The translations under genes and the position numbers were made by a program. The notes below the pieces were generated by a model that had not been told where the DNA came from, did not search any database, and saw nothing but the letters and a program-made list of their open reading frames with translations. A DNA stretch of 55,236 nucleotides from Succinatimonas hippei YIT 12066 (GTDB lineage Bacteria; Pseudomonadota; Gammaproteobacteria; Enterobacterales; Succinivibrionaceae). Location: contig NZ_GL830946.1 of the NCBI RefSeq assembly GCF_000188195.1, forward strand, positions 1 to 55,236, given 5' to 3'. How positions within the stretch are numbered: position 1 is the stretch's first letter; every line of letters starts with the position of its first letter. Shown piece by piece: positions 1 through 55,236 of this stretch.

Positions 1-46
1 ACGGGGTTTTAGCCGCTGATCTTTTTTGATAAATCAGTTTTGAGCA

Positions 47-80
47 GCGCAGGTTTTCATTTTAATCCTGCGCTTTTCTT
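47..80 (+). terminator. Rho-independent terminator of an upstream gene outside the window
   Basis: A 7-bp stem, GCGCAGG (47-53) with CCTGCGC (67-73), is separated by a 13-nt loop and followed by TTTTCTT. It would end transcription entering from the left and insulate the groES promoter. Confidence 0.6.
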
Positions 81-186
81 CCCGGAATGTTAATTAGAAA
101 AGCTTACGTCCTTCTTAGTTTTATCCAGCTGCAGTGTTTCCTATCTCTTATCCGACAAAAAAATTGTAAATTTTTTTTAATTTTCT

Positions 187-214
187 CTTGAAAGTGAAAA
201 AAGCATCCCCATTT
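187..214 (+). promoter_or_regulatory. Sigma-32 (RpoH) heat-shock promoter of groESL
   Basis: CTTGAAA (187-193) and CCCCATTT (207-214) are separated by 13 bases. Both boxes match the enterobacterial sigma-32 consensus (CTTGAAA, then CCCCATnT) without a mismatch. Transcription would start near 221, about 100 bases before the groES start codon. No CIRCE-type inverted repeat is visible, so control is expected to be positive, through RpoH, rather than through HrcA. Confidence 0.9.
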
Positions 215-234
215 GTATTTGTGTTGAATTTAGA

Positions 235-279
235 GCTTTGTTCGCAAAGCGGGGTGAAAGTCGGGCCCTATGCCGACTT
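235..279 (+). promoter_or_regulatory. Two stem-loops in the groESL mRNA leader
   Basis: GCTTTG (235-240) pairs with CAAAGC (245-250) around a UUCG loop. AAGTCGG (258-264) pairs with CCGACTT (273-279). Both lie between the predicted start site and the groES ribosome-binding site (GGAG near 311), so they would be in the leader. Whether they act on stability, translation or temperature sensing is not known. Confidence 0.5.
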
Positions 280-320
280 GATTAGAATTTTTTGCGGTTT
301 ATAAACCTGCGGAGAAACAA

Positions 321-614
321 ATGAAATTAGTTCCTTTGTATGATCGCGTAATCGTAAGACCTTTTGAAGTCGAGACGAAGTCTGAAGGCGGTATCGTATT
401 AACCGGCAGCGCTACTGAGAAGTCTACTCGCGGTAAAGTTTTGGCTGTAGGCAATGGCCGTATTCTTGATAACGGTTCCATCGCTCCGATGAGCGTTAAG
501 GTCGGTGATACCGTAATTTATAACGAAGGCTACGGTACTAAGAAAGAGCGTATTGACGGCGATGACGTCATCATTCTTTCTGAAAGCGATATTCTTGCTG
601 TTGTTAACGACTAA
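321..614 (+). CDS. groES: Co-chaperonin GroES (Cpn10)
   Basis: This 97-residue protein has the full Cpn10 length. GroES caps the GroEL double ring as a heptamer and closes the folding chamber in the cytoplasm. The sequence opens with [13 protein letters not shown] and carries the mobile-loop stretch [20 protein letters not shown] that contacts GroEL, then the conserved [12 protein letters not shown] and the C-terminal DILAVV. The ATG is preceded by GGAG at a normal distance. It is the first gene of a two-gene operon with groEL 23 bases downstream, and it is served by the sigma-32 promoter at 187-214. Nothing unusual is seen. Confidence 0.98.
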
Positions 615-622
615 GATTTTAA

Positions 623-2284
<1,662 letters not shown>

Positions 2285-2302
2285 TTGAGCCGTAACGCAT
2301 AA

Positions 2303-2343
2303 TTAAAAAGAGAGCTACCGGAAATGGCGGCTCTTTTTGTTTT
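2303..2343 (+). terminator. Terminator of the groESL operon
   Basis: AGAGC (2311-2315) pairs with GCTCT (2330-2334), extended by an A-run on the left and a T-run on the right, and ends in TTTTTGTTTTT. It lies just after the groEL stop codon. Confidence 0.7.
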
Positions 2344-2384
2344 TAGGTGGAGAAGAAAATACGTTTTTAGGACAAATCAGTAGA

Positions 2385-2432
2385 TTGACAGGGTGAGTGT
2401 AATTCTTTAATTTAACTAAGCGCTAAGTTAAA
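2385..2432 (+). promoter_or_regulatory. Promoter and palindromic operator before the tandem MFS genes
   Basis: A perfect -35 box TTGACA (2385-2390) is followed 17 bases later by a weak -10-like TAATTT (2408-2413). Overlapping the -10 and the probable start site is a 22-base inverted repeat (2411-2432, core AACTAAGCGCTAAGTT) with 10 of 11 possible pairs. Its position suits a repressor operator. The cognate regulator is not identified. Confidence 0.55.
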
Positions 2433-2449
2433 CGGTAATATTTAAAAAT

Positions 2450-3613
2450 ATGCAAACAAAAGAATTACAGTTGTTAAATTCCAATCGCTGTTCGTTTTTG
2501 GCCGCAGGTTTTGCAGTAGCGGCTTGGGCACCGATGATCCCGTATGTGAAAGAACGTTTTGCACTTGATGAGCATCAGCTTGGTTTGTTGTTATTATGCG
2601 TCGGAATCGGCTCTTTTATTTCAATGCCGATAACCGGAGTTTTGGCCGGACGTTTCGGCTGTAAAAAACTCATATATGCCTCCGTATTATTATTGGCTTT
2701 TTTGATAGTGGCGATTTCAGTTACGTCAAATTTATATTTGATGGCAGTGATTTTATTGTGTTTCGGTTTTAGTGCCGTAATTGTGGATGTGGTATCCAAT
2801 ATTAATGCTGCATTAGTAGAAAAGGAATTAAAGCGCGGAGTGATGTCGGGATTACACGGTTTGTATAGTGTTGGCGGATTTTGCGGATCGATTATAGTGA
2901 CGACTTTGTTAAACACGTGGCTTGGCATTGTAGGATCTGCGATTTTTGCTGCGGTTTTTGTAGTGATTTTTACATTTGCCGGAGGAAAGCATCTTTTTTC
3001 TTCTGTCGGGCACAACGAAAGCAAAGACAATGCTATTACGTCCAAGAAGTTTATTTTTCCGCATTATCTTGTCATTATTGTAGGTCTGATGTGTTTTGTA
3101 ATGTTTATGACGGAAGGATCGGTATTGGATTGGTCTGGTGTGTTTTTAAGCAGTGAGCGCGGTGTCGATATATCAATGGCAGGATACGGCTATTCGGCTT
3201 TTGCCATCGCTATGACAGTCTGCCGCTTGACCGGCGACAAGATTGTGATGAAAATGGGGCGCAGGCGCGTTTTGCTGTTAGGTGCTTTATGTATTTTCAG
3301 CGGCTATTGCGTGGTTGTTTATTGCCCTATGGCGATAGCATCTTTATGCGGTTTTGCTCTTATCGGAGTCGGGGCATCCAACATTGTTCCGCAGTTGATT
3401 TCTTATATAGCTTCCCGCAAAGAAATGCCGATGCATCTGTCTGTAACTTGGGTTAATGCTATAGGATTTGCCGGAATTTTGTGCGGACCGGCGCTTATCG
3501 GTTTTTTAGCTAAAGTTATTTCACTTGAATACACTTTTTTATGCTTGGCCTGTGCGGTAGTAGCGGTCGGTTTGGGGAGCTTTTATCTGTTGGCGCCCAA
3601 AAGAGCAGACTGA
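2450..3613 (+). CDS. MFS transporter, YbjJ-like (first of a tandem pair)
   Basis: This 387-residue, very hydrophobic protein has about 12 predicted membrane segments and belongs to the major facilitator superfamily. The opening GFAVAAWAPMIPYVKERF and the mid-protein LHGLYSVGGFCGS recall the YbjJ/fucose-permease-like branch. The substrate is unknown. The cytoplasmic loop with KMGRRRV around residue 260 is a typical loop 8-9 basic motif. The next gene is a divergent paralogue with the same N-terminal signature, 74 bases downstream. The ATG has only a weak ribosome-binding site. A palindromic operator lies upstream, which suggests substrate-responsive repression. Confidence 0.85.
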   Translation: MQTKELQLLNSNRCSFLAAGFAVAAWAPMIPYVKERFALDEHQLGLLLLCVGIGSFISMPITGVLAGRFGCKKLIYASVLLLAFLIVAISVTSNLYLMAVILLCFGFSAVIVDVVSNINAALVEKELKRGVMSGLHGLYSVGGFCGSIIVTTLLNTWLGIVGSAIFAAVFVVIFTFAGGKHLFSSVGHNESKDNAITSKKFIFPHYLVIIVGLMCFVMFMTEGSVLDWSGVFLSSERGVDISMAGYGYSAFAIAMTVCRLTGDKIVMKMGRRRVLLLGALCIFSGYCVVVYCPMAIASLCGFALIGVGASNIVPQLISYIASRKEMPMHLSVTWVNAIGFAGILCGPALIGFLAKVISLEYTFLCLACAVVAVGLGSFYLLAPKRAD

Positions 3614-3687
3614 CTTGCGCATTTTTACATTTTAAAATGTGCTAAAATTTTCTGACCTAACCCTAGGTACTTAAGACGGAGATTTTT

Positions 3688-4830
3688 ATGTTCACATTAA
3701 ATCGAAGTCTGACCGTGCTGAAGTCAGCCAGAACCTGTTTTTTTCTTTTAGGTTTTGCAATAGCCGCCTGGGCCCCGTTAGTGCCGTATATTCAAAAAGA
3801 TCTTTCCCTTTCCAAAGTTGAATTGAGTTTAATGATATTGACCATGGGATTAGGGTCAATTATCGGGATGCTTACTGCAACTTTTATCGTCAAAGTTAAA
3901 GGAACGCGTTTTGCCGTTTTTGTTTCAGGAACGGTTTTATGTCTTGCTCTTATAGCGGTAGCGGCGAGATTTAATTTTTTTTTGCAGTTTTTCTGTGTCC
4001 TTGTTTACGGATTTGCCATGGGCTGTATGGAGGTGGCGGTAAATCTTTACGGAAGCTTTCTCGAGAAAAAGTTTAAAGCTCCTCTTTTATCCGGATTCCA
4101 CGGTTTTTACTCAATAGGGCAGATTTTTGCCGTCTTGATTATTTCTTTGTTTTTGACTGTAAATTTTTCTCCTCTGTATGCGACTGCAATTCCCTCCTTG
4201 GTCGTACTCGGAACTTTAATTTTGGCAAGTTTTGCCTTAGACAGTGAAAAAATAGTTTCAGATGAACCTTTTTTTGTTTTGCCTAAAGGCTTTGTCATTA
4301 TGTTGGCGCTGATAGCCTTAAGTGCGCTTACTGCAGAAGGAGCAATGATTGATTGGACCGGTTTACTGCTTATAGAAAAAGAGGCGGCGGATCCGCAAAC
4401 AGCAGCAAGCGGATATTTAACTGTAGTAGTTTTCATGGCTGTAGGGCGCTTTTCAGGAAGCATGGTTTTAAAGCATGTCGGGGCTTTTTTAACTTTGCTT
4501 ATAAGCGTGATTATTGCCGCGGCAGCTTTGATGCTTGTGTCTTTAAATAAAGATCCTGCCGTTATTTATGCAGCATTGGCAGCTCTTGGTTTGTCGCTTG
4601 CCAATATATTACCGCTTGCCGTGTCTTATGCCGGGCGCCAGAAATATATGCCGCAAACGGCAGCTGTTGCTGCGGTATCAACCTGCGGCTATGCGGCAAT
4701 CACGTTCGGCCCCGCGTTAATCGGATCTATCGGGACCTTGTTTTCCTTAAGTGGGGCGTTTGCCGTAATGGGAATTTGGCTTCTATTGCTTGCAGCCGGT
4801 ATTTTTTTAGCTAAGAAGGCTTTTAATTAA
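3688..4830 (+). CDS. MFS transporter, YbjJ-like (second of a tandem pair)
   Basis: This 380-residue inner-membrane protein has about 12 predicted helices. It shares GFAIAAWAPLVPYIQKDL at the N terminus and FHGFYSIGQIFA near residue 135 with its neighbour, and a late block (LANILPLAVSYAG) corresponding to the neighbour's SNIVPQLISYIA. The pair is therefore an old tandem duplication that has since diverged. The start ATG follows GACGGAG at a good spacing. It is probably read with the first gene. The transported compound cannot be told from sequence. Small aromatic, sugar or drug-like compounds are all possible for this branch. Confidence 0.85.
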   Translation: MFTLNRSLTVLKSARTCFFLLGFAIAAWAPLVPYIQKDLSLSKVELSLMILTMGLGSIIGMLTATFIVKVKGTRFAVFVSGTVLCLALIAVAARFNFFLQFFCVLVYGFAMGCMEVAVNLYGSFLEKKFKAPLLSGFHGFYSIGQIFAVLIISLFLTVNFSPLYATAIPSLVVLGTLILASFALDSEKIVSDEPFFVLPKGFVIMLALIALSALTAEGAMIDWTGLLLIEKEAADPQTAASGYLTVVVFMAVGRFSGSMVLKHVGAFLTLLISVIIAAAALMLVSLNKDPAVIYAALAALGLSLANILPLAVSYAGRQKYMPQTAAVAAVSTCGYAAITFGPALIGSIGTLFSLSGAFAVMGIWLLLLAAGIFLAKKAFN

Positions 4831-5017
4831 TTTTAATCATATTGGAGAAAGACGGCAAAGCATCAGACTTTACCGCTTTTTAACTGTTTAAAATTTTTGA
4901 ATTTTTTTACGAGTAGATAATTTTTTGTCTGTATCAATAAGACTTATTTAAATAAACAAATTAAAAATTAATAAATTAATTTTGTGAAACTACTCACATC
5001 AAAACTTTGTTTTTGTC

Positions 5018-5041
5018 TTTATTCTACACGTGTAGAATAAA
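5018..5041 (+). promoter_or_regulatory. 24-bp perfect palindrome, probable operator of the adjacent LacI-type regulator
   Basis: Every base from 5018 to 5041 pairs around a centre between 5029 and 5030. The core is TTCTACACGTGTAGAA. A central CpG inside a symmetrical AT-flanked site is the usual form of LacI/GalR-family operators. It sits 17 bases before the transporter start codon and 5 bases before its ribosome-binding site, in the 5' end of a transporter-regulator-hydrolase cassette. The regulator at 6468-7469 is the natural candidate to bind it. Confidence 0.75.
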
Positions 5042-5057
5042 TATTACGGAGTTTGCT

Positions 5058-6434
5058 ATGAGCGAAAACAACATCCACACCCAGGCTGCCGAAGCCAACT
5101 TCCAAACGGAAGAGGGAAAAAAGGATTTTTGGCGAGCCACTATCTCTTGTTGGCTAGGAACCACTATGGAATATACGGACTTTGCTCTGTATGGATTGGC
5201 CGCAGGTATCATTTTCGGTGAAGTATTTTTCCCTGAATCAACACCGGTTATGGCTTTGCTGCAAAGCTTTGCCGCTTTTTCCGTAGGTTTTATTGCGCGT
5301 CCTATCGGAGCTATAGTCTTCGGCATGCTCGGTGATAAAATGGGCCGCAAGTTTGTCATGGTTATTACCATTTCCCTGATGGGACTTGCCACTACATGTA
5401 TCGGACTTATTCCAAGCTATGAAAAAATCGGCGCATGGTCTGCCGCTTTGCTGGTTTTGATGCGCTTTATGCAAGGTCTCGGTGCCGGTGCCGAATTATC
5501 AGGCGGAGCCGTTATGTTAGGCGAGTATGCTCCAGTAAAAAGACGCGGTGTAGTTTCATCAATTATCGGATTAGGATCAAACAGCGGCACTCTCTTGGCC
5601 TCTGCAGTTTGGCTTTTGGTATTGCAGCTTGATCATGATGATTTGATGAGCTGGGGCTGGCGTATTCCGTTTTTGGGATCTATCTTAATTGCTTATATCG
5701 CTCTTTTAATCAGAAAGCATATGCGTGAGACACCTGTTTTTGAAAAACAGAAAAAGCAGCTTGAAAAAATGCGCAAAGAAGCCTTTGAAAAAGGTGTGGA
5801 ACTGCAGAAGAAAGACAAGCGTTCCTTCTTTGCAAGAACCAAGGCTTTTTGGGTTATGGTCGGATTGCGCATAGGAGAGAACGGACCGTCTTATCTGGCT
5901 CAAGGATTTATCATCGGTTATGTTGTGAGCTTCTTAAGCGTTGACAAGTCGGTAGCCACCATGTCGGTATTTGTAGCATCGGTACTGGGATTTTTTATCA
6001 TTCCGTTCTCCGGCTGGTTATCCGATAAATTCGGGCGCCGCATTACCTATCGCTGGTTCTGCATCTTGCTGGTTTTGTGGGCGTTCCCTGCTTTTATGCT
6101 GCTTGATACCAAGGAGCCGTGGATTGTAGGACCCGTTATCGTAATTGGTATGGGACTTGCCTCTTTAGGAATTTTCGGTGTTCAGGCTGCCTGGGGTGTA
6201 GAACTATTCGGCGTAACCAACCGCTACACCAAGATGGCGTTTGCCAAAGAGCTCGGATCTATCATGTCAGGCGGAACCGCTCCGATGATTGCCTCTGCCC
6301 TTTTATCGTACTACGGACATTGGTGGCCGATTGCAACTTACTTTGCAGTATGCGCTTTCATCGGTCTGGTAAGCACGTTCATTGCTCCTGAAACGCGAGG
6401 ACGTGATCTTAATCTGCCGGAAGATGCCCTGTAA
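5058..6434 (+). CDS. MHS-family (metabolite:H+ symporter) MFS transporter
   Basis: This 458-residue membrane protein belongs to the ProP/KgtP/ShiA-like metabolite:H+ symporter branch of the MFS. It carries the loop 2-3 signature GMLGDKMGRKFVM, the matching SGWLSDKFGRR in loop 8-9, and the family start WRATISCWLGTTMEYTDFALYG. A charged central loop (QKKQLEKMRKEAFEKG) separates the two halves. I place the start at 5058, after ACGGAG, rather than at an upstream in-frame codon (5007) that would run through the operator. The gene is followed at 33 bases by a LacI regulator and then a nucleoside hydrolase, so a nucleoside or related compound is the likely substrate, by inference. Confidence 0.85.
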   Translation: MSENNIHTQAAEANFQTEEGKKDFWRATISCWLGTTMEYTDFALYGLAAGIIFGEVFFPESTPVMALLQSFAAFSVGFIARPIGAIVFGMLGDKMGRKFVMVITISLMGLATTCIGLIPSYEKIGAWSAALLVLMRFMQGLGAGAELSGGAVMLGEYAPVKRRGVVSSIIGLGSNSGTLLASAVWLLVLQLDHDDLMSWGWRIPFLGSILIAYIALLIRKHMRETPVFEKQKKQLEKMRKEAFEKGVELQKKDKRSFFARTKAFWVMVGLRIGENGPSYLAQGFIIGYVVSFLSVDKSVATMSVFVASVLGFFIIPFSGWLSDKFGRRITYRWFCILLVLWAFPAFMLLDTKEPWIVGPVIVIGMGLASLGIFGVQAAWGVELFGVTNRYTKMAFAKELGSIMSGGTAPMIASALLSYYGHWWPIATYFAVCAFIGLVSTFIAPETRGRDLNLPEDAL

Positions 6435-6467
6435 TTAGGTACAATGGCTACATCATAAGGAAAGACT

Positions 6468-7469
6468 ATGCAGAATTTTAATAAAAAAGTTACCCGTAAT
6501 GATGTAGCTAAATTAGCCGGTACCTCAAGTGCGGTAGTAAGTTATGTAATTAATAACGGACCTAAGCCGGTATCGGAAAAAACCAGAAGGAAAGTGCTTG
6601 AGGCGATAAAAATTACGGGTTATCAGCCTAATAATATCGCAAGAGCACTGGTAAGCGGTAAATCACGCTGTTTAGGACTTATCATTCCTAATATTTCAAA
6701 TCCGTTTATTGCCTCGCTTGCTCACGCTATTGAAGGAGAGGCAATTGATCGCGGTTTTGTCATTTTGCTTGGTGACAGTGATGATCGTGAAGATAAGGAG
6801 CTTGATTTGCTCAAGTTCTTTTTGCAGCGTCAGGTTGACGGCATTATCTATAATGCGATAAAAGATCCTTATCTTGATTTACTTTCTTCAAGCAATACGC
6901 CGTTTGTGCTGTTAAATCATATGGCAAGCCTTACCCCCGGACTGCGGGTGGTTAAAATCAATGAATATCAGGCATCTTTTGATGTGGTCAAAATGATGAT
7001 CGCTAAGGGATATAGGAAAATAGCGATTATCTGCGGCCCTAAGTCCATGCATAATACGCAGGAGCGTATCCGCGGTTGGAAGAGCGCTTTGATATCTCAC
7101 GGCTTAAACCCCGATCCCGCTCTGATTTTTTATTCTGACTATACGAGAAATGACGGATATTTTGCGGCTCTTGATTTAATTATGAATGCACAATACGACA
7201 GCGTTTTTACTACCAATGAAATGCAGGCATTCGGTGCTTTACGGGCGTTTAAGGAAAGAGGAATTAAAGTTCCTGATGACATCGGAATGGCTACTTTTAA
7301 TGCAACCGAGCTGTCCGAATTTGTCGTACCGTCTTTTGCTGCCATGTTTCAGCCGGTTAAGCTGGTTGCCCAGCATGTGCTTAATATGGTACTGAATCAT
7401 GAAGTAACGGACAGTGTCTACAATGTTCCTTATATCGTAAAGGACGGAATGTCGCTTAGAGATCACTAA
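6468..7469 (+). CDS. LacI/GalR-family transcriptional regulator of the nucleoside cassette
   Basis: This 333-residue protein has the classic two-part layout. An N-terminal helix-turn-helix (NDVAKLAGTSSAVVSYVINN, about residues 10-30) and hinge helix (YQPNNIARALVSG) precede a periplasmic-binding-protein-like sensor domain from LGLIIPNISNPFIASLAH to the end. The hinge has the usual N-x-x-A-R-A-L pattern. The gene sits between the transporter and the nucleoside hydrolase on the same strand, with AAGGAAAG as ribosome-binding site. It most likely represses the cassette from the palindrome at 5018-5041 and is released by an imported nucleoside or its product. That effector is inferred, not shown. 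Confidence 0.9.
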   Translation: MQNFNKKVTRNDVAKLAGTSSAVVSYVINNGPKPVSEKTRRKVLEAIKITGYQPNNIARALVSGKSRCLGLIIPNISNPFIASLAHAIEGEAIDRGFVILLGDSDDREDKELDLLKFFLQRQVDGIIYNAIKDPYLDLLSSSNTPFVLLNHMASLTPGLRVVKINEYQASFDVVKMMIAKGYRKIAIICGPKSMHNTQERIRGWKSALISHGLNPDPALIFYSDYTRNDGYFAALDLIMNAQYDSVFTTNEMQAFGALRAFKERGIKVPDDIGMATFNATELSEFVVPSFAAMFQPVKLVAQHVLNMVLNHEVTDSVYNVPYIVKDGMSLRDH

Positions 7470-7486
7470 TTATATACGGATACAAA

Positions 7487-8470
7487 ATGCGAAAAATAAT
7501 TGTCGACTGTGATATCGGCAACGGTATTGCCGGAGCAAATGTTGATGACGGGTTAGCCTTAGCTTTAGCTTTGGCAAGTCCTGAAATTGAAGTGAAAGCT
7601 GTTACGACTGTAAGCGGTAATGTTTTAAATTTTAAGGCGTGTCTTGTGGCAAGGCACTTTTTACAGGAGTCTGGATATGATGTGCCCGTTTATTGCGGCT
7701 CTTTCAGGGCATTAAAAGAGCCGACCCAAAAGTGGCGCGAACGGCTTGATCACGGAGTGGAGAAACAAGGACTTAAATATTTATGGCAGGATACGGAGGA
7801 AAATTTTTCTTTAGCCGATACCGGCATGGACAGCAATGCCGTAGAGAAAATGGCGCAGATTATTAACGACAATCCTCACGAAATAACGATAATCGCTATA
7901 GGCCCTTTGACTAATGTTGCGGCTTTGTTTAATCAATATCCTGAAGTAGTGAATAAAATTCAGGAGATTGTGCTGATGGGCGGCTGCTTTAATGTCAAAA
8001 ATTATTTAAAAGATACGAATTTCGGTTTGGATCCGGAAGCTGCAGCCGTAGTGTTGGAAAGTTCCGTTCCCTGCACGATGGCTCCTTTTGATACGACCTC
8101 TACCACTTTGATGAAGCAAGAAGATCTTGAGGAAATAGGGAATATTAAAAATTCATTATGCCAGTATCTGTATAAGACAACCAAACCTTGGCTTGCGTAT
8201 TCAAAGAAAACGCGCGGCATTGACGGCTGCTGGGTGCATGATGTTTTGACCGTTGCGTATTTAATCGATGAATCATTATTTTGCTTTAAAGATCACTTTG
8301 TTAATATTGAGCTTGAAGGGGCGTTTCGCGGCAAAACCTATATTGCCGATATCGGATTTTTGAAAAACGCCGATGAAATACAGCCTAAATCATCCCGTAA
8401 AGTGAAAATCATGACGGCAGTTGATAACCAAAGGCTGCTGTCTCTTATGAAGCAGAGACTTAATTTCTAG
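7487..8470 (+). CDS. Inosine/uridine-preferring nucleoside hydrolase (IUNH family)
   Basis: This 327-residue protein hydrolyses the N-glycosidic bond of nucleosides to a free base and ribose. The calcium-binding N terminus appears as VDCDIGNGIAGANVDDGLAL. It differs from the common DTDPGxDD form by an insertion between the first aspartates and the DD pair, seen in some branches of the family. Further family blocks are EITIIAIGPLTNVAALF and EIVLMGGCF, and WVHDVLTVAYL near the C terminus supplies the late metal-ligand aspartate. The gene begins 17 bases after the regulator and ends before a strong terminator, so it closes the cassette. Base preference cannot be read from the sequence. Confidence 0.88.
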   Translation: MRKIIVDCDIGNGIAGANVDDGLALALALASPEIEVKAVTTVSGNVLNFKACLVARHFLQESGYDVPVYCGSFRALKEPTQKWRERLDHGVEKQGLKYLWQDTEENFSLADTGMDSNAVEKMAQIINDNPHEITIIAIGPLTNVAALFNQYPEVVNKIQEIVLMGGCFNVKNYLKDTNFGLDPEAAAVVLESSVPCTMAPFDTTSTTLMKQEDLEEIGNIKNSLCQYLYKTTKPWLAYSKKTRGIDGCWVHDVLTVAYLIDESLFCFKDHFVNIELEGAFRGKTYIADIGFLKNADEIQPKSSRKVKIMTAVDNQRLLSLMKQRLNF

Positions 8471-8490
8471 TAAAAAGTTAGAAGAATATG

Positions 8491-8531
8491 TAAAGGCGCC
8501 GGGTGATTTTGTTCATGGCGCCTTTATTTTT
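8491..8531 (+). terminator. Terminator closing the nucleoside cassette
   Basis: TAAAGGCGCC (8491-8500) pairs perfectly with GGCGCCTTTA (8517-8526), with a 16-nt loop and a following TTTTT run. Confidence 0.85.
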
Positions 8532-8673
8532 AATGGACTGTGTGAATTTTTTAAAGATTTTTTCTAGCTTATTAAATATTTTTTCTGTAGTAGCTGACGG
8601 TTTGTTAAAATATACGGATCGTGAGATTTTCTTACTCCTTTCAACATAATTTTCTTAGCGAGAAATAGTATCT

Positions 8674-11600
8674 ATGGATATTTTACGCGGTTCTTCAGCT
8701 CTTTCCGGATATAAGGTCGAGAAGCTTTTAGAGGCAGTGGCTAAAACCGGAATCGAAGTTGCTTCCATTTGTACCCGTTTTATTCACCTTGTTGATGTTG
8801 ATGCACCTTTAAGCGACGACAAAAAAGTCGTTTTGAATAAAATTTTAACTTACGGTCCTGTTGATGAAGAACATTCTGAAGCAGGTGACTTATTTTTCGT
8901 GATCCCTAGAATCGGTACTATTTCTCCATGGGCATCAAAAGCTACCGATATTGCGCATAATTGCGGTTTGACTGAAATTCATCGTATTGAACGCGGTATT
9001 GCATATTGGTTTAAGAAAAAGGACGGTACGTCATTAAATGCAGATGAACGTAAAGCAATTATTCCGCTTATTCATGATCGCATGATGCAGACCGTACTTG
9101 ACAGTTTTGATGCCGGTGCTGCTTTATTTGAAAAGCAATCTCCCAAGCCTTTTACCACAGTCCCGCTTACTACCGGCGGTAAAGAAGCTTTAAAGAAAGC
9201 AAATGTTGAGCTCGGTTTGGCTTTAAATGATGAGGAAATGGACTATCTTTTAAATTCTTTTAAAGATTTAGGCCGTGATCCTACCGATATTGAGCTTTAC
9301 ATGTTTGCTCAGATGAACTCCGAGCACTGCCGTCATAAGGTATTTAATGCCTCATGGGAAATTGACGGCAAGAAAGAAGATTTATCTTTATTCCAGATGA
9401 TACGTAATACTTATAACACTCATAATGATTACGTACTTTCTGCCTACCGCGATAATGCTGCGGTTATGGAAGGTTCAAAAGCCGGACGTTTCTACCCTGA
9501 CAGAGACACTTTAGAGTGGAACTATCATCAGGAAGATATGCCGATTCTTATGAAGGTCGAAACTCATAATCATCCGACAGCAATTTCTCCTTTCCCCGGA
9601 GCTGCTACCGGTTCAGGAGGTGAAATCCGTGATGAAGGAGCTACCGGCGTAGGCTCTAAGCCTAAGGGCGGTTTGTGCGGTTTTACCGTATCGAATTTAA
9701 AGATCCCCGGTGCGATTCAGCCGTGGGAGCATGATTTCGGTAAGCCTAATCGTTTGGCTTCAGCTCTTGATATTATGATTGAAGGACCATTAGGAGCAGC
9801 TTCATTTAACAATGAGTTCGGACGTCCTAATCTTTGCGGCTACTTTAGAACTTATGAAGAGGAAGTCGTAAGCTTTGCCGGAAAGGAGATCCGCGGCTAC
9901 CATAAGCCGATTATGCTGGCAGGCGGTTGGGGTAATATCCGCCGTGAGCACATTCAAAAAGATCATATTGAGCCCGGCGCTAAATTAATCGTTTTAGGCG
10001 GTCCGGCCATGGATATCGGACTTGGCGGTGGTGCCGCATCCTCCATGAACTCAGGACAGTCGTCAGAGGATTTGGATTTTGCCTCAGTTCAGCGCGGCAA
10101 CCCTGAAATGCAGCGCCGTTGTCAGGAAGTAATTGATGCCTGCTGGCAGCTCGGATCTGAAAATCCGATTATGTTTATTCATGACGTAGGCGCGGGCGGT
10201 TTATCAAACGCAATGCCTGAGCTTGTCTCTGACGGCGGTGTCGGCGGTCATTTCGATCTGCGCAAAATCCCCAATGACGAACCGGGCATGAGCCCGCTGC
10301 AGATTTGGTGTAATGAGTCTCAAGAGCGTTATGTTTTAGCCGTTTCACCTGAGAAATTCCCGGTATTTGAAGCTTTCTGTAAACGTGAGCGTGCACAGTT
10401 TGCCGTAATCGGCGAAGCAACGAAAGAGCGTCGTGTGGTACTTGAAGATCCGTATTTCGGTAATCGTCCTATTGATTTGCCTCTTGACGTATTGCTCGGT
10501 AAGCCTCCGCGCATGAATAAGGTTGTAAAGAGTGCCAAAGCTGATTCTCCCGAGTTTAAAGACGAAGGCATAAGCCCGATTGATGCAGCTGAAAGAATTC
10601 TGCGTCTGCCGACCGTTGCCGAGAAGACTTTCCTTATTACTATCGGTGACCGTTCTGTTACCGGTATGGTTGCCCGCGATCAGATGGTAGGTCCGTGGCA
10701 GGTTCCTGTGGCCGACGTCGCCGTAACCGCAGCTTCATATGACAGCTATCACGGTGAAGCCGCCTCCATGGGTGAGCGTACTCCGGTTGCTCTGCTTGAT
10801 CAGGCTGCATCAGTACGTTTGGCTATTGCCGAGGCAATTACCAATATTGCTCCTGCCATGATCGGCGATATGGATAGAATCAAATTGTCCGCAAACTGGA
10901 TGGCTGCAAACGGACACCCGGGAGAGGACGCCGGTCTTTATGAAGCCGTTAAGACTTTAGGTATGGAAGTATGCCCTGAGCTTTCAATTACCGTACCGGT
11001 AGGCAAAGATTCCATGTCCATGAAGACCACTTGGGAGGAAAATGGCGAGAAACGTACCGTTACCGCTCCGATGTCCCTCATTATTTCGGCCTTTGCCCGT
11101 TGCGAAGATATTCGCAAAACTTTAACTCCGCAGCTTAGAACCGATAAGGGCGATACAGTTCTTATTTATGTCGATTTAGGTGAAAGACAGAACCGTCTTG
11201 GCGGTTCTTGCCTTGCTCAGGTTTATCGTCAGCTCGGCAGCAAGCCTGCCAACCTTGATAATCCTATTCGCTTGAAAGGATTGTTTGATGCCGTCCAGTT
11301 CTTAAACAGCAAGAACATGATCTTGGCTTATCACGATATTTCAGACGGCGGTTTGTTTGTAACCGTCGCTGAAATGTGTTTTGCCGGCCACACCGGTGTT
11401 ACCGTACGTATGGATGAGTTAGGACAAAATGATTTAGGCGTCTTGTTTGCCGAAGAGCCCGGTGCGGTGATTCAGGTTCCTGCCGAGCTTGAAGAGCAGG
11501 TGCTTAATATCTTGTCAGGTCACGGATTATCTAATTGTTCATTTGTTATCGGAACTCTGCGCGATGACGATCGCATCGTCTTTACGCGTGAAGGTCAGGA

Positions 11601-12573
11601 TGTCATCAATGAGACCCGTACTCATTTCAGAACTGCATGGGCTGAAACTACCTATCATATGCAGTCATTGCGTGACAATCCTGCTTGCGCCAAGTCCGAG
11701 TATGACGCTAAATTTGATGAAAAAGATCCGGGCTTGTTTGCCGATCTTACTTTTGATACTAAAGAAGATATCGCAGCTCCTTACATCGTCGGATCAACTG
11801 CTCCTAAAATTGCTATCCTTCGTGAGGAAGGCGTTAACTCTCAGGGCGAAATGGCGGCAGCATTTGACCGCGCCGGCTTTAACTGCGTTGACGTACACAT
11901 GACCGATATTTTAAGCGGCAAAGTTTCCTTAAAGGACTTCAAGGGCTTTGCAGCTTGCGGCGGTTTCTCTTACGGTGACGTATTAGGTGCCGGCGAAGGA
12001 TGGGCTAAGTCAATTCTCTTTAATTCAAGAGCAAGCGAGGAGTTCGGTAACTTCTTTAACCGTAAAGATACTTTTGCTTTAGGTGTCTGCAACGGCTGTC
12101 AGATGATGTCTACTTTGCGTGATTTAATTCCCGGAGCTGAGGATTGGCCGCGTTTTGTAACTAATCTTTCCGAGCGCTTTGAAGCCCGTTTTGTTGAGGT
12201 TGAGATTCAAAAGAGCCCGTCAATTTTCTTTGACGGCATGGCCGGCTCTAAGATGCCTATTGTGGTATCTCATGGTGAAGGTCGCGCCGAATTTAAGGAC
12301 GCAGCTCACTTGGAGCGTTTTGAGAAATCAGGATTGGTAGCAGTTCGCTATATCGATCATTACGGTAAGGTTACTGAGGAATATCCGTTAAATCCTAACG
12401 GATCGCCTAACGGTATCACTTCCGTAACTACACCGGACGGTCGCTTTACTATCTTGATGCCGCATCCTGAGCGTGTAATGCGTACGGTATCAAATTCTTG
12501 GCATCCTGAAGATTGGGGTGAAGACAGCGCTTGGTGCCGCATTTTCAGAAATGCTCGTAAGTTTGTAGGTTAA
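8674..12573 (+). CDS. purL: Phosphoribosylformylglycinamidine synthase (FGAR amidotransferase), single-chain
   Basis: This 1299-residue enzyme converts FGAR, glutamine and ATP to FGAM in purine biosynthesis. It is the large form typical of gammaproteobacteria and eukaryotes, with all functions in one chain. The N-terminal domain is followed by the linker with [15 protein letters not shown], two AIRS-like ATP-binding halves ([32 protein letters not shown]), and a C-terminal class I glutaminase. The nucleophile in GVCNGCQMM is about Cys1139, and the His-Glu pair is in PHPERVMR. It stands alone between two terminators. I looked for a PurR-type operator upstream and did not see one. Confidence 0.98.
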
Positions 12574-12599
12574 TTTTTAATTAGCCTTCATTAAGGAAG

Positions 12600-12631
12600 A
12601 CTCGGGATGTCAAAAGCACCCCGAGTTTTTG
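12600..12631 (+). terminator. Terminator of purL
   Basis: ACTCGGG (12600-12606) pairs with CCCGAGT (12620-12626) and is followed by TTTTTG. It starts 26 bases after the purL stop codon. Confidence 0.85.
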
Positions 12632-12723
12632 TCCCGACTTTAGCGCATTTTAGTTGTAATTTTCTTGTTTCTTCTATATCTATCAACGGATTAGAAGAGA
12701 TTATTGCCTTTTGTAGGTAACTT

Positions 12724-12993
12724 TTATTGCATCGCCAAGGTAAATTTAAGCTTACGGCGGATAGTGGAAGCGGTATCCAGACTGTTAAGCAGCTCTAAAC
12801 CGCAAGCCCTCAGAATTTCATCACATAACTCCTTAAGCGTCACATTTTCACCGTCAGCGTGTTTTACTGCAGCTGACAGGACATCAATATTGCTGCAGCC
12901 GTACAGATTATTGTTCGCTTTTTTAAGTCCTTTAAGATGGGATATCTTCATGGACTCAAGCGCTGCAACAGCTTCTGCAGCGGATATGTCCAA
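12724..12993 (-). pseudogene. Unrecognised 89-codon open frame, probably the tail of a broken gene
   Basis: The frame runs from a TTG codon with no usable ribosome-binding site. It stays open a few codons further upstream to a stop near 13013. The translation (MDISAAEAVAALESMKISHL onward, ending RRKLKFTLAMQ) looks like ordinary soluble protein, with sensible amino-acid use, including ENVTLKELCDEILRACGLELL. I do not recognise the family. The lack of a proper start and its position in a 579-base gap suggest the 3' remnant of a lost gene. A complete small gene with a TTG start cannot be excluded. Confidence 0.3.
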
Positions 12994-13062
12994 ACCTTTA
13001 TCGTGCAGCGTCTATTGTTATGAGTTTTGCTGTGTGCTGTAAAAGTATTTAAATTAAAAAAA

Positions 13063-13082
13063 TCGTCAGTCGCAACTGACGA
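13063..13082 (-). terminator. Terminator of the aldo-keto reductase unit (minus strand)
   Basis: Read on the minus strand, TCGTCAGT pairs with ACTGACGA around a 4-base loop and is followed at once by TTTTTTT. It lies 71 bases after the reductase stop codon. Its arms repeat the core of the neighbouring palindrome at 13113-13132. Confidence 0.7.
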
Positions 13083-13112
13083 TAAATCTAATTGATTTTA
13101 AAGATAAAAAAT

Positions 13113-13132
13113 AAGTCAGTTGCAACTGACTT
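13113..13132 (+). terminator. Palindrome followed by a T-run; plus-strand terminator or first of two tandem hairpins
   Basis: AAGTCAGTTGCAACTGACTT is a perfect 20-base palindrome followed by TTTCTT on the plus strand. It shares GTCAGT and ACTGAC arms with the hairpin at 13063-13082. Together the two would block read-through in both directions between purL and the reductase operon. Confidence 0.5.
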
Positions 13133-13152
13133 TTTCTTACGGGAAAAACAGC

Positions 13153-14112
13153 TTATAAAGCTCCCATCACTTTATGCGGTAAATAATGAGCTTCAAGTGC
13201 TTTAATATCTTCATCCGTTAATGAAATATCCAAAGCTTTAACTGCATCATCATATTGGCTTATCTTGGTACTGCCGATAATAGGGGCGGTTACACCTTTG
13301 GCATAATGCCAGGCAAGAGCGATTTGCGCCATGGTAGCATTATATTTTTCTGCAATTTCCTTAACTGAGAGAGCAATGAGCTTGTCGGAATCTTCGGTAC
13401 TGTCGTATTTGGCTTTTGCTGTAGTATCGCTTTGTGAGCGTAAGCTTGAGCTTTCCCAGTCAGGTCGAGCGACACGTCCTGCAGCAAGCGGGCTGTAAGG
13501 AGTTAGTGAAACATTCATTTGCTTACAGATAGGAATGAGTTCGCGTTCATCTTCACGGTAAAGCAGGTTGTAGTGATTTTGCATTGAAACAAATTGCGTC
13601 AAGTTGTTGTCTTTAGCGCATTGCTGCATGTTATAGAATTGATATCCGTACATGGCTGAAGCCCCCAATGCTCTAACTTTTCCGGCTTTAACCAAGGAGT
13701 CTAAAGCTGCCATGGTTTCTTCAATCGGGGTGGTTTTATCAAAACGATGAATTATGTAAAGATCAAGATAATCCATGTTAAGACGCTTTAGCGTACCGTC
13801 GATTTCTCTAGAGATAGCCTCTTTACTAAGATGGCCTTCGTTAAAATAGACTTTAGAGGCGACTACGACCTTATCACGCGGAACAGAGGCGAGAGCTTTG
13901 CCTAAAAATTCTTCTGAAGTACCGTGCGCATAGCAGTTTGCCGTGTCAAAAAAGTTTATACCCAGATCAATGGCATGATCGATAATGCGTTTACTTTCCT
14001 CATAGGGTAAAGTCCACATATGAAAATCTTTAAAGCGCTCGCCAAAGCTCATGCATCCGACACATAGCGCTGAAATTTTTATATCGGTCGAACCGAGATT
14101 TTTATACAGCAT
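13153..14112 (-). CDS. Aldo/keto reductase (YajO/YghZ-like)
   Basis: This 319-residue cytoplasmic NADPH-dependent oxidoreductase has a TIM-barrel fold. The catalytic tetrad is visible: Asp and Tyr in FFDTANCYAHGTSEEFLGKAL, Lys in VVVASKVYF, and His in LYIIHRFD. The coenzyme-binding end includes SPLAAGRVARP and the late GSTKISQYDDAVKAL. The closest groups I know are YajO-like and L-glyceraldehyde-3-phosphate reductase-like enzymes. The substrate is not determined by sequence. Its start codon overlaps the end of the upstream membrane gene by 11 bases with AAGGAA as ribosome-binding site, so the two are translationally coupled. Confidence 0.9.
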   Translation of the reverse strand: MLYKNLGSTDIKISALCVGCMSFGERFKDFHMWTLPYEESKRIIDHAIDLGINFFDTANCYAHGTSEEFLGKALASVPRDKVVVASKVYFNEGHLSKEAISREIDGTLKRLNMDYLDLYIIHRFDKTTPIEETMAALDSLVKAGKVRALGASAMYGYQFYNMQQCAKDNNLTQFVSMQNHYNLLYREDERELIPICKQMNVSLTPYSPLAAGRVARPDWESSSLRSQSDTTAKAKYDSTEDSDKLIALSVKEIAEKYNATMAQIALAWHYAKGVTAPIIGSTKISQYDDAVKALDISLTDEDIKALEAHYLPHKVMGAL

Positions 14113-14785
14113 TGTTATTCCTTATCCTTTGAATATCAAAATGTAAAAAAAGTTTGTAAAAGTTATAGCTTAAAAGTGCAAAAAGAATGCCGATACTGAA
14201 ATTATCTACAATATAAAGCCAAACCGATCTTTCATCGTCAAAAAATGAGAAACTTTGATTAAAGGTTATCTTGTCTATAAATTCGTAAGAGAAAATAAGA
14301 GGCAGTGCGTTTAAGGCGATGAAATAAAGAGCACAGATAATTGCAATTTTACTTTTGTGTCCAAGGCTTTCGCTGATTAAAGCAAAGAAACGATCAAAAT
14401 AAAAACCTGCATGCATAGAAGCAAAGATTAAGAACAGGTAAACTGATCCGGTATGCAGTTGATGATAAACGCGTCCTGATCCCAAATCTACAGCTGAAAA
14501 TAGATATCTTGATATACCGATACCGCTTATGATAACTACGCAAAAACTTACTGCAACCAATACAAGCAGAGTGTTTTTATAAATGGAGGTAAAGCTTTTT
14601 TGTTCTTTATAGTGAAAATAGTCGCGAAGAATATAAATATGGAAAAGCACAATACAAAATAATGCTGTACCTATGATTTCATGCAATAAAAGCGGGAAAG
14701 AACGCGGTACTAACAGCAGCGAACTTGAACCTAAAAGCAGTACATACATTATGATTTTAATTAAAAAAGATTTGAAAGCTTTCAT
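14102..14785 (-). CDS. Putative di-heme membrane protein with DUF4405-type layout
   Basis: This 227-residue protein has about five to six predicted membrane helices. Two histidine pairs sit 14 residues apart in two helices: His35/His49 (LLHEIIGTALFCIVLFHIYI) and His111/His125 (LHTGSVYLFLIFASMHAGFY). That spacing is typical of bis-heme b-type cytochromes and of DUF4405 proteins. I infer it binds two hemes and passes electrons across or along the inner membrane. It is the first gene of a two-gene operon with the aldo-keto reductase and overlaps it by 11 bases. The partner and electron donor are unknown. Confidence 0.7.
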   Translation of the reverse strand: MKAFKSFLIKIIMYVLLLGSSSLLLVPRSFPLLLHEIIGTALFCIVLFHIYILRDYFHYKEQKSFTSIYKNTLLVLVAVSFCVVIISGIGISRYLFSAVDLGSGRVYHQLHTGSVYLFLIFASMHAGFYFDRFFALISESLGHKSKIAIICALYFIALNALPLIFSYEFIDKITFNQSFSFFDDERSVWLYIVDNFSIGILFALLSYNFYKLFLHFDIQRIRNNNAV

Positions 14786-15146
14786 TTACGTATTCCGTAA
14801 ATTTATATAAAGGTTTTTGATATTGGTAAATTTATAAAATATGCCTTTCAATAATATTAGCTTTGGGGTTGTTCGGAAAAGATAAATTCTATATCTTCTT
14901 TGTCAAAATGTAGTCAATGTTCAGCCTTTTGCAAAATACTATTTTTTTATTGAAGGTTATGCTTTGAGAGTATTTTTAACAGTAATGACTTTCAAATCGT
15001 AAAATTTTCAATCGCTATATAAAAGCAAAGGCCGACATAAAGTCGACCTTTAAATACACAATCTAGAGACCGTTAAAAAAGCAAATGCTTTTTAACAAAA
15101 CTAGACTAAACAAGCAGTCATGTCTTATTAAGACACAAGTGCGTGA
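14786..15146. other. 361-base gap between the di-heme protein gene and rpsU
   Basis: No credible gene is seen. The rpsU-proximal third contains three hairpins on the minus-strand transcript: TGTCTTA/TAAGACA at 15121-15135, an 11/10-base stem at 15072-15096, and the terminator at 15027-15051. The rest is AT-rich and should hold the promoter of the 14785 gene, but I cannot choose clear boxes. Confidence 0.6.
15027..15051 (-). terminator. Terminator downstream of rpsU (minus strand)
   Basis: On the minus strand AAAGGTCGAC pairs with GTCGGCCTTT (one G-U pair) around a 5-base loop, followed by GCTTTTAT. It would make rpsU a single-gene unit. Confidence 0.6.
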
Positions 15147-15788
<642 letters not shown>

Positions 15789-16802
15789 ATGCGTATTTTA
15801 GGAATTGAAAGTTCTTGTGATGAGACCGGCGTGGCCGTTTTTGATGATGAAAAAGGTCTTGTAGGTCATGTCCTGCATACTCAGATTGCCATGCACGCCG
15901 AATACGGCGGGGTGGTTCCGGAACTTGCAAGCCGCGATCACATAAAAAGAGTTGTTCCTTTAGTAAGAGAAGTTTTAGCACAATCTGAAACTTCCATGCA
16001 TGATCTTTGTGCCGTCGCTTATACGGCAGGACCCGGATTAATCGGAGCTTTATTGGTAGGCGCAACGGAAGCAAGAGCTCTTGCTTATGCTTTAAATATT
16101 CCGGCAGTTCCGGTGCATCATATGGAAGGTCATTTGCTTGCACCGATGCTTGAGGATCCTGCCCCGACTTTTCCTTTTGTCGCTTTACTTATTTCCGGCG
16201 GACACACTATGCTCATTAAAGTTGAAAAACCGGGATCTTATGAGCTTTTAGGTCAGTCGGTTGATGATGCGGCAGGTGAGGCCTTTGATAAAACAGCAAA
16301 GCTCTTAGGTATTCCGTATCCCGGGGGCCCCGGTCTTGAAAAGTTGGCCCAAACCGGCAACAGCAAAGCCTATCATTTCCCAAGGCCGATGCTGGATAGG
16401 CCTAATTGTGATTTCAGTTTTGCCGGACTTAAAACGGCGGTTTTAAACGCCGTACATGCAAGTACTGATTTAGAAAAGCAAAAGGCTGATATTGCGCGCT
16501 GCTTTACTGATGCCGTTGCCGATACTTTACGGCATAAATGTGAAAGAGCTTTAAACCTTACGGGGCTTAATACTTTGGTTGTAGCCGGAGGCGTCAGCGC
16601 CAACACTGCCATACGCTCTTTATTATCTGAATTAATGGAAAGCCGCGGCGGAAAGGCATTTTTTGCCCGTCGCGAATTTTGTACCGATAACGGAGCAATG
16701 ATTGCTCTTGCCGGAATGATGCGATTTAAAGCAGGGCAAATCGGAACTCTCGGAGTAGACGTTTTTCCGCGTTGGCCGCTTGATTCCTTAAAGGCTTTAT
16801 AA
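15789..16802 (+). CDS. tsaD: tRNA N6-adenosine threonylcarbamoyltransferase TsaD
   Basis: This 337-residue protein transfers the threonylcarbamoyl group from TC-AMP to A37 of ANN-decoding tRNAs, working with TsaB and TsaE. The ASKHA ATPase-like fold begins [16 protein letters not shown]. The metal-binding histidines are in HHMEGHL, and [21 protein letters not shown] and [13 protein letters not shown] follow in order. The length is standard. The gene opens a tight operon, since its stop overlaps the folB start by one base. Divergent rpsU upstream is the common gammaproteobacterial arrangement. Confidence 0.98.
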
Positions 16803-17161
16803 TGGATAAAATTTTTATAAACGGCCTTAAGGTTTCCTGTATTATCGGAATTTTGCCTGATGAGCGTGTTCATGAACAACCTCTTATTATGGATGTTTGT
16901 ATGGAGCATTCGCTAAAACAGGCAGGTGAAAAAGGCGATCTTAATTTGAGCATTAATTATGCAAGGGTCGCTTCTTTTTGTCTTGATTTTGCAAAGGAGC
17001 GAAAAGCTTTTTTGCTTGAAGAACTTGCTGAAGAACTTTGTTCAAAAATTTTGCAGGAGTTTAATCCGTCTTCAGTGACTTTAAGATTATCAAAGCCGAA
17101 AGCAGTTAAAGAAGCTCTAGGCGTAGGTATAGAGATTACCAGATGTAATAGAGGAAGATAA
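16802..17161 (+). CDS. folB: Dihydroneopterin aldolase
   Basis: This 119-residue enzyme splits dihydroneopterin into 6-hydroxymethyl-dihydropterin and glycolaldehyde in folate synthesis. The family start KIFINGLKVSCIIGILPDER and the C-terminal LSKPKAVKEALGVGIEI with the catalytic lysine region are clear. The protein normally forms an octamer. The ATG shares a base with the tsaD stop, and folK starts 2 bases after the end, so the three genes are coupled. The product is the substrate of the next gene. Confidence 0.95.
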   Translation: MDKIFINGLKVSCIIGILPDERVHEQPLIMDVCMEHSLKQAGEKGDLNLSINYARVASFCLDFAKERKAFLLEELAEELCSKILQEFNPSSVTLRLSKPKAVKEALGVGIEITRCNRGR

Positions 17162-17162
17162 G

Positions 17163-17702
17163 ATGACTACTAAAGTTTACTTGGGTGTAGGTTCGAATTT
17201 AAATCGTGATAACGCTTTGCGTTTTGCTAAAAAAGAGCTTTCTGCTTTGTTTTCAAACGTAAAGTGTTCCTCTGTCTGGGAAAGCCGTCCAGTTCGTGAG
17301 GCCGAGCCTGATTACTATAATATTGTAATCGGCGGAGATTGTGATTTGTCTCTTGATGATTTGGTCGCCAAGCTTGCCGAGATTGAATTATCAGCAGGAA
17401 AAGAAATGATGTTTCATAACGGAACTAATTTCGGCATTAAGCGTCGATTGGATGTGGATGTTTTGGTCTATGGCGATTTAGTAACTACCGAGCCGTGTAA
17501 ACTTCCGCGCCATGATATTCAGGATTATCCTTTCGTATTATGTCCGCTGTGTGAGATCGATCCTGATTTTATTCATCCGCTTTTAAAGGTGCGAGTTTCC
17601 GAGTTGTGGCAAGAAATGGAGCCTCGTTTGCCTGAAAAAATGAAGGTTAATAAAGTTGATTTTGACTGGGAAGTACCGGCTCCTTCCTGGACTAAGGAAT
17701 AA
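17163..17702 (+). CDS. folK: 6-hydroxymethyl-7,8-dihydropterin pyrophosphokinase (HPPK)
   Basis: This 179-residue enzyme moves pyrophosphate from ATP to 6-hydroxymethyl-dihydropterin, the step after FolB. The N terminus VYLGVGSNLNRDNALRFAK is diagnostic. The metal-binding pair lies in KRRLDVDVLVYGD (canonical form R-T-L-D-L-D-I-L), and LPRHDIQDYPFVLCPLCEI matches the late PH-block, although the usual PHP reads PRH here. In E. coli folK is elsewhere, so placing FolB and FolK side by side is a local rearrangement that joins consecutive steps. Confidence 0.93.
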   Translation: MTTKVYLGVGSNLNRDNALRFAKKELSALFSNVKCSSVWESRPVREAEPDYYNIVIGGDCDLSLDDLVAKLAEIELSAGKEMMFHNGTNFGIKRRLDVDVLVYGDLVTTEPCKLPRHDIQDYPFVLCPLCEIDPDFIHPLLKVRVSELWQEMEPRLPEKMKVNKVDFDWEVPAPSWTKE

Positions 17703-17704
17703 TT

Positions 17705-18541
17705 GTGACCTTAACTCAAATTTTTGTCTTAGCTTTTCTTCAAGGCATCACTGAGTTTTTACCGGTTTCGTCAAGTGCACATCTTATTTTTCCAAGTCAA
17801 ATCCTAGGCTGGCCCGATCAGGGCCTGGCCTTTGACGTGGCTGTGCATATCGGAACGCTGCTTGCAGTAATCATTTATTATTTTGCAGATTTGGTAAAAA
17901 TTACTTTTGCAGTACTTAGATCTTTAGTTGAAAGGAAGAATACCCCGGAAAGCAGAATCGGCTGGTTTATTGTCATTGCAACTATTCCTGCAGGGCTATG
18001 CGGTTTCCTTTTTGAATCTCAAATTTCATCTGTAGCAAGATCTATTCATGTTATAGCTTATACCACAATAGGGTTCGGCTTGTTGTTAGGTCTTGCCTCT
18101 TATATTAATCGCAAGTTCTGCTGGAACAATGTGGTTAATATGGACGAGCGTTCAGATTCGTTAAGAAAAATGACCTTAACTCAGGCTGTGATTATCGGAT
18201 TTGTTCAGGCTTTGGCTTTAATTCCCGGAACGTCTCGCTCCGGTATTACTCTTACTGCAGGATTGTTTTTAGGCATGCGCCCTGAATCTGCGGCACGTTT
18301 TAGTTTCCTTTTGTCTATTCCGGTTATTTTAGCCTCGGGTCTTCTTGAGGGAATTAAGATCGTTCAATATCCTGAGTTAAATGCTGCTCCGCTTGAGATT
18401 TTTGTCGGCGTGTTTATTTCTTTTATCACTGCGCTTATCGTAATTCATTGCTTCCTGAAATTTATTTCAAAGTCAGGAATGGCTGTTTTCGTTATTTATC
18501 GTCTGTTGCTTGGATCTTTGCTTTTGTACCTCATCCATTGA
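17705..18541 (+). CDS. uppP: Undecaprenyl-diphosphatase UppP (BacA)
   Basis: This 278-residue polytopic membrane enzyme recycles undecaprenyl pyrophosphate to the monophosphate carrier needed for peptidoglycan and other glycan export. The first conserved block is FLQGITEFLPVSSSAHLIF and the second is PGTSRSGITLTAGLFLGM, each carrying active-site residues. About eight membrane segments are predicted. The start is GTG, with AAGGA inside the end of folK, so it is coupled to the folate genes. A shared terminator separates it from the convergent cca gene. Confidence 0.97.
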   Translation: MTLTQIFVLAFLQGITEFLPVSSSAHLIFPSQILGWPDQGLAFDVAVHIGTLLAVIIYYFADLVKITFAVLRSLVERKNTPESRIGWFIVIATIPAGLCGFLFESQISSVARSIHVIAYTTIGFGLLLGLASYINRKFCWNNVVNMDERSDSLRKMTLTQAVIIGFVQALALIPGTSRSGITLTAGLFLGMRPESAARFSFLLSIPVILASGLLEGIKIVQYPELNAAPLEIFVGVFISFITALIVIHCFLKFISKSGMAVFVIYRLLLGSLLLYLIH

Positions 18542-18545
18542 TAGT

Positions 18546-18571
18546 CATAAGGCGGCATTTTCCGCCTTATG
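18546..18571. terminator. Bidirectional terminator between uppP and cca
   Basis: CATAAGGCGG (18546-18555) pairs perfectly with CCGCCTTATG (18562-18571) around a 6-base loop. T-runs are weak on both sides, but the position between convergent genes and the 10-bp stem support it. Confidence 0.7.
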
Positions 18572-18584
18572 GCTTACAGTAAGT

Positions 18585-19868
18585 TTAATCTTTAAACTCA
18601 GAAATCGGAGGCATTTCATTAAGGCTGTCGTCAATTTCACCTTGCGGCAGCATTTTCATAAATTCCTTGACTAAGGCAACGCGTTTTTCGTGCATCTTTA
18701 TACCGATATCTTTACCGGTACAGCCTTGGGAAATAAATTCACCTGCTTTAACAGAAAGACAGAGACTGAAGATAGCAAGGAAGTAATCCGCACGCGGAAA
18801 AGGGCGGTTTTCAAATCCTTTTCTTCCTAAAAAGTCGCATTTACAGCATTGTACGAAAGGTTTTATGCGCTGCGGTCTGCGCCATGCATCAAGTTCATCA
18901 AGTAAATTAACGATGCCCTCTGCGCCGTTGCGATAAAGATGATGCATATATGAGTGGTGAAACACTACGATATAGGCGAGCTCTTCATAATCTTTAGGTA
19001 CTTTTAACCTTTTGCATAATTGTTTTAGCGGCTCCACTCCTAAAGCACAGTGATTATGATGGTGCGGCCACTCATTTTTAGGAGTCAAAGCTTTGCCTAA
19101 ATCATGGCATAGCATGGCAAAGCGGGTTTTAGGATCGGATGTTTCAAGGCTTATGCGCCTTAACGTCATAAAAGTGTGAATTCCCGAATCGATTTCGGGG
19201 TGCCAGCGTTTAGGTCCGGGAACTCCGAAAAGAGCGTCTACTTCAGGAAAAATTATTTTCAAGGCGCCGATTTTTCTTAAAATAATAAAGAAGATTTGAG
19301 GATCGGACGTGTTAAGCGCCTTTTGGGTTTCTATCCAGATGCGTTCAGGCGTAAGGCTTGACAGTTCGCCAGATTCCGTAATCTCTTTCATAAGAGAAAT
19401 AGTTTCATCGGCGATGTAAAAACCTAAATAATGGAGTTTGGCGGCAAAACGCGCGACACGCAGTACTCTTAAAGGATCTTCGATAAAAGAAGGGGAAACA
19501 TGACGTAAAATTCTATTGTTTAAATCATTTTGCCCACCGTAAGGATCGATTATTTTTCCGTTTTTATCCATGGCCATCGCATTGATAGTCAGGTCGCGGC
19601 GCTGCAGATCTTCTTCAAGGGTTACGTCTTTATCAAAGGAACAAACAAACCCCGTATAACCGTGTCCTTGCTTCTTTTCAGTACGGGCAAGAGCGTATTC
19701 TTCTCCGGTTTTAGGGTGGATAAAAACCGGAAAGTCATTGCCTACTTGGGTAAATCCCAAATCGAGCATTTCTTGAGGAGTAGAACCTACGACTACGTGA
19801 TCGCGATCTGCTCCGTCAATTTTTAATAATTGATCACGAATTGCTCCGCCGACTAAATACTCTTGCAT
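18585..19868 (-). CDS. cca: CCA tRNA nucleotidyltransferase with HD domain
   Basis: This 427-residue protein adds or repairs the 3' CCA of tRNAs. The nucleotidyltransferase signature YLVGGAIRDQLL is followed by the catalytic aspartates in DGADRDHVVVG (Asp21 and Asp23), RRDLTINAMA and DPLRVLRVARFAAKL. A C-terminal HD phosphohydrolase motif, CHDLGKAL with HHNH after it, places it with the multifunctional gammaproteobacterial enzymes. It lies 11 bases after the SH3-domain gene on the same strand, the same order as in E. coli. Confidence 0.97.
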   Translation of the reverse strand: MQEYLVGGAIRDQLLKIDGADRDHVVVGSTPQEMLDLGFTQVGNDFPVFIHPKTGEEYALARTEKKQGHGYTGFVCSFDKDVTLEEDLQRRDLTINAMAMDKNGKIIDPYGGQNDLNNRILRHVSPSFIEDPLRVLRVARFAAKLHYLGFYIADETISLMKEITESGELSSLTPERIWIETQKALNTSDPQIFFIILRKIGALKIIFPEVDALFGVPGPKRWHPEIDSGIHTFMTLRRISLETSDPKTRFAMLCHDLGKALTPKNEWPHHHNHCALGVEPLKQLCKRLKVPKDYEELAYIVVFHHSYMHHLYRNGAEGIVNLLDELDAWRRPQRIKPFVQCCKCDFLGRKGFENRPFPRADYFLAIFSLCLSVKAGEFISQGCTGKDIGIKMHEKRVALVKEFMKMLPQGEIDDSLNEMPPISEFKD

Positions 19869-19879
19869 TAGGATCCTTA

Positions 19880-20533
19880 TTAATAACGATCACGTCTGCG
19901 CTTTAAACGCGGACGGGGAATAAAAATGAAAATTGCACCTAAAATCGCACCGCCTAATGCGATCATAGCACCTTGCATCCACCAACGCATCTGCATATCC
20001 AAATCTTTGGTCTCAAGGCTCTCGGCATAACTGCGTCGCTGTTCGTCAAGTTGTTGAATCGTTGCATCTTTTTGTAAAATAGCCTCTTTCATGCCGGCGT
20101 TTTCTTTTTCAAGACGTTCAAGACGCTTTTGGGCGGTTTGGTAATTGCGCGAAAGTTCGTTATCGTAGTTTTCAAGCTTATAAGTAAGTTCTTTTACCTG
20201 TTTTTGCAGATCTTCCGTGTAAGTATAGCCGCAAGGCTCTACCTGCAGGGTGTCGGATTGCATCCAGAATTCCTTTCCGTCTTCACTTTTCACTTTGTAA
20301 AACTTGCCGCGCTCTTCAAGGAAGGTGAGTTTATCGCCGATACGTACCGAGCCGTTGATGCGATAGCGGGAGCTGGGGCCGCTTCTGGTCCAGATACGAT
20401 TATGATCGGATACGTAAATCGTCTCTCCCTGAGTGGGCACTTGTGCGGCATTATCGGACTCTGCGGCAAAGGCAGAATTTAAAAAACATAGTAAGGCAAA
20501 GATAAATGTAAAAGCGGTTTTTGATTTAAACAC
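19880..20533 (-). CDS. YgiM-like SH3-domain membrane protein
   Basis: This 217-residue protein has a signal peptide (about residues 1-23, ending AFAA). A bacterial SH3 domain follows (about 35-95, ETIYVSDHNRIWTRSGPSS). A coiled coil covers about 105-175 (KELTYKLENYDNELSRN), and one membrane helix sits near the C terminus (GAMIALGGAILGAIFIFI) before a basic tail. This is the layout of E. coli YgiM, which also neighbours cca. The function is unknown; a periplasmic envelope role is inferred. The start is GTG with AAGGA seven bases upstream. Confidence 0.85.
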   Translation of the reverse strand: MFKSKTAFTFIFALLCFLNSAFAAESDNAAQVPTQGETIYVSDHNRIWTRSGPSSRYRINGSVRIGDKLTFLEERGKFYKVKSEDGKEFWMQSDTLQVEPCGYTYTEDLQKQVKELTYKLENYDNELSRNYQTAQKRLERLEKENAGMKEAILQKDATIQQLDEQRRSYAESLETKDLDMQMRWWMQGAMIALGGAILGAIFIFIPRPRLKRRRDRY

Positions 20534-20883
20534 GGTAATTCCTTTTTATTTACTCTCTGCTTTAGCAGGAGTTTTTAGCACTTATGCAAAACTTATCGGT
20601 TTTGTTCGGTAATGTCATTGACGAAAGCATTTTTAATTAAGATAAACCCGGATGCTTATAAAGTGTTTACTGCTCCGCACTTAATGAATGCTTTGTTCCG
20701 CAACAGTGCTTTAACTTATGTAACATATTAGATAATCATATCATTTTTTGGCATTTTCCCAAGATTTTTCATCAGCAAAAATGCTGAATTTTCATGCACT
20801 TTACAAGAATTTAACATTTTTTAAAGTGCGCAAGGATTATCTGTTTGTTATTATGTTGCAAATATTTTTTAAAGGACGATTAT
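20534..20883. other. 350-base divergent region between the ygiM-like and CYTH genes
   Basis: No gene is seen. It contains the ribosome-binding sites of both flanking genes and a small hairpin (CTGCT/AGCAG) near 20560. AT-rich stretches should hold two outward promoters, but no box pair is clear enough to call. Confidence 0.5.
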
Positions 20884-21963
20884 ATGAACGGTAAGGAAAT
20901 AGAACTTAAATTCGGGGTTATCGGAGTTTGTACTAATTTAAGAAAGATTCTGCAGAGTATCGGAAAGGTAGAAAATGAGCATGTCGATAATCTGACCAAT
21001 ATCTATTTTGATACCAATAAACGTGATTTTTACGAGATGCAGGCAGGTTTGCGCATTCGTAAAGCCAATGAGTATACGGAACAGACTTTAAAAATTCGCG
21101 GATCCAATATTGCCGGCGTGCATGTACGAAATGAATATAATGTTCGTATTGATGACAATGCTAAAAAACCTGATTTGTCTTTATTTCCGCTTGATGCTTT
21201 CCCTGACGGCACGGATATTGCTCAACTGCAGAAAAAACTGCGCAAAGATTGTGAACTTGACTTTACCCGCCACAGTTATGATTTCAGATACGGAGAAGCC
21301 TTGTTTGAAGTAAGTTATGATCGCGGCGGAATATTATATGAGGGCGGCAAATATCCTATTAATGAGCTTGAGGTTGAGTTAAAAGAAGCATCTTTGTCTG
21401 AAGAAGAGCTGCTTGATGCCTTTTTAAATTTGGTAAAAGCATTGGATGAAAAGGGCGTAGCTATGACTTTAGAGCCCTTTTCTAAGATGCATAAGGCTGC
21501 CGTTTTGCTGCGTAACGAGCGCAATATGATAAGACTTCCCGATTCGGGACCGCATAATGTAAGCGATTTTCTTATCGGCCTCATCATTATGTTTGAAAAG
21601 ATGATTGGTCTTTTGATGGTAAAGCAAAATCCTGCGGTGTTAGGCTATATAAGCTATACCTTAAAAGCAATTAATAAAGCTTTAAAAGAATTAAAGCGTG
21701 AGCTTAAAATGGCTTTCCCGTCAGAGCAAATCAAGCCGTTATTAAAAGAAATAAAAGACTTGCGCGCCATCTTAATGCGTATGTATAAATATATGCATGC
21801 ACTTGAAGGTGAGTTCTTAAATGTGGCATTTGCTATAGATGAACATGAAATTGCGTCTACTGTCGAAGTTTTACGCGCTAAAATCGGTAAAACTAAACTT
21901 TATATGCTGCCTTTGCGCATCAGAGTTTTGCTCAATAAGATAGCTGCCGCCTACGAAAAATGA
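20884..21963 (+). CDS. CYTH-domain protein (inorganic triphosphatase YgiF-like) with helical C-terminal domain
   Basis: The 359-residue protein begins with the CYTH tunnel-fold signature E-x-E-x-K in GKEIELKFGV (residues 5-9), with further charged strands such as LTNIYFDTNKRDFYE and QAGLRIRKANEYTEQTLKIRG. The helical C-terminal part (about 210-359) corresponds to the CHAD region of YgiF but is shorter than in E. coli, which has about 433 residues. CYTH proteins of this type hydrolyse triphosphate. I start at 20884, after AAAGGACG, rather than 39 bases upstream. Neighbouring glnE matches the E. coli arrangement. Confidence 0.88.
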   Translation: MNGKEIELKFGVIGVCTNLRKILQSIGKVENEHVDNLTNIYFDTNKRDFYEMQAGLRIRKANEYTEQTLKIRGSNIAGVHVRNEYNVRIDDNAKKPDLSLFPLDAFPDGTDIAQLQKKLRKDCELDFTRHSYDFRYGEALFEVSYDRGGILYEGGKYPINELEVELKEASLSEEELLDAFLNLVKALDEKGVAMTLEPFSKMHKAAVLLRNERNMIRLPDSGPHNVSDFLIGLIIMFEKMIGLLMVKQNPAVLGYISYTLKAINKALKELKRELKMAFPSEQIKPLLKEIKDLRAILMRMYKYMHALEGEFLNVAFAIDEHEIASTVEVLRAKIGKTKLYMLPLRIRVLLNKIAAAYEK

Positions 21964-21986
21964 TTGAGCGGCGCTAAGGAAGAATA

Positions 21987-24935
21987 ATGCCGTACTCAAT
22001 TGTTCCGAATAAAGATAATCTTCCCGACTTGCCGGAGGTTTTGCAAAAAGAAGCCTCCATTTATACCGATCGTTTGAAAAAGCGTCTTGACGCTGAGGAT
22101 TTTGCTAAGTTATGCGAGCAAAAAGATTTAAATTATGTCCTCGGCATGTCGGACTTTATTGCTAAAACTTTAATTCAATTTCCTAAGCCGTGTCTTGAGC
22201 TTATAGCAAAAGGGGCAATCGAAAGCGACAGCTTTTCTTTAAATCGGGAAGAAGCCGTTAAGGCGGCAATAGTTTCCGGAGTTTCCGATATTGAGCTTAA
22301 AAAACGACTGCGTATTCTGCGCCGCAGCTCAATGGTGCCGATTGCTTGGCGTGATCTTACCGGAAGGGCGGATATTGAGGAAATCTTTACATCTTTATCA
22401 AATCTTGCGGAAGCTATCGTTTTGCAGACAGTTAGGGTTGTAAGAGCATCTTTATCTAATGTTTTCGGCAATGCTTTTGATAAAGACGGTAAAGAGATGC
22501 CGCTTTTAATTTTCGGTATGGGCAAGCTCGGCGGAGGAGAGCTTAATTTTTCTTCAGATTTGGATTTGATTTTTTCCTATCCTTATGACGGGCAGACGGT
22601 GGGCGGCAGCCGTGTTATTTCCCATCAGGAATTTTTTGCCAAAATAGTACAGCGCGTATCAAATTTGTTATCCGATACTACGGTTGACGGTTTTTGCTAT
22701 CGCGTTGATTTACGCTTGCGTCCGTTCGGTGATGCCGGTCCTTTGGTACATAGTTTTGACGCTCTTTCTGTTTATTATGAAACGCAAGGACGTACCTGGG
22801 AGCGCTATGCTCTGGTTAAAGCCAAACTTTTAGGAACAAAAGACGACTGGGGCGATTACGGCGGTGAACTTATAGAGATGCTTCGCCCTTTTGTATATCG
22901 CCGCTATCTTGATTTCGGCGCTATCGAATCATTGCGCAAACTTAAACATATGATAGAAGCAGAAGTAAGGCGCCGAAACTTAAACGGTAATTTCAAGTTG
23001 GGATCCGGAGGAATACGCGAAGTTGAGTTTATAGCTCAAGTCTTTGAGTTAATGCGCGGAGGACGCATTCCTGAATTATCCGAACGTTCATTGCGCGTTA
23101 CTTTAAGAAAGCTTGATAAATTGCAGCTTCTGCCAAGTGATGTTTGCAAGCGGCTTGATGAGAATTATATTTATTTAAGACGTCTTGAGAATTCTATTCA
23201 GGAATTTGCCGATCAGCAGATCCAAAGCTTGCCGCAGAATCTTCGTGATGAGGAGCGCTGCCGCATTGCTATGAATAAGGCAAGTTTTGCCGAACTTAAA
23301 GCAGAGCTGCAGGCTGTTATGGATGAAGTTCATGAAGAATTCTGTAAGGTAATTCGTGATGAGCCTGATGCGGATCATTCCGTAGATCGCGACAGTGCCG
23401 AACTTTGGGAGTCGACTTTATCGCTTGATGAGATGGCAGAGGTGCTTGAGCCTTTGATGAAAGATCCTAAAAAAGCTCTTGACTATGCTAAATCAGTTGA
23501 TGAACTAAGAAGATTGCTTGTAAGACTGCCGATGGGACCGGTGGGCCGTAAGACCTTGGTTTATTTAATGCCGTTTTTGATTAAGGAAATAGCGGCAGAT
23601 GATGACCCTCCGGCTTTGTTTAAAAAAGTAGGTCTTTTAATAGAAAAGGTGGCATTACGTACTACTTATCTGCAGCTTTTAAGTGAAAATCATCAAGCCT
23701 GCTTAAGACTTATATCTTTGTTAAAAGATAATGCCTTTGCCGGATCTCTTATTTCGGCGCATCCTATTTTGCTTGATGAATTAATCGCTCCGCATTATTT
23801 AAATGCACCGCCTAAGCCTGATGAATATATGGCGATGCTGCGAGAAAAATTGCTGCGTATTGATCCTGATGATTTAGAAGATCAGATGGAAGAATTGCGT
23901 TTGTTCAAAAAAATAATGGTGCTGCGCATTGCCATGTCCGATAGGGCGGAAAGCTTGCCGTTAATGAAAATAAGCGATTCTTTGACCTGGCTTGCCGAGG
24001 CTTTGATTCGTGAAATTTCGATTCTTGCGTGGAATCAGACTGTTAAACGTTTCGGTACGCCTCCCGGGAGAAGTGCTGCCGATCCGGGATTTGCCATTAT
24101 CGGTTACGGTAAATTAGGTGGAATCGAGCTCGGTTATAAATCAGATCTTGATATGGTGTTTATCCGCGATATTGACGATTCAATGACCGAAGGCGATCAC
24201 AGCGTACCTTGTTCTATGTTCTATCAGCGTTTGGTACAAAGACTTTTGCATTTGTCTACAACGCGAATGTCCGGCGGTGTCCTTTATGATTTGGATATGC
24301 GCTTGCGCCCTGACGGAGATTCGGGCATGCTTGTTACTGATACTGCAGCATTTGAGGCATATCAGGAAAAGAGGGCTTGGACATGGGAGCATCAGGCTCT
24401 GGTAAGAGCAAGACCTATAGCCGGTTCGCATAAAGTCATGGATCGCTTTGAGGATATCAGAAGTAAAGTACTGCGCATGCCGCGCGATGATGAAAAGTTA
24501 AAACAAGATGTTTTTGCCATGCGCTGTAAGATGCGCGATCATCTTGATAGAAGCGGTAAGACTCTTTTTGATCTGAAGCAAGGACGCGGCGGTATGGTTG
24601 ATATTGAATTTATTGCGCAATATCTTCTGCTTCGCGAAGCTCCCAAGCATCCTGACATGGTTTTATGGTCGGATAACGTGCGTATTCTTGATGAGTGTTC
24701 TCGACTTAATATTTTATCAAAAGCAGATGTTACGACTTTAAAAGATGCCTATATTGCAATTCGCGGCTATTATCATCGCGTGTCTTTAGCCGATTTGCCG
24801 CGAATCGTGGCAATTGAGGATAAACCTAAAGAATGTGCTGATGTTGAAAGAATTTGGCGTAAGCTTTTTGCTAAAGAGGAAGAGGATTTAAGCGCCGGTA
24901 TCAAGATCGATATCAAGCATCAAATTCTAAAATAG
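21987..24935 (+). CDS. glnE: Bifunctional glutamine synthetase adenylyltransferase/deadenylase
   Basis: This 982-residue enzyme adds and removes AMP on glutamine synthetase in response to PII and glutamine. Two nucleotidyltransferase domains are visible. The N-terminal deadenylase has FGMGKLGGGELNFSSDLDL near residue 175, and the C-terminal adenylylase has GYGKLGGIELGYKSDLDM near residue 705. Each is followed by a D-L-R-L-R-P or D-M-R-L-R-P block (VDLRLRPFGDAGPLV and LDMRLRPDGDSGML). The length is standard. It follows the CYTH gene by 23 bases with AAGGAAG, and a terminator lies just after its stop. Confidence 0.98.
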   Translation: MPYSIVPNKDNLPDLPEVLQKEASIYTDRLKKRLDAEDFAKLCEQKDLNYVLGMSDFIAKTLIQFPKPCLELIAKGAIESDSFSLNREEAVKAAIVSGVSDIELKKRLRILRRSSMVPIAWRDLTGRADIEEIFTSLSNLAEAIVLQTVRVVRASLSNVFGNAFDKDGKEMPLLIFGMGKLGGGELNFSSDLDLIFSYPYDGQTVGGSRVISHQEFFAKIVQRVSNLLSDTTVDGFCYRVDLRLRPFGDAGPLVHSFDALSVYYETQGRTWERYALVKAKLLGTKDDWGDYGGELIEMLRPFVYRRYLDFGAIESLRKLKHMIEAEVRRRNLNGNFKLGSGGIREVEFIAQVFELMRGGRIPELSERSLRVTLRKLDKLQLLPSDVCKRLDENYIYLRRLENSIQEFADQQIQSLPQNLRDEERCRIAMNKASFAELKAELQAVMDEVHEEFCKVIRDEPDADHSVDRDSAELWESTLSLDEMAEVLEPLMKDPKKALDYAKSVDELRRLLVRLPMGPVGRKTLVYLMPFLIKEIAADDDPPALFKKVGLLIEKVALRTTYLQLLSENHQACLRLISLLKDNAFAGSLISAHPILLDELIAPHYLNAPPKPDEYMAMLREKLLRIDPDDLEDQMEELRLFKKIMVLRIAMSDRAESLPLMKISDSLTWLAEALIREISILAWNQTVKRFGTPPGRSAADPGFAIIGYGKLGGIELGYKSDLDMVFIRDIDDSMTEGDHSVPCSMFYQRLVQRLLHLSTTRMSGGVLYDLDMRLRPDGDSGMLVTDTAAFEAYQEKRAWTWEHQALVRARPIAGSHKVMDRFEDIRSKVLRMPRDDEKLKQDVFAMRCKMRDHLDRSGKTLFDLKQGRGGMVDIEFIAQYLLLREAPKHPDMVLWSDNVRILDECSRLNILSKADVTTLKDAYIAIRGYYHRVSLADLPRIVAIEDKPKECADVERIWRKLFAKEEEDLSAGIKIDIKHQILK

Positions 24936-24938
24936 AAG

Positions 24939-24970
24939 AGGCGGGGCAAACCCGCCTTTAAAGTTTTTTG
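24939..24970. terminator. Terminator between glnE and the convergent lipoprotein gene
   Basis: AGGCGGG (24939-24945) pairs with CCCGCCT (24951-24957) around GCAAA, followed by TTTAAAGTTTTTTG. The stem can also act on the minus strand, which reads CTTCTATTTT after it. Confidence 0.8.
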
Positions 24971-24981
24971 CTTGCAGCTTA

Positions 24982-25377
24982 TCAGTTTTTATCGCTTAGC
25001 GCTGGTCGCGGGGCTCCGGGAATGCGCGGACCTTCATAAATTTTAGGTCCGATGCCTTCAGGACAGATGTAAGCGCGTCCTGATAGCGCGACGCCTATAT
25101 CAGGTGAAAAATATAAACCTATAGGTGCAGCATAGGCGTGGGTTTCCACCACATGGGTAGCACCTAATTTAGCTGCCTGCAGCTTTAAATCAAAACGGGC
25201 ATTATTGACTGTAGCCCGCGGTGTGGTGTCAACATCGGCAATAAATTCACATCCTTCAACTTCCTGCGGCAGGGAAGTTATAACCTTATAAGCGATATTG
25301 CGTTCAAAATCACTTACGCATCCGGAGAGAAGGAAAGCTCCGGTAGCGCTTATAAGCAAAAAAATCTTTTTCATCAT
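24982..25377 (-). CDS. Small lipoprotein, DUF4156-like
   Basis: This 131-residue protein has a lipoprotein signal peptide with the lipobox LSGC, so Cys20 would be lipidated after cleavage. The mature part has two further cysteines, in EGCEFIAD and RAYICPE, and the stretch NARFDLKLQAAKLGATHVV, which fits the DUF4156 pattern of small enterobacterial outer-membrane lipoproteins. The C terminus is proline-rich. The function is unknown. Its start overlaps the stop of the upstream acyltransferase by 4 bases (ATGA), so it is translated with it. Confidence 0.7.
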   Translation of the reverse strand: MMKKIFLLISATGAFLLSGCVSDFERNIAYKVITSLPQEVEGCEFIADVDTTPRATVNNARFDLKLQAAKLGATHVVETHAYAAPIGLYFSPDIGVALSGRAYICPEGIGPKIYEGPRIPGAPRPALSDKN

Positions 25378-26405
25378 TTAATCTCCGGATAGCGGGACGG
25401 CTCTCCTTCGGGCGTTGTTTTAAAGCGGCGATGCAGCCATAGATACTGCTCGGGAGCAATTCTTATCATATTTTCGATAACTCTGTTGCAGCGCGCGGTA
25501 TCGGCAACTTCATCTTCTGTAGGAAAGTTATCAAGAGGTGCCGAAACATAAAGACGATAACCGTCTTTGACACGAATTGTCCAAGATGGTTGAACTAATG
25601 TGTTTTTTATTTTGGATAAATCGTGAACTCCGGTAACCGTAGCGGCTTTTTCTACAGCAAAAAAGGGGACGAAAATAGAAACTTTGCGACCGTAGTCCTG
25701 ATCGGGGGCATACCATATCGGCAGGCTTTTCATTAAAGCTCTTATCATGGTACGCGGATCGGCTCGGTCAACTAAAGCCAGGTTGGATTTTAAACGCCCT
25801 TTTACCTGGGCGTATTCCCATACGGGATGATCGGACGGACGATAAACTCCGACTCCGGGTTTGATGGTAAGCGCGTACATTCTGGCCATAAGTTCAAGCG
25901 TGACGAAGTGGCAGGTTAAAACCAAGATCCTTGCATCACTTGCGGCGATGGCGCGGGCACGTTCTAATTCTTCATCATCGATAATGGTATATTTTAAAAT
26001 CTTTTTGTCAGACCAAAACCAGGCCATGCCGGTTTCGAAGACCGCCATTCCCGAGTTTTCAAAGATTTTTTCTGCAAGTACACTGCGTTCTTGTTCGGTC
26101 ATTTGCGGAAAGGCCAGCTTTAAATTGCAGTCAACAATGTAACGTCTGCCTTTAATAACTCGAGCCATTATTTTACCGAGGGCTTTGCCGAGCTTCATTA
26201 AAAGAGGATAGGGAATTAATTTAACGCTTAAATATAAAGTAAAAATAGCAAACCAGGCTCCCCAAAAAGTCGGGTAAAGCATTTTACGGGTAAATACGGC
26301 TTTTTCAGTTAAACCTTTGCCCCAGCCTTTATCACGGTTTACTGTTCTATGTTGTTTTTGTCTTTTGGAAAAAGAAGTATGTAATGATATTTTTTTCTGT
26401 GTCAT
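25374..26405 (-). CDS. Lipid A acyltransferase, LpxL/LpxM family
   Basis: This 343-residue inner-membrane enzyme has one N-terminal membrane helix (FWGAWFAIFTLYLSVKLIP). The acyltransferase motif H-x4-E appears as CHFVTLELM, and later blocks include WYAPDQDYGRKVSIFVPFF. Members attach a secondary acyl chain to lipid A using acyl-ACP. Whether this one acts like LpxL, LpxM or LpxP cannot be told by eye. I start at the ATG at 26405 (GGG six bases upstream) rather than at an in-frame TTG at 26423. A lipoprotein gene overlaps its end. Confidence 0.9.
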   Translation of the reverse strand: MTQKKISLHTSFSKRQKQHRTVNRDKGWGKGLTEKAVFTRKMLYPTFWGAWFAIFTLYLSVKLIPYPLLMKLGKALGKIMARVIKGRRYIVDCNLKLAFPQMTEQERSVLAEKIFENSGMAVFETGMAWFWSDKKILKYTIIDDEELERARAIAASDARILVLTCHFVTLELMARMYALTIKPGVGVYRPSDHPVWEYAQVKGRLKSNLALVDRADPRTMIRALMKSLPIWYAPDQDYGRKVSIFVPFFAVEKAATVTGVHDLSKIKNTLVQPSWTIRVKDGYRLYVSAPLDNFPTEDEVADTARCNRVIENMIRIAPEQYLWLHRRFKTTPEGEPSRYPEIK

Positions 26406-26430
26406 GTTTAGCCCTAAATTCAATATTTTG

Positions 26431-26436
26431 ATTATA
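26431..26436 (-). promoter_or_regulatory. -10 box of the acyltransferase-lipoprotein operon
   Basis: A perfect TATAAT on the minus strand lies 26 bases before the acyltransferase ATG. The -35 region (TTAATC at a 17-base spacing) is weak. Confidence 0.45.
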
Positions 26437-26751
26437 CCCTACGTATCTTTTTTGATTAAGTTATTTGCTTTACTCTTGTCTATTATCAAAAAGATTAGTT
26501 TCAAACCTTGGGTTCTTCAAGCTAAAGGGCATAGCGTAAATCAGGTTTTTAATAGTTTTTTTGCCGCTTAATAATATTGTCGCATGTTTTAAAATTGGAA
26601 TGTTTTGCAAGGCGGGTAAAATATTGAGTAAAAATATCCTGCTCTTTTTAGATTTTGCTTATGCACTTAAATAGTTATGTTTCCAGTAGCTATAGAGATT
26701 ACCGTCAAAAATCGACAAGTAAGTCTTGTTATAAACAGAACAAGCAGCGGT

Positions 26752-26783
26752 AAAAAAACAGATAGCGGCAATAAGGCTGTTTT
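26752..26783 (-). terminator. Probable terminator of galR
   Basis: On the minus strand AAAACAG (26783-26777) pairs with CTGTTTT (26761-26755) around a 15-base loop, and the T-run continues to 26752. The stem is AT-rich and the loop is long, so confidence is modest. Confidence 0.45.
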
Positions 26784-26818
26784 AGCGTAAAATTTTCGTT
26801 TTTTGAAAGGAAATGCCG

Positions 26819-27811
26819 TTAAATGCGTTTAACTGAATTTCTTTTTATAAGTTCAAGTCTAAACTCGGGTAAATCGTAGTTATTCCCCTGGTATAAGGAA
26901 TTTGACAAATTAACGGCAGATCTGCTCATTAACGAAATGGGGTGATAAATCGTCGTTAAAGGCGGATTTAAGCAGCGTGATAGGAATAAATCGTCAAATC
27001 CGACAATAGATACGTCATCAGGAACATTTATTCCGTGATTATGAAGCTCAGCCATAAGTCCGATTGCAATGGTATCGTTATAGCAGGCGACAGCCGTATA
27101 TTTCAGATTTCTTGATAATAAAATATTTGCAGCTTCTGCCCCGCCTTCCAGGAAGGGTTCTACTTCAATGATGTAGTTATCATCGACTGTAAGTCCGGCT
27201 TCTTCCATTGCTTCTCTATAACCGCTTTCACGCTCGATACGGTCCAGAATTTTATGCGTTGAACCTATATAAACGATTTGTTTATGCCCGTTATTTATAA
27301 GTTCGTTGACCGCCAGTTTTTCTCCGTAACGGTTATCGACATTTACGCAGCGATTTTCAAAACCTTCAAGAGTACGATTGACTAAAACAAGGCTCGGAAC
27401 CAGCTCCATATAGCTTTTCAGCTCTTCGTCAGGCAGTGTTAAAAAGTGGCCTACAATCCCGCGACAGTGATGGGATAACAGTTTTTCAATTGCTTTTCTT
27501 TCACGAGTTTGATCGTGAAATACCTGACAGATAAGCAGGGAGTTGCCTTTTTCATATGCTGCATTTTCACATTCTTTGGCCATGATTCCGAAGTAAGGGT
27601 CGGAAACGTCGGAGACCACAAGCCCTATGACGTCGGCATCTTGTTTGGCTAACGCTTTAGCGTTGGCATTTAGATAAAATCCGAGTTCGCGTCTTGCCAA
27701 GAGTACAGCCTCGCGTGCCGATTTGCTGACTTTGGGCGAGCCGTTTAAAACACGCGACACCGTGGCCACGGAAACATTAGCTCTTTTAGCGACATCTCGA
27801 ATGGTTGCCAT
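26819..27811 (-). CDS. galR: LacI/GalR-family repressor of the galactose operon
   Basis: This 330-residue regulator has the N-terminal helix-turn-helix IRDVAKRANVSVATVSRVLN and hinge FYLNANAKALAKQ, followed by a sugar-sensing periplasmic-binding-protein-like domain (VIGLVVSDVSDPYFGIMAKE through SIVGFDDLFLSRCLNPPLTT). It is divergent from galETK. Operators matching the E. coli GalR/GalS consensus lie in both its own promoter and the galE promoter, so it is very likely the galactose-responsive repressor of the operon and of itself. E. coli keeps galR far from gal, so local linkage is a difference. Confidence 0.9.
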   Translation of the reverse strand: MATIRDVAKRANVSVATVSRVLNGSPKVSKSAREAVLLARRELGFYLNANAKALAKQDADVIGLVVSDVSDPYFGIMAKECENAAYEKGNSLLICQVFHDQTRERKAIEKLLSHHCRGIVGHFLTLPDEELKSYMELVPSLVLVNRTLEGFENRCVNVDNRYGEKLAVNELINNGHKQIVYIGSTHKILDRIERESGYREAMEEAGLTVDDNYIIEVEPFLEGGAEAANILLSRNLKYTAVACYNDTIAIGLMAELHNHGINVPDDVSIVGFDDLFLSRCLNPPLTTIYHPISLMSRSAVNLSNSLYQGNNYDLPEFRLELIKRNSVKRI

Positions 27812-27852
27812 TCTTTTTCCTTAATAGTTTTAATAAATCAATTTTTATTTTA

Positions 27853-27880
27853 ATCTTATCGTGAAAACGTTTCCACACAA
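27853..27880 (-). promoter_or_regulatory. galR promoter with internal GalR-type operator
   Basis: On the minus strand TTGTGT (27880-27875) and TAAGAT (27858-27853) form a promoter with a 16-base spacer. The 16-base site GTGAAAACGTTTCCAC (27861-27876, plus-strand reading) fills the spacer and touches the -35. It fits the E. coli GalR consensus GTGKAANCGNTTNCAC at all but one position. Autorepression is expected. Confidence 0.75.
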
Positions 27881-28094
27881 AGTTTTTTATTTGTTCTATA
27901 TAAAGCGGGAATGACAGAAATTGAAACAATTTGTTAACGCCGCGATAAAAACGGATGAATTTTAAAAATTAAGATTAACAGCACGTTTTTTTACGGTTCT
28001 TTGTTGCACAGCGAAGGAAAGTTACGCTTTTTTTAATTTTAGAAATAAGAAATGAGATCTGTACCGTAAATTTTTAAAAAGTCCGTTTTTTTAG

Positions 28095-28136
28095 TTGTAT
28101 TGGAGTCAGCGGGGGTTATAATGTAAACGTTTACAT
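28095..28136 (+). promoter_or_regulatory. galE promoter with overlapping GalR operator
   Basis: TTGTAT (28095-28100) and a perfect TATAAT (28117-28122) are 16 bases apart. The perfect 16-base palindrome ATGTAAACGTTTACAT (28121-28136) starts inside the -10 box and covers the start site. It differs from the GalR consensus only in the outermost pair. Bound repressor would block promoter opening. Confidence 0.85.
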
Positions 28137-28167
28137 CGGCATATCTGCCGTATTTTGGAGAAAATAA

Positions 28168-29187
28168 ATGACTACTATTCTTGTTACCGGCGGCGCAGGT
28201 TATATCGGCAGCCATACTGTTATCGAATTGGTTAAAGCAGGATACGATCCTATTATTTTCGATAATTTCAGCAATTCAAAACCTGCAGTACTTGCTCGTA
28301 TCAATAAAATTTGCGGACGCCACGTTCCGTTTATCGCCGGTGACATCCGCGTAAGAGAACAGCTTGAAGCGGTATTTAAAGAGAACAAAATTGACGGTGT
28401 CATTCATTTTGCAGGCTTAAAAGCTGTAGGTGAGTCCGTTAAAAAGCCGCTTGAGTATTATGATAATAACGTTAACGGTTCACGCATTTTGTTAGGCGTG
28501 ATGCGCGATTTTAATTGCCACAACTTTATTTTCTCTTCATCAGCCACTGTTTACGGTGAGCCTGACAGCGTTCCTTTGACTGAGAATTCTCCGGTTAAAC
28601 GCGCCAATTGCCCGTACGGTCAAACCAAGGTAGACATTGAATATATGTCTGAGGAATTGCAGAAGGCCGTTCCTGAATTTTCCGTTACTTTATTACGTTA
28701 CTTTAATCCGGTCGGCGCTCATGAGTCGGGTCTTATAGGTGAAGATCCGCGCGGTATTCCCAATAACCTTATGCCTTACCTTACTCAGGTCGCAGTAGGC
28801 AAGCTTCCTTGCCTTAATATTTTCGGCAACGATTACCCTACTAAAGACGGTACCTGCATCCGCGATTACATTCACGTAGTCGACTTGGCTAAAGGTCACG
28901 TTGCTGCTATTAAGCATTGCCTTAATAAGAGCGGAGTCCATATTTATAACTTAGGCACCGGTATCGGTTACAGCGTTTTAGATATGGTTAAGGCTTTTTC
29001 CAAAGCAATCGGCCGCGAGCTTCCTTATAAGTTTGCTCCAAGACGCGCCGGAGATGTGGTTCAGTGTTATGCCGATCCTTCCCGTGCTAAAGAAGAGCTC
29101 GGTTGGACTGCAGAGCTTACCTTAGATGATATGACTCGCGATTCTTACAATTGGCAAAAGAACAACCCTAACGGTTACGATGATTAA
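28168..29187 (+). CDS. galE: UDP-glucose 4-epimerase
   Basis: This 339-residue short-chain dehydrogenase-type enzyme interconverts UDP-glucose and UDP-galactose with bound NAD. The Rossmann motif is [20 protein letters not shown]. The active-site serine/threonine segment is [11 protein letters not shown], and the Tyr-x3-Lys pair is in [12 protein letters not shown]. Substrate-binding blocks [18 protein letters not shown] and [15 protein letters not shown] follow. The length is standard. It leads the galE-galT-galK operon, behind a GalR operator and with GGAGA before the ATG. No galM follows. Confidence 0.98.
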
Positions 29188-29198
29188 GAGGTATTTTT

Positions 29199-30239
29199 AT
29201 GAGCCAGTTTGATGCAACTTCACATCCGCACCGTCGTTACAACGCTTTGACCGGTGAATGGATTTTGGTTTCTCCGCATCGTGCAAAGCGTCCTTGGAAC
29301 GGTCAGGTCGAAAAAGCAGCCGATGATAAGAAGCCTTCTTATGATCCTAACTGCTACCTTTGCCCGCGTAATACCCGTGTGTCAGGAGACGTAAACCCGG
29401 ATTACGAGCGTAATTTCGTTTTTACTAATGACTTTGCTGCCTTAACCCCGGATACCCCGCTTGACGGACCTGCAGGTGATGATCTTTTCAAATTGGAGCC
29501 GGCTCGCGGTACTGCCCGCGTTATTTGTTTCTCAGCCGATCACTCCAAGACCTTGCCTGTTATGGAAGTCAATGAGATTCGCTCCGTCGTTGATTTGTGG
29601 GCTTCTCAGCTTACGGAGTTGTCCGAGACTTATAAATGGGTACAGCTTTTTGAAAACAAGGGCGCTATCATGGGCTGCTCCAATCCTCATCCGCACGGAC
29701 AGATTTGGGCTTGCTCATTCCTCCCTGAGGAAATAACTAAAGAATTAAAGCAGCAGAAAGCATATTTTGAAAAGCACAAGTCAAAGCTTTTGCTCGATTA
29801 CGTTAAAGCCGAGCTTGAAAAGAAAGAGCGTATTGTCTGTGAGACAGAGTTCTTTGTAGCTCTGGTTCCTTACTGGGCTTTCTGGCCGTTTGAAACAATG
29901 ATTCTGCCAAAATTCCCGGTTGCTTCAATCAATCAGTTAAAAGATAACGAGCGTGATGATTTGGCTCTTATTATCAAGAAGCTTACCACCCGTTATGACA
30001 ATCTGTTTGAGTGCTCTTTCCCGTACTCCATGGGCTGGCACAATGCACCTGCCGACGGTGAAGAGCATCCTGAGTGGCAGATGCATGCACATTACTATCC
30101 GCCTCTTTTACGTTCAGCTACAGTTAAGAAGTTTGTCGCAGGTTTTGAGCTTTTATCTGAGAAACAGCGCGATCTTACTGCTGAACAGGCCGCTGCCCGT
30201 TTACAGGCATTAAGCGAAGTACATTACACTAAACGTTAA
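29199..30239 (+). CDS. galT: Galactose-1-phosphate uridylyltransferase
   Basis: This 346-residue enzyme swaps UMP between UDP-glucose and galactose-1-phosphate. It begins [20 protein letters not shown] and has the zinc-site CYLCPRN (Cys-x2-Cys) near residue 52. The active-site histidine triad with the uridylylated histidine lies in [31 protein letters not shown] supplies the late metal and substrate ligands. It lies 11 bases after galE and 15 bases before galK. Confidence 0.98.
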
Positions 30240-30254
30240 TTAAAAAGGTTAAAT

Positions 30255-31409
30255 ATGAACGACGTAAAAACAAAAGCAATCGAGGCTTTTAAAGCACATT
30301 TCAACACTGAGCCTACTATGCTTTCTTATGCCCCGGGCCGTGTTAATATCATCGGTGAGCATACCGATTACAATGACGGTTTCGTTATGCCGTGTGCAAT
30401 TAAGTTCGGTACTGCTATTGCTGCCCGTAAAAACGGCACTGATAAAATGCGCGTGTTCGCTGCAGACGTAAATGGCGACAGTGATGAGTTTACCGTTACT
30501 GTTGATATGGATAAGCATCCGGATAAACTTTGGAGCAATTATCTGCGCGGCGTTACCATGCTTATTGCTAAGAAGGGCTATAAGTTTGAAGGCCTTGATT
30601 TGGCAATTTGCGGTGATGTTCCGTTAGGAGCCGGTTTGTCTTCTTCCGCTTCATTGGAAGTATCTTTCGGCAACCTTATTTCCTGCGCTTTCGGTCTTAA
30701 TATTGATTTGCAGGACATTGCATTAATCGGTCAGGCAGCAGAAGCTTTCATTGGCTGCAAGTGCGGCATTATGGATCAGACTATCTCTGCCTGCGGCAAG
30801 AAAGACTGTGCTTTGCTTATTGATTGCCGCTCTCTTGAAAAGACTCAGGTTCATATTCCTGAGGAATTGGAAATCTTGATTGTAAATTCCAATGTAAAAC
30901 ATCAGCTTGTAGGCGGTGAATATAATGAGCGTCGCGAACAATGCGAAAATGCAGCTAAAGTTTTAGGTGTAAAAGCATTGCGTGATGCTACTATGGATAT
31001 GCTTGATGCCAAGAAAGCGGAGCTTGATGATGTAACTTACCGCAGAGCTCGCCACGTAATCACTGAAGACGATCGTACATTAGCCGCAGTTGAAGCCTTT
31101 ACCAAGGGTGATTTAAAGCGTCTTGCCGAACTTATGTACGCATCGCATTGCTCAATGCGCGATGACTTTGAGATTACTGTTCCTGAAATTGACGGCTTGG
31201 TTGAGATCATTCGTGAAGCAATCGGTGAAAACGCTGCAGTCCGTATGACCGGCGGCGGATTCGGCGGAAGCGTTGTTGCTGTTCTCAAGCCTGAAAAGGT
31301 CGATGCTGTAAAAGCTGCAATTGATGCTAAGTATGAAGCAATTTCAGGGCGTAAAGCTACTGTCATTGAGACTCATGCTTTTGACGGTGCAACTTTTACT
31401 GCTCTGTAA
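30255..31409 (+). CDS. galK: Galactokinase
   Basis: This 384-residue GHMP kinase phosphorylates galactose at C1 with ATP. The galactokinase signature APGRVNIIGEHTDYNDG is near residue 25, the ATP-binding GHMP motif is PLGAGLSSSASLEVS near residue 125, and the C-terminal motif is RMTGGGFGGSVVAVL. It is the last gene of galETK and is followed by a strong terminator. Together the three enzymes convert galactose to UDP-glucose and glucose-1-phosphate. A dedicated galactose transporter is not seen in the operon. Confidence 0.98.
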   Translation: MNDVKTKAIEAFKAHFNTEPTMLSYAPGRVNIIGEHTDYNDGFVMPCAIKFGTAIAARKNGTDKMRVFAADVNGDSDEFTVTVDMDKHPDKLWSNYLRGVTMLIAKKGYKFEGLDLAICGDVPLGAGLSSSASLEVSFGNLISCAFGLNIDLQDIALIGQAAEAFIGCKCGIMDQTISACGKKDCALLIDCRSLEKTQVHIPEELEILIVNSNVKHQLVGGEYNERREQCENAAKVLGVKALRDATMDMLDAKKAELDDVTYRRARHVITEDDRTLAAVEAFTKGDLKRLAELMYASHCSMRDDFEITVPEIDGLVEIIREAIGENAAVRMTGGGFGGSVVAVLKPEKVDAVKAAIDAKYEAISGRKATVIETHAFDGATFTAL

Positions 31410-31423
31410 TTTGAGTTTTTAGT

Positions 31424-31470
31424 AAAAAAGCTTCCTTGTGCTTAAGTATAAGGAGGCTTTTTTGTTTTTT
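31424..31470 (+). terminator. Terminator of galETK
   Basis: AAAAAGCTTCCTT (about 31424-31436) pairs with AAGGAGGCTTTTT (31450-31462) with one G-U pair, followed by a long T-rich tail. Confidence 0.85.
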
Positions 31471-31585
31471 AGGTATGATTTTCTGTTGAAAAACTTAATA
31501 CTTTATCTTTTAAGATGAGTAATGGTTAAAAAATTAACTGTTTAAGTTCTTTTTGCTACAATTTAGCTAATTTAGGAGTAGATTG

Positions 31586-32380
31586 ATGGCAGAAAAAAAC
31601 GGGAAAAACAGTATTGATGCAGTACAGGCACTAATCGATACTATTGAAGATATCTCGAAGATCAAAGTAAAACTTGAAAAAGATCCGAATTTTGATTTTA
31701 AGGTAATGAAGCAGCGTGAGGCTGCTCTTGCCGCCTATGAGATAGAGCAAAGCAGAAAAGCCGATCTTAAAAGCCTTATAAACAAAATCCATAAATCCGG
31801 ACGCATTGACGCAAAATATACTTTTGACACGATAATAAAAGATCAGCTTAATTCAAAAGCTATCGGAACAGCTCAAGGGTTCTGTTATGCAGTAGATGAT
31901 GCAACCATGCCGATGCTGCTTATCATTCAGGGAGCCGAGGGTGCGGGTAAATCTGTGCTGGCTACGGCAATAGCCAATGAGCGTTTGAAATCATCTCCTG
32001 AAAGCGTGGAGCTCATTTATTTTGATGAGCTTAAAAAGAGCCGTTTGTTTAATCAAAGTGAAGATCGTGAAGAGCGTATTGAAAGAAACGATCGTTGGGA
32101 ACGTTTTTGTACTGTCAAACTTTTGATCTTGGACGGTTTGTGCCAAAACCATGAAGGATTGCAGCTTTTTGATCAAAAAATCGTCGCAGAACTGCTTCGT
32201 ACTCGGCATGACAACGGTTTATCTATGGTTATAACTACCGTTGTTCCGTTTGAGAGTCTGCATAACAGCATAGGAACTCATTGCTTTGAATCAATGAAAG
32301 ATTATTCTGTTATTGCGGAGTCTTTATTAGGCGGCAGTCGTCGTAATCCGATTCGCTTTAACGGAAGGGCTTTAGCGTGA
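31586..32380 (+). CDS. DnaC/IstB-like AAA+ ATPase
   Basis: This 264-residue protein has a charged helical N-terminal part (1-90) and an ATPase domain resembling helicase loaders. Walker A is GAEGAGKSV (116-124) and Walker B is VKLLILDGL (177-185). The usual second acidic residue after the Walker B aspartate is Gly184. The sensor-1 region reads MVITTVVPF, where DnaC-like proteins usually have TTN or TSN. The arginine-finger position (THCFESMKD) has no arginine. It may be a loader for the replicative helicase or an ATPase with altered activity. The start is the ATG at 31586 after TAGGAG. The stop overlaps the ruvX GTG by 4 bases. Confidence 0.65.
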   Translation: MAEKNGKNSIDAVQALIDTIEDISKIKVKLEKDPNFDFKVMKQREAALAAYEIEQSRKADLKSLINKIHKSGRIDAKYTFDTIIKDQLNSKAIGTAQGFCYAVDDATMPMLLIIQGAEGAGKSVLATAIANERLKSSPESVELIYFDELKKSRLFNQSEDREERIERNDRWERFCTVKLLILDGLCQNHEGLQLFDQKIVAELLRTRHDNGLSMVITTVVPFESLHNSIGTHCFESMKDYSVIAESLLGGSRRNPIRFNGRALA

Positions 32381-32799
32381 GTGTTCTTGCTTTTGATTTC
32401 GGAATTAACAGTATCGGTGTTGCTGTAGGCAATGAGTTCACAATGTCGGCAACTCCTCTTGAAGCTGTAAAAGCTCGTGACGGTATTCCCAATGCCGATC
32501 AGATAAATGCTTTATTTAAAGAATGGCAGCCGTCTTATATTGTGGTAGGCTATCCTATAAATATGGACGGGACAAAAGAAGAGCTTACTTTTAAGGCAAG
32601 GAAATTCGGAAACCGTCTTGCGGATAAATTTAAATTAAAAGTTTATTTTAAAGATGAGCGCTTAACCACTGCAGATGCCAAAGAGAGGATTTTCTCTCAA
32701 TACGGCTATAAAGGACTTGCAAGTAAGGGCAAAATAGATTGCGTTTCAGCTGCTCTAATTTTAGAGGCCTTTTTTGAAGAAAAGGCCGTGAGCGGTTAA
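32377..32799 (+). CDS. ruvX: RuvX/YqgF, putative pre-16S rRNA nuclease
   Basis: This 140-residue RNase H-fold protein matches YqgF. It has LAFDFGINSIGVAVGNEF at the N terminus with the first catalytic aspartate, IVVGYPINMDGTKEEL with the conserved GYP-x-N-x-D-G, VYFKDERLTTADAKER, and a final aspartate in GKIDCVSAALILEAFF. The family processes the 5' end of 16S rRNA and has been linked to recombination intermediates. It starts with GTG inside the stop of the DnaC-like gene, so it is coupled to it. It ends with a 4-base stop-to-stop overlap with the convergent gene. Confidence 0.93.
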   Translation: MSVLAFDFGINSIGVAVGNEFTMSATPLEAVKARDGIPNADQINALFKEWQPSYIVVGYPINMDGTKEELTFKARKFGNRLADKFKLKVYFKDERLTTADAKERIFSQYGYKGLASKGKIDCVSAALILEAFFEEKAVSG

Positions 32800-33164
32800 A
32801 GGTTTTTCAGCGCAGCGGTAAGATTACCGATTTCATGACGCAGTAACTCAATTTCAGAGCGCAAAGAACTTATTTCATTTTTAAGTTCACTAAGTTCGTT
32901 TGAAGCAGATGTTGAATTTTCTTCATTCATTACTTGCGAAGTCGGTTTATCTGCATTGTTTAACACAGAGTTAACGGCTTGTTTTATAGAATCTTTATCT
33001 AAAGTTTTCCACAGCTTAACCGCTTCGATGATAAGAGGTAATGATACGGGCTTGTTTAAGTGAGTTTTTAAGGTTGCAACTCCCGGGGTAATACCTTTTG
33101 CCGTAAGTTCGGCGGCAATTTTCAGCAATTCATTAATAGTATTTTGAGTTGAATCTTGTGTCAT
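32796..33164 (-). CDS. Small protein with winged-helix-like N terminus and coiled-coil tail (tentatively KfrA-N-like)
   Basis: This 122-residue protein has an N-terminal helical domain (about 1-55, AAELTAKGITPGVATLKTHL then KPVSLPLIIEAVKLWK) recalling the DNA-binding N terminus of KfrA-type proteins. A serine-rich linker and a heptad-type coiled coil follow (about 90-120, LKNEISSLRSEIELLRHEIG). I infer a small dimeric DNA-binding or nucleoid-associated protein. The assignment is tentative. It converges on ruvX with a shared TTAA, and it is divergent from yqcC, 55 bases away. Confidence 0.6.
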   Translation of the reverse strand: MTQDSTQNTINELLKIAAELTAKGITPGVATLKTHLNKPVSLPLIIEAVKLWKTLDKDSIKQAVNSVLNNADKPTSQVMNEENSTSASNELSELKNEISSLRSEIELLRHEIGNLTAALKNL

Positions 33165-33219
33165 ACTCGATCCTTTTTAGTATGATCGTTCTAATTTCAA
33201 ATTGGATAAAGTGATAAAT

Positions 33220-33543
33220 ATGCATGATATTAATAAAATCTCAGCAATTTTAGATGAAATTGAACATGAGTTACAAGCCTTGGAGCATTGGGGAGGGGAA
33301 AAGAAAAGACCTCGTGCTCAGGCTTTTTTAAGTACTGCTCCGTTTTGTATTGATACCATGGAATTTCACCAGTGGCTTGAATATGTGCTGGTTGCTAAAA
33401 TGCGTCAGATGATAAAAGAAGGTAAACCTTTGCCTTCAAAAATGCTTCTTCATACTGCAGCTCAAGAATATTGGCGCGGAAATTGGGCAAAATATCGCAA
33501 ATTAATCGGTGTGTTAAGAAAGCTTGACGAATGTTTTAAATAG
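33220..33543 (+). CDS. YqcC family protein (DUF446)
   Basis: This 107-residue protein follows the E. coli YqcC pattern: an N-terminal helix with ELQALEHW, then STAPFCIDTMEFHQWLEYVL and PSKMLLHTAAQEYW, with a final ending KLDECFK. The family is a small helical bundle of unknown function, often next to pseudouridine synthase truC in enterobacteria, which is absent here. I start at the ATG at 33220, which aligns with the family start, rather than at a TTG 18 bases upstream. The ribosome-binding site is weak. Confidence 0.85.
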   Translation: MHDINKISAILDEIEHELQALEHWGGEKKRPRAQAFLSTAPFCIDTMEFHQWLEYVLVAKMRQMIKEGKPLPSKMLLHTAAQEYWRGNWAKYRKLIGVLRKLDECFK

Positions 33544-33617
33544 TTAATTGTTTGTTATATATTTAATTGTCCTTGTAAAAAGCTAAAATTAAAAATAAAA
33601 AATAAGCTTAAATGTTT

Positions 33618-33646
33618 TTGCTTAATAATTAAGATTGAGATAGAAT
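33618..33646 (+). promoter_or_regulatory. Probable promoter of tRNA-Gly
   Basis: TTGCTT (33618-33623) and TAGAAT (33641-33646) are 17 bases apart and lie 17 bases before the mature tRNA. Confidence 0.45.
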
Positions 33647-33663
33647 AGCTCCATCCTTTCAAT

Positions 33664-33737
33664 GCGAGCGTAGTTCAATGGTAGAACAGGAGCTTCCCAA
33701 GCTTCTGACGCGGGTTCGATTCCCGTCGCTCGCTCCA
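33664..33737 (+). tRNA. tRNA-Gly (anticodon CCC), 74 nt with encoded CCA
   Basis: The full cloverleaf can be folded. The acceptor stem is GCGAGCG with CGCTCGC (7 pairs), the D stem is GTTC with GAAC, and the anticodon stem is GGAGC with GCTTC (one G-U) around loop TTCCCAA. The T-arm is GCGGG-TTCGATT-CCCGT, the discriminator base is T, and CCA follows. Anticodon CCC reads GGG codons. It stands alone, with an AT-rich stretch and a Fic gene downstream. I saw no repeat of its 3' end nearby that would mark an integrated element. Confidence 0.97.
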
Positions 33738-33976
33738 TAGATTTTCACATCATTTCCGGGCAAGAACCAAATCTTCCAGTTAACCTCAAAATTTACAGTA
33801 TAACCAAAATCGTCTTTATTTTTTTTGTTTGAAAGACATCATTTTTTTTACGCTTTTTAGCTTGTATCTTTAAAATTTAACTTTGATGTATTAATGGTGT
33901 TTTTTGTGTAAATATAGTTTTATACTGCTTTATAAGTTTAACTTTAGTTAATTTTTAATCTTATATGGAGAAAAAG

Positions 33977-35104
33977 ATGACAAGTAAAAAAGGATTAAAA
34001 TTTTTGCCTCCCTCTATGTCAATTAAAGAGGCTGTCATTCTTTTACAAAAGCTTGCTAAAGTAAACATGGTTATAGGCTCTATGAAAAGTGAGTTCGGTC
34101 ATTCATTAGTCAGAGACTCGTTGGTAAGTTTATTTTCTTTATCGGAATCTGTTCAATCCACACGAATAGAGGGTACTCAAGTTACTTTCTATGATATGTT
34201 TGAAAAATCTTCCAATAAACAAAAAGAATGGGAAAAACAAGAGGTTCTTAACTATCAGGAAGCGCTAAAACATGGGCTGTTATTAATTGATAGCGGAATG
34301 CCTTTTTCAACTCGGTTAATAAAAGAATTACATAGAATTTTAATGACTAATGCTCGCGGCACAAATTCAGCCGGTGGAGAGTTTCGCAAAATACAAAACT
34401 TTATAGGGCCTGATTCTAAAATTGAACATGCTGTATACATTCCTGTAGAAGCGCAAACTATTTCGAACTATATGGAAAATTTAGAGTTTTTCGTCAATGG
34501 TATACATCATAGTAGTTTCATTGAGATTAATCAGCCTGATTTGTTTATTATTGATGAACATGCAGATCCTCTATTAAAAATAGCTATTATGCATGCTCAA
34601 TTTGAATCAATACATCCTTTCCTTGACGGTAATGGCAGATTAGGAAGAATTTTAATAGCTTTAATGGCTGTTAAATACGGTTTAGTTAATGTTCCTGTTT
34701 TTTTAGTTAGTGAAGAATTGGAGAAAGAGAGAAGTCGTTATTACGATTTATTAAATGGTATTAGGGGAGAAGATCCGGATTGGTTTGCTTGGCTTAGCTT
34801 TTTTGTTGATTGCTGCGGACGTATGTCTGAACAATTAGTAAAAAAAATGCAAACGTCTACTCAGTTGGCCGAACAGGGGTTGAAAAAAATAAAGCTTGAT
34901 TCAGAGAGAAAAGCTTGGTTGTTATCATTCCAATGTCCGAGACTTACGGTTAAGGATGTATCTCAAATCTGTAAAATGAATATTACTACAGCTCGTAAAG
35001 CTTTAAATGCATTAGTAGAATATGATTTACTATTTACATCTAAGAATATAAAAAGAAATAAATCTTATATAAATTACAATTTAATCAGGATATTAAGTAA
35101 TTAG
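33977..35104 (+). CDS. Fic-family AMP/UMP-transferase with N-terminal inhibitory helix and C-terminal HTH
   Basis: This 375-residue protein has a Fic core with IHPFLDGNGRLGR, the full H-x-F-x-D-G-N-G-R-x-x-R active-site motif (His213). The N-terminal domain carries STRIEG (Ser61 to Gly66), which fits the inhibitory motif [S/T]-x3-E-[G/N] of class II, self-restrained Fic proteins. The C terminus reads as a winged helix (LTVKDVSQICKMNITTARKA). The family transfers AMP or similar groups to protein hydroxyls; the target is unknown. The start at 33977 follows GGAG six bases upstream. The gene is visibly more AT-rich than its neighbours, which suggests transfer. Confidence 0.92.
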   Translation: MTSKKGLKFLPPSMSIKEAVILLQKLAKVNMVIGSMKSEFGHSLVRDSLVSLFSLSESVQSTRIEGTQVTFYDMFEKSSNKQKEWEKQEVLNYQEALKHGLLLIDSGMPFSTRLIKELHRILMTNARGTNSAGGEFRKIQNFIGPDSKIEHAVYIPVEAQTISNYMENLEFFVNGIHHSSFIEINQPDLFIIDEHADPLLKIAIMHAQFESIHPFLDGNGRLGRILIALMAVKYGLVNVPVFLVSEELEKERSRYYDLLNGIRGEDPDWFAWLSFFVDCCGRMSEQLVKKMQTSTQLAEQGLKKIKLDSERKAWLLSFQCPRLTVKDVSQICKMNITTARKALNALVEYDLLFTSKNIKRNKSYINYNLIRILSN

Positions 35105-35107
35105 AAA

Positions 35108-35140
35108 AAAGAGGGTGACGATAGTCATCCTCTTTGTTGC
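35108..35140. terminator. Bidirectional terminator between fic and the DUF1537 gene
   Basis: A 12-pair stem (35108-35119 with 35124-35135, one G-U) around GATA is followed by TTGTTGC on the plus strand and TTTTTTC on the minus strand. It separates two convergent genes. Confidence 0.85.
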
Positions 35141-35146
35141 TTATCC

Positions 35147-36466
35147 TTAAATCTCCATCTTCCTCTTTAAATATTGAATACTTGCCGTAATTGTAGATGC
35201 ATCTGTAGCAGATGACGAGGATGTTACGTATTTAAGACCATTAAAGTCTCCGCCTAAGATTTCACCGTAGGCAGTGAGCGGCAGAACTTGTCCTAATATG
35301 TTAAGTCCCGATGATTTTAGTTCTCGGCATACGGCAAGAGTGTATTCGGCTCCGGTGGAGTAAATGGCTTTTACGTTGGGATCTCCGAGAAGAACGCGTC
35401 TTGCAATTTGTCCGTAAGCCGAGCTGGTTAAATCCAAAGCCTCAAGACTTGATCTTCCTGTTTTTTCAAGCTCCGTTTCATATGTCAATATTTGCTGGGA
35501 TGTGGCACCTAAGTGATCGGATACGACAAAGATGATTTTGTATTCATCGCATTTTGCAAGATACTCATTTACCACGCGATCGATTTCGGCAGCTCGGCGC
35601 TGATCATCTTCAATCAGTGCTGCGCTGTCAACTGATATAAGCAGGACTTGTTCTTCAAGGCGCAGCTTCTCGACTTGGGCTGCAATGAGCGGACTGATAC
35701 CGCCTACCAAGCCGAAAATTTTTTGATTGGCAGCTTTATGTGATTCTGCCTCACGCATTACTTTTCTTGCAAGAGTTGCAGTAAAAGGCCCCGGATCTAC
35801 TGCAAGGAATTTGATTCCTGAGGCTAACACGGCGTCGGCAATAGTATTAATGTCCTCTTGAGAAGTACAGTCAAGAACGATGGCCCGGGCTCCTTTTTCA
35901 GCCAATTCTTTAAGTCTATTGCTTAAATGCTCGGTTCCTTTAATGAATTCTTTTAGGTATAAGACCTCTGTATGGTAGCGGAATTTCTCTGAAAAAAGCT
36001 CTGCAACGCGTCCGCCTTGGGCAGGTCGCATATCATCAAGCCCTGCAAGTGATTTTTGCAGCGGCAGTCCGTCAACTAATATGTAACCGCCTACGTTAAT
36101 ACGTTTTAGATCGGGAAAAGCAGGAACTACGATGGCTACGCGATCAGGCTCGCCTAAGGCGTCAAGCAACGCCTGGGTTTCAGTGCAGGTATTGCCGCGC
36201 ATTGAAGGATCAATGCGTTTTGCATAAAGCTTTACTTCGGGATTTTTCAGAAGTTTTCCGGCATAGAAAACCAATTGATAACTTTGTTCCGGAGTTAGGG
36301 TACGGCTGTTGGTGGAATAAACCAGACAGTCAAATTTAGCCGTGGCCGGATCTTTTAGTCCTTTATTGCTGATAAGGGAACAAACCGTACAACGATTTTT
36401 TTCAAGCATGGCGGCAACTGAACTGCCGCCGGTGATTTCATCTGAAATTACAACGCATTCAGCCAT
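35147..36466 (-). CDS. DUF1537 / four-carbon acid sugar kinase-like protein
   Basis: This 439-residue protein matches the two-domain sugar-acid kinase family (YgbK/OtnK/DtnK type). The N-terminal substrate domain shows SDEITGG, then STNSRTLTPEQ, KRIDPSMRGN and VPAFPDLKRINVGGYILVDG in the family order. In the C-terminal nucleotide domain, GQVLPLTAYGEILGG is present. The following segment, usually V-T-K-G-G-x-x-G-D as I recall it, reads VTSSSSATD, so the Lys and glycines are gone. Activity with ATP is therefore uncertain. It lies 5 bases after the enzyme I gene on the same strand with AGGA as ribosome-binding site. Canonical members phosphorylate four-carbon sugar acids. Confidence 0.8.
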   Translation of the reverse strand: MAECVVISDEITGGSSVAAMLEKNRCTVCSLISNKGLKDPATAKFDCLVYSTNSRTLTPEQSYQLVFYAGKLLKNPEVKLYAKRIDPSMRGNTCTETQALLDALGEPDRVAIVVPAFPDLKRINVGGYILVDGLPLQKSLAGLDDMRPAQGGRVAELFSEKFRYHTEVLYLKEFIKGTEHLSNRLKELAEKGARAIVLDCTSQEDINTIADAVLASGIKFLAVDPGPFTATLARKVMREAESHKAANQKIFGLVGGISPLIAAQVEKLRLEEQVLLISVDSAALIEDDQRRAAEIDRVVNEYLAKCDEYKIIFVVSDHLGATSQQILTYETELEKTGRSSLEALDLTSSAYGQIARRVLLGDPNVKAIYSTGAEYTLAVCRELKSSGLNILGQVLPLTAYGEILGGDFNGLKYVTSSSSATDASTITASIQYLKRKMEI

Positions 36467-36471
36467 GGTTT

Positions 36472-38139
36472 TTATCCTAAAGTTGAAATTCTGGCACGCA
36501 ACATAAGTACACTTGAAGGCGCAACGGAGATTTCATCGACGCCTATCCTTACCAGCTCATGTGTAAAACCTTCATCGGCAGCAAGTTCGCCGCATACTCC
36601 GACCCAAATTCCCGCATCATGCGCGTTTTTCACTGTATATTCAATAAGGCGGATAACGGCATGATGGTAAGGGTTTAAAAATTTACTGATTTCAGCATTT
36701 TGGCGATCTACTGCCAATGTAAATTGCGTTAAATCGTTAGTACCGATACTAAAGAAATCTACATATTGGGCAAGTTCGTCGCTGATTATGGCAGAGGCCG
36801 GCGTCTCGATCATAATTCCGAGACTTACATTATGAGAATAAGGAATTGAGTTTTTACTGAGATCTTTTTTTACTTCATCACATAAAGCTATGCACTGCTT
36901 GACTTCTTCAACCGTGGTAATCATCGGGAACATGATAGCGAGGTTACCGTATATTGAAGCGCGATAGAGAGCTTTGAGCTGGGTTTTGAATATTTCAGGG
37001 CGGGTAAGACAGATACGTACTGCCCGCATGCCCATCGCCGGATTGTCCTCGGGCTTTAGCATAAAATAATCTGCTGTTTTATCTGCGCCTATATCAAGGG
37101 TACGGATAATGACCTGTTTGCCGGACATGCCTTCAAGTACTTGTTTGTAAATGTTAAATTGAGTTTCCTCACTCGGAAAATCAGGAGATGACAGATAAAT
37201 ATATTCACTGCGGAAAAGTCCGATGCCTTCTGCGTCCGAGGCTTTGGCAAGTTCTATGTCGTCGGCAGAGCCGATGTTGGCATAAAGATGAATTTTTCTG
37301 CCGGATAAAGTCAAAGTCTCTTTGCCGCGGAATTGCTCAAGGCGAGCACGCAGCGCATCTTCCGTACGTTTTCTTTCGGTAAATTCAGCTATAGTCGCCT
37401 CATCGGGCTCAATATAAACAATACCGCTGCCGCCGTCGACGATAGCAAATTTTCCTTCAAGGGAAGGGTTAAGTGAAGGTCCGATGCAGATAACCGAGGC
37501 AATGCCCATAGTTCTTGCAAAGATCACCGTATGCGATCTTGAAGATCCGTCTGAAGTAATAATGCCGGATACTGAGTCTTTATCAAGCTGGACGGTTTCA
37601 CTCGGCGACAGATCATCAGTTGCTAAAATTACAGGCTGGCCTTGAGAAGGAGAGATTTTCTGCGGGATGAGCTGACCTGAATTTAAAAGCAGCAACTCGG
37701 TTACGCGACGAGAAATATCAATTACATCCGCAGCACGTCCTTGCATGTAATCGTTATCCATGCTTTTGAACATGTCGGCAAATTTTTTGGAAACGAAGTC
37801 TACAGCGTATTCAGCATTGACGTGTTCGTTTTCGATTAACTCATTTATTTGAGAGACGTAATCCGGATCGTCGAGCATCATCTGGTGAATTTGAAAGACC
37901 ACTGCATTCTGTTCACCGACTTTTTCAAGAGATGCTTCATAAAGATTGCCAAGCTGAGCTATTGCATCGGTTCGAGCTTTTTCAAAGCGTTCAAGCTCGG
38001 CTTTCATGTCAGAAACTTCGTGCCGCTCAGAAGGAAGAGCGTGGCGTTTTAAAAAAGAGATGCGGCCGAAAGCTATGCCGCGGCTTGCAGGCGTACCGCG
38101 GATCTGAAGTTTTGCTTTTTGACTGGTTGGCATTTCCAT
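36472..38139 (-). CDS. PTS enzyme I (phosphoenolpyruvate-protein phosphotransferase)
   Basis: This 555-residue protein has the complete enzyme I layout. A helical HPr-binding region (about 35-145) is followed by the phosphohistidine segment GSSRSHTVIFARTMGIAS (His203) and the PEP-binding barrel (GIGLFRSEYIYL, MIETPASAIISDELA, FSIGTNDLTQFTLAVDR). The catalytic cysteine is in WVGVCGELAAD (Cys516). It begins operon transcription with a DUF1537 gene 5 bases downstream. No HPr, EIIA or other PTS gene is adjacent. It may be the general ptsI or a dedicated paralogue; sequence alone does not decide. Confidence 0.88.
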   Translation of the reverse strand: MEMPTSQKAKLQIRGTPASRGIAFGRISFLKRHALPSERHEVSDMKAELERFEKARTDAIAQLGNLYEASLEKVGEQNAVVFQIHQMMLDDPDYVSQINELIENEHVNAEYAVDFVSKKFADMFKSMDNDYMQGRAADVIDISRRVTELLLLNSGQLIPQKISPSQGQPVILATDDLSPSETVQLDKDSVSGIITSDGSSRSHTVIFARTMGIASVICIGPSLNPSLEGKFAIVDGGSGIVYIEPDEATIAEFTERKRTEDALRARLEQFRGKETLTLSGRKIHLYANIGSADDIELAKASDAEGIGLFRSEYIYLSSPDFPSEETQFNIYKQVLEGMSGKQVIIRTLDIGADKTADYFMLKPEDNPAMGMRAVRICLTRPEIFKTQLKALYRASIYGNLAIMFPMITTVEEVKQCIALCDEVKKDLSKNSIPYSHNVSLGIMIETPASAIISDELAQYVDFFSIGTNDLTQFTLAVDRQNAEISKFLNPYHHAVIRLIEYTVKNAHDAGIWVGVCGELAADEGFTHELVRIGVDEISVAPSSVLMLRARISTLG

Positions 38140-38834
38140 ATAATTTATTTATCTGGTCATTGTGTTTGGTTAACTTTGAAATATTAACCTAAGGATCTAT
38201 TCTAAAAAAGCTTCATTGCTTACAAATTTCTAATTTTTAGTGAGAAATTCATGCAGTTAGATTTGATGCCAAGTCTTTAGATTAAGAATGCAGCATATCT
38301 CATCCGGCGAACGGTTTGTAATATGAAGTATTAAAGTCGGCGTAATTAATACAACAACGTTTAAAGCTTATGTTTTGGTACAAAACATTATTTTGCGGCA
38401 GATAGGATTTTCATATTTTAGGTATATGGATTTAATTAATGCGGTGTTGGGGGAGAAACTTTAAGTAAAGATGAAGCCAAAGCTTTATGTGTTAAACCTA
38501 AACTTAATCAATACACATTTAATTACGCTTTAAAGAAATTAAAAGAAGAATATTCTTTTTTAAAAGAAATATTGTCACAGTCAAGTCCTGCAGCAGAAAG
38601 TAATGGATTTATATGAGGCGTTTAAAAAGTTTTTTAAAGGCAATGGAGGATATCCCAAGTTTAAGAAAAGGCACAGTGATGACGGTTTCCGTTATCCGCA
38701 GGGCCTTAAGGCAGAAGAAAATAATCAAAGGATATTCCTTAAGCTGCTAGTCTTGTAATAGCGGAAAAAAGCAAGCGAAAGTGCTAAAATACGCCCATCT
38801 TGAATTAAATAGCAGTAAAGAGATATTTAGATAA
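38140..38834. other. 695-base region between enzyme I and gltX holding a transposase remnant
   Basis: The right half contains the TnpB scrap (38443-38758). The left half has an inverted repeat GGTTAA/TTAACC (38168-38173 with 38184-38189), close to where an enzyme I operator could lie, and a second one, AATTTCT/AGAAATT (38225-38249). No intact gene is present. The last 76 bases before gltX should hold its promoter; TAAAAT at 38785 is a possible -10. Confidence 0.6.
38443..38758 (+). pseudogene. Remnant of an IS200/IS605-type TnpB (OrfB) gene, frameshifted and truncated
   Basis: The frame from 38443 reads VGGETLSKDEAKALC and then FNYALKKLKEEYSFLKEI, ending at SQ near 38580. A shift of one base continues as QVLQQKVMDLYEAFKKFFKG, GGYPKFKKRHSDDGFRYPQG and on to a stop at 38758. 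The order of helix-rich segment, LQQ-x-x-x-D-L-x-x-A-F-K-x-F-F and G-Y-P-x-F-K is the N-terminal third of TnpB proteins. The nuclease domain and both element ends are missing. It is a dead fragment. Confidence 0.85.
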
Positions 38835-40235
38835 ATGGTCAAGACTCGCTTTGCCCCGTCACCTACGGGTTTTTTGCACGTCGGCGGTGCCAGAACCGCA
38901 TTGTTTTCGTGGTTGTACGCAAGACACTGTAACGGAGAGTTTGTGCTGCGTATTGAAGATACCGATAGAGAACGTTCCACTCAGCCTGCAATTGACGCTA
39001 TTTTAGAGTCAATGCAATGGCTCAATCTTAATTGGGATGAAGGTCCTTATTATCAGACCAAGCGTTTTGACCGTTATAAAGAAGTTATCAATGAGCTTTT
39101 GGAAAAAGGTCTTGCTTATAAGTGTTATTGCTCTAAAGAACGCCTTGAAAAGATGCGTCAGGAGCAGATGGAAAAGGGCTTGAAGCCTCGTTATGACGGT
39201 CATTGCCGTGATGATCACAGCGAGCATGCTCCTGATGAGCCTTATGTAATTCGTTTTCGCAATCCTGATACAGGAACCGTCGCCTTTGACGATTTGGTAA
39301 AGGGCCATATTGAATTTCAGAACAGCGAGTTGGATGATTTTATCATCCAGCGTTCAGACGGGACTCCGACCTATAATTTCTGCGTGGTTGTTGATGATTA
39401 CGATATGGGTATTACCCATGTTATTCGCGGGGACGATCATGTCAACAACACTCCCCGTCAGATTAACCTGTATAAAGCATTAGGTGCCAAGATCCCGGTA
39501 TTTTGTCACGTGGCAATGATCTTAGGAGATGACGGTACTAAGCTGTCAAAGCGTCACGGAGCGGTAAGCGTTATGCAGTATCGTGAAGACGGCTATTTAC
39601 CTGAAGCTTTAGTTAACTATTTGGTTCGTCTTGGCTGGAGTCACGGCGATCAGGAAATTTTCTCCCGTGAGGAGATGATAGAGTGGTTTGACCCGGCTCA
39701 GATCTCCAAGAGCGCATCCAGTTTTAACACCAAAAAACTTGATTGGCTTAATGCTCACTATATGAAGACTTTACCGGTTGAAGATGTAGCAAAAGAACTG
39801 GTTTGGCATTTAAACCGTATCGGCGTTACCGATTTGTCTCAAGGTCCTGCTCCTGAGCTGGTAGTTAAAAACTATGCCGAGCGTACCCATACTTTAAAAG
39901 AAATGGCACAAAAGGCCCGCTGCTACTATGAGGATTTTACCGAATACGATCCTGCCGGTGTAAAAAAGTGGATTAAAGAAGGCTCGGTTGATGTACTTAA
40001 AGCAGCACTTGAGTCCTTAAATTCACTTTCTTCATGGGAGCCCCAGGCCATTGACGAAGTTCTGGAAGCTTTGGCTAAAAGACTTGAAATCGGTATGGGC
40101 AAAGTCGGACAGCCTTTACGCCTTGCCATGACCGGTACAGCTATGTCCCCGGGTATCGGTGACACTATGGTTTTGGTCGGACGCGATCGTGCATTAAAGC
40201 GTATTGAAAAAGCGATTGCTCACTTTTCCAAGTAG
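38835..40235 (+). CDS. gltX: Glutamyl-tRNA synthetase
   Basis: This 466-residue class I synthetase charges tRNA-Glu. The HIGH-type motif is [17 protein letters not shown] near the N terminus, and the KMSKS-type motif is [14 protein letters not shown] near residue 238. A zinc-like segment [16 protein letters not shown] and the C-terminal anticodon-binding helical domain follow. The length is standard for the bacterial enzyme. It is a single-gene unit closed by a terminator at 40247. Confidence 0.98.
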
Positions 40236-40246
40236 ATGATTTAAGT

Positions 40247-40278
40247 AAGCGGACGAAGGTGTTTTGTCCGCTTTTTTT
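40247..40278 (+). terminator. Terminator of gltX
   Basis: AAGCGGAC (40247-40254) pairs with GTCCGCTT (40266-40273), followed by a run of T to 40278. The prfC start lies 16 bases further on. Confidence 0.9.
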
Positions 40279-40293
40279 ATGCGTAAATAATTT

Positions 40294-41886
40294 ATGGCAG
40301 ATCAGAATTTTATAAACGAGGTGCACAAGCGCCGTACCTTTGCGATTATTTCCCACCCTGACGCAGGTAAAACTACGATTACCGAAAAGGTTTTGCTTTT
40401 CGGCAGCGTGATCCAGCGAGCAGGTGAAGTAAAAGGCCGCGGCAGTACCGGCTCTTTTGCCAAATCCGACTGGATGGATATGGAAAAAGAACGCGGCATT
40501 TCGGTTACTACCTCAGTAATGCAGTTCCCGTATAACGGCTGTATCGTCAATTTGCTTGATACCCCGGGCCACGAAGACTTTTCTGAAGACACTTATCGCG
40601 TTCTTACTGCAGTAGACTCTTGCCTGATGGTGATTGATGCGGCTAAGGGTGTTGAGGAGCGTACCCGTAAGCTCATGGAGGTAACGCGTTTGCGTTCGAC
40701 TCCGATTTTGACTTTTATGAATAAGCTTGATCGTGAAACCCGCGATCCTTTGGAGCTTATGGATGAGGTTGAAAATGAGCTTAATATTTTATGCGCTCCA
40801 ATTACCTGGCCTATAGGCAGCGGCAAGTCGTTTAAGGGTATTTACCATATCCTGCGTGATGAAGTTCTTTTATATCATTCAGGTGAGGGCTTCCATATTC
40901 AAGAGCGCCGTGTAATAAAAGGTCTTGATAATCCTGAGCTTGATGCTGCTATCGGTGAAGATTTTGCCGCTAAATTACGCGAAGATATGGAACTTATTCA
41001 GGGAGGATCGAATCCTTTTGATGAAGAGGCCTTTTTAAACGGAGATCTTACCCCGGTGTTTTTCGGTACCGCTTTAGGTAATTTCGGTGTTGACTGCATG
41101 CTGGACGGTCTGACTGCTTGGGCGCCGTCTCCTTTAGATCGTGAGGCTGATTCAAGAAAAGTACAGGCGACTGAAGAGAAGCTTTCCGGTTTTATTTTTA
41201 AGATCCAAGCTAATATGGATCCCAAGCATCGCGATCGCATCGCTTTCATGCGTTTGGTTTCAGGACGTTATCATAAAGGAATGAAACTGCGTCATGTACG
41301 CATTGAGCGCGACGTGCAGATATCTGATGCCGTTACCTTTATGGCCGGAGAACGTGAAATGGCACTTTCTGCCGTGGCGGGTGACATTATCGGTATTCAT
41401 AATCATGGAACCATCCGCATCGGAGATACCTTCACAGAAGGTGAAATTCTGCATTTTAGCGGTATCCCCAACTTTGCGCCTGAACTGTTTCGCCGCATTC
41501 GCTTAAAAGATCCTTTAAAGCAAAAGCAGCTGCTTAAAGGATTGGTACAGTTGTCAGAAGAAGGTGCGGTACAAGTATTCCGTCCTATAGTCAGCAACGA
41601 CTTAATCGTTGGTGCCGTCGGTGTCTTGCAGTTTGACGTGGTGGTATCGCGCCTTAAGCATGAATATAACGTGGATGCCGTTTACGAGAATGTCAATGTG
41701 TCGACCGCCCGCTGGGTAAGCTCTGACGATCCTAAAGCACTTGAAGAGCTTGAAAAGAAGGTTCCGCAGAATCTTGCTTATGACGGCGGTGATAATCTGA
41801 CGTATTTGGCAAGTTCCGGTGTTAACTTATCGTTAACCATGGAGAGACATCCTAAAGTGCATTTTGCCGCAACGCGCGAGCATTAA
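40294..41886 (+). CDS. prfC: Peptide chain release factor 3
   Basis: This 530-residue GTPase removes RF1 and RF2 from the ribosome after peptide release. The G motifs are [13 protein letters not shown] (G1), [17 protein letters not shown] (G3) and [12 protein letters not shown] (G4). The RF3-specific [20 protein letters not shown] lies around residue 67. The length is that of E. coli RF3. The start lies directly after the gltX terminator, so its promoter must overlap that region. A TatD-family gene follows with one base between. Confidence 0.98.
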
Positions 41887-41887
41887 G

Positions 41888-42637
41888 ATGTGCTTTTTTG
41901 ACACTCATATGCATTTGACAAAAGCGCGTTCTCAAGACGCGCTTTGTCTTATGCTTAAGCTCAATAAAATCTGTGCATTATCTGTTGCCGTAGATTTTAA
42001 AGACAGTCTTTTAAACCTGCAAAATAGCGGTAAAAATATTTTTGCAGGAGTAGGTCTTCACCCTTGCTATGCGACGGGAAGTCTTAGTGATAAAGAAAAG
42101 GATGAGTGGAATAATCTTTTAAATAACAATAAAATATTATGCATAGGCGAGTGCGGATTAGATGATAAAGCGGCAATTTCTCTTGAAGAGCAGCTTTATA
42201 ATCTGCGCTTTTTTTGTGATATGGCGACAGCTTATTCCATACCGCTTTCATTGCATATAAGAAAATATCATAACGAACTTTTAAAGCTTTTAAATGAATA
42301 TCGCGGGAAACTAAGCGGAATAATTCACGGTTTTACTTTTTCAAAGGATTTGGCTAAGCGTTATTTGGATGCGGGATTCATACTCGGGATCGGACGCTAC
42401 GGCTTAAGGCGCGGACGGTCTTTTAATGAAGCATTAATTTATGCGGGGGCGGCAAATTTGGTTTTGGAAAGCGATTTTGACGATCGCTTAAGCTATGATT
42501 GCAAACTTTTTAACAGCTTAATAAAAGAGCTTTGCATACTTTTTTCTTTGGATGAAAAAGCATTTAAAAACAAAATGTTATTTAATGCTTGTGCTGTTTT
42601 GAACCTTAATGGCGAAAATATCGCATCCGCGTTTTAA
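41888..42637 (+). CDS. TatD-family metal-dependent hydrolase
   Basis: This 249-residue protein has the TatD layout. CFFDTHMHL gives the first metal-binding D-x-H-x-H. IFAGVGLHPC and CIGECGLDD carry the glutamate ligand, LSLHIRKYH and GIIHGFTFS give histidines, and NLVLESDFDD carries the last acidic residue, which is usually L-E-T-D. TatD relatives are 3'-5' DNases or related hydrolases. I start at the ATG one base after the prfC stop, since a TTG start 24 bases earlier would overlap prfC. It is divergent at several positions from well-known YcfH/YjjV forms, so the exact substrate is open. Confidence 0.85.
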   Translation: MCFFDTHMHLTKARSQDALCLMLKLNKICALSVAVDFKDSLLNLQNSGKNIFAGVGLHPCYATGSLSDKEKDEWNNLLNNNKILCIGECGLDDKAAISLEEQLYNLRFFCDMATAYSIPLSLHIRKYHNELLKLLNEYRGKLSGIIHGFTFSKDLAKRYLDAGFILGIGRYGLRRGRSFNEALIYAGAANLVLESDFDDRLSYDCKLFNSLIKELCILFSLDEKAFKNKMLFNACAVLNLNGENIASAF

Positions 42638-42645
42638 ATTGTTCG

Positions 42646-42697
42646 GTCCTTTTGTAAAATAGCGTTATTGCTTTAAAAGCGCAGTATGTAAAAGGAC
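42646..42697 (+). promoter_or_regulatory. Hairpin that can pair with the serB ribosome-binding site
   Basis: GTCCTTTT (42646-42653) is exactly complementary to AAAAGGAC (42690-42697), which contains the Shine-Dalgarno of serB six bases before the ATG. If formed in the mRNA this stem would hide the ribosome-binding site. Confidence 0.4.
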
Positions 42698-42703
42698 GAA
42701 AAG

Positions 42704-43603
42704 ATGCAGGTGTTTTTATATTTATCAGTCAAGAATAATGAATTAAACGAGTTAAACGCGATAAACAGACTGTGCGAGCATTTGGCTTTAAATGACAGAA
42801 CGCTTCAGTTGAAAGCGGCAGGTACAGAGTTTAACCATTCATATGCTCTATATATTTATGAATGCGACAATTACACAGAATTAAAAGAGTGCTTAAGGGA
42901 AGCCGTCTGCCAAAAACTTTTTGATTTTGACGTTATTATGGTTCAATCCGTTCCGTCTTTAAAAACACCCGGAGTTTTGGTAATGGATATGGATATGACC
43001 TCAGTGCAGATTGAAGGTATTGATGAAATTGCCCGTTGCCTTAATGTTTATGATAAGGTTGCAGCCATAACGGGTGAGGCTATGCACGGTCGACTTGATT
43101 TTGCTTCATCATTAAAAAAGAGAGTGTCGTTATTAAAGGACGGTGATGCTTTAGTTCTTGAAAAAGTAAAATCTATCATGCATGAAACGGAAGGTTACGG
43201 CGTTCTGGTCAAGGGGCTTAAGGAAAAAGGCTGGAAGGTAGGAATAGCTTCAGGCGGTTTTGTACAGCTTATTAATGTTCTTAAAGATAAATATGATCTT
43301 GATATGGTCAGGGCTAACAGCCTTGAGATAAAAGACGGAAAATTTACGGGATTTGTTGAGGGTGAAATCGTTGATGCTTTAAAGAAAAAAGATGCGCTTG
43401 CGGATCTGATGACTAAAGCTTCGGTACCTAAAGAGCAAAGTATTGCGATAGGGGACGGAGCTAATGATCTGTTAATGATGAATGCCGCGTCTTTGGGAAT
43501 TGCTTATCACGCCAAGCCCAAGGTTCAAGCCGAAGCTTTAGCCTGCCTTAATTATTCTGACCTTTCCACGGTTCTGTTAATGCTCAAAAGCGGTGATCTG
43601 TAG
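42704..43603 (+). CDS. serB: Phosphoserine phosphatase
   Basis: This 299-residue HAD-family enzyme carries out the last step of serine synthesis. An N-terminal region of about 85 residues precedes the HAD core, as in enterobacterial SerB. The nucleophile motif is VLVMDMDMTSVQIEGIDEIA (Asp95 and Asp97), motif II is VGIASGGFVQL, and motif IV is IAIGDGANDLLMM. radA follows after 2 bases, the same order as serB-radA in E. coli, so they form an operon. Confidence 0.95.
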   Translation: MQVFLYLSVKNNELNELNAINRLCEHLALNDRTLQLKAAGTEFNHSYALYIYECDNYTELKECLREAVCQKLFDFDVIMVQSVPSLKTPGVLVMDMDMTSVQIEGIDEIARCLNVYDKVAAITGEAMHGRLDFASSLKKRVSLLKDGDALVLEKVKSIMHETEGYGVLVKGLKEKGWKVGIASGGFVQLINVLKDKYDLDMVRANSLEIKDGKFTGFVEGEIVDALKKKDALADLMTKASVPKEQSIAIGDGANDLLMMNAASLGIAYHAKPKVQAEALACLNYSDLSTVLLMLKSGDL

Positions 43604-43605
43604 AT

Positions 43606-44982
43606 ATGGCAAAAGTTAAAACGGTATATGTATGCGCTTCTTGCGGAGCACGTTATCCGCGCTGGCAGGGACAATGCCGTGAGTGCGGCGAGTGGAATAC
43701 CATAAGCGAAATAAGAGTAAATGATGAGCCTTCGGCAGGTCGCAGTGCGGCCGCCAGAGCTATGTCGGGTTTTGCCGGAGCAAGCGGCAGCGGAGTCAGT
43801 AATCTTAATAATGTAAAGCTTGAAAAAGCGCAGCGTTTATATACCGGGTACGGCGAGTTTGACAGGGTTTTAGGCGGCGGCATTGTTCCCGGATCTGTGG
43901 TACTGCTGGGCGGCAATCCCGGAGCAGGTAAATCTACATTGCTCCTGCAAACCGTATGCAAGCTTGCAAGCCATGCAGCTGTTTTGTATATCACGGGTGA
44001 GGAGTCTTTGCAGCAGGTGGCATTGCGGGCTCAGCGTCTGATGCTGCCTACTGAGCGGGTAAGAATTGCCGCAGAGACTTCAATTGATGAAATTTGCCGG
44101 ATTGCGGCCGAGGAAAAGCCGGCTGTTTTGATTGTCGACTCTATTCAAGTAATGCACGTGCAGGGAGTTGAATCGGCTCCTGGATCCGTAAGTCAGGTTC
44201 GCGAGGGAGCGGCTGCTTTAACCCAGTTTGCCAAGAAAACCGGTATTGCGGTGTTTTTAATCGGGCACGTGACTAAGGACGGAACTCTTGCCGGACCTAA
44301 GATTTTAGAGCATTGTGTTGATTGTTCGGTTATTTTGGAGTCAGGAAACGATCCGCGTTTTAGAACCCTGCGTTGTCATAAAAACCGTTTCGGAGCGGTT
44401 AATGAAATCGGTGTTTTCGCTATGACTGATCATGGTCTTTGCGAAGTTAAAAATCCGTCTGCGATTTTTTTAAATCGTCAGGAAACAGTTGCTCCGGGCT
44501 CTCTTGCCATGGTGGTCTGGGAAGGGACTCGCCCGCTTTTAGTCGAGCTGCAGGCTCTGGTTGATTTATCTCAGCTCGGTAACCCGCGGCGCTTGTCTTT
44601 AGGCACCGATCCTAATCGCCTTGCCATGCTGTTGTCGGTATTGCATCGGCACGGAGGTTGTCAGCTTGCCGATCAGGACGTGTTTGTTAATGTCGTAGGC
44701 GGAGTAAAAGTCGAGGAAACTGCGTCAGACGTACCTTTAATTTTGGCTTTATTGTCTTCTTACCATTCAAAGCCTATTGACAGAACGACGATTGCGTTCG
44801 GTGAAGTGGGTCTTACCGGAGAAATAAGACCTGTTCCGTCAGGACAGGAGCGTATTGCCGAAGCTTTTAAGCAGGGCTTTAAAAGGGCAATTGTACCTTT
44901 TGATAATGCTCCCAAAAAAGCGCCTGCCGGAATGGAAATCATTGCCGTAAAGCGCATCGGTGATTTAATTGATTTGGTCTAA
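43606..44982 (+). CDS. radA: DNA repair protein RadA (Sms)
   Basis: This 458-residue RecA-like ATPase drives branch migration in recombination. The N-terminal C4 zinc finger is YVCASCGARYPRWQGQCREC. Walker A is GGNPGAGKSTLL near residue 105, the RadA-specific KNRFG is in RCHKNRFGAVNEIG, and the C-terminal Lon-protease-like domain contains FGEVGLTGEIRPVPSG. The length is standard. It ends with a 4-base overlap (CTAA) with the convergent rsd gene. Confidence 0.98.
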   Translation: MAKVKTVYVCASCGARYPRWQGQCRECGEWNTISEIRVNDEPSAGRSAAARAMSGFAGASGSGVSNLNNVKLEKAQRLYTGYGEFDRVLGGGIVPGSVVLLGGNPGAGKSTLLLQTVCKLASHAAVLYITGEESLQQVALRAQRLMLPTERVRIAAETSIDEICRIAAEEKPAVLIVDSIQVMHVQGVESAPGSVSQVREGAAALTQFAKKTGIAVFLIGHVTKDGTLAGPKILEHCVDCSVILESGNDPRFRTLRCHKNRFGAVNEIGVFAMTDHGLCEVKNPSAIFLNRQETVAPGSLAMVVWEGTRPLLVELQALVDLSQLGNPRRLSLGTDPNRLAMLLSVLHRHGGCQLADQDVFVNVVGGVKVEETASDVPLILALLSSYHSKPIDRTTIAFGEVGLTGEIRPVPSGQERIAEAFKQGFKRAIVPFDNAPKKAPAGMEIIAVKRIGDLIDLV

Positions 44983-45479
44983 TTGCTTTTCATGATGGAG
45001 TGGACGAGACGAAGTCCGATAATGAGGCGGTCTTCATTTTTAAAACGCTGCTCGAGGCATTTTCCGACCTGCTCCAAATCACGCTTTAAGCTTTGCATTT
45101 TCTTTTCATTAAGATCTTCGGCATATAAATCACTAAAACGCATTAAAAATTCCGTAGTTTTTTCAATACGCGGTAAGACACGATGTGCGATGGACAGCGA
45201 GCGTCCCGAAGCATTTTCGATTAGCTCGATTATTTTAGGATAGAGATCAAAATGACCGTGGGACAGGTAGTCTATAAGGTGCTCACAAAAACTTGTCACT
45301 TCTTCATAGGAAGGATAACACTCGGTAATGTCGGTACTTCCTTTGGGCGTGAGGTTTAAAAGTTTCATGTACATTAAAACAAGATCTTGACGTGCTTTAA
45401 TCATGTCATTGATCCAGGAATAACGATCGTCGACTTCTTGTAGCTGGGTATTAAAACCTCTTAAAGTATCTTGTCCCAT
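44979..45479 (-). CDS. rsd: Rsd/AlgQ-family anti-sigma-70 factor
   Basis: This 166-residue helical protein matches the Rsd pattern. It has DDRYSWINDMIKARQDLVLM, the diagnostic SFCEHLIDYLSHGHFDLYPK near residue 75, and QVGKCLEQRFKNEDRLIIGL near the C terminus. Rsd binds domain 4 of sigma-70 in stationary phase and frees core RNA polymerase for other sigma factors. I start at the ATG at 45479, preceded by GAGGAG at six bases, which gives a length close to the E. coli protein (158). An upstream in-frame codon at 45596 would add 39 unlikely residues and reach into the terminator of the next gene. Confidence 0.9.
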   Translation of the reverse strand: MGQDTLRGFNTQLQEVDDRYSWINDMIKARQDLVLMYMKLLNLTPKGSTDITECYPSYEEVTSFCEHLIDYLSHGHFDLYPKIIELIENASGRSLSIAHRVLPRIEKTTEFLMRFSDLYAEDLNEKKMQSLKRDLEQVGKCLEQRFKNEDRLIIGLRLVHSIMKSN

Positions 45480-45575
45480 ACGTAGCTCCTCAAGTCTTTG
45501 TAAGACTTGTTTAAAGCTTAAAAGAAATCGGTAAAGATTGATGTTAATTTCGTCAAAAATTAAGCTTTGTAAGCA

Positions 45576-45610
45576 CAAAAAAGAAACGATCGGCAACTTC
45601 CGATCGTTTC
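45576..45610 (-). terminator. Terminator of the M23 peptidase gene (minus strand)
   Basis: GAAACGATCGG and CCGATCGTTTC form a perfect 11-pair stem (45583-45593 with 45600-45610) around a 6-base loop. On the minus strand it is followed by TTTTTTT. Confidence 0.95.
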
Positions 45611-45635
45611 ATATAAAAAGAGTAGAAAGCTATTT

Positions 45636-47393
45636 TTAGTTTTGAGCCATAAGCCGTGAGTTATAAAGATCTTTTTTAAATTGCGCTACGTTATTTTTAA
45701 AACGCTGAATCTGTCTTGTCGTTGCAGAGGAAACTCCCGAGCTTGGCAACTTGACTCGCATCGCGTTAACCGGACGGCCGTTTCTTCTTAACTCGTAGTG
45801 CAAATGGGGGCCCGTTGATATGCCGGTATTGCCTGAACGGGCAATAACCTGACCCATTTTGACTCTTTGACCGGGTTTAACGTTGAGTTTTGATAAATGC
45901 ATGTATACGGTGGAATAGCCGTTGGCATGATTTAATACGATGAAGTAGCCGGCAGATCGCGAGTAACGAGCAGTTTCGACAACTCCGCTTGACGGTGCGA
46001 TAACCCTGGTTCCGACTCTTACCGCAAAGTCGGTTCCGTTATGCGGACGAATACGCCCGGTGACCGGATGACGGCGGTTAGGATTGAACTGTGATGAAAT
46101 GCGAACATTGCCTTCAAGCGGAATACGTTTGAACGTAGCTTTTTTAGCTGCGGCAGGTCCGTTTTCATCATAGTAACGATTATCAGTTAGGTTACGGTAG
46201 GTGGCAACCTTGCCAAGGCGCGACAGTTTGAATTCAACAGCGTTGATTGATCCTTTGCCTTTACTGTTGGAAAACAGCACACGCATGGAATCACCCGGCT
46301 GTATATGCCGTGAAAATTGAATGCGCCCTTTAAACAAACCGATGATTTTGTATATTTCCGAATAACTGAGTCCGCAGTTATAAGCAGCTTCAGCAAAGGT
46401 CTGTCCTTTTTCTATGTTGACGACAACAAGGCGGCCGCGTGAGGCAAAAAGCTTATCATGAGTGCTTTCAGTAGTCTTGCTGTCAGCTGCAGCTTGTGCT
46501 GCTTCTTGTTCTAAAGCATCGGCTTTTTTCTTGGCTTCGGCCAATAGTGAGCCTTGAGAGTTATCCTGCATTTCTGCTGCAGGAGTGTCTTTATTGAGCT
46601 TTTTAAGCTCTTGTTTTGCTTCTGCAAGTAATTTTACGGTACTGACGGCGGTATGAGCATTTAAAGCTTCTTTAGTTAAAATAAAATCAGAGCCTAAGCT
46701 GTCAGGACGGGTAAAACGCAGTTGGGATTTTTTGTTTTCCTGTTTGACGAAAGATAAAAGATTGTTGTCATCGTCAATTAAAAATGAAAGGGTATCGCCA
46801 ATCTGCAGCTTATCGAATGATTTGGTCAGACCGTCTGTTTTGCGGATTGCAACTAAGGTTCTTGCCGGAATGTTCAAATCCGAGAAAATTGAGGATATGG
46901 TATCGCCTTTAGTCACCGTTTCGGTATACCAGTGATTGGGAGTCAAATCCGAGCCTTCGGCTTTGGCAAGTTTTCTAACCTGTTTTTCAATTGAGTTATC
47001 TTCATCAATGGCTGTGTCGGTAAGTTCGTCATCCATCGTATCAAGAGTTATCGGGTTAGAGTCAACTTCCACAATCTGTTTACCGACTGCATAGGTTTTT
47101 ACCTTGGCATCTGCACTGTTTGGCAATAATGCATCAGTAAGTGAGTTTTCAGGGCGGATTATGTTATCGGTTGCATTCGGGTCGATAAGAATCATCTCGT
47201 CTGATGAGTTCGGATCATTAACGGCAACTAATCCTGCGTCATTTGAAGCATCGGCAGGAATTGAAACAGAAATGGCGGCTAAAGCGATAACGGCAATTGA
47301 GGCACAGATGATAATGATATGCTTTTTCGGTAATAAAGCACCTGCGGGGCCTTTTTTTAGGGGCTCTCCTGAAATGAAATCTTCAAAATGCAT
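45636..47393 (-). CDS. M23-family peptidoglycan endopeptidase, MepM/YebA-like
   Basis: This 585-residue envelope protein has a single N-terminal membrane anchor (HIIIICASIAVIALAAISV, about 25-43) and a disordered acidic stretch. Two LysM/OapA-like regions follow (ETVTKGDTISSIFSDLNIPA and VNIEKGQTFAEAAYNCGLSY). A C-terminal LytM domain carries RPHNGTDFAV and PHLHYELRRNG, giving the zinc ligands H-x3-D and H-x-H. It should cut D,D-crosslinks during cell-wall growth. It is longer than E. coli MepM (about 440) because of an alanine-rich insertion around residues 270-320 (KKADALEQEAAQAAADSK). It is a single-gene unit with a strong terminator. Confidence 0.9.
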   Translation of the reverse strand: MHFEDFISGEPLKKGPAGALLPKKHIIIICASIAVIALAAISVSIPADASNDAGLVAVNDPNSSDEMILIDPNATDNIIRPENSLTDALLPNSADAKVKTYAVGKQIVEVDSNPITLDTMDDELTDTAIDEDNSIEKQVRKLAKAEGSDLTPNHWYTETVTKGDTISSIFSDLNIPARTLVAIRKTDGLTKSFDKLQIGDTLSFLIDDDNNLLSFVKQENKKSQLRFTRPDSLGSDFILTKEALNAHTAVSTVKLLAEAKQELKKLNKDTPAAEMQDNSQGSLLAEAKKKADALEQEAAQAAADSKTTESTHDKLFASRGRLVVVNIEKGQTFAEAAYNCGLSYSEIYKIIGLFKGRIQFSRHIQPGDSMRVLFSNSKGKGSINAVEFKLSRLGKVATYRNLTDNRYYDENGPAAAKKATFKRIPLEGNVRISSQFNPNRRHPVTGRIRPHNGTDFAVRVGTRVIAPSSGVVETARYSRSAGYFIVLNHANGYSTVYMHLSKLNVKPGQRVKMGQVIARSGNTGISTGPHLHYELRRNGRPVNAMRVKLPSSGVSSATTRQIQRFKNNVAQFKKDLYNSRLMAQN

Positions 47394-47635
47394 GCAATAA
47401 AAAGGTTTTATGTGAAAAATTGCCGGAAACAGTCTCTTAGAAAAAAGAGACGCTATGAAAAATAAAAAAATTTCTCATATTTTATGTAATAAACGACTAT
47501 TTTTACAGTAAAAAGTTCAAGTTTTTAATGAAAATTTCACGATAAGCAATTTTGAGATGATGAATATGTGATGAAGGGCAAAAATTGTGGAAGCTTGAAG
47601 GTGGTCTTGCAGTTTGCAAAGGATAGCAAAGCGAA

Positions 47636-47664
47636 AGAAAAACAGCCTTGCATTTTGCAAGGCT
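47636..47664 (-). terminator. Terminator of the ABC importer operon (minus strand)
   Basis: AGCCTTGCA (47644-47652) pairs perfectly with TGCAAGGCT (47656-47664) around three bases. On the minus strand it is followed by GTTTTTCTTT, and it lies 10 bases after the ATPase gene stop. Confidence 0.85.
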
Positions 47665-47674
47665 TAAACAGTTT

Positions 47675-48769
47675 TTAAATGATGGTGCGCTCAGTGACTG
47701 CGTCAAAGAAATGCACTTTTGACATGTCAAAATAAAAATCGCAATTTTGACTTAACTCGCCTTCATAAGTTGAAGGACATCTTATCACCATACGATCGGT
47801 TCCGGTTTTGGTATAAAGACATATATCGGCGCCCAGCAGTTCACGAAACTCCATGGTAGCACGGACTTTCTGCATATTGTCGTGAGCTTTGATATGGATA
47901 TGCTCAGGGCGGATACCGAGATAAATTTCTTTGCCGGTGTAGCTTTCAAGAGAGCCGGGCTGATTTTCTTTATTTACGGCTATGACATTACCGTCAAATT
48001 CAAAGTCAAGGTGATCACCGTTTCTTTCAAGTTTGCCTTTAAAGAAGTTCATTTGCGGCGAGCCGATAAAGCCTGCAACGAATATGCAGTTAGGATGATT
48101 GTAAAGGTTGGTCGGGGTATCGACTTGTAAAATCTCACCGCTTTTCATTACGACAATGCGATCGGCCATGGTCATGGCTTCGGTCTGATCGTGAGTAACG
48201 TAGATGAAAGTCGTACCAAGCTGCTTATGCAAAGATGAAATCTCGGTACGCATTTGGGTTCTTAATTTTGCGTCAAGATTTGATAAAGGCTCGTCAAGTA
48301 AAAAGACATCAGGATCGCGTACCATGGCACGGCCTAATGCTACGCGCTGGCGCTGACCGCCAGACAAGGCACGAGGTTTGCGTTCTAACAGATGCTCTAA
48401 ATCAAGCATTCTGGCTGCATTTCTGACTTTACGATCGATAGTTCCGCTGTCGACTTTCTGCAGCTTTAAGGAAAAGGCCATGTTCTCGTACACGGTCATA
48501 TGCGGGTAAAGAGCATAGCTTTGAAAAACCATCGCAATATTGCGTTCTTTAGGATTTAAATCGTTGACAAGGCGATCGCCTATATACATTTCACCGCCGG
48601 AAATGCTTTCAAGTCCCGCGATCATACGCAGCGTGGTTGATTTGCCGCATCCTGAGGGGCCTACTAAAACGATGAATTCCTTATCTTTGATCTCAAGGTT
48701 TAAGTCATCAATTACGCATACGCCGTCGTCATAAGTTTTATTGATGTGTTGAAGCGATATTTTTGCCAT
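47675..48769 (-). CDS. ABC importer ATPase, MalK/UgpC/MsmK-like (CUT1)
   Basis: This 364-residue ATPase has Walker A GPSGCGKSTTLRM, the signature LSGGQRQRVALGRA, Walker B VFLLDEPLSNLDAK and switch histidine IYVTHDQTEA. It also has the C-terminal OB-fold regulatory domain (EIYLGIRPEHIHI) typical of MalK-type carbohydrate importers. It works at the cytoplasmic face with the two permeases upstream. It is the last gene of the operon, and its start is 15 bases past the permease stop. Such ATPases may serve several importers. Confidence 0.95.
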   Translation of the reverse strand: MAKISLQHINKTYDDGVCVIDDLNLEIKDKEFIVLVGPSGCGKSTTLRMIAGLESISGGEMYIGDRLVNDLNPKERNIAMVFQSYALYPHMTVYENMAFSLKLQKVDSGTIDRKVRNAARMLDLEHLLERKPRALSGGQRQRVALGRAMVRDPDVFLLDEPLSNLDAKLRTQMRTEISSLHKQLGTTFIYVTHDQTEAMTMADRIVVMKSGEILQVDTPTNLYNHPNCIFVAGFIGSPQMNFFKGKLERNGDHLDFEFDGNVIAVNKENQPGSLESYTGKEIYLGIRPEHIHIKAHDNMQKVRATMEFRELLGADICLYTKTGTDRMVIRCPSTYEGELSQNCDFYFDMSKVHFFDAVTERTII

Positions 48770-48784
48770 GGAAGAAATCCTTTA

Positions 48785-49657
48785 CTAGAGCTTTTTGGTT
48801 TTAAATGAACGGTAGATGTAGATTGATGCCATGGCAAGGACCATGACGGTCATTACTACTGACGCAGTTGAGGCATAACCTACGCGCAAAGAGCTGACGC
48901 CGTTTTGATAAATATATTGGGAAATTGTGGCTGTTGAGTTGGCCGGACCGCCTTTGGTCAAGACGTTGACTTTATCGAACAGACGGAATGAGTCAATCAT
49001 ACGCAATATGGCAACGAGCGCGATGCCGTTTGAAATATTGGGCAAAGTAATGTAGATAAAGCGCTGAAAAGCATTGGCACCGTCAACTGCTGCCGCTTCG
49101 TATTGGCCTTTGGGCACGCCTTGGAGTGAGGCATACATCAAAAGGAAAGCAAAAGGAGAGTACTGCCAGATATCAATAAGCAGAATGCACCAGAAAGCGG
49201 TATCGATTTCACCTAAAAAGTTGTAGCCTGCAAAGCCCAAGAGATTAAGAATCGAATTGAAAAGACCGTCATTATTGGCAAGCATGATTTGCCATACCAA
49301 AGCTACGGTTACCGGAGGCAGCAGAGTCGGCAGCAGACTTACGGTTCTGAAAAATTTTTGTTTTTTGACGATGCTGTCAATCAAAACCGCAATCATAAGA
49401 CCTAAAAATACTTCAGTGATTACGGCAACGACCGTAAAGATGAAGGTGTTGTACAGCGCTTGCATGAAATAGCGATCTGAAAACAGTTTTATATAGTTGT
49501 CAATACCGATGTTTTTCGGATCGGATAAAGAAAGATAGTAATAATCGGTAAAGCTGTAGTAAATAATGAAAATTAACGGAAATAAGCTTAATACGGTTAA
49601 AACCAAAGCCGTAGGGCTTATCATTAAGTATTCGAAAAGACTTGTTGATTTTTTCAT
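48785..49657 (-). CDS. Sugar ABC importer permease, MalF/UgpA-like
   Basis: This 290-residue protein has about six membrane helices and the permease EAA loop in QYEAAAVDGANAFQRFIYIT, which docks on the ATPase. The N terminus (SLFEYLMISPTALVLTVLSL) is that of the first-permease type in CUT1 systems. It follows the binding-protein gene after 34 bases that contain a GC-rich hairpin, and it precedes the ATPase gene. The substrate is unknown. Confidence 0.93.
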   Translation of the reverse strand: MKKSTSLFEYLMISPTALVLTVLSLFPLIFIIYYSFTDYYYLSLSDPKNIGIDNYIKLFSDRYFMQALYNTFIFTVVAVITEVFLGLMIAVLIDSIVKKQKFFRTVSLLPTLLPPVTVALVWQIMLANNDGLFNSILNLLGFAGYNFLGEIDTAFWCILLIDIWQYSPFAFLLMYASLQGVPKGQYEAAAVDGANAFQRFIYITLPNISNGIALVAILRMIDSFRLFDKVNVLTKGGPANSTATISQYIYQNGVSSLRVGYASTASVVMTVMVLAMASIYIYRSFKTKKL

Positions 49658-49667
49658 GATGGTATAG

Positions 49668-49684
49668 GCCCCGCTGGGCGGGGC
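49668..49684 (-). promoter_or_regulatory. GC-rich hairpin between the binding-protein and permease genes
   Basis: GCCCCGC pairs with GCGGGGC (49668-49674 with 49678-49684) around three bases, directly after the binding-protein stop on the minus strand and without a T-run. This position is typical of hairpins that protect the abundant binding-protein mRNA and reduce downstream permease expression. Confidence 0.6.
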
Positions 49685-49691
49685 TTTACAG

Positions 49692-50927
49692 TTAGCGGGC
49701 GATGACTTCTTCGATGGCGGCTTTGGCGTCGTTTAAAGCATCATCAATTGATTTTTGTCCGGTTAAAGCATTGGAAAGCTCGATACCGTAGACGTTCTCG
49801 ATTTCACCCCAAAGCGGAGTACGAGGACGAACTTTGGATTTTTCAGTACCTTTGAGCAATACCTGATAGAACGGATATTTGGCATTCAAATCAGCATTGT
49901 TGAAGACAGAAGTACGGGTAGGAACGGCACCTTTGTCGGCAGCGCTGATCTGTACTTCAGCTGAAGTTAGGTATTGCAGCAATTTGACGGCAAGATCTTT
50001 ATGCGTGGTGTTGGCGGTAACGCCCATCATCCAGTTGCCGATTACTCCTGCGCTGTATTCAGGTGAGGAAGCGTCTTTCTTGCCCGGAATTACGGCATAG
50101 TTGGCTAAAGAATCGGAGCCAGAGATAAACCATGACGGCCAGCCGAGGCTCATGGCGGCTTTGCCTTTGGATACGGAGGCTACAAGGTCATTTTTGTCAT
50201 AATTGGCGCCGGTTTTGTAAAGTTCGATGTATAAGGCAAGGGCGTCTTTGGCAATTTGTGAGTTTACGGTTACGTTCTTCATATCTTTATCAAAAACGTC
50301 ACCGCCCATAGCCCACAAAATCGGCAGATAGTCACCGACTATCGGGTTGCCCTGTTGTCCGCGGACTAAATAGCCTAAAAGTCCCTGATCTTTTACTTTT
50401 TGCGAGACGGTTAAAACATCCTGCCAGTTATCAGGAACTTTAGCGCCGACTTTATCAAGAACACCGGCATTATAGAAAAGCAAAGTTACGTTGCCGGCAA
50501 AAGGCAGAGCGTAGGTATCGCCGGTAGCATAGGGCTCTTTACATACGGCAAGAGAGGTGGTGACGAAATCAGGATCGTCTTTATAACCGTTTTGCGTCAA
50601 GTTTAAAAGCAAACCGCCTGCGGCAAATTCGGGGATCCACGGATCGTCAAGCATTACAAGGTCAAAGGCACCTTCTTCATTGCGGGAGTCAAGGGAAACT
50701 TTCTGCTTTAAAGAAGCGTTTTCAAGACCCAGAATTTTAATGGTGCAGTTGTTTTCTTTTTCAAACTTATCTTTAACGGCATTGATTACGTCAACGTGTG
50801 AACCGCCGCGTGCGGCGATGGTAAGGGTTACCTCGTCATCGGCAAGAGCGGCAGAGGCGCTGCAGCTTAGTATGACGGCACCGGCTAATACGGAGATTGC
50901 GGATTTAAATAAGCGTGAATGTTTCAT
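49692..50927 (-). CDS. Periplasmic sugar-binding protein of the ABC importer
   Basis: This 411-residue protein begins with a Sec signal peptide (about 1-29, AVILSCSASAALA before DDEVTL). The mature chain has the family 1 solute-binding pattern: VKDKFEKENNCTIKILGLEN, LVMLDDPWIPEFAAGGLLLN, and the late LLKGTEKSKVRPRTPLWGEI. It would deliver a carbohydrate to the two permeases in this operon. It lies between them, an order of permease, binding protein, permease, ATPase. AAGGAAA precedes the ATG. The sugar cannot be named from sequence. Confidence 0.93.
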   Translation of the reverse strand: MKHSRLFKSAISVLAGAVILSCSASAALADDEVTLTIAARGGSHVDVINAVKDKFEKENNCTIKILGLENASLKQKVSLDSRNEEGAFDLVMLDDPWIPEFAAGGLLLNLTQNGYKDDPDFVTTSLAVCKEPYATGDTYALPFAGNVTLLFYNAGVLDKVGAKVPDNWQDVLTVSQKVKDQGLLGYLVRGQQGNPIVGDYLPILWAMGGDVFDKDMKNVTVNSQIAKDALALYIELYKTGANYDKNDLVASVSKGKAAMSLGWPSWFISGSDSLANYAVIPGKKDASSPEYSAGVIGNWMMGVTANTTHKDLAVKLLQYLTSAEVQISAADKGAVPTRTSVFNNADLNAKYPFYQVLLKGTEKSKVRPRTPLWGEIENVYGIELSNALTGQKSIDDALNDAKAAIEEVIAR

Positions 50928-50943
50928 GATTTTTTCCTTTGGT

Positions 50944-51780
50944 TTACTCTTTCACAGCACCGCTTGACAGTCCTGAGATTAAGAAGTTTTGTGCAAAAAT
51001 TACGAAAAATAAAACCGGGATTAAGGAGATAACTCCGCCTGACGCGACCATGCCCCATTGAGTGAGCTCCTGTTCGGAGTTCATGGTGGAAAGCAGCAGG
51101 GGAATGGTAAAGTTTTGCGGATCCTGCACGAAAATTACACCGTAAAGGTATTCATTCCATGAAGTCATGAAAGAAAGGATACCGACTGCGGTAAGACCGG
51201 GTAGAACCTGGGGCAGAACGATTTTGGTAAACATCTGCCATTCGCTGGCTCCGTCAACCATAGCGCTTTCTTCGACTTCGACAGGAAGTTTTTGGAAGAA
51301 TGACAAAAGGAACCAGATGATAAAAGGTACGTTAATTAAAATGTGGGCAAGCACGATCGGAGTCATGGTGTTGATGATGCCCAAAGATGTCATCATGATG
51401 TAAAGCGGCAGCGCTAGGGAAATAGGCGGCAGAATTCTAATAAGAAGAACCCAGAAAAGCATCGGGCCCTTCATGCCGAATTTGAATCTGGCGCGGGATA
51501 ATATGTAAGAACACATTACGCCGAACACTAAGGATACGCACAAAGAAGTGCAGGTTACGAATAAAGAATTTAAGATGGCGTTCAAAAATCCTTTTTCCGT
51601 AAAAAGACCGATAAAATTATCAAGAGAAAAAGATCGCGGGTAAAAAGAGAATCCCGAGTTCAAATCATCCTGACTGCGGATTGAAAGGGTAAACATCCAG
51701 TAAATAGGAAAGAGCGTCCATACCATTAAAAAGGCAAGGCATATTCCTTTTACGGTTTTTTGTCGTTTGTTGCTAATCAT
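50944..51780 (-). CDS. Sugar ABC importer permease, MalG/UgpE-like
   Basis: This 278-residue permease opens the operon. It has about six membrane helices, the second-permease N terminus (FPIYWMFTLSIRSQDDLNSG), and the EAA loop in EVEESAMVDGASEWQMFTKI. The binding-protein gene starts 17 bases downstream. A promoter should lie in the 80-base gap to the metallo-hydrolase gene; an ACAAATTTGT palindrome is there, but no convincing box pair. Confidence 0.93.
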   Translation of the reverse strand: MISNKRQKTVKGICLAFLMVWTLFPIYWMFTLSIRSQDDLNSGFSFYPRSFSLDNFIGLFTEKGFLNAILNSLFVTCTSLCVSLVFGVMCSYILSRARFKFGMKGPMLFWVLLIRILPPISLALPLYIMMTSLGIINTMTPIVLAHILINVPFIIWFLLSFFQKLPVEVEESAMVDGASEWQMFTKIVLPQVLPGLTAVGILSFMTSWNEYLYGVIFVQDPQNFTIPLLLSTMNSEQELTQWGMVASGGVISLIPVLFFVIFAQNFLISGLSSGAVKE

Positions 51781-51862
51781 ACTTACACCTTTAAAAAAGC
51801 TGGCGTAAGATTAGCAGACACTTTTTAAATACAAATTTGTTTTATGTAAGGATTTTGTAAAG

Positions 51863-52825
51863 TTAATTTTTGATTACGGGAAAATACGTCAGATCCTTTG
51901 TGCAGTCAAAGCCTACTGCGCAAACTTCTTTATTAAAGGGAAAGCTTTTGTTAAGCATTCCGGTAATAAAAACTTTACCGGCTATAGATTCTTTATTTAA
52001 ATAATCTTGAGCTGCGGCAACTATTTCCGGACGAGCGCTGTTGTATGTACGGTTAATATCGGCGCAGATAACGAAAAAAGAAGGTTTGCAGATATCGATA
52101 AGACAGGGCGGCATGCCGTCGATTTGTCCGTGATGGGTTAGTTTAACTACATTAGAACGCTGCAGTTCATCGGCAAAACGTGCAATTCCTGACTGATCTG
52201 CCGTAAGCATGAAAGAACGGTTTTTAACTGTGACGAATTGTGCTAGAGAAAATAAGTTTTCACTTTTATCAAATTTAAGCATAATTTTTTGACTGTCGGG
52301 ATTTTGATAGCCTAAAAAAGCTTTTTCGAGCATATTTTTGCGTTTTAATAAAGCGTCTTTGCTTATTCCCAGTGTTTGAATTTGTACTTGTCCGTCAAAA
52401 AAAGAGAGCCGGTCTTCTTTGGAAATTTCACAACAAGTGACTTTGTTTTGAGTCAGAGTTTTAAGCAATTTTTCATAGATGGAAATTCCGCGCATAAAGG
52501 TGGAAATATTTTCTTCTAAATTTTCGTTGATATAACTTACGGCTTGAGGAGCAATTTCGGTAATCAATCCAGTATAAAAATTTTTAACGGGAAAGCAGGA
52601 GGCGGCTTTATAAAGTCCGCCTACATGATCATAATGAAGATGAGTTAAGATCATCGCCTCAATTGTTGTTATCTCTATCTTTTTTAGAAACTCGTGCAGA
52701 CGGATTGTCCCTTTTTCTTCATAAGTTTCTTTGTCGTCAGGTCCACCGTCTATGACAATAGCTTTTTCTGCGTTTTTGATAACGATAGATTCTCCGTAAC
52801 CGACATTAACAAAATAAAGCTGCAT
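51863..52825 (-). CDS. ComEC-like stand-alone metallo-beta-lactamase-fold hydrolase
   Basis: The protein of 320 residues starts at once with the ComEC-C-type opening MQLYFVNVGYGESIVIKNAE. It continues with IVIDGGPDD and the metal motif H-x-H-x-D-H in LTHLHYDHVGGL, then LTADQSG and VVKLTHHGQIDG. No membrane helices or signal peptide are seen, so it lacks the channel part of ComEC and would be cytoplasmic. The substrate is unknown. I prefer the ATG at 52825, with AGGA seven bases upstream, over an ATG at 52852 with no good ribosome-binding site. It is divergent from yjaG. Confidence 0.8.
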   Translation of the reverse strand: MQLYFVNVGYGESIVIKNAEKAIVIDGGPDDKETYEEKGTIRLHEFLKKIEITTIEAMILTHLHYDHVGGLYKAASCFPVKNFYTGLITEIAPQAVSYINENLEENISTFMRGISIYEKLLKTLTQNKVTCCEISKEDRLSFFDGQVQIQTLGISKDALLKRKNMLEKAFLGYQNPDSQKIMLKFDKSENLFSLAQFVTVKNRSFMLTADQSGIARFADELQRSNVVKLTHHGQIDGMPPCLIDICKPSFFVICADINRTYNSARPEIVAAAQDYLNKESIAGKVFITGMLNKSFPFNKEVCAVGFDCTKDLTYFPVIKN

Positions 52826-52919
52826 TTTTAGTTCCTGATTTTCTGAAGACATGTTCTATCTTTGTAGCAAATCTGTGTAAAATCTCTGTAAAGAAAATTA
52901 ACGTGTAAGGTTTTGTTTC

Positions 52920-53570
52920 ATGACATTATTCGGTGAAAAGTTTTATCCGACTTTAAATAAGTTGTCTCCGTGGCGTCAAAGCCTTTTTGCTTTGGTTTTA
53001 GCCCATCGTCAGTTCCCTAATTTTGAATTATGGGTAGATACCGTAAAGCATAAGGGCAAAGCGGAATATAATTTCGCGTTAAAAAAGCTTTGGGAATATC
53101 ACTTAGATAAATTCAATCACATAGATTTAGAAAAGGTTTTGGATGTTTTTGATCCTTTTGTTCCCGATCCGGATAAAGACGGAGACAGCCTCGGGACTTT
53201 ATTTGCTTTAGATGCCGCAGCGTCTTTAACTGCCGCTTTTGATGCAATTATTCTTCACCAGGGCGATGAGGCGGAAATAGCATCAAGATCGAGTCTTGCA
53301 GCAGTGGTGCGAATGGTAGAAAACAATACCGATGAAGATCTTGATGAAGATGCTATGCGAGAGCAGGAGCTGGTTGACAACGAGATTAATTTCCAAGTGG
53401 ATTTGATGGAAATGCTGCGAGGAGCAAAGCGCGATCCTGATTTAGCCAAGATGCTTATTAAGATCGCGGTTAAAGATCATATCAGCAATATCGGTATTGA
53501 GCAAAACGATCTACACGGCTGTAGATATGAGGATTATGCCGCTCATAATAGCCACGCAGGAAAAAACTAG
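52920..53570 (+). CDS. YjaG-family protein (DUF416)
   Basis: This 216-residue acidic helical protein follows the YjaG pattern: a start with KLSPWRQSLFALVLAHRQFP, FALDAAASLTAAFDAII in the middle, AVVRMVENNTDEDLDED, and HISNIGIEQ near the end. The function is unknown in the family. Compared with E. coli, about 20 extra residues follow the conserved S-N-I-G-I block. These extra codons and the stop lie inside the convergent TSUP gene, giving a 60-base tail-to-tail overlap. Confidence 0.85.
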   Translation: MTLFGEKFYPTLNKLSPWRQSLFALVLAHRQFPNFELWVDTVKHKGKAEYNFALKKLWEYHLDKFNHIDLEKVLDVFDPFVPDPDKDGDSLGTLFALDAAASLTAAFDAIILHQGDEAEIASRSSLAAVVRMVENNTDEDLDEDAMREQELVDNEINFQVDLMEMLRGAKRDPDLAKMLIKIAVKDHISNIGIEQNDLHGCRYEDYAAHNSHAGKN

Positions 53571-54284
53571 TCGTACTATTTTTACCGGAAGTTTAATTAA
53601 AAGCGTTGTGCCGGCAAAAGATCCTAAAAAAGTAGCAGCAATCAGTACCGGCACCCATGCCCAATGAATAGCGGTTACCGATCCTACGGTAATCGCTCCC
53701 ACGATATTCCAAATTGTTGCTACGAATACCATAGTATGTAAAATTGCGCTTTTAAGATCCAAACGGAAAATTGAAACAAAGGTAAGTGTGGCAAAAAGAC
53801 CTGCACCTGAGGATAAAGATCCTGAAAATAAGCCCACTGCAATAATAGCTAACGTTCCAGCTAAAACCCGCAGTTTAGAACGCTCGGGATTGGCATTTGA
53901 TCCGAATTGCTTTTTAAAGAAAGTGTAGAAACCTGCTGCGATAGTAATTATGCCTACTGCTATTTCGGCAATTTGCGAAGGAACGCTGATGACTATAAGC
54001 GTTCCGGCAACGACGGCCGGACAGCCGATAAAGAGCATAAGAAGCGCAATCTGCCGGTCGAGATTGAATTTGCCGTGTTCGCTTTTTTTCTTGCTCAAAG
54101 CTCCGACACCGAGAAAGATTACGGCAACTTTGTGAGTTCCTAAGGCTTCGGCAAAAGGAAGTCCCATTAATATAAGAAGAGGAAATTGTACAAAACCTGC
54201 ACCGCCTCCTGAAACCGAGGCAAAAAGGTTAGCTATAAAAGAAACGCTGAATAAAATTATTTCATCTAAAATTTCTTGGAGCAT
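53511..54284 (-). CDS. TSUP (TauE/SafE) family permease
   Basis: This 257-residue protein has about eight membrane helices in two similar halves. The first repeat begins FIANLFASVSGGGAGFVQFP and contains ALGTHKVAVIFLG. The second begins VGLFSGSLSSGAGLFATLTF. TSUP members export or import small sulfur- or carbon-containing anions such as sulfite, sulfoacetate or taurine-derived compounds. The exact substrate is unknown. Its last 60 bases overlap the end of yjaG on the other strand. Confidence 0.88.
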   Translation of the reverse strand: MLQEILDEIILFSVSFIANLFASVSGGGAGFVQFPLLILMGLPFAEALGTHKVAVIFLGVGALSKKKSEHGKFNLDRQIALLMLFIGCPAVVAGTLIVISVPSQIAEIAVGIITIAAGFYTFFKKQFGSNANPERSKLRVLAGTLAIIAVGLFSGSLSSGAGLFATLTFVSIFRLDLKSAILHTMVFVATIWNIVGAITVGSVTAIHWAWVPVLIAATFLGSFAGTTLLIKLPVKIVRLVFSCVAIMSGIILISTAV

Positions 54285-54487
54285 TTTTGAGTAAATATGA
54301 TTAAAAGTTAAGTTTTGTAGATTTAACTGTGTTTAATGTCGGGCTGTAGGTTAGGATGTAAGATTGACTATGTCAAGTATGGAAAATATGAAAGGTAAAT
54401 TGTTCTAAAATTTTTACATTATAATTGAATGGATGATAAAAAATTTTTGAAAATTCAGTGAAAAAACATAAGGACTGTAAGAAAGTT

Positions 54488-55203
54488 ATGACGATAGAAG
54501 AAATGCTTGCAGGCGAGTCTAAAAATGTAGAATTTAAAGTTGAGCGTCCTAAGGACAGTATTAAATATATTAAGTCAGTTGTTGCTTTTGCTAATGGGAG
54601 TGGGGTTATATTCTTTTTGGCGTGGATGATTTAGGTCGTGTTGTAGGAATTCCAAAAGAAAAGATTTTTTCAGAGATTGATGCTATTACAACAGCTATTT
54701 CTGACAGTTGTGAGCCTGTGATTGTTCCTGATGTATATTTACAAACTATTGATGAAAAAACAATTATTGTTGTAGAAATCAACGCCGGAAGACAACGCCC
54801 TTATTATATTAAAGCAAAAGGTATTGTTGATGGCACATATATACGAGTATCAGGAACTTCAAGACTTGCAGGAATAGAGCTTACAGCTGAAATGTATTAT
54901 GAAGATGAAGGTCGTTCTTATGATTCGGTAGCGCGTAAAGATTTGGTGGTAAATGATAAGGAAATTCAAGATCTATGTATAAGATTGAAACAAGTAGCTC
55001 TTGCTAACTGTAGATCTGAAGTACAAAAAGAGTCCATTAAGAATATTACTAAAAATGTACTGATAAGTTGGGGTCTGTTAGCAGAAGCTCCGGATGGAAA
55101 ATTTCATCATACTAATGGTTATGTTGCTTTACTTGGAGTATTTGGATCTTCATTTCATATTCAATGCGGTATGTTTAAGGGAAATACGAGATCGGTATTT
55201 GTT
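54488..55203 (+). pseudogene. AlbA_2 (Schlafen-type) domain gene, frameshifted and cut at its 3' side
   Basis: The frame from the ATG at 54488 reads MTIEEMLAGESKNVEFKVER and IKSVVAFANGSG, then stops at 54632 after 48 codons. From 54604 a frame displaced by one base continues the same domain (YILFGVDDLGRVVGIPKEKI, GRQRPYYIKAKG, GTYIRVSGTSRLAG) without a stop to the window end. The break lies at a run of four G (54602-54605); one more G would restore the frame. The family is a putative DNA-binding/ATP-binding regulator type. Near 55203 the coding sequence gives way to an insertion-element end. The region is AT-rich. Confidence 0.8.
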
Positions 55204-55236
55204 GTTGACATCCTCACCGGCCTAAAGGCCGATGAT
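55203..55236 (-). mobile_element. Probable terminal hairpin of an IS200/IS605-type element, continuing beyond the window
   Basis: GTTGACATCCTCACCGGCC and the following TAAA-GGCCG-TGAT form a stem: CGGCC/GGCCG plus TCA/TGA with one mismatch (55214-55222 with 55227-55235). A TTGACATCC box joined to a stem with a TAAA loop is the form I know for right ends of IS200/IS605-type (tnpB-carrying) elements, read from outside inwards. The body would lie to the right with tnpB on the minus strand. The exact border is uncertain by a few bases. Confidence 0.6.

What the first reader, a model, noticed from the sequence alone, without database searches (positions are those of the whole stretch)
35147..38139. 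Two-gene operon of PTS enzyme I and a DUF1537 kinase-like protein with an altered nucleotide site
Seen: the enzyme I is complete (His203, Cys516). The protein encoded 5 bases later has clear DUF1537 substrate-domain motifs, but the late glycine-rich segment I expect as V-T-K-G-G-x-x-G-D reads VTSSSSATD. No HPr, EIIA or transporter is adjacent. Known: DUF1537 members are ATP-dependent kinases of four-carbon sugar acids, and enzyme I moves phosphate from PEP to HPr. Inference: the pair may link PEP-derived phosphate or PTS status to a sugar-acid step, or the DUF1537 protein may have become a non-kinase partner. I know of no described system of this form.
Basis: partly seen in the sequence, partly recalled or inferred. 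Interest (0 to 1): 0.6.

Follow-up and report, generated by a model that had tools for sequence, protein, structure and literature searches.

The report
Enzyme I paired with dead sugar-acid kinase
In one branch of gut bacteria (Succinivibrio relatives) the enzyme that starts the phosphate-relay sugar system is always encoded next to a former sugar-acid kinase that has lost its catalytic and ATP-site residues yet is strictly preserved, which suggests a dead kinase recruited as a partner or regulator of that relay.

Summary
The window holds a two-gene operon: an intact PTS enzyme I (EI; His203, Cys516) and, 5 bp downstream, a DUF1537 protein. A terminator hairpin follows. The pair is not accidental. 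DUF1537 orthologs (54-73% identity) occur in 40 of 57 sampled genomes of the family (8 of 14 genera). EI lies upstream on the same strand in all 38 genomes where the contig allows a test. No ortholog appeared in a 369-genome class sample.

The nucleotide site is not displaced. Eight residues invariant in 19 reference DUF1537 kinases (D10, S87, G121, P145, G373, K416, G418, G421) are replaced in all or nearly all 38 orthologs. dN/dS is 0.01-0.07, so this is a maintained pseudokinase, not a decaying gene. Its sister group is an intact, pdxA-linked D-threonate-kinase-like paralog.

EI keeps every catalytic residue tested and is the only such non-Ntr EI detected in the window genome. The ancestral cysZ-ptsI-crr locus has itself become a pseudo-EI plus pseudo-EIIA. 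I infer that EI drives a mainly regulatory PTS and that the pseudokinase modulates EI. EI binding and ligand are untested. I found no description of such a system in the papers searched.

The parts
36472..38139 (-). PTS enzyme I (EI), 555 aa, catalytically intact; first gene of the operon
   Evidence: TIGR01417 543.6 bits; H203, R310, R346, N468, D469, R479, C516, E518 identical to 16 canonical EIs in all 37 orthologs
37531..37533 (-). EI phosphorylated His203 codon (E. coli His189 equivalent)
36592..36594 (-). EI catalytic Cys516 codon (E. coli Cys502 equivalent)
36475..36478 (-). AGGA Shine-Dalgarno-like motif inside the last EI codons, 8 nt before the DUF1537 ATG; suggests translational coupling
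   Evidence: sequence
35147..36466 (-). DUF1537 (SBD_N + NBD_C) pseudokinase, 439 aa; second gene
   Evidence: PF07005 and PF17042 above cut-off; orthologs in 40 of 57 family genomes; dN/dS 0.01-0.07
36428..36442 (-). Altered substrate-domain motif DDxTG -> DEITG (residues 9-13)
   Evidence: D10 19/19 in references; E 37/38 in orthologs
36185..36214 (-). Altered motif IDSTxRGNxG -> IDP(S/A)xRGN(T/A)C (residues 85-94), with a clade-specific Cys94
   Evidence: S87->P 37/38; G94->C 37/38
35345..35353 (-). Altered nucleotide-domain motif GG(D/E) -> GAE (residues 372-374)
   Evidence: G373 19/19 in references, A 38/38 in orthologs
35201..35227 (-). Lost nucleotide loop, reference (T)KxGxxG -> VTSSSSATD (residues 414-422)
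   Evidence: K416, G418, G421 19/19 in references; S/T, mostly S, and T in orthologs
35103..35135 (-). Rho-independent terminator-like hairpin with U-run just after the DUF1537 stop; closes the operon as two genes
   Evidence: fold -13.8 kcal/mol, z -4.19; hairpin also flagged on the opposite strand

Best explanation
This is a two-gene operon for a working EI of a mainly regulatory PTS and a dedicated pseudokinase partner. Shown: (1) EI has all the tested residues for PEP-dependent autophosphorylation and transfer to HPr. (2) The DUF1537 protein descends from a D-threonate-kinase-like enzyme and lost its kinase and ATP-site residues on one ancestral branch. (3) It has since been kept under purifying selection as strong as on EI, always just downstream of EI. 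Inferred: EI passes phosphate to HPr and then to free EIIA-Glc proteins, some of them encoded in sugar ABC-transporter operons. The pseudokinase binds EI, probably carries a metabolite in the relic sugar-acid pocket, and sets EI activity, stability or dimerisation, as GAF domains do in EI-Ntr.
For: Adjacency on the same strand in 38 of 38 testable genomes across 8 genera, with EI immediately upstream. In the relatives set the ortholog of this EI is absent where the pseudokinase is absent. Eight residues invariant in 19 references are replaced clade-wide, while the sister paralog beside pdxA and a GntP permease keeps them. dN/dS is 0.01-0.07 for the pseudokinase, like EI. D9, R55, D86, R90-N92, R122 and other N-domain residues are retained, compatible with ligand binding without catalysis. 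EI catalytic residues are identical in 37 of 37 orthologs. The window genome has no PF02378 EIIC and no PF03613 EIID, two HPr and an EIIA-Glc with both His; in relatives such EIIA sit in sugar ABC operons. In G015 the EIIA-HPr-EIIC operon has no EI gene of its own and the only other intact EI detected is ptsP, so this EI probably serves as the general EI there.
Against: No physical or genetic interaction data exist. The AlphaFold model of the pseudokinase failed (mean pLDDT 41.7), so neither the pocket nor an EI interface could be examined. The pair arose once, in one clade, so the conservation counts are not independent origins. EIIC families other than PF02378 were not searched. Adjacency could reflect shared expression only; in genus g2 the spacer is often 130-560 bp, and about 2 kb in one genome.
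Confidence: 0.5

Rival explanations
1. Operon of convenience: the DUF1537 protein is a pseudoenzyme with a metabolic or regulatory role of its own (for example binding a sugar acid and controlling another protein) and merely shares EI's expression.
For: No interaction data. In genus g2 the spacer widens to 130-560 bp without loss of adjacency, and in one genome three small ORFs lie between the genes. EI and gltX also stay neighbours in many genomes, although gltX is divergent.
Against: 38 of 38 adjacency over 8 genera although the wider neighbourhood varies, and many spacers of 5-30 bp. EI ortholog and pseudokinase occur in the same genomes of the relatives set.
Confidence: 0.25
2. The DUF1537 protein is still an enzyme with changed chemistry: phosphate from EI~P, HPr~P or EIIA~P reaches a sugar acid without ATP, perhaps through clade-specific Cys94 (EIIB-like), as the PTS-driven dihydroxyacetone kinase replaces ATP with the PTS.
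For: Cys94 replaces a conserved Gly in the substrate motif in 37 of 38 orthologs; Cys4 and Cys47 are invariant; ATP-site residues are lost while many N-domain residues stay.
Against: No invariant His for the usual His-to-His relay. Cys94 is Phe in one ortholog, which also lost E10 and P87. S87 and D10, conserved in all references, are replaced too. No dedicated EIIA or EIIB is adjacent.
Confidence: 0.08
3. It still phosphorylates a small molecule with a nucleotide, through a rebuilt nucleotide site and with a substrate other than C4 sugar acids.
For: The fold domains are retained and NBD_C still scores above its cut-off. Several pseudokinases in other families were later found to be active (general knowledge).
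Against: The Lys and all conserved Gly of the C-terminal loop, the second Gly of GGD, and the Asp and Ser of the N-domain motifs are gone clade-wide.
Confidence: 0.1
4. Decaying pseudogene or passenger with no function.
For: Motifs are lost; one ortholog (L176) shows further changes at the old active site.
Against: dN/dS 0.01-0.07, 100 invariant positions among 38 orthologs, and intact reading frames in all full-length copies.
Confidence: 0.02

Closest known systems
D-threonate kinase DtnK / DUF1537 four-carbon acid sugar kinases (PF07005 + PF17042; NF047819; PDB 4xfm, 4xfr, 1yzy)
   Same: Two-domain architecture over the full length; tree sister to pdxA-linked DtnK-like paralogs
   Different: Eight residues invariant in 19 references are replaced; no PdxA2 or transporter partner; linked to EI instead
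Canonical enzyme I (PtsI, TIGR01417)
   Same: Three EI domains and all catalytic residues tested
   Different: C-terminus about 34 residues shorter than in other families; not in a ptsHI-crr operon; partnered with a pseudokinase
EI-Ntr (PtsP) with N-terminal GAF sensor
   Same: Conceptual parallel: an EI with an attached metabolite-sensing module (general knowledge)
   Different: Here the candidate sensor is a separate, unrelated protein; no GAF domain is present; a separate ptsP exists at G000:C22
PTS-linked dihydroxyacetone kinase (DhaKLM)
   Same: Link between the PTS and a kinase-fold protein that does not rely on ATP as donor (general knowledge)
   Different: No DhaM or DhaL homologue is adjacent, and no conserved phospho-acceptor His was found
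Incomplete regulatory PTS, e.g. Brucella melitensis (PMC2937029)
   Same: EI, HPr and EIIA present while no PTS permease was found with the two families searched
   Different: The Brucella system uses EI-Ntr, NPr and EIIA-Ntr; here a sugar-type EI paralog with a pseudokinase partner

Membership tests
DUF1537 / four-carbon acid sugar kinase fold family | SBD_N and NBD_C domains above the Pfam gathering score | tested here: met
   150.3 and 62.2 bits against 25 and 28.3
DUF1537 / four-carbon acid sugar kinase fold family | Substrate-site motifs DDxTG and (I/V)DSTxRGN | tested here: not met
   DEITG and IDPSMRGN; the same change in 37 of 38 orthologs
DUF1537 / four-carbon acid sugar kinase fold family | Nucleotide-site motifs GG(D/E) and KxGxxG in the C-domain | tested here: not met
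   GAE and SSSSAT; G373, K416, G418, G421 are 19/19 in references and lost in the orthologs
D-threonate kinase equivalog NF047819 | Score of at least 450 bits | tested here: not met
   139 bits; intact pdxA-linked paralogs also fall short at 235-258 bits, so the cut-off alone is not diagnostic
D-threonate kinase | ATP-dependent kinase activity on a C4 sugar acid | not testable with these tools
   needs purified protein
PTS enzyme I (TIGR01417) | Score of at least 341.7 bits and three EI domains | tested here: met
   543.6 bits; PF05524, PF00391, PF02896
PTS enzyme I (TIGR01417) | Phospho-His and the PEP-site Arg, Asn, Asp, Cys, Glu residues | tested here: met
   H203, R310, R346, N468, D469, R479, C516, E518 conserved in 37 of 37 orthologs
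EI-Ntr (PtsP) | N-terminal GAF domain | tested here: not met
   no GAF match in EI; ptsP is a separate gene at G000:C22
Pseudokinase (in the sense of a maintained dead kinase homologue) | Loss of conserved catalytic residues with maintained purifying selection | tested here: met
Pseudokinase (in the sense of a maintained dead kinase homologue) | No measurable phosphotransfer | not testable with these tools
   needs an assay

The most novel reading that the evidence does not exclude
A kinase-derived pseudoenzyme has become a dedicated metabolite-sensing subunit of enzyme I, a new kind of EI control. It belongs to a wholesale rewiring of the PTS in this clade, in which the ancestral cysZ-ptsI-crr locus was turned into a pseudo-EI plus pseudo-EIIA pair while this EI-pseudokinase operon took over phosphate entry.
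Probability: 0.3. Interest if true: 0.75.

Novelty: new variant of a known kind. Interest (0 to 1): 0.6.

Why it matters
Regulatory inputs to enzyme I, the entry point of the PTS, are few, and kinase-derived pseudoenzymes as PTS components are not described in the papers I could search. If true, a four-carbon sugar-acid kinase was recruited as a dedicated EI partner in a group of rumen and gut bacteria, and the PTS there was rebuilt around pseudoenzymes. The system is compact (two genes) and directly testable by co-purification and PEP-driven phosphorylation assays. It also warns annotators: these genes would be named four-carbon acid sugar kinases, which they are probably not.

Tried and rejected
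Chance adjacency: rejected by 38/38 conservation. Nucleotide site intact at another position: rejected; the alignment has no shift and the sister paralogs keep the motif in the same columns. Decaying gene: rejected by dN/dS. Direct His-phosphate relay through the DUF1537 protein: no invariant His. Wider spread: no ortholog in 369 sampled genomes of the class; the one genome-contig scan gave only a 'Candidatus Avisuccinivibrio' fragment, but that scan uses exact peptide patterns and is insensitive. The first DUF1537 structure-function paper (PNAS 2016) is not held, so motif roles rest on conservation and general knowledge. Literature searches for a pseudokinase-EI link, and for EI paralogs with pseudoenzymes, found nothing relevant. 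The viral-contig scan gave two partial DUF1537 hits of no use. The NF047819 cut-off does not discriminate, since intact paralogs miss it too. Co-occurrence with the pseudo-EI is not independent evidence, because all bearers form one clade.

Full report
Observation. On the minus strand of the window, 36472-38139 encodes a 555-aa enzyme I and 35147-36466 a 439-aa DUF1537 protein. EI matches TIGR01417 at 543.6 bits, against a cut-off of 341.7, and has His203 and Cys516. The DUF1537 protein passes both Pfam domain cut-offs. The genes are 5 bp apart, and an AGGA motif lies in the last EI codons, 8 nt before the next ATG. A strong hairpin with a U-run follows the second stop codon (fold z -4.19). 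The Fic-domain gene beyond it is convergent. The operon is therefore most simply two genes.

Conservation of the pair. The window is contig 8 of a 2.3-Mb genome, 98% complete. Its nearest named relative in the held collection is a 'Candidatus Avisuccinivibrio' MAG, so I place it in or near Succinivibrionaceae; the name rests on that one hit. DUF1537 orthologs (54-73% identity) occur in 40 of 57 same-family genomes, in 8 of 14 genera. Of these 40, 38 have a contig that reaches the EI side, and in all 38 EI lies upstream on the same strand. Spacers range from 5 bp to 560 bp, with one of about 2 kb that holds three small ORFs. The divergent gltX neighbour is shared by many. In the relatives set, genomes without the DUF1537 ortholog have no EI of this type, only much more distant ones. 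A PrfC tree of 22 genomes puts the 11 bearers in one clade (100/100), so the pair was probably assembled once. A sample of 369 genomes of the class has no ortholog.

The DUF1537 protein is a maintained pseudokinase. I aligned 38 full-length orthologs with 19 DUF1537 kinases: own-genome copies, pdxA-linked paralogs of the same family, plasmid-borne OtnK and other kinases. These references are annotated by homology, not assayed here. Seventeen positions are invariant in the references. Eight of them are replaced in the orthologs: D10 (E in 37), S87 (P in 37), G121 (K/H/R/N), P145 (D/E/Q), G373 (A in 38), K416 (S/T), G418 (mostly S) and G421 (T in 38). D9, R55, G91, R122, Q264 and G372 are retained. 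The change is thus the same across genera and hits both the substrate motifs and every C-terminal Gly/Lys position expected for the nucleotide site. A new Cys94 appears in 37 of 38. No His is invariant. Pairwise dN/dS among close relatives is 0.01-0.07, about the same as for EI. A maximum-likelihood tree makes the group monophyletic (100/100, stem 0.96). It is sister (96/80) to intact DtnK-like paralogs encoded beside a PdxA-family gene and a GntP-family permease in the same family. Catalysis was therefore lost on one stem branch and the protein then kept.

The EI is a working EI by sequence. All 37 aligned orthologs keep His203, Arg310, Arg346, Asn468, Asp469, Arg479, Cys516 and Glu518, as do 16 canonical EIs. 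It ends about 34 residues earlier than EIs of other families; the sugar-operon EIs of the same clade are also shortened, so this is not unique to the pair. In the window genome the other EI homologues are ptsP (C22) and a degenerate copy (C44). No PF02378 EIIC and no PF03613 EIID was found there; other EIIC families were not searched. Two HPr genes exist. In relatives that have a glucose-type operon of EIIA, EI, HPr and EIIC, that operon has its own EI at 36-46% identity. In G015 that operon is EIIA-HPr-EIIC with no EI, and the only other intact EI detected is ptsP. There the EI studied here is the likely donor.

Rewired PTS around the pair (followed in passing). In the clade, the locus beside cysZ, where E. 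coli has ptsHI-crr (general knowledge), encodes an EI homologue with Cys516Ala, Asn468Ser and Asp469Ser in all five copies aligned. Downstream is an EIIA-Glc homologue that lacks both active-site His (His75 and His90 of E. coli) in all 11 genomes examined. Intact EIIA-Glc copies lie elsewhere; in several genomes they sit in a sugar ABC-transporter operon, and in the window genome beside a periplasmic sugar-binding protein and a sugar isomerase-like gene. This suggests, but does not show, that phosphate entering through the window EI serves mainly regulation of non-PTS uptake.

Mechanism. Steps shown: intact EI residues; lost kinase residues; selection; invariable linkage; descent from a DtnK-like kinase. 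Steps inferred: EI binding by the pseudokinase, a ligand in the relic pocket, and control of EI. I give this whole chain 0.5. The non-kinase part alone I would put near 0.85. The main rival is shared expression without contact (0.25). A PTS-driven Cys94 reaction is possible but weakly supported (0.08), as is residual nucleotide-dependent activity (0.1).

Relation to what is known. By fold it is a DUF1537 protein; by defining motifs it fails as a DUF1537 kinase, so I do not file it as a four-carbon acid sugar kinase. EI is a bona fide EI. Functionally the nearest parallels are EI-Ntr with its GAF sensor, the PTS-linked DhaKLM system, and incomplete regulatory PTSs such as that of Brucella (PMC2937029). 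The papers searched mention no EI-pseudokinase pair, but most subscription papers are not held, including the key 2016 DUF1537 paper.

Limits. The structure prediction failed; no interface or pocket analysis was possible. All bearers form one clade, so counts of genomes overstate independence. Most genomes are draft assemblies, and absences are subject to incompleteness.

Noticed in passing
L067:6336-8539 (own genome G000:C44); also L150, L151, L155, L156, L217, L220, L224-L227: A conserved shadow pair: pseudo-EI (Cys516Ala, Asn468Ser, Asp469Ser; His kept) followed by an EIIA-Glc homologue lacking both active-site His in 11 of 11 genomes, beside cysZ where E. coli has ptsHI-crr. In the relatives it occurs in every genome with the EI-pseudokinase pair and in none without..
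   Followed up: partly
L211:3558-4040, L213:2733-3215, L214:2402-2893, L216:2247-2732: Stand-alone EIIA-Glc genes with intact His inside sugar ABC-transporter or sugar-isomerase operons (ABC ATPase and permease, EIIA, transketolase), suggesting direct PTS control of ABC uptake..
   Followed up: partly
L040:6220-7120, L041, L043:4566-5890, L045, L048 (genus g2): The paired EI carries long low-complexity N-terminal extensions (about 95-430 aa). Similar starts (SDxN) in several species suggest the extensions are real; in L043 the tail is rich in His, Asp and Cys (metal-binding-like)..
   Followed up: no
L157:982-3175 (G015:C53): Sugar PTS operon EIIA-HPr-EIIC that lacks the EI gene present in the equivalent operon of relatives (e.g. 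L145)..
   Followed up: partly
L065:6000-8384 and L070:5728-8034: Natural fusion of a DUF1537 kinase with a PdxA-like dehydrogenase domain in one protein (794 and 768 aa); by sequence its motifs are intact..
   Followed up: no
L043 between 7520 and 9359: Three related small ORFs (123-136 aa) lie between EI and the pseudokinase in one genome (cluster c21)..
   Followed up: no
window 33965-35104 (+): Fic/DOC-family protein gene, convergent with the operon, sharing the terminator hairpin region..
   Followed up: no
L064:9543-9803 (own genome HPr, G000:C109): HPr keeps the His15 motif (GVHARPAG), but the usual Ser46 region reads KQGIF, with no Ser..
   Followed up: no
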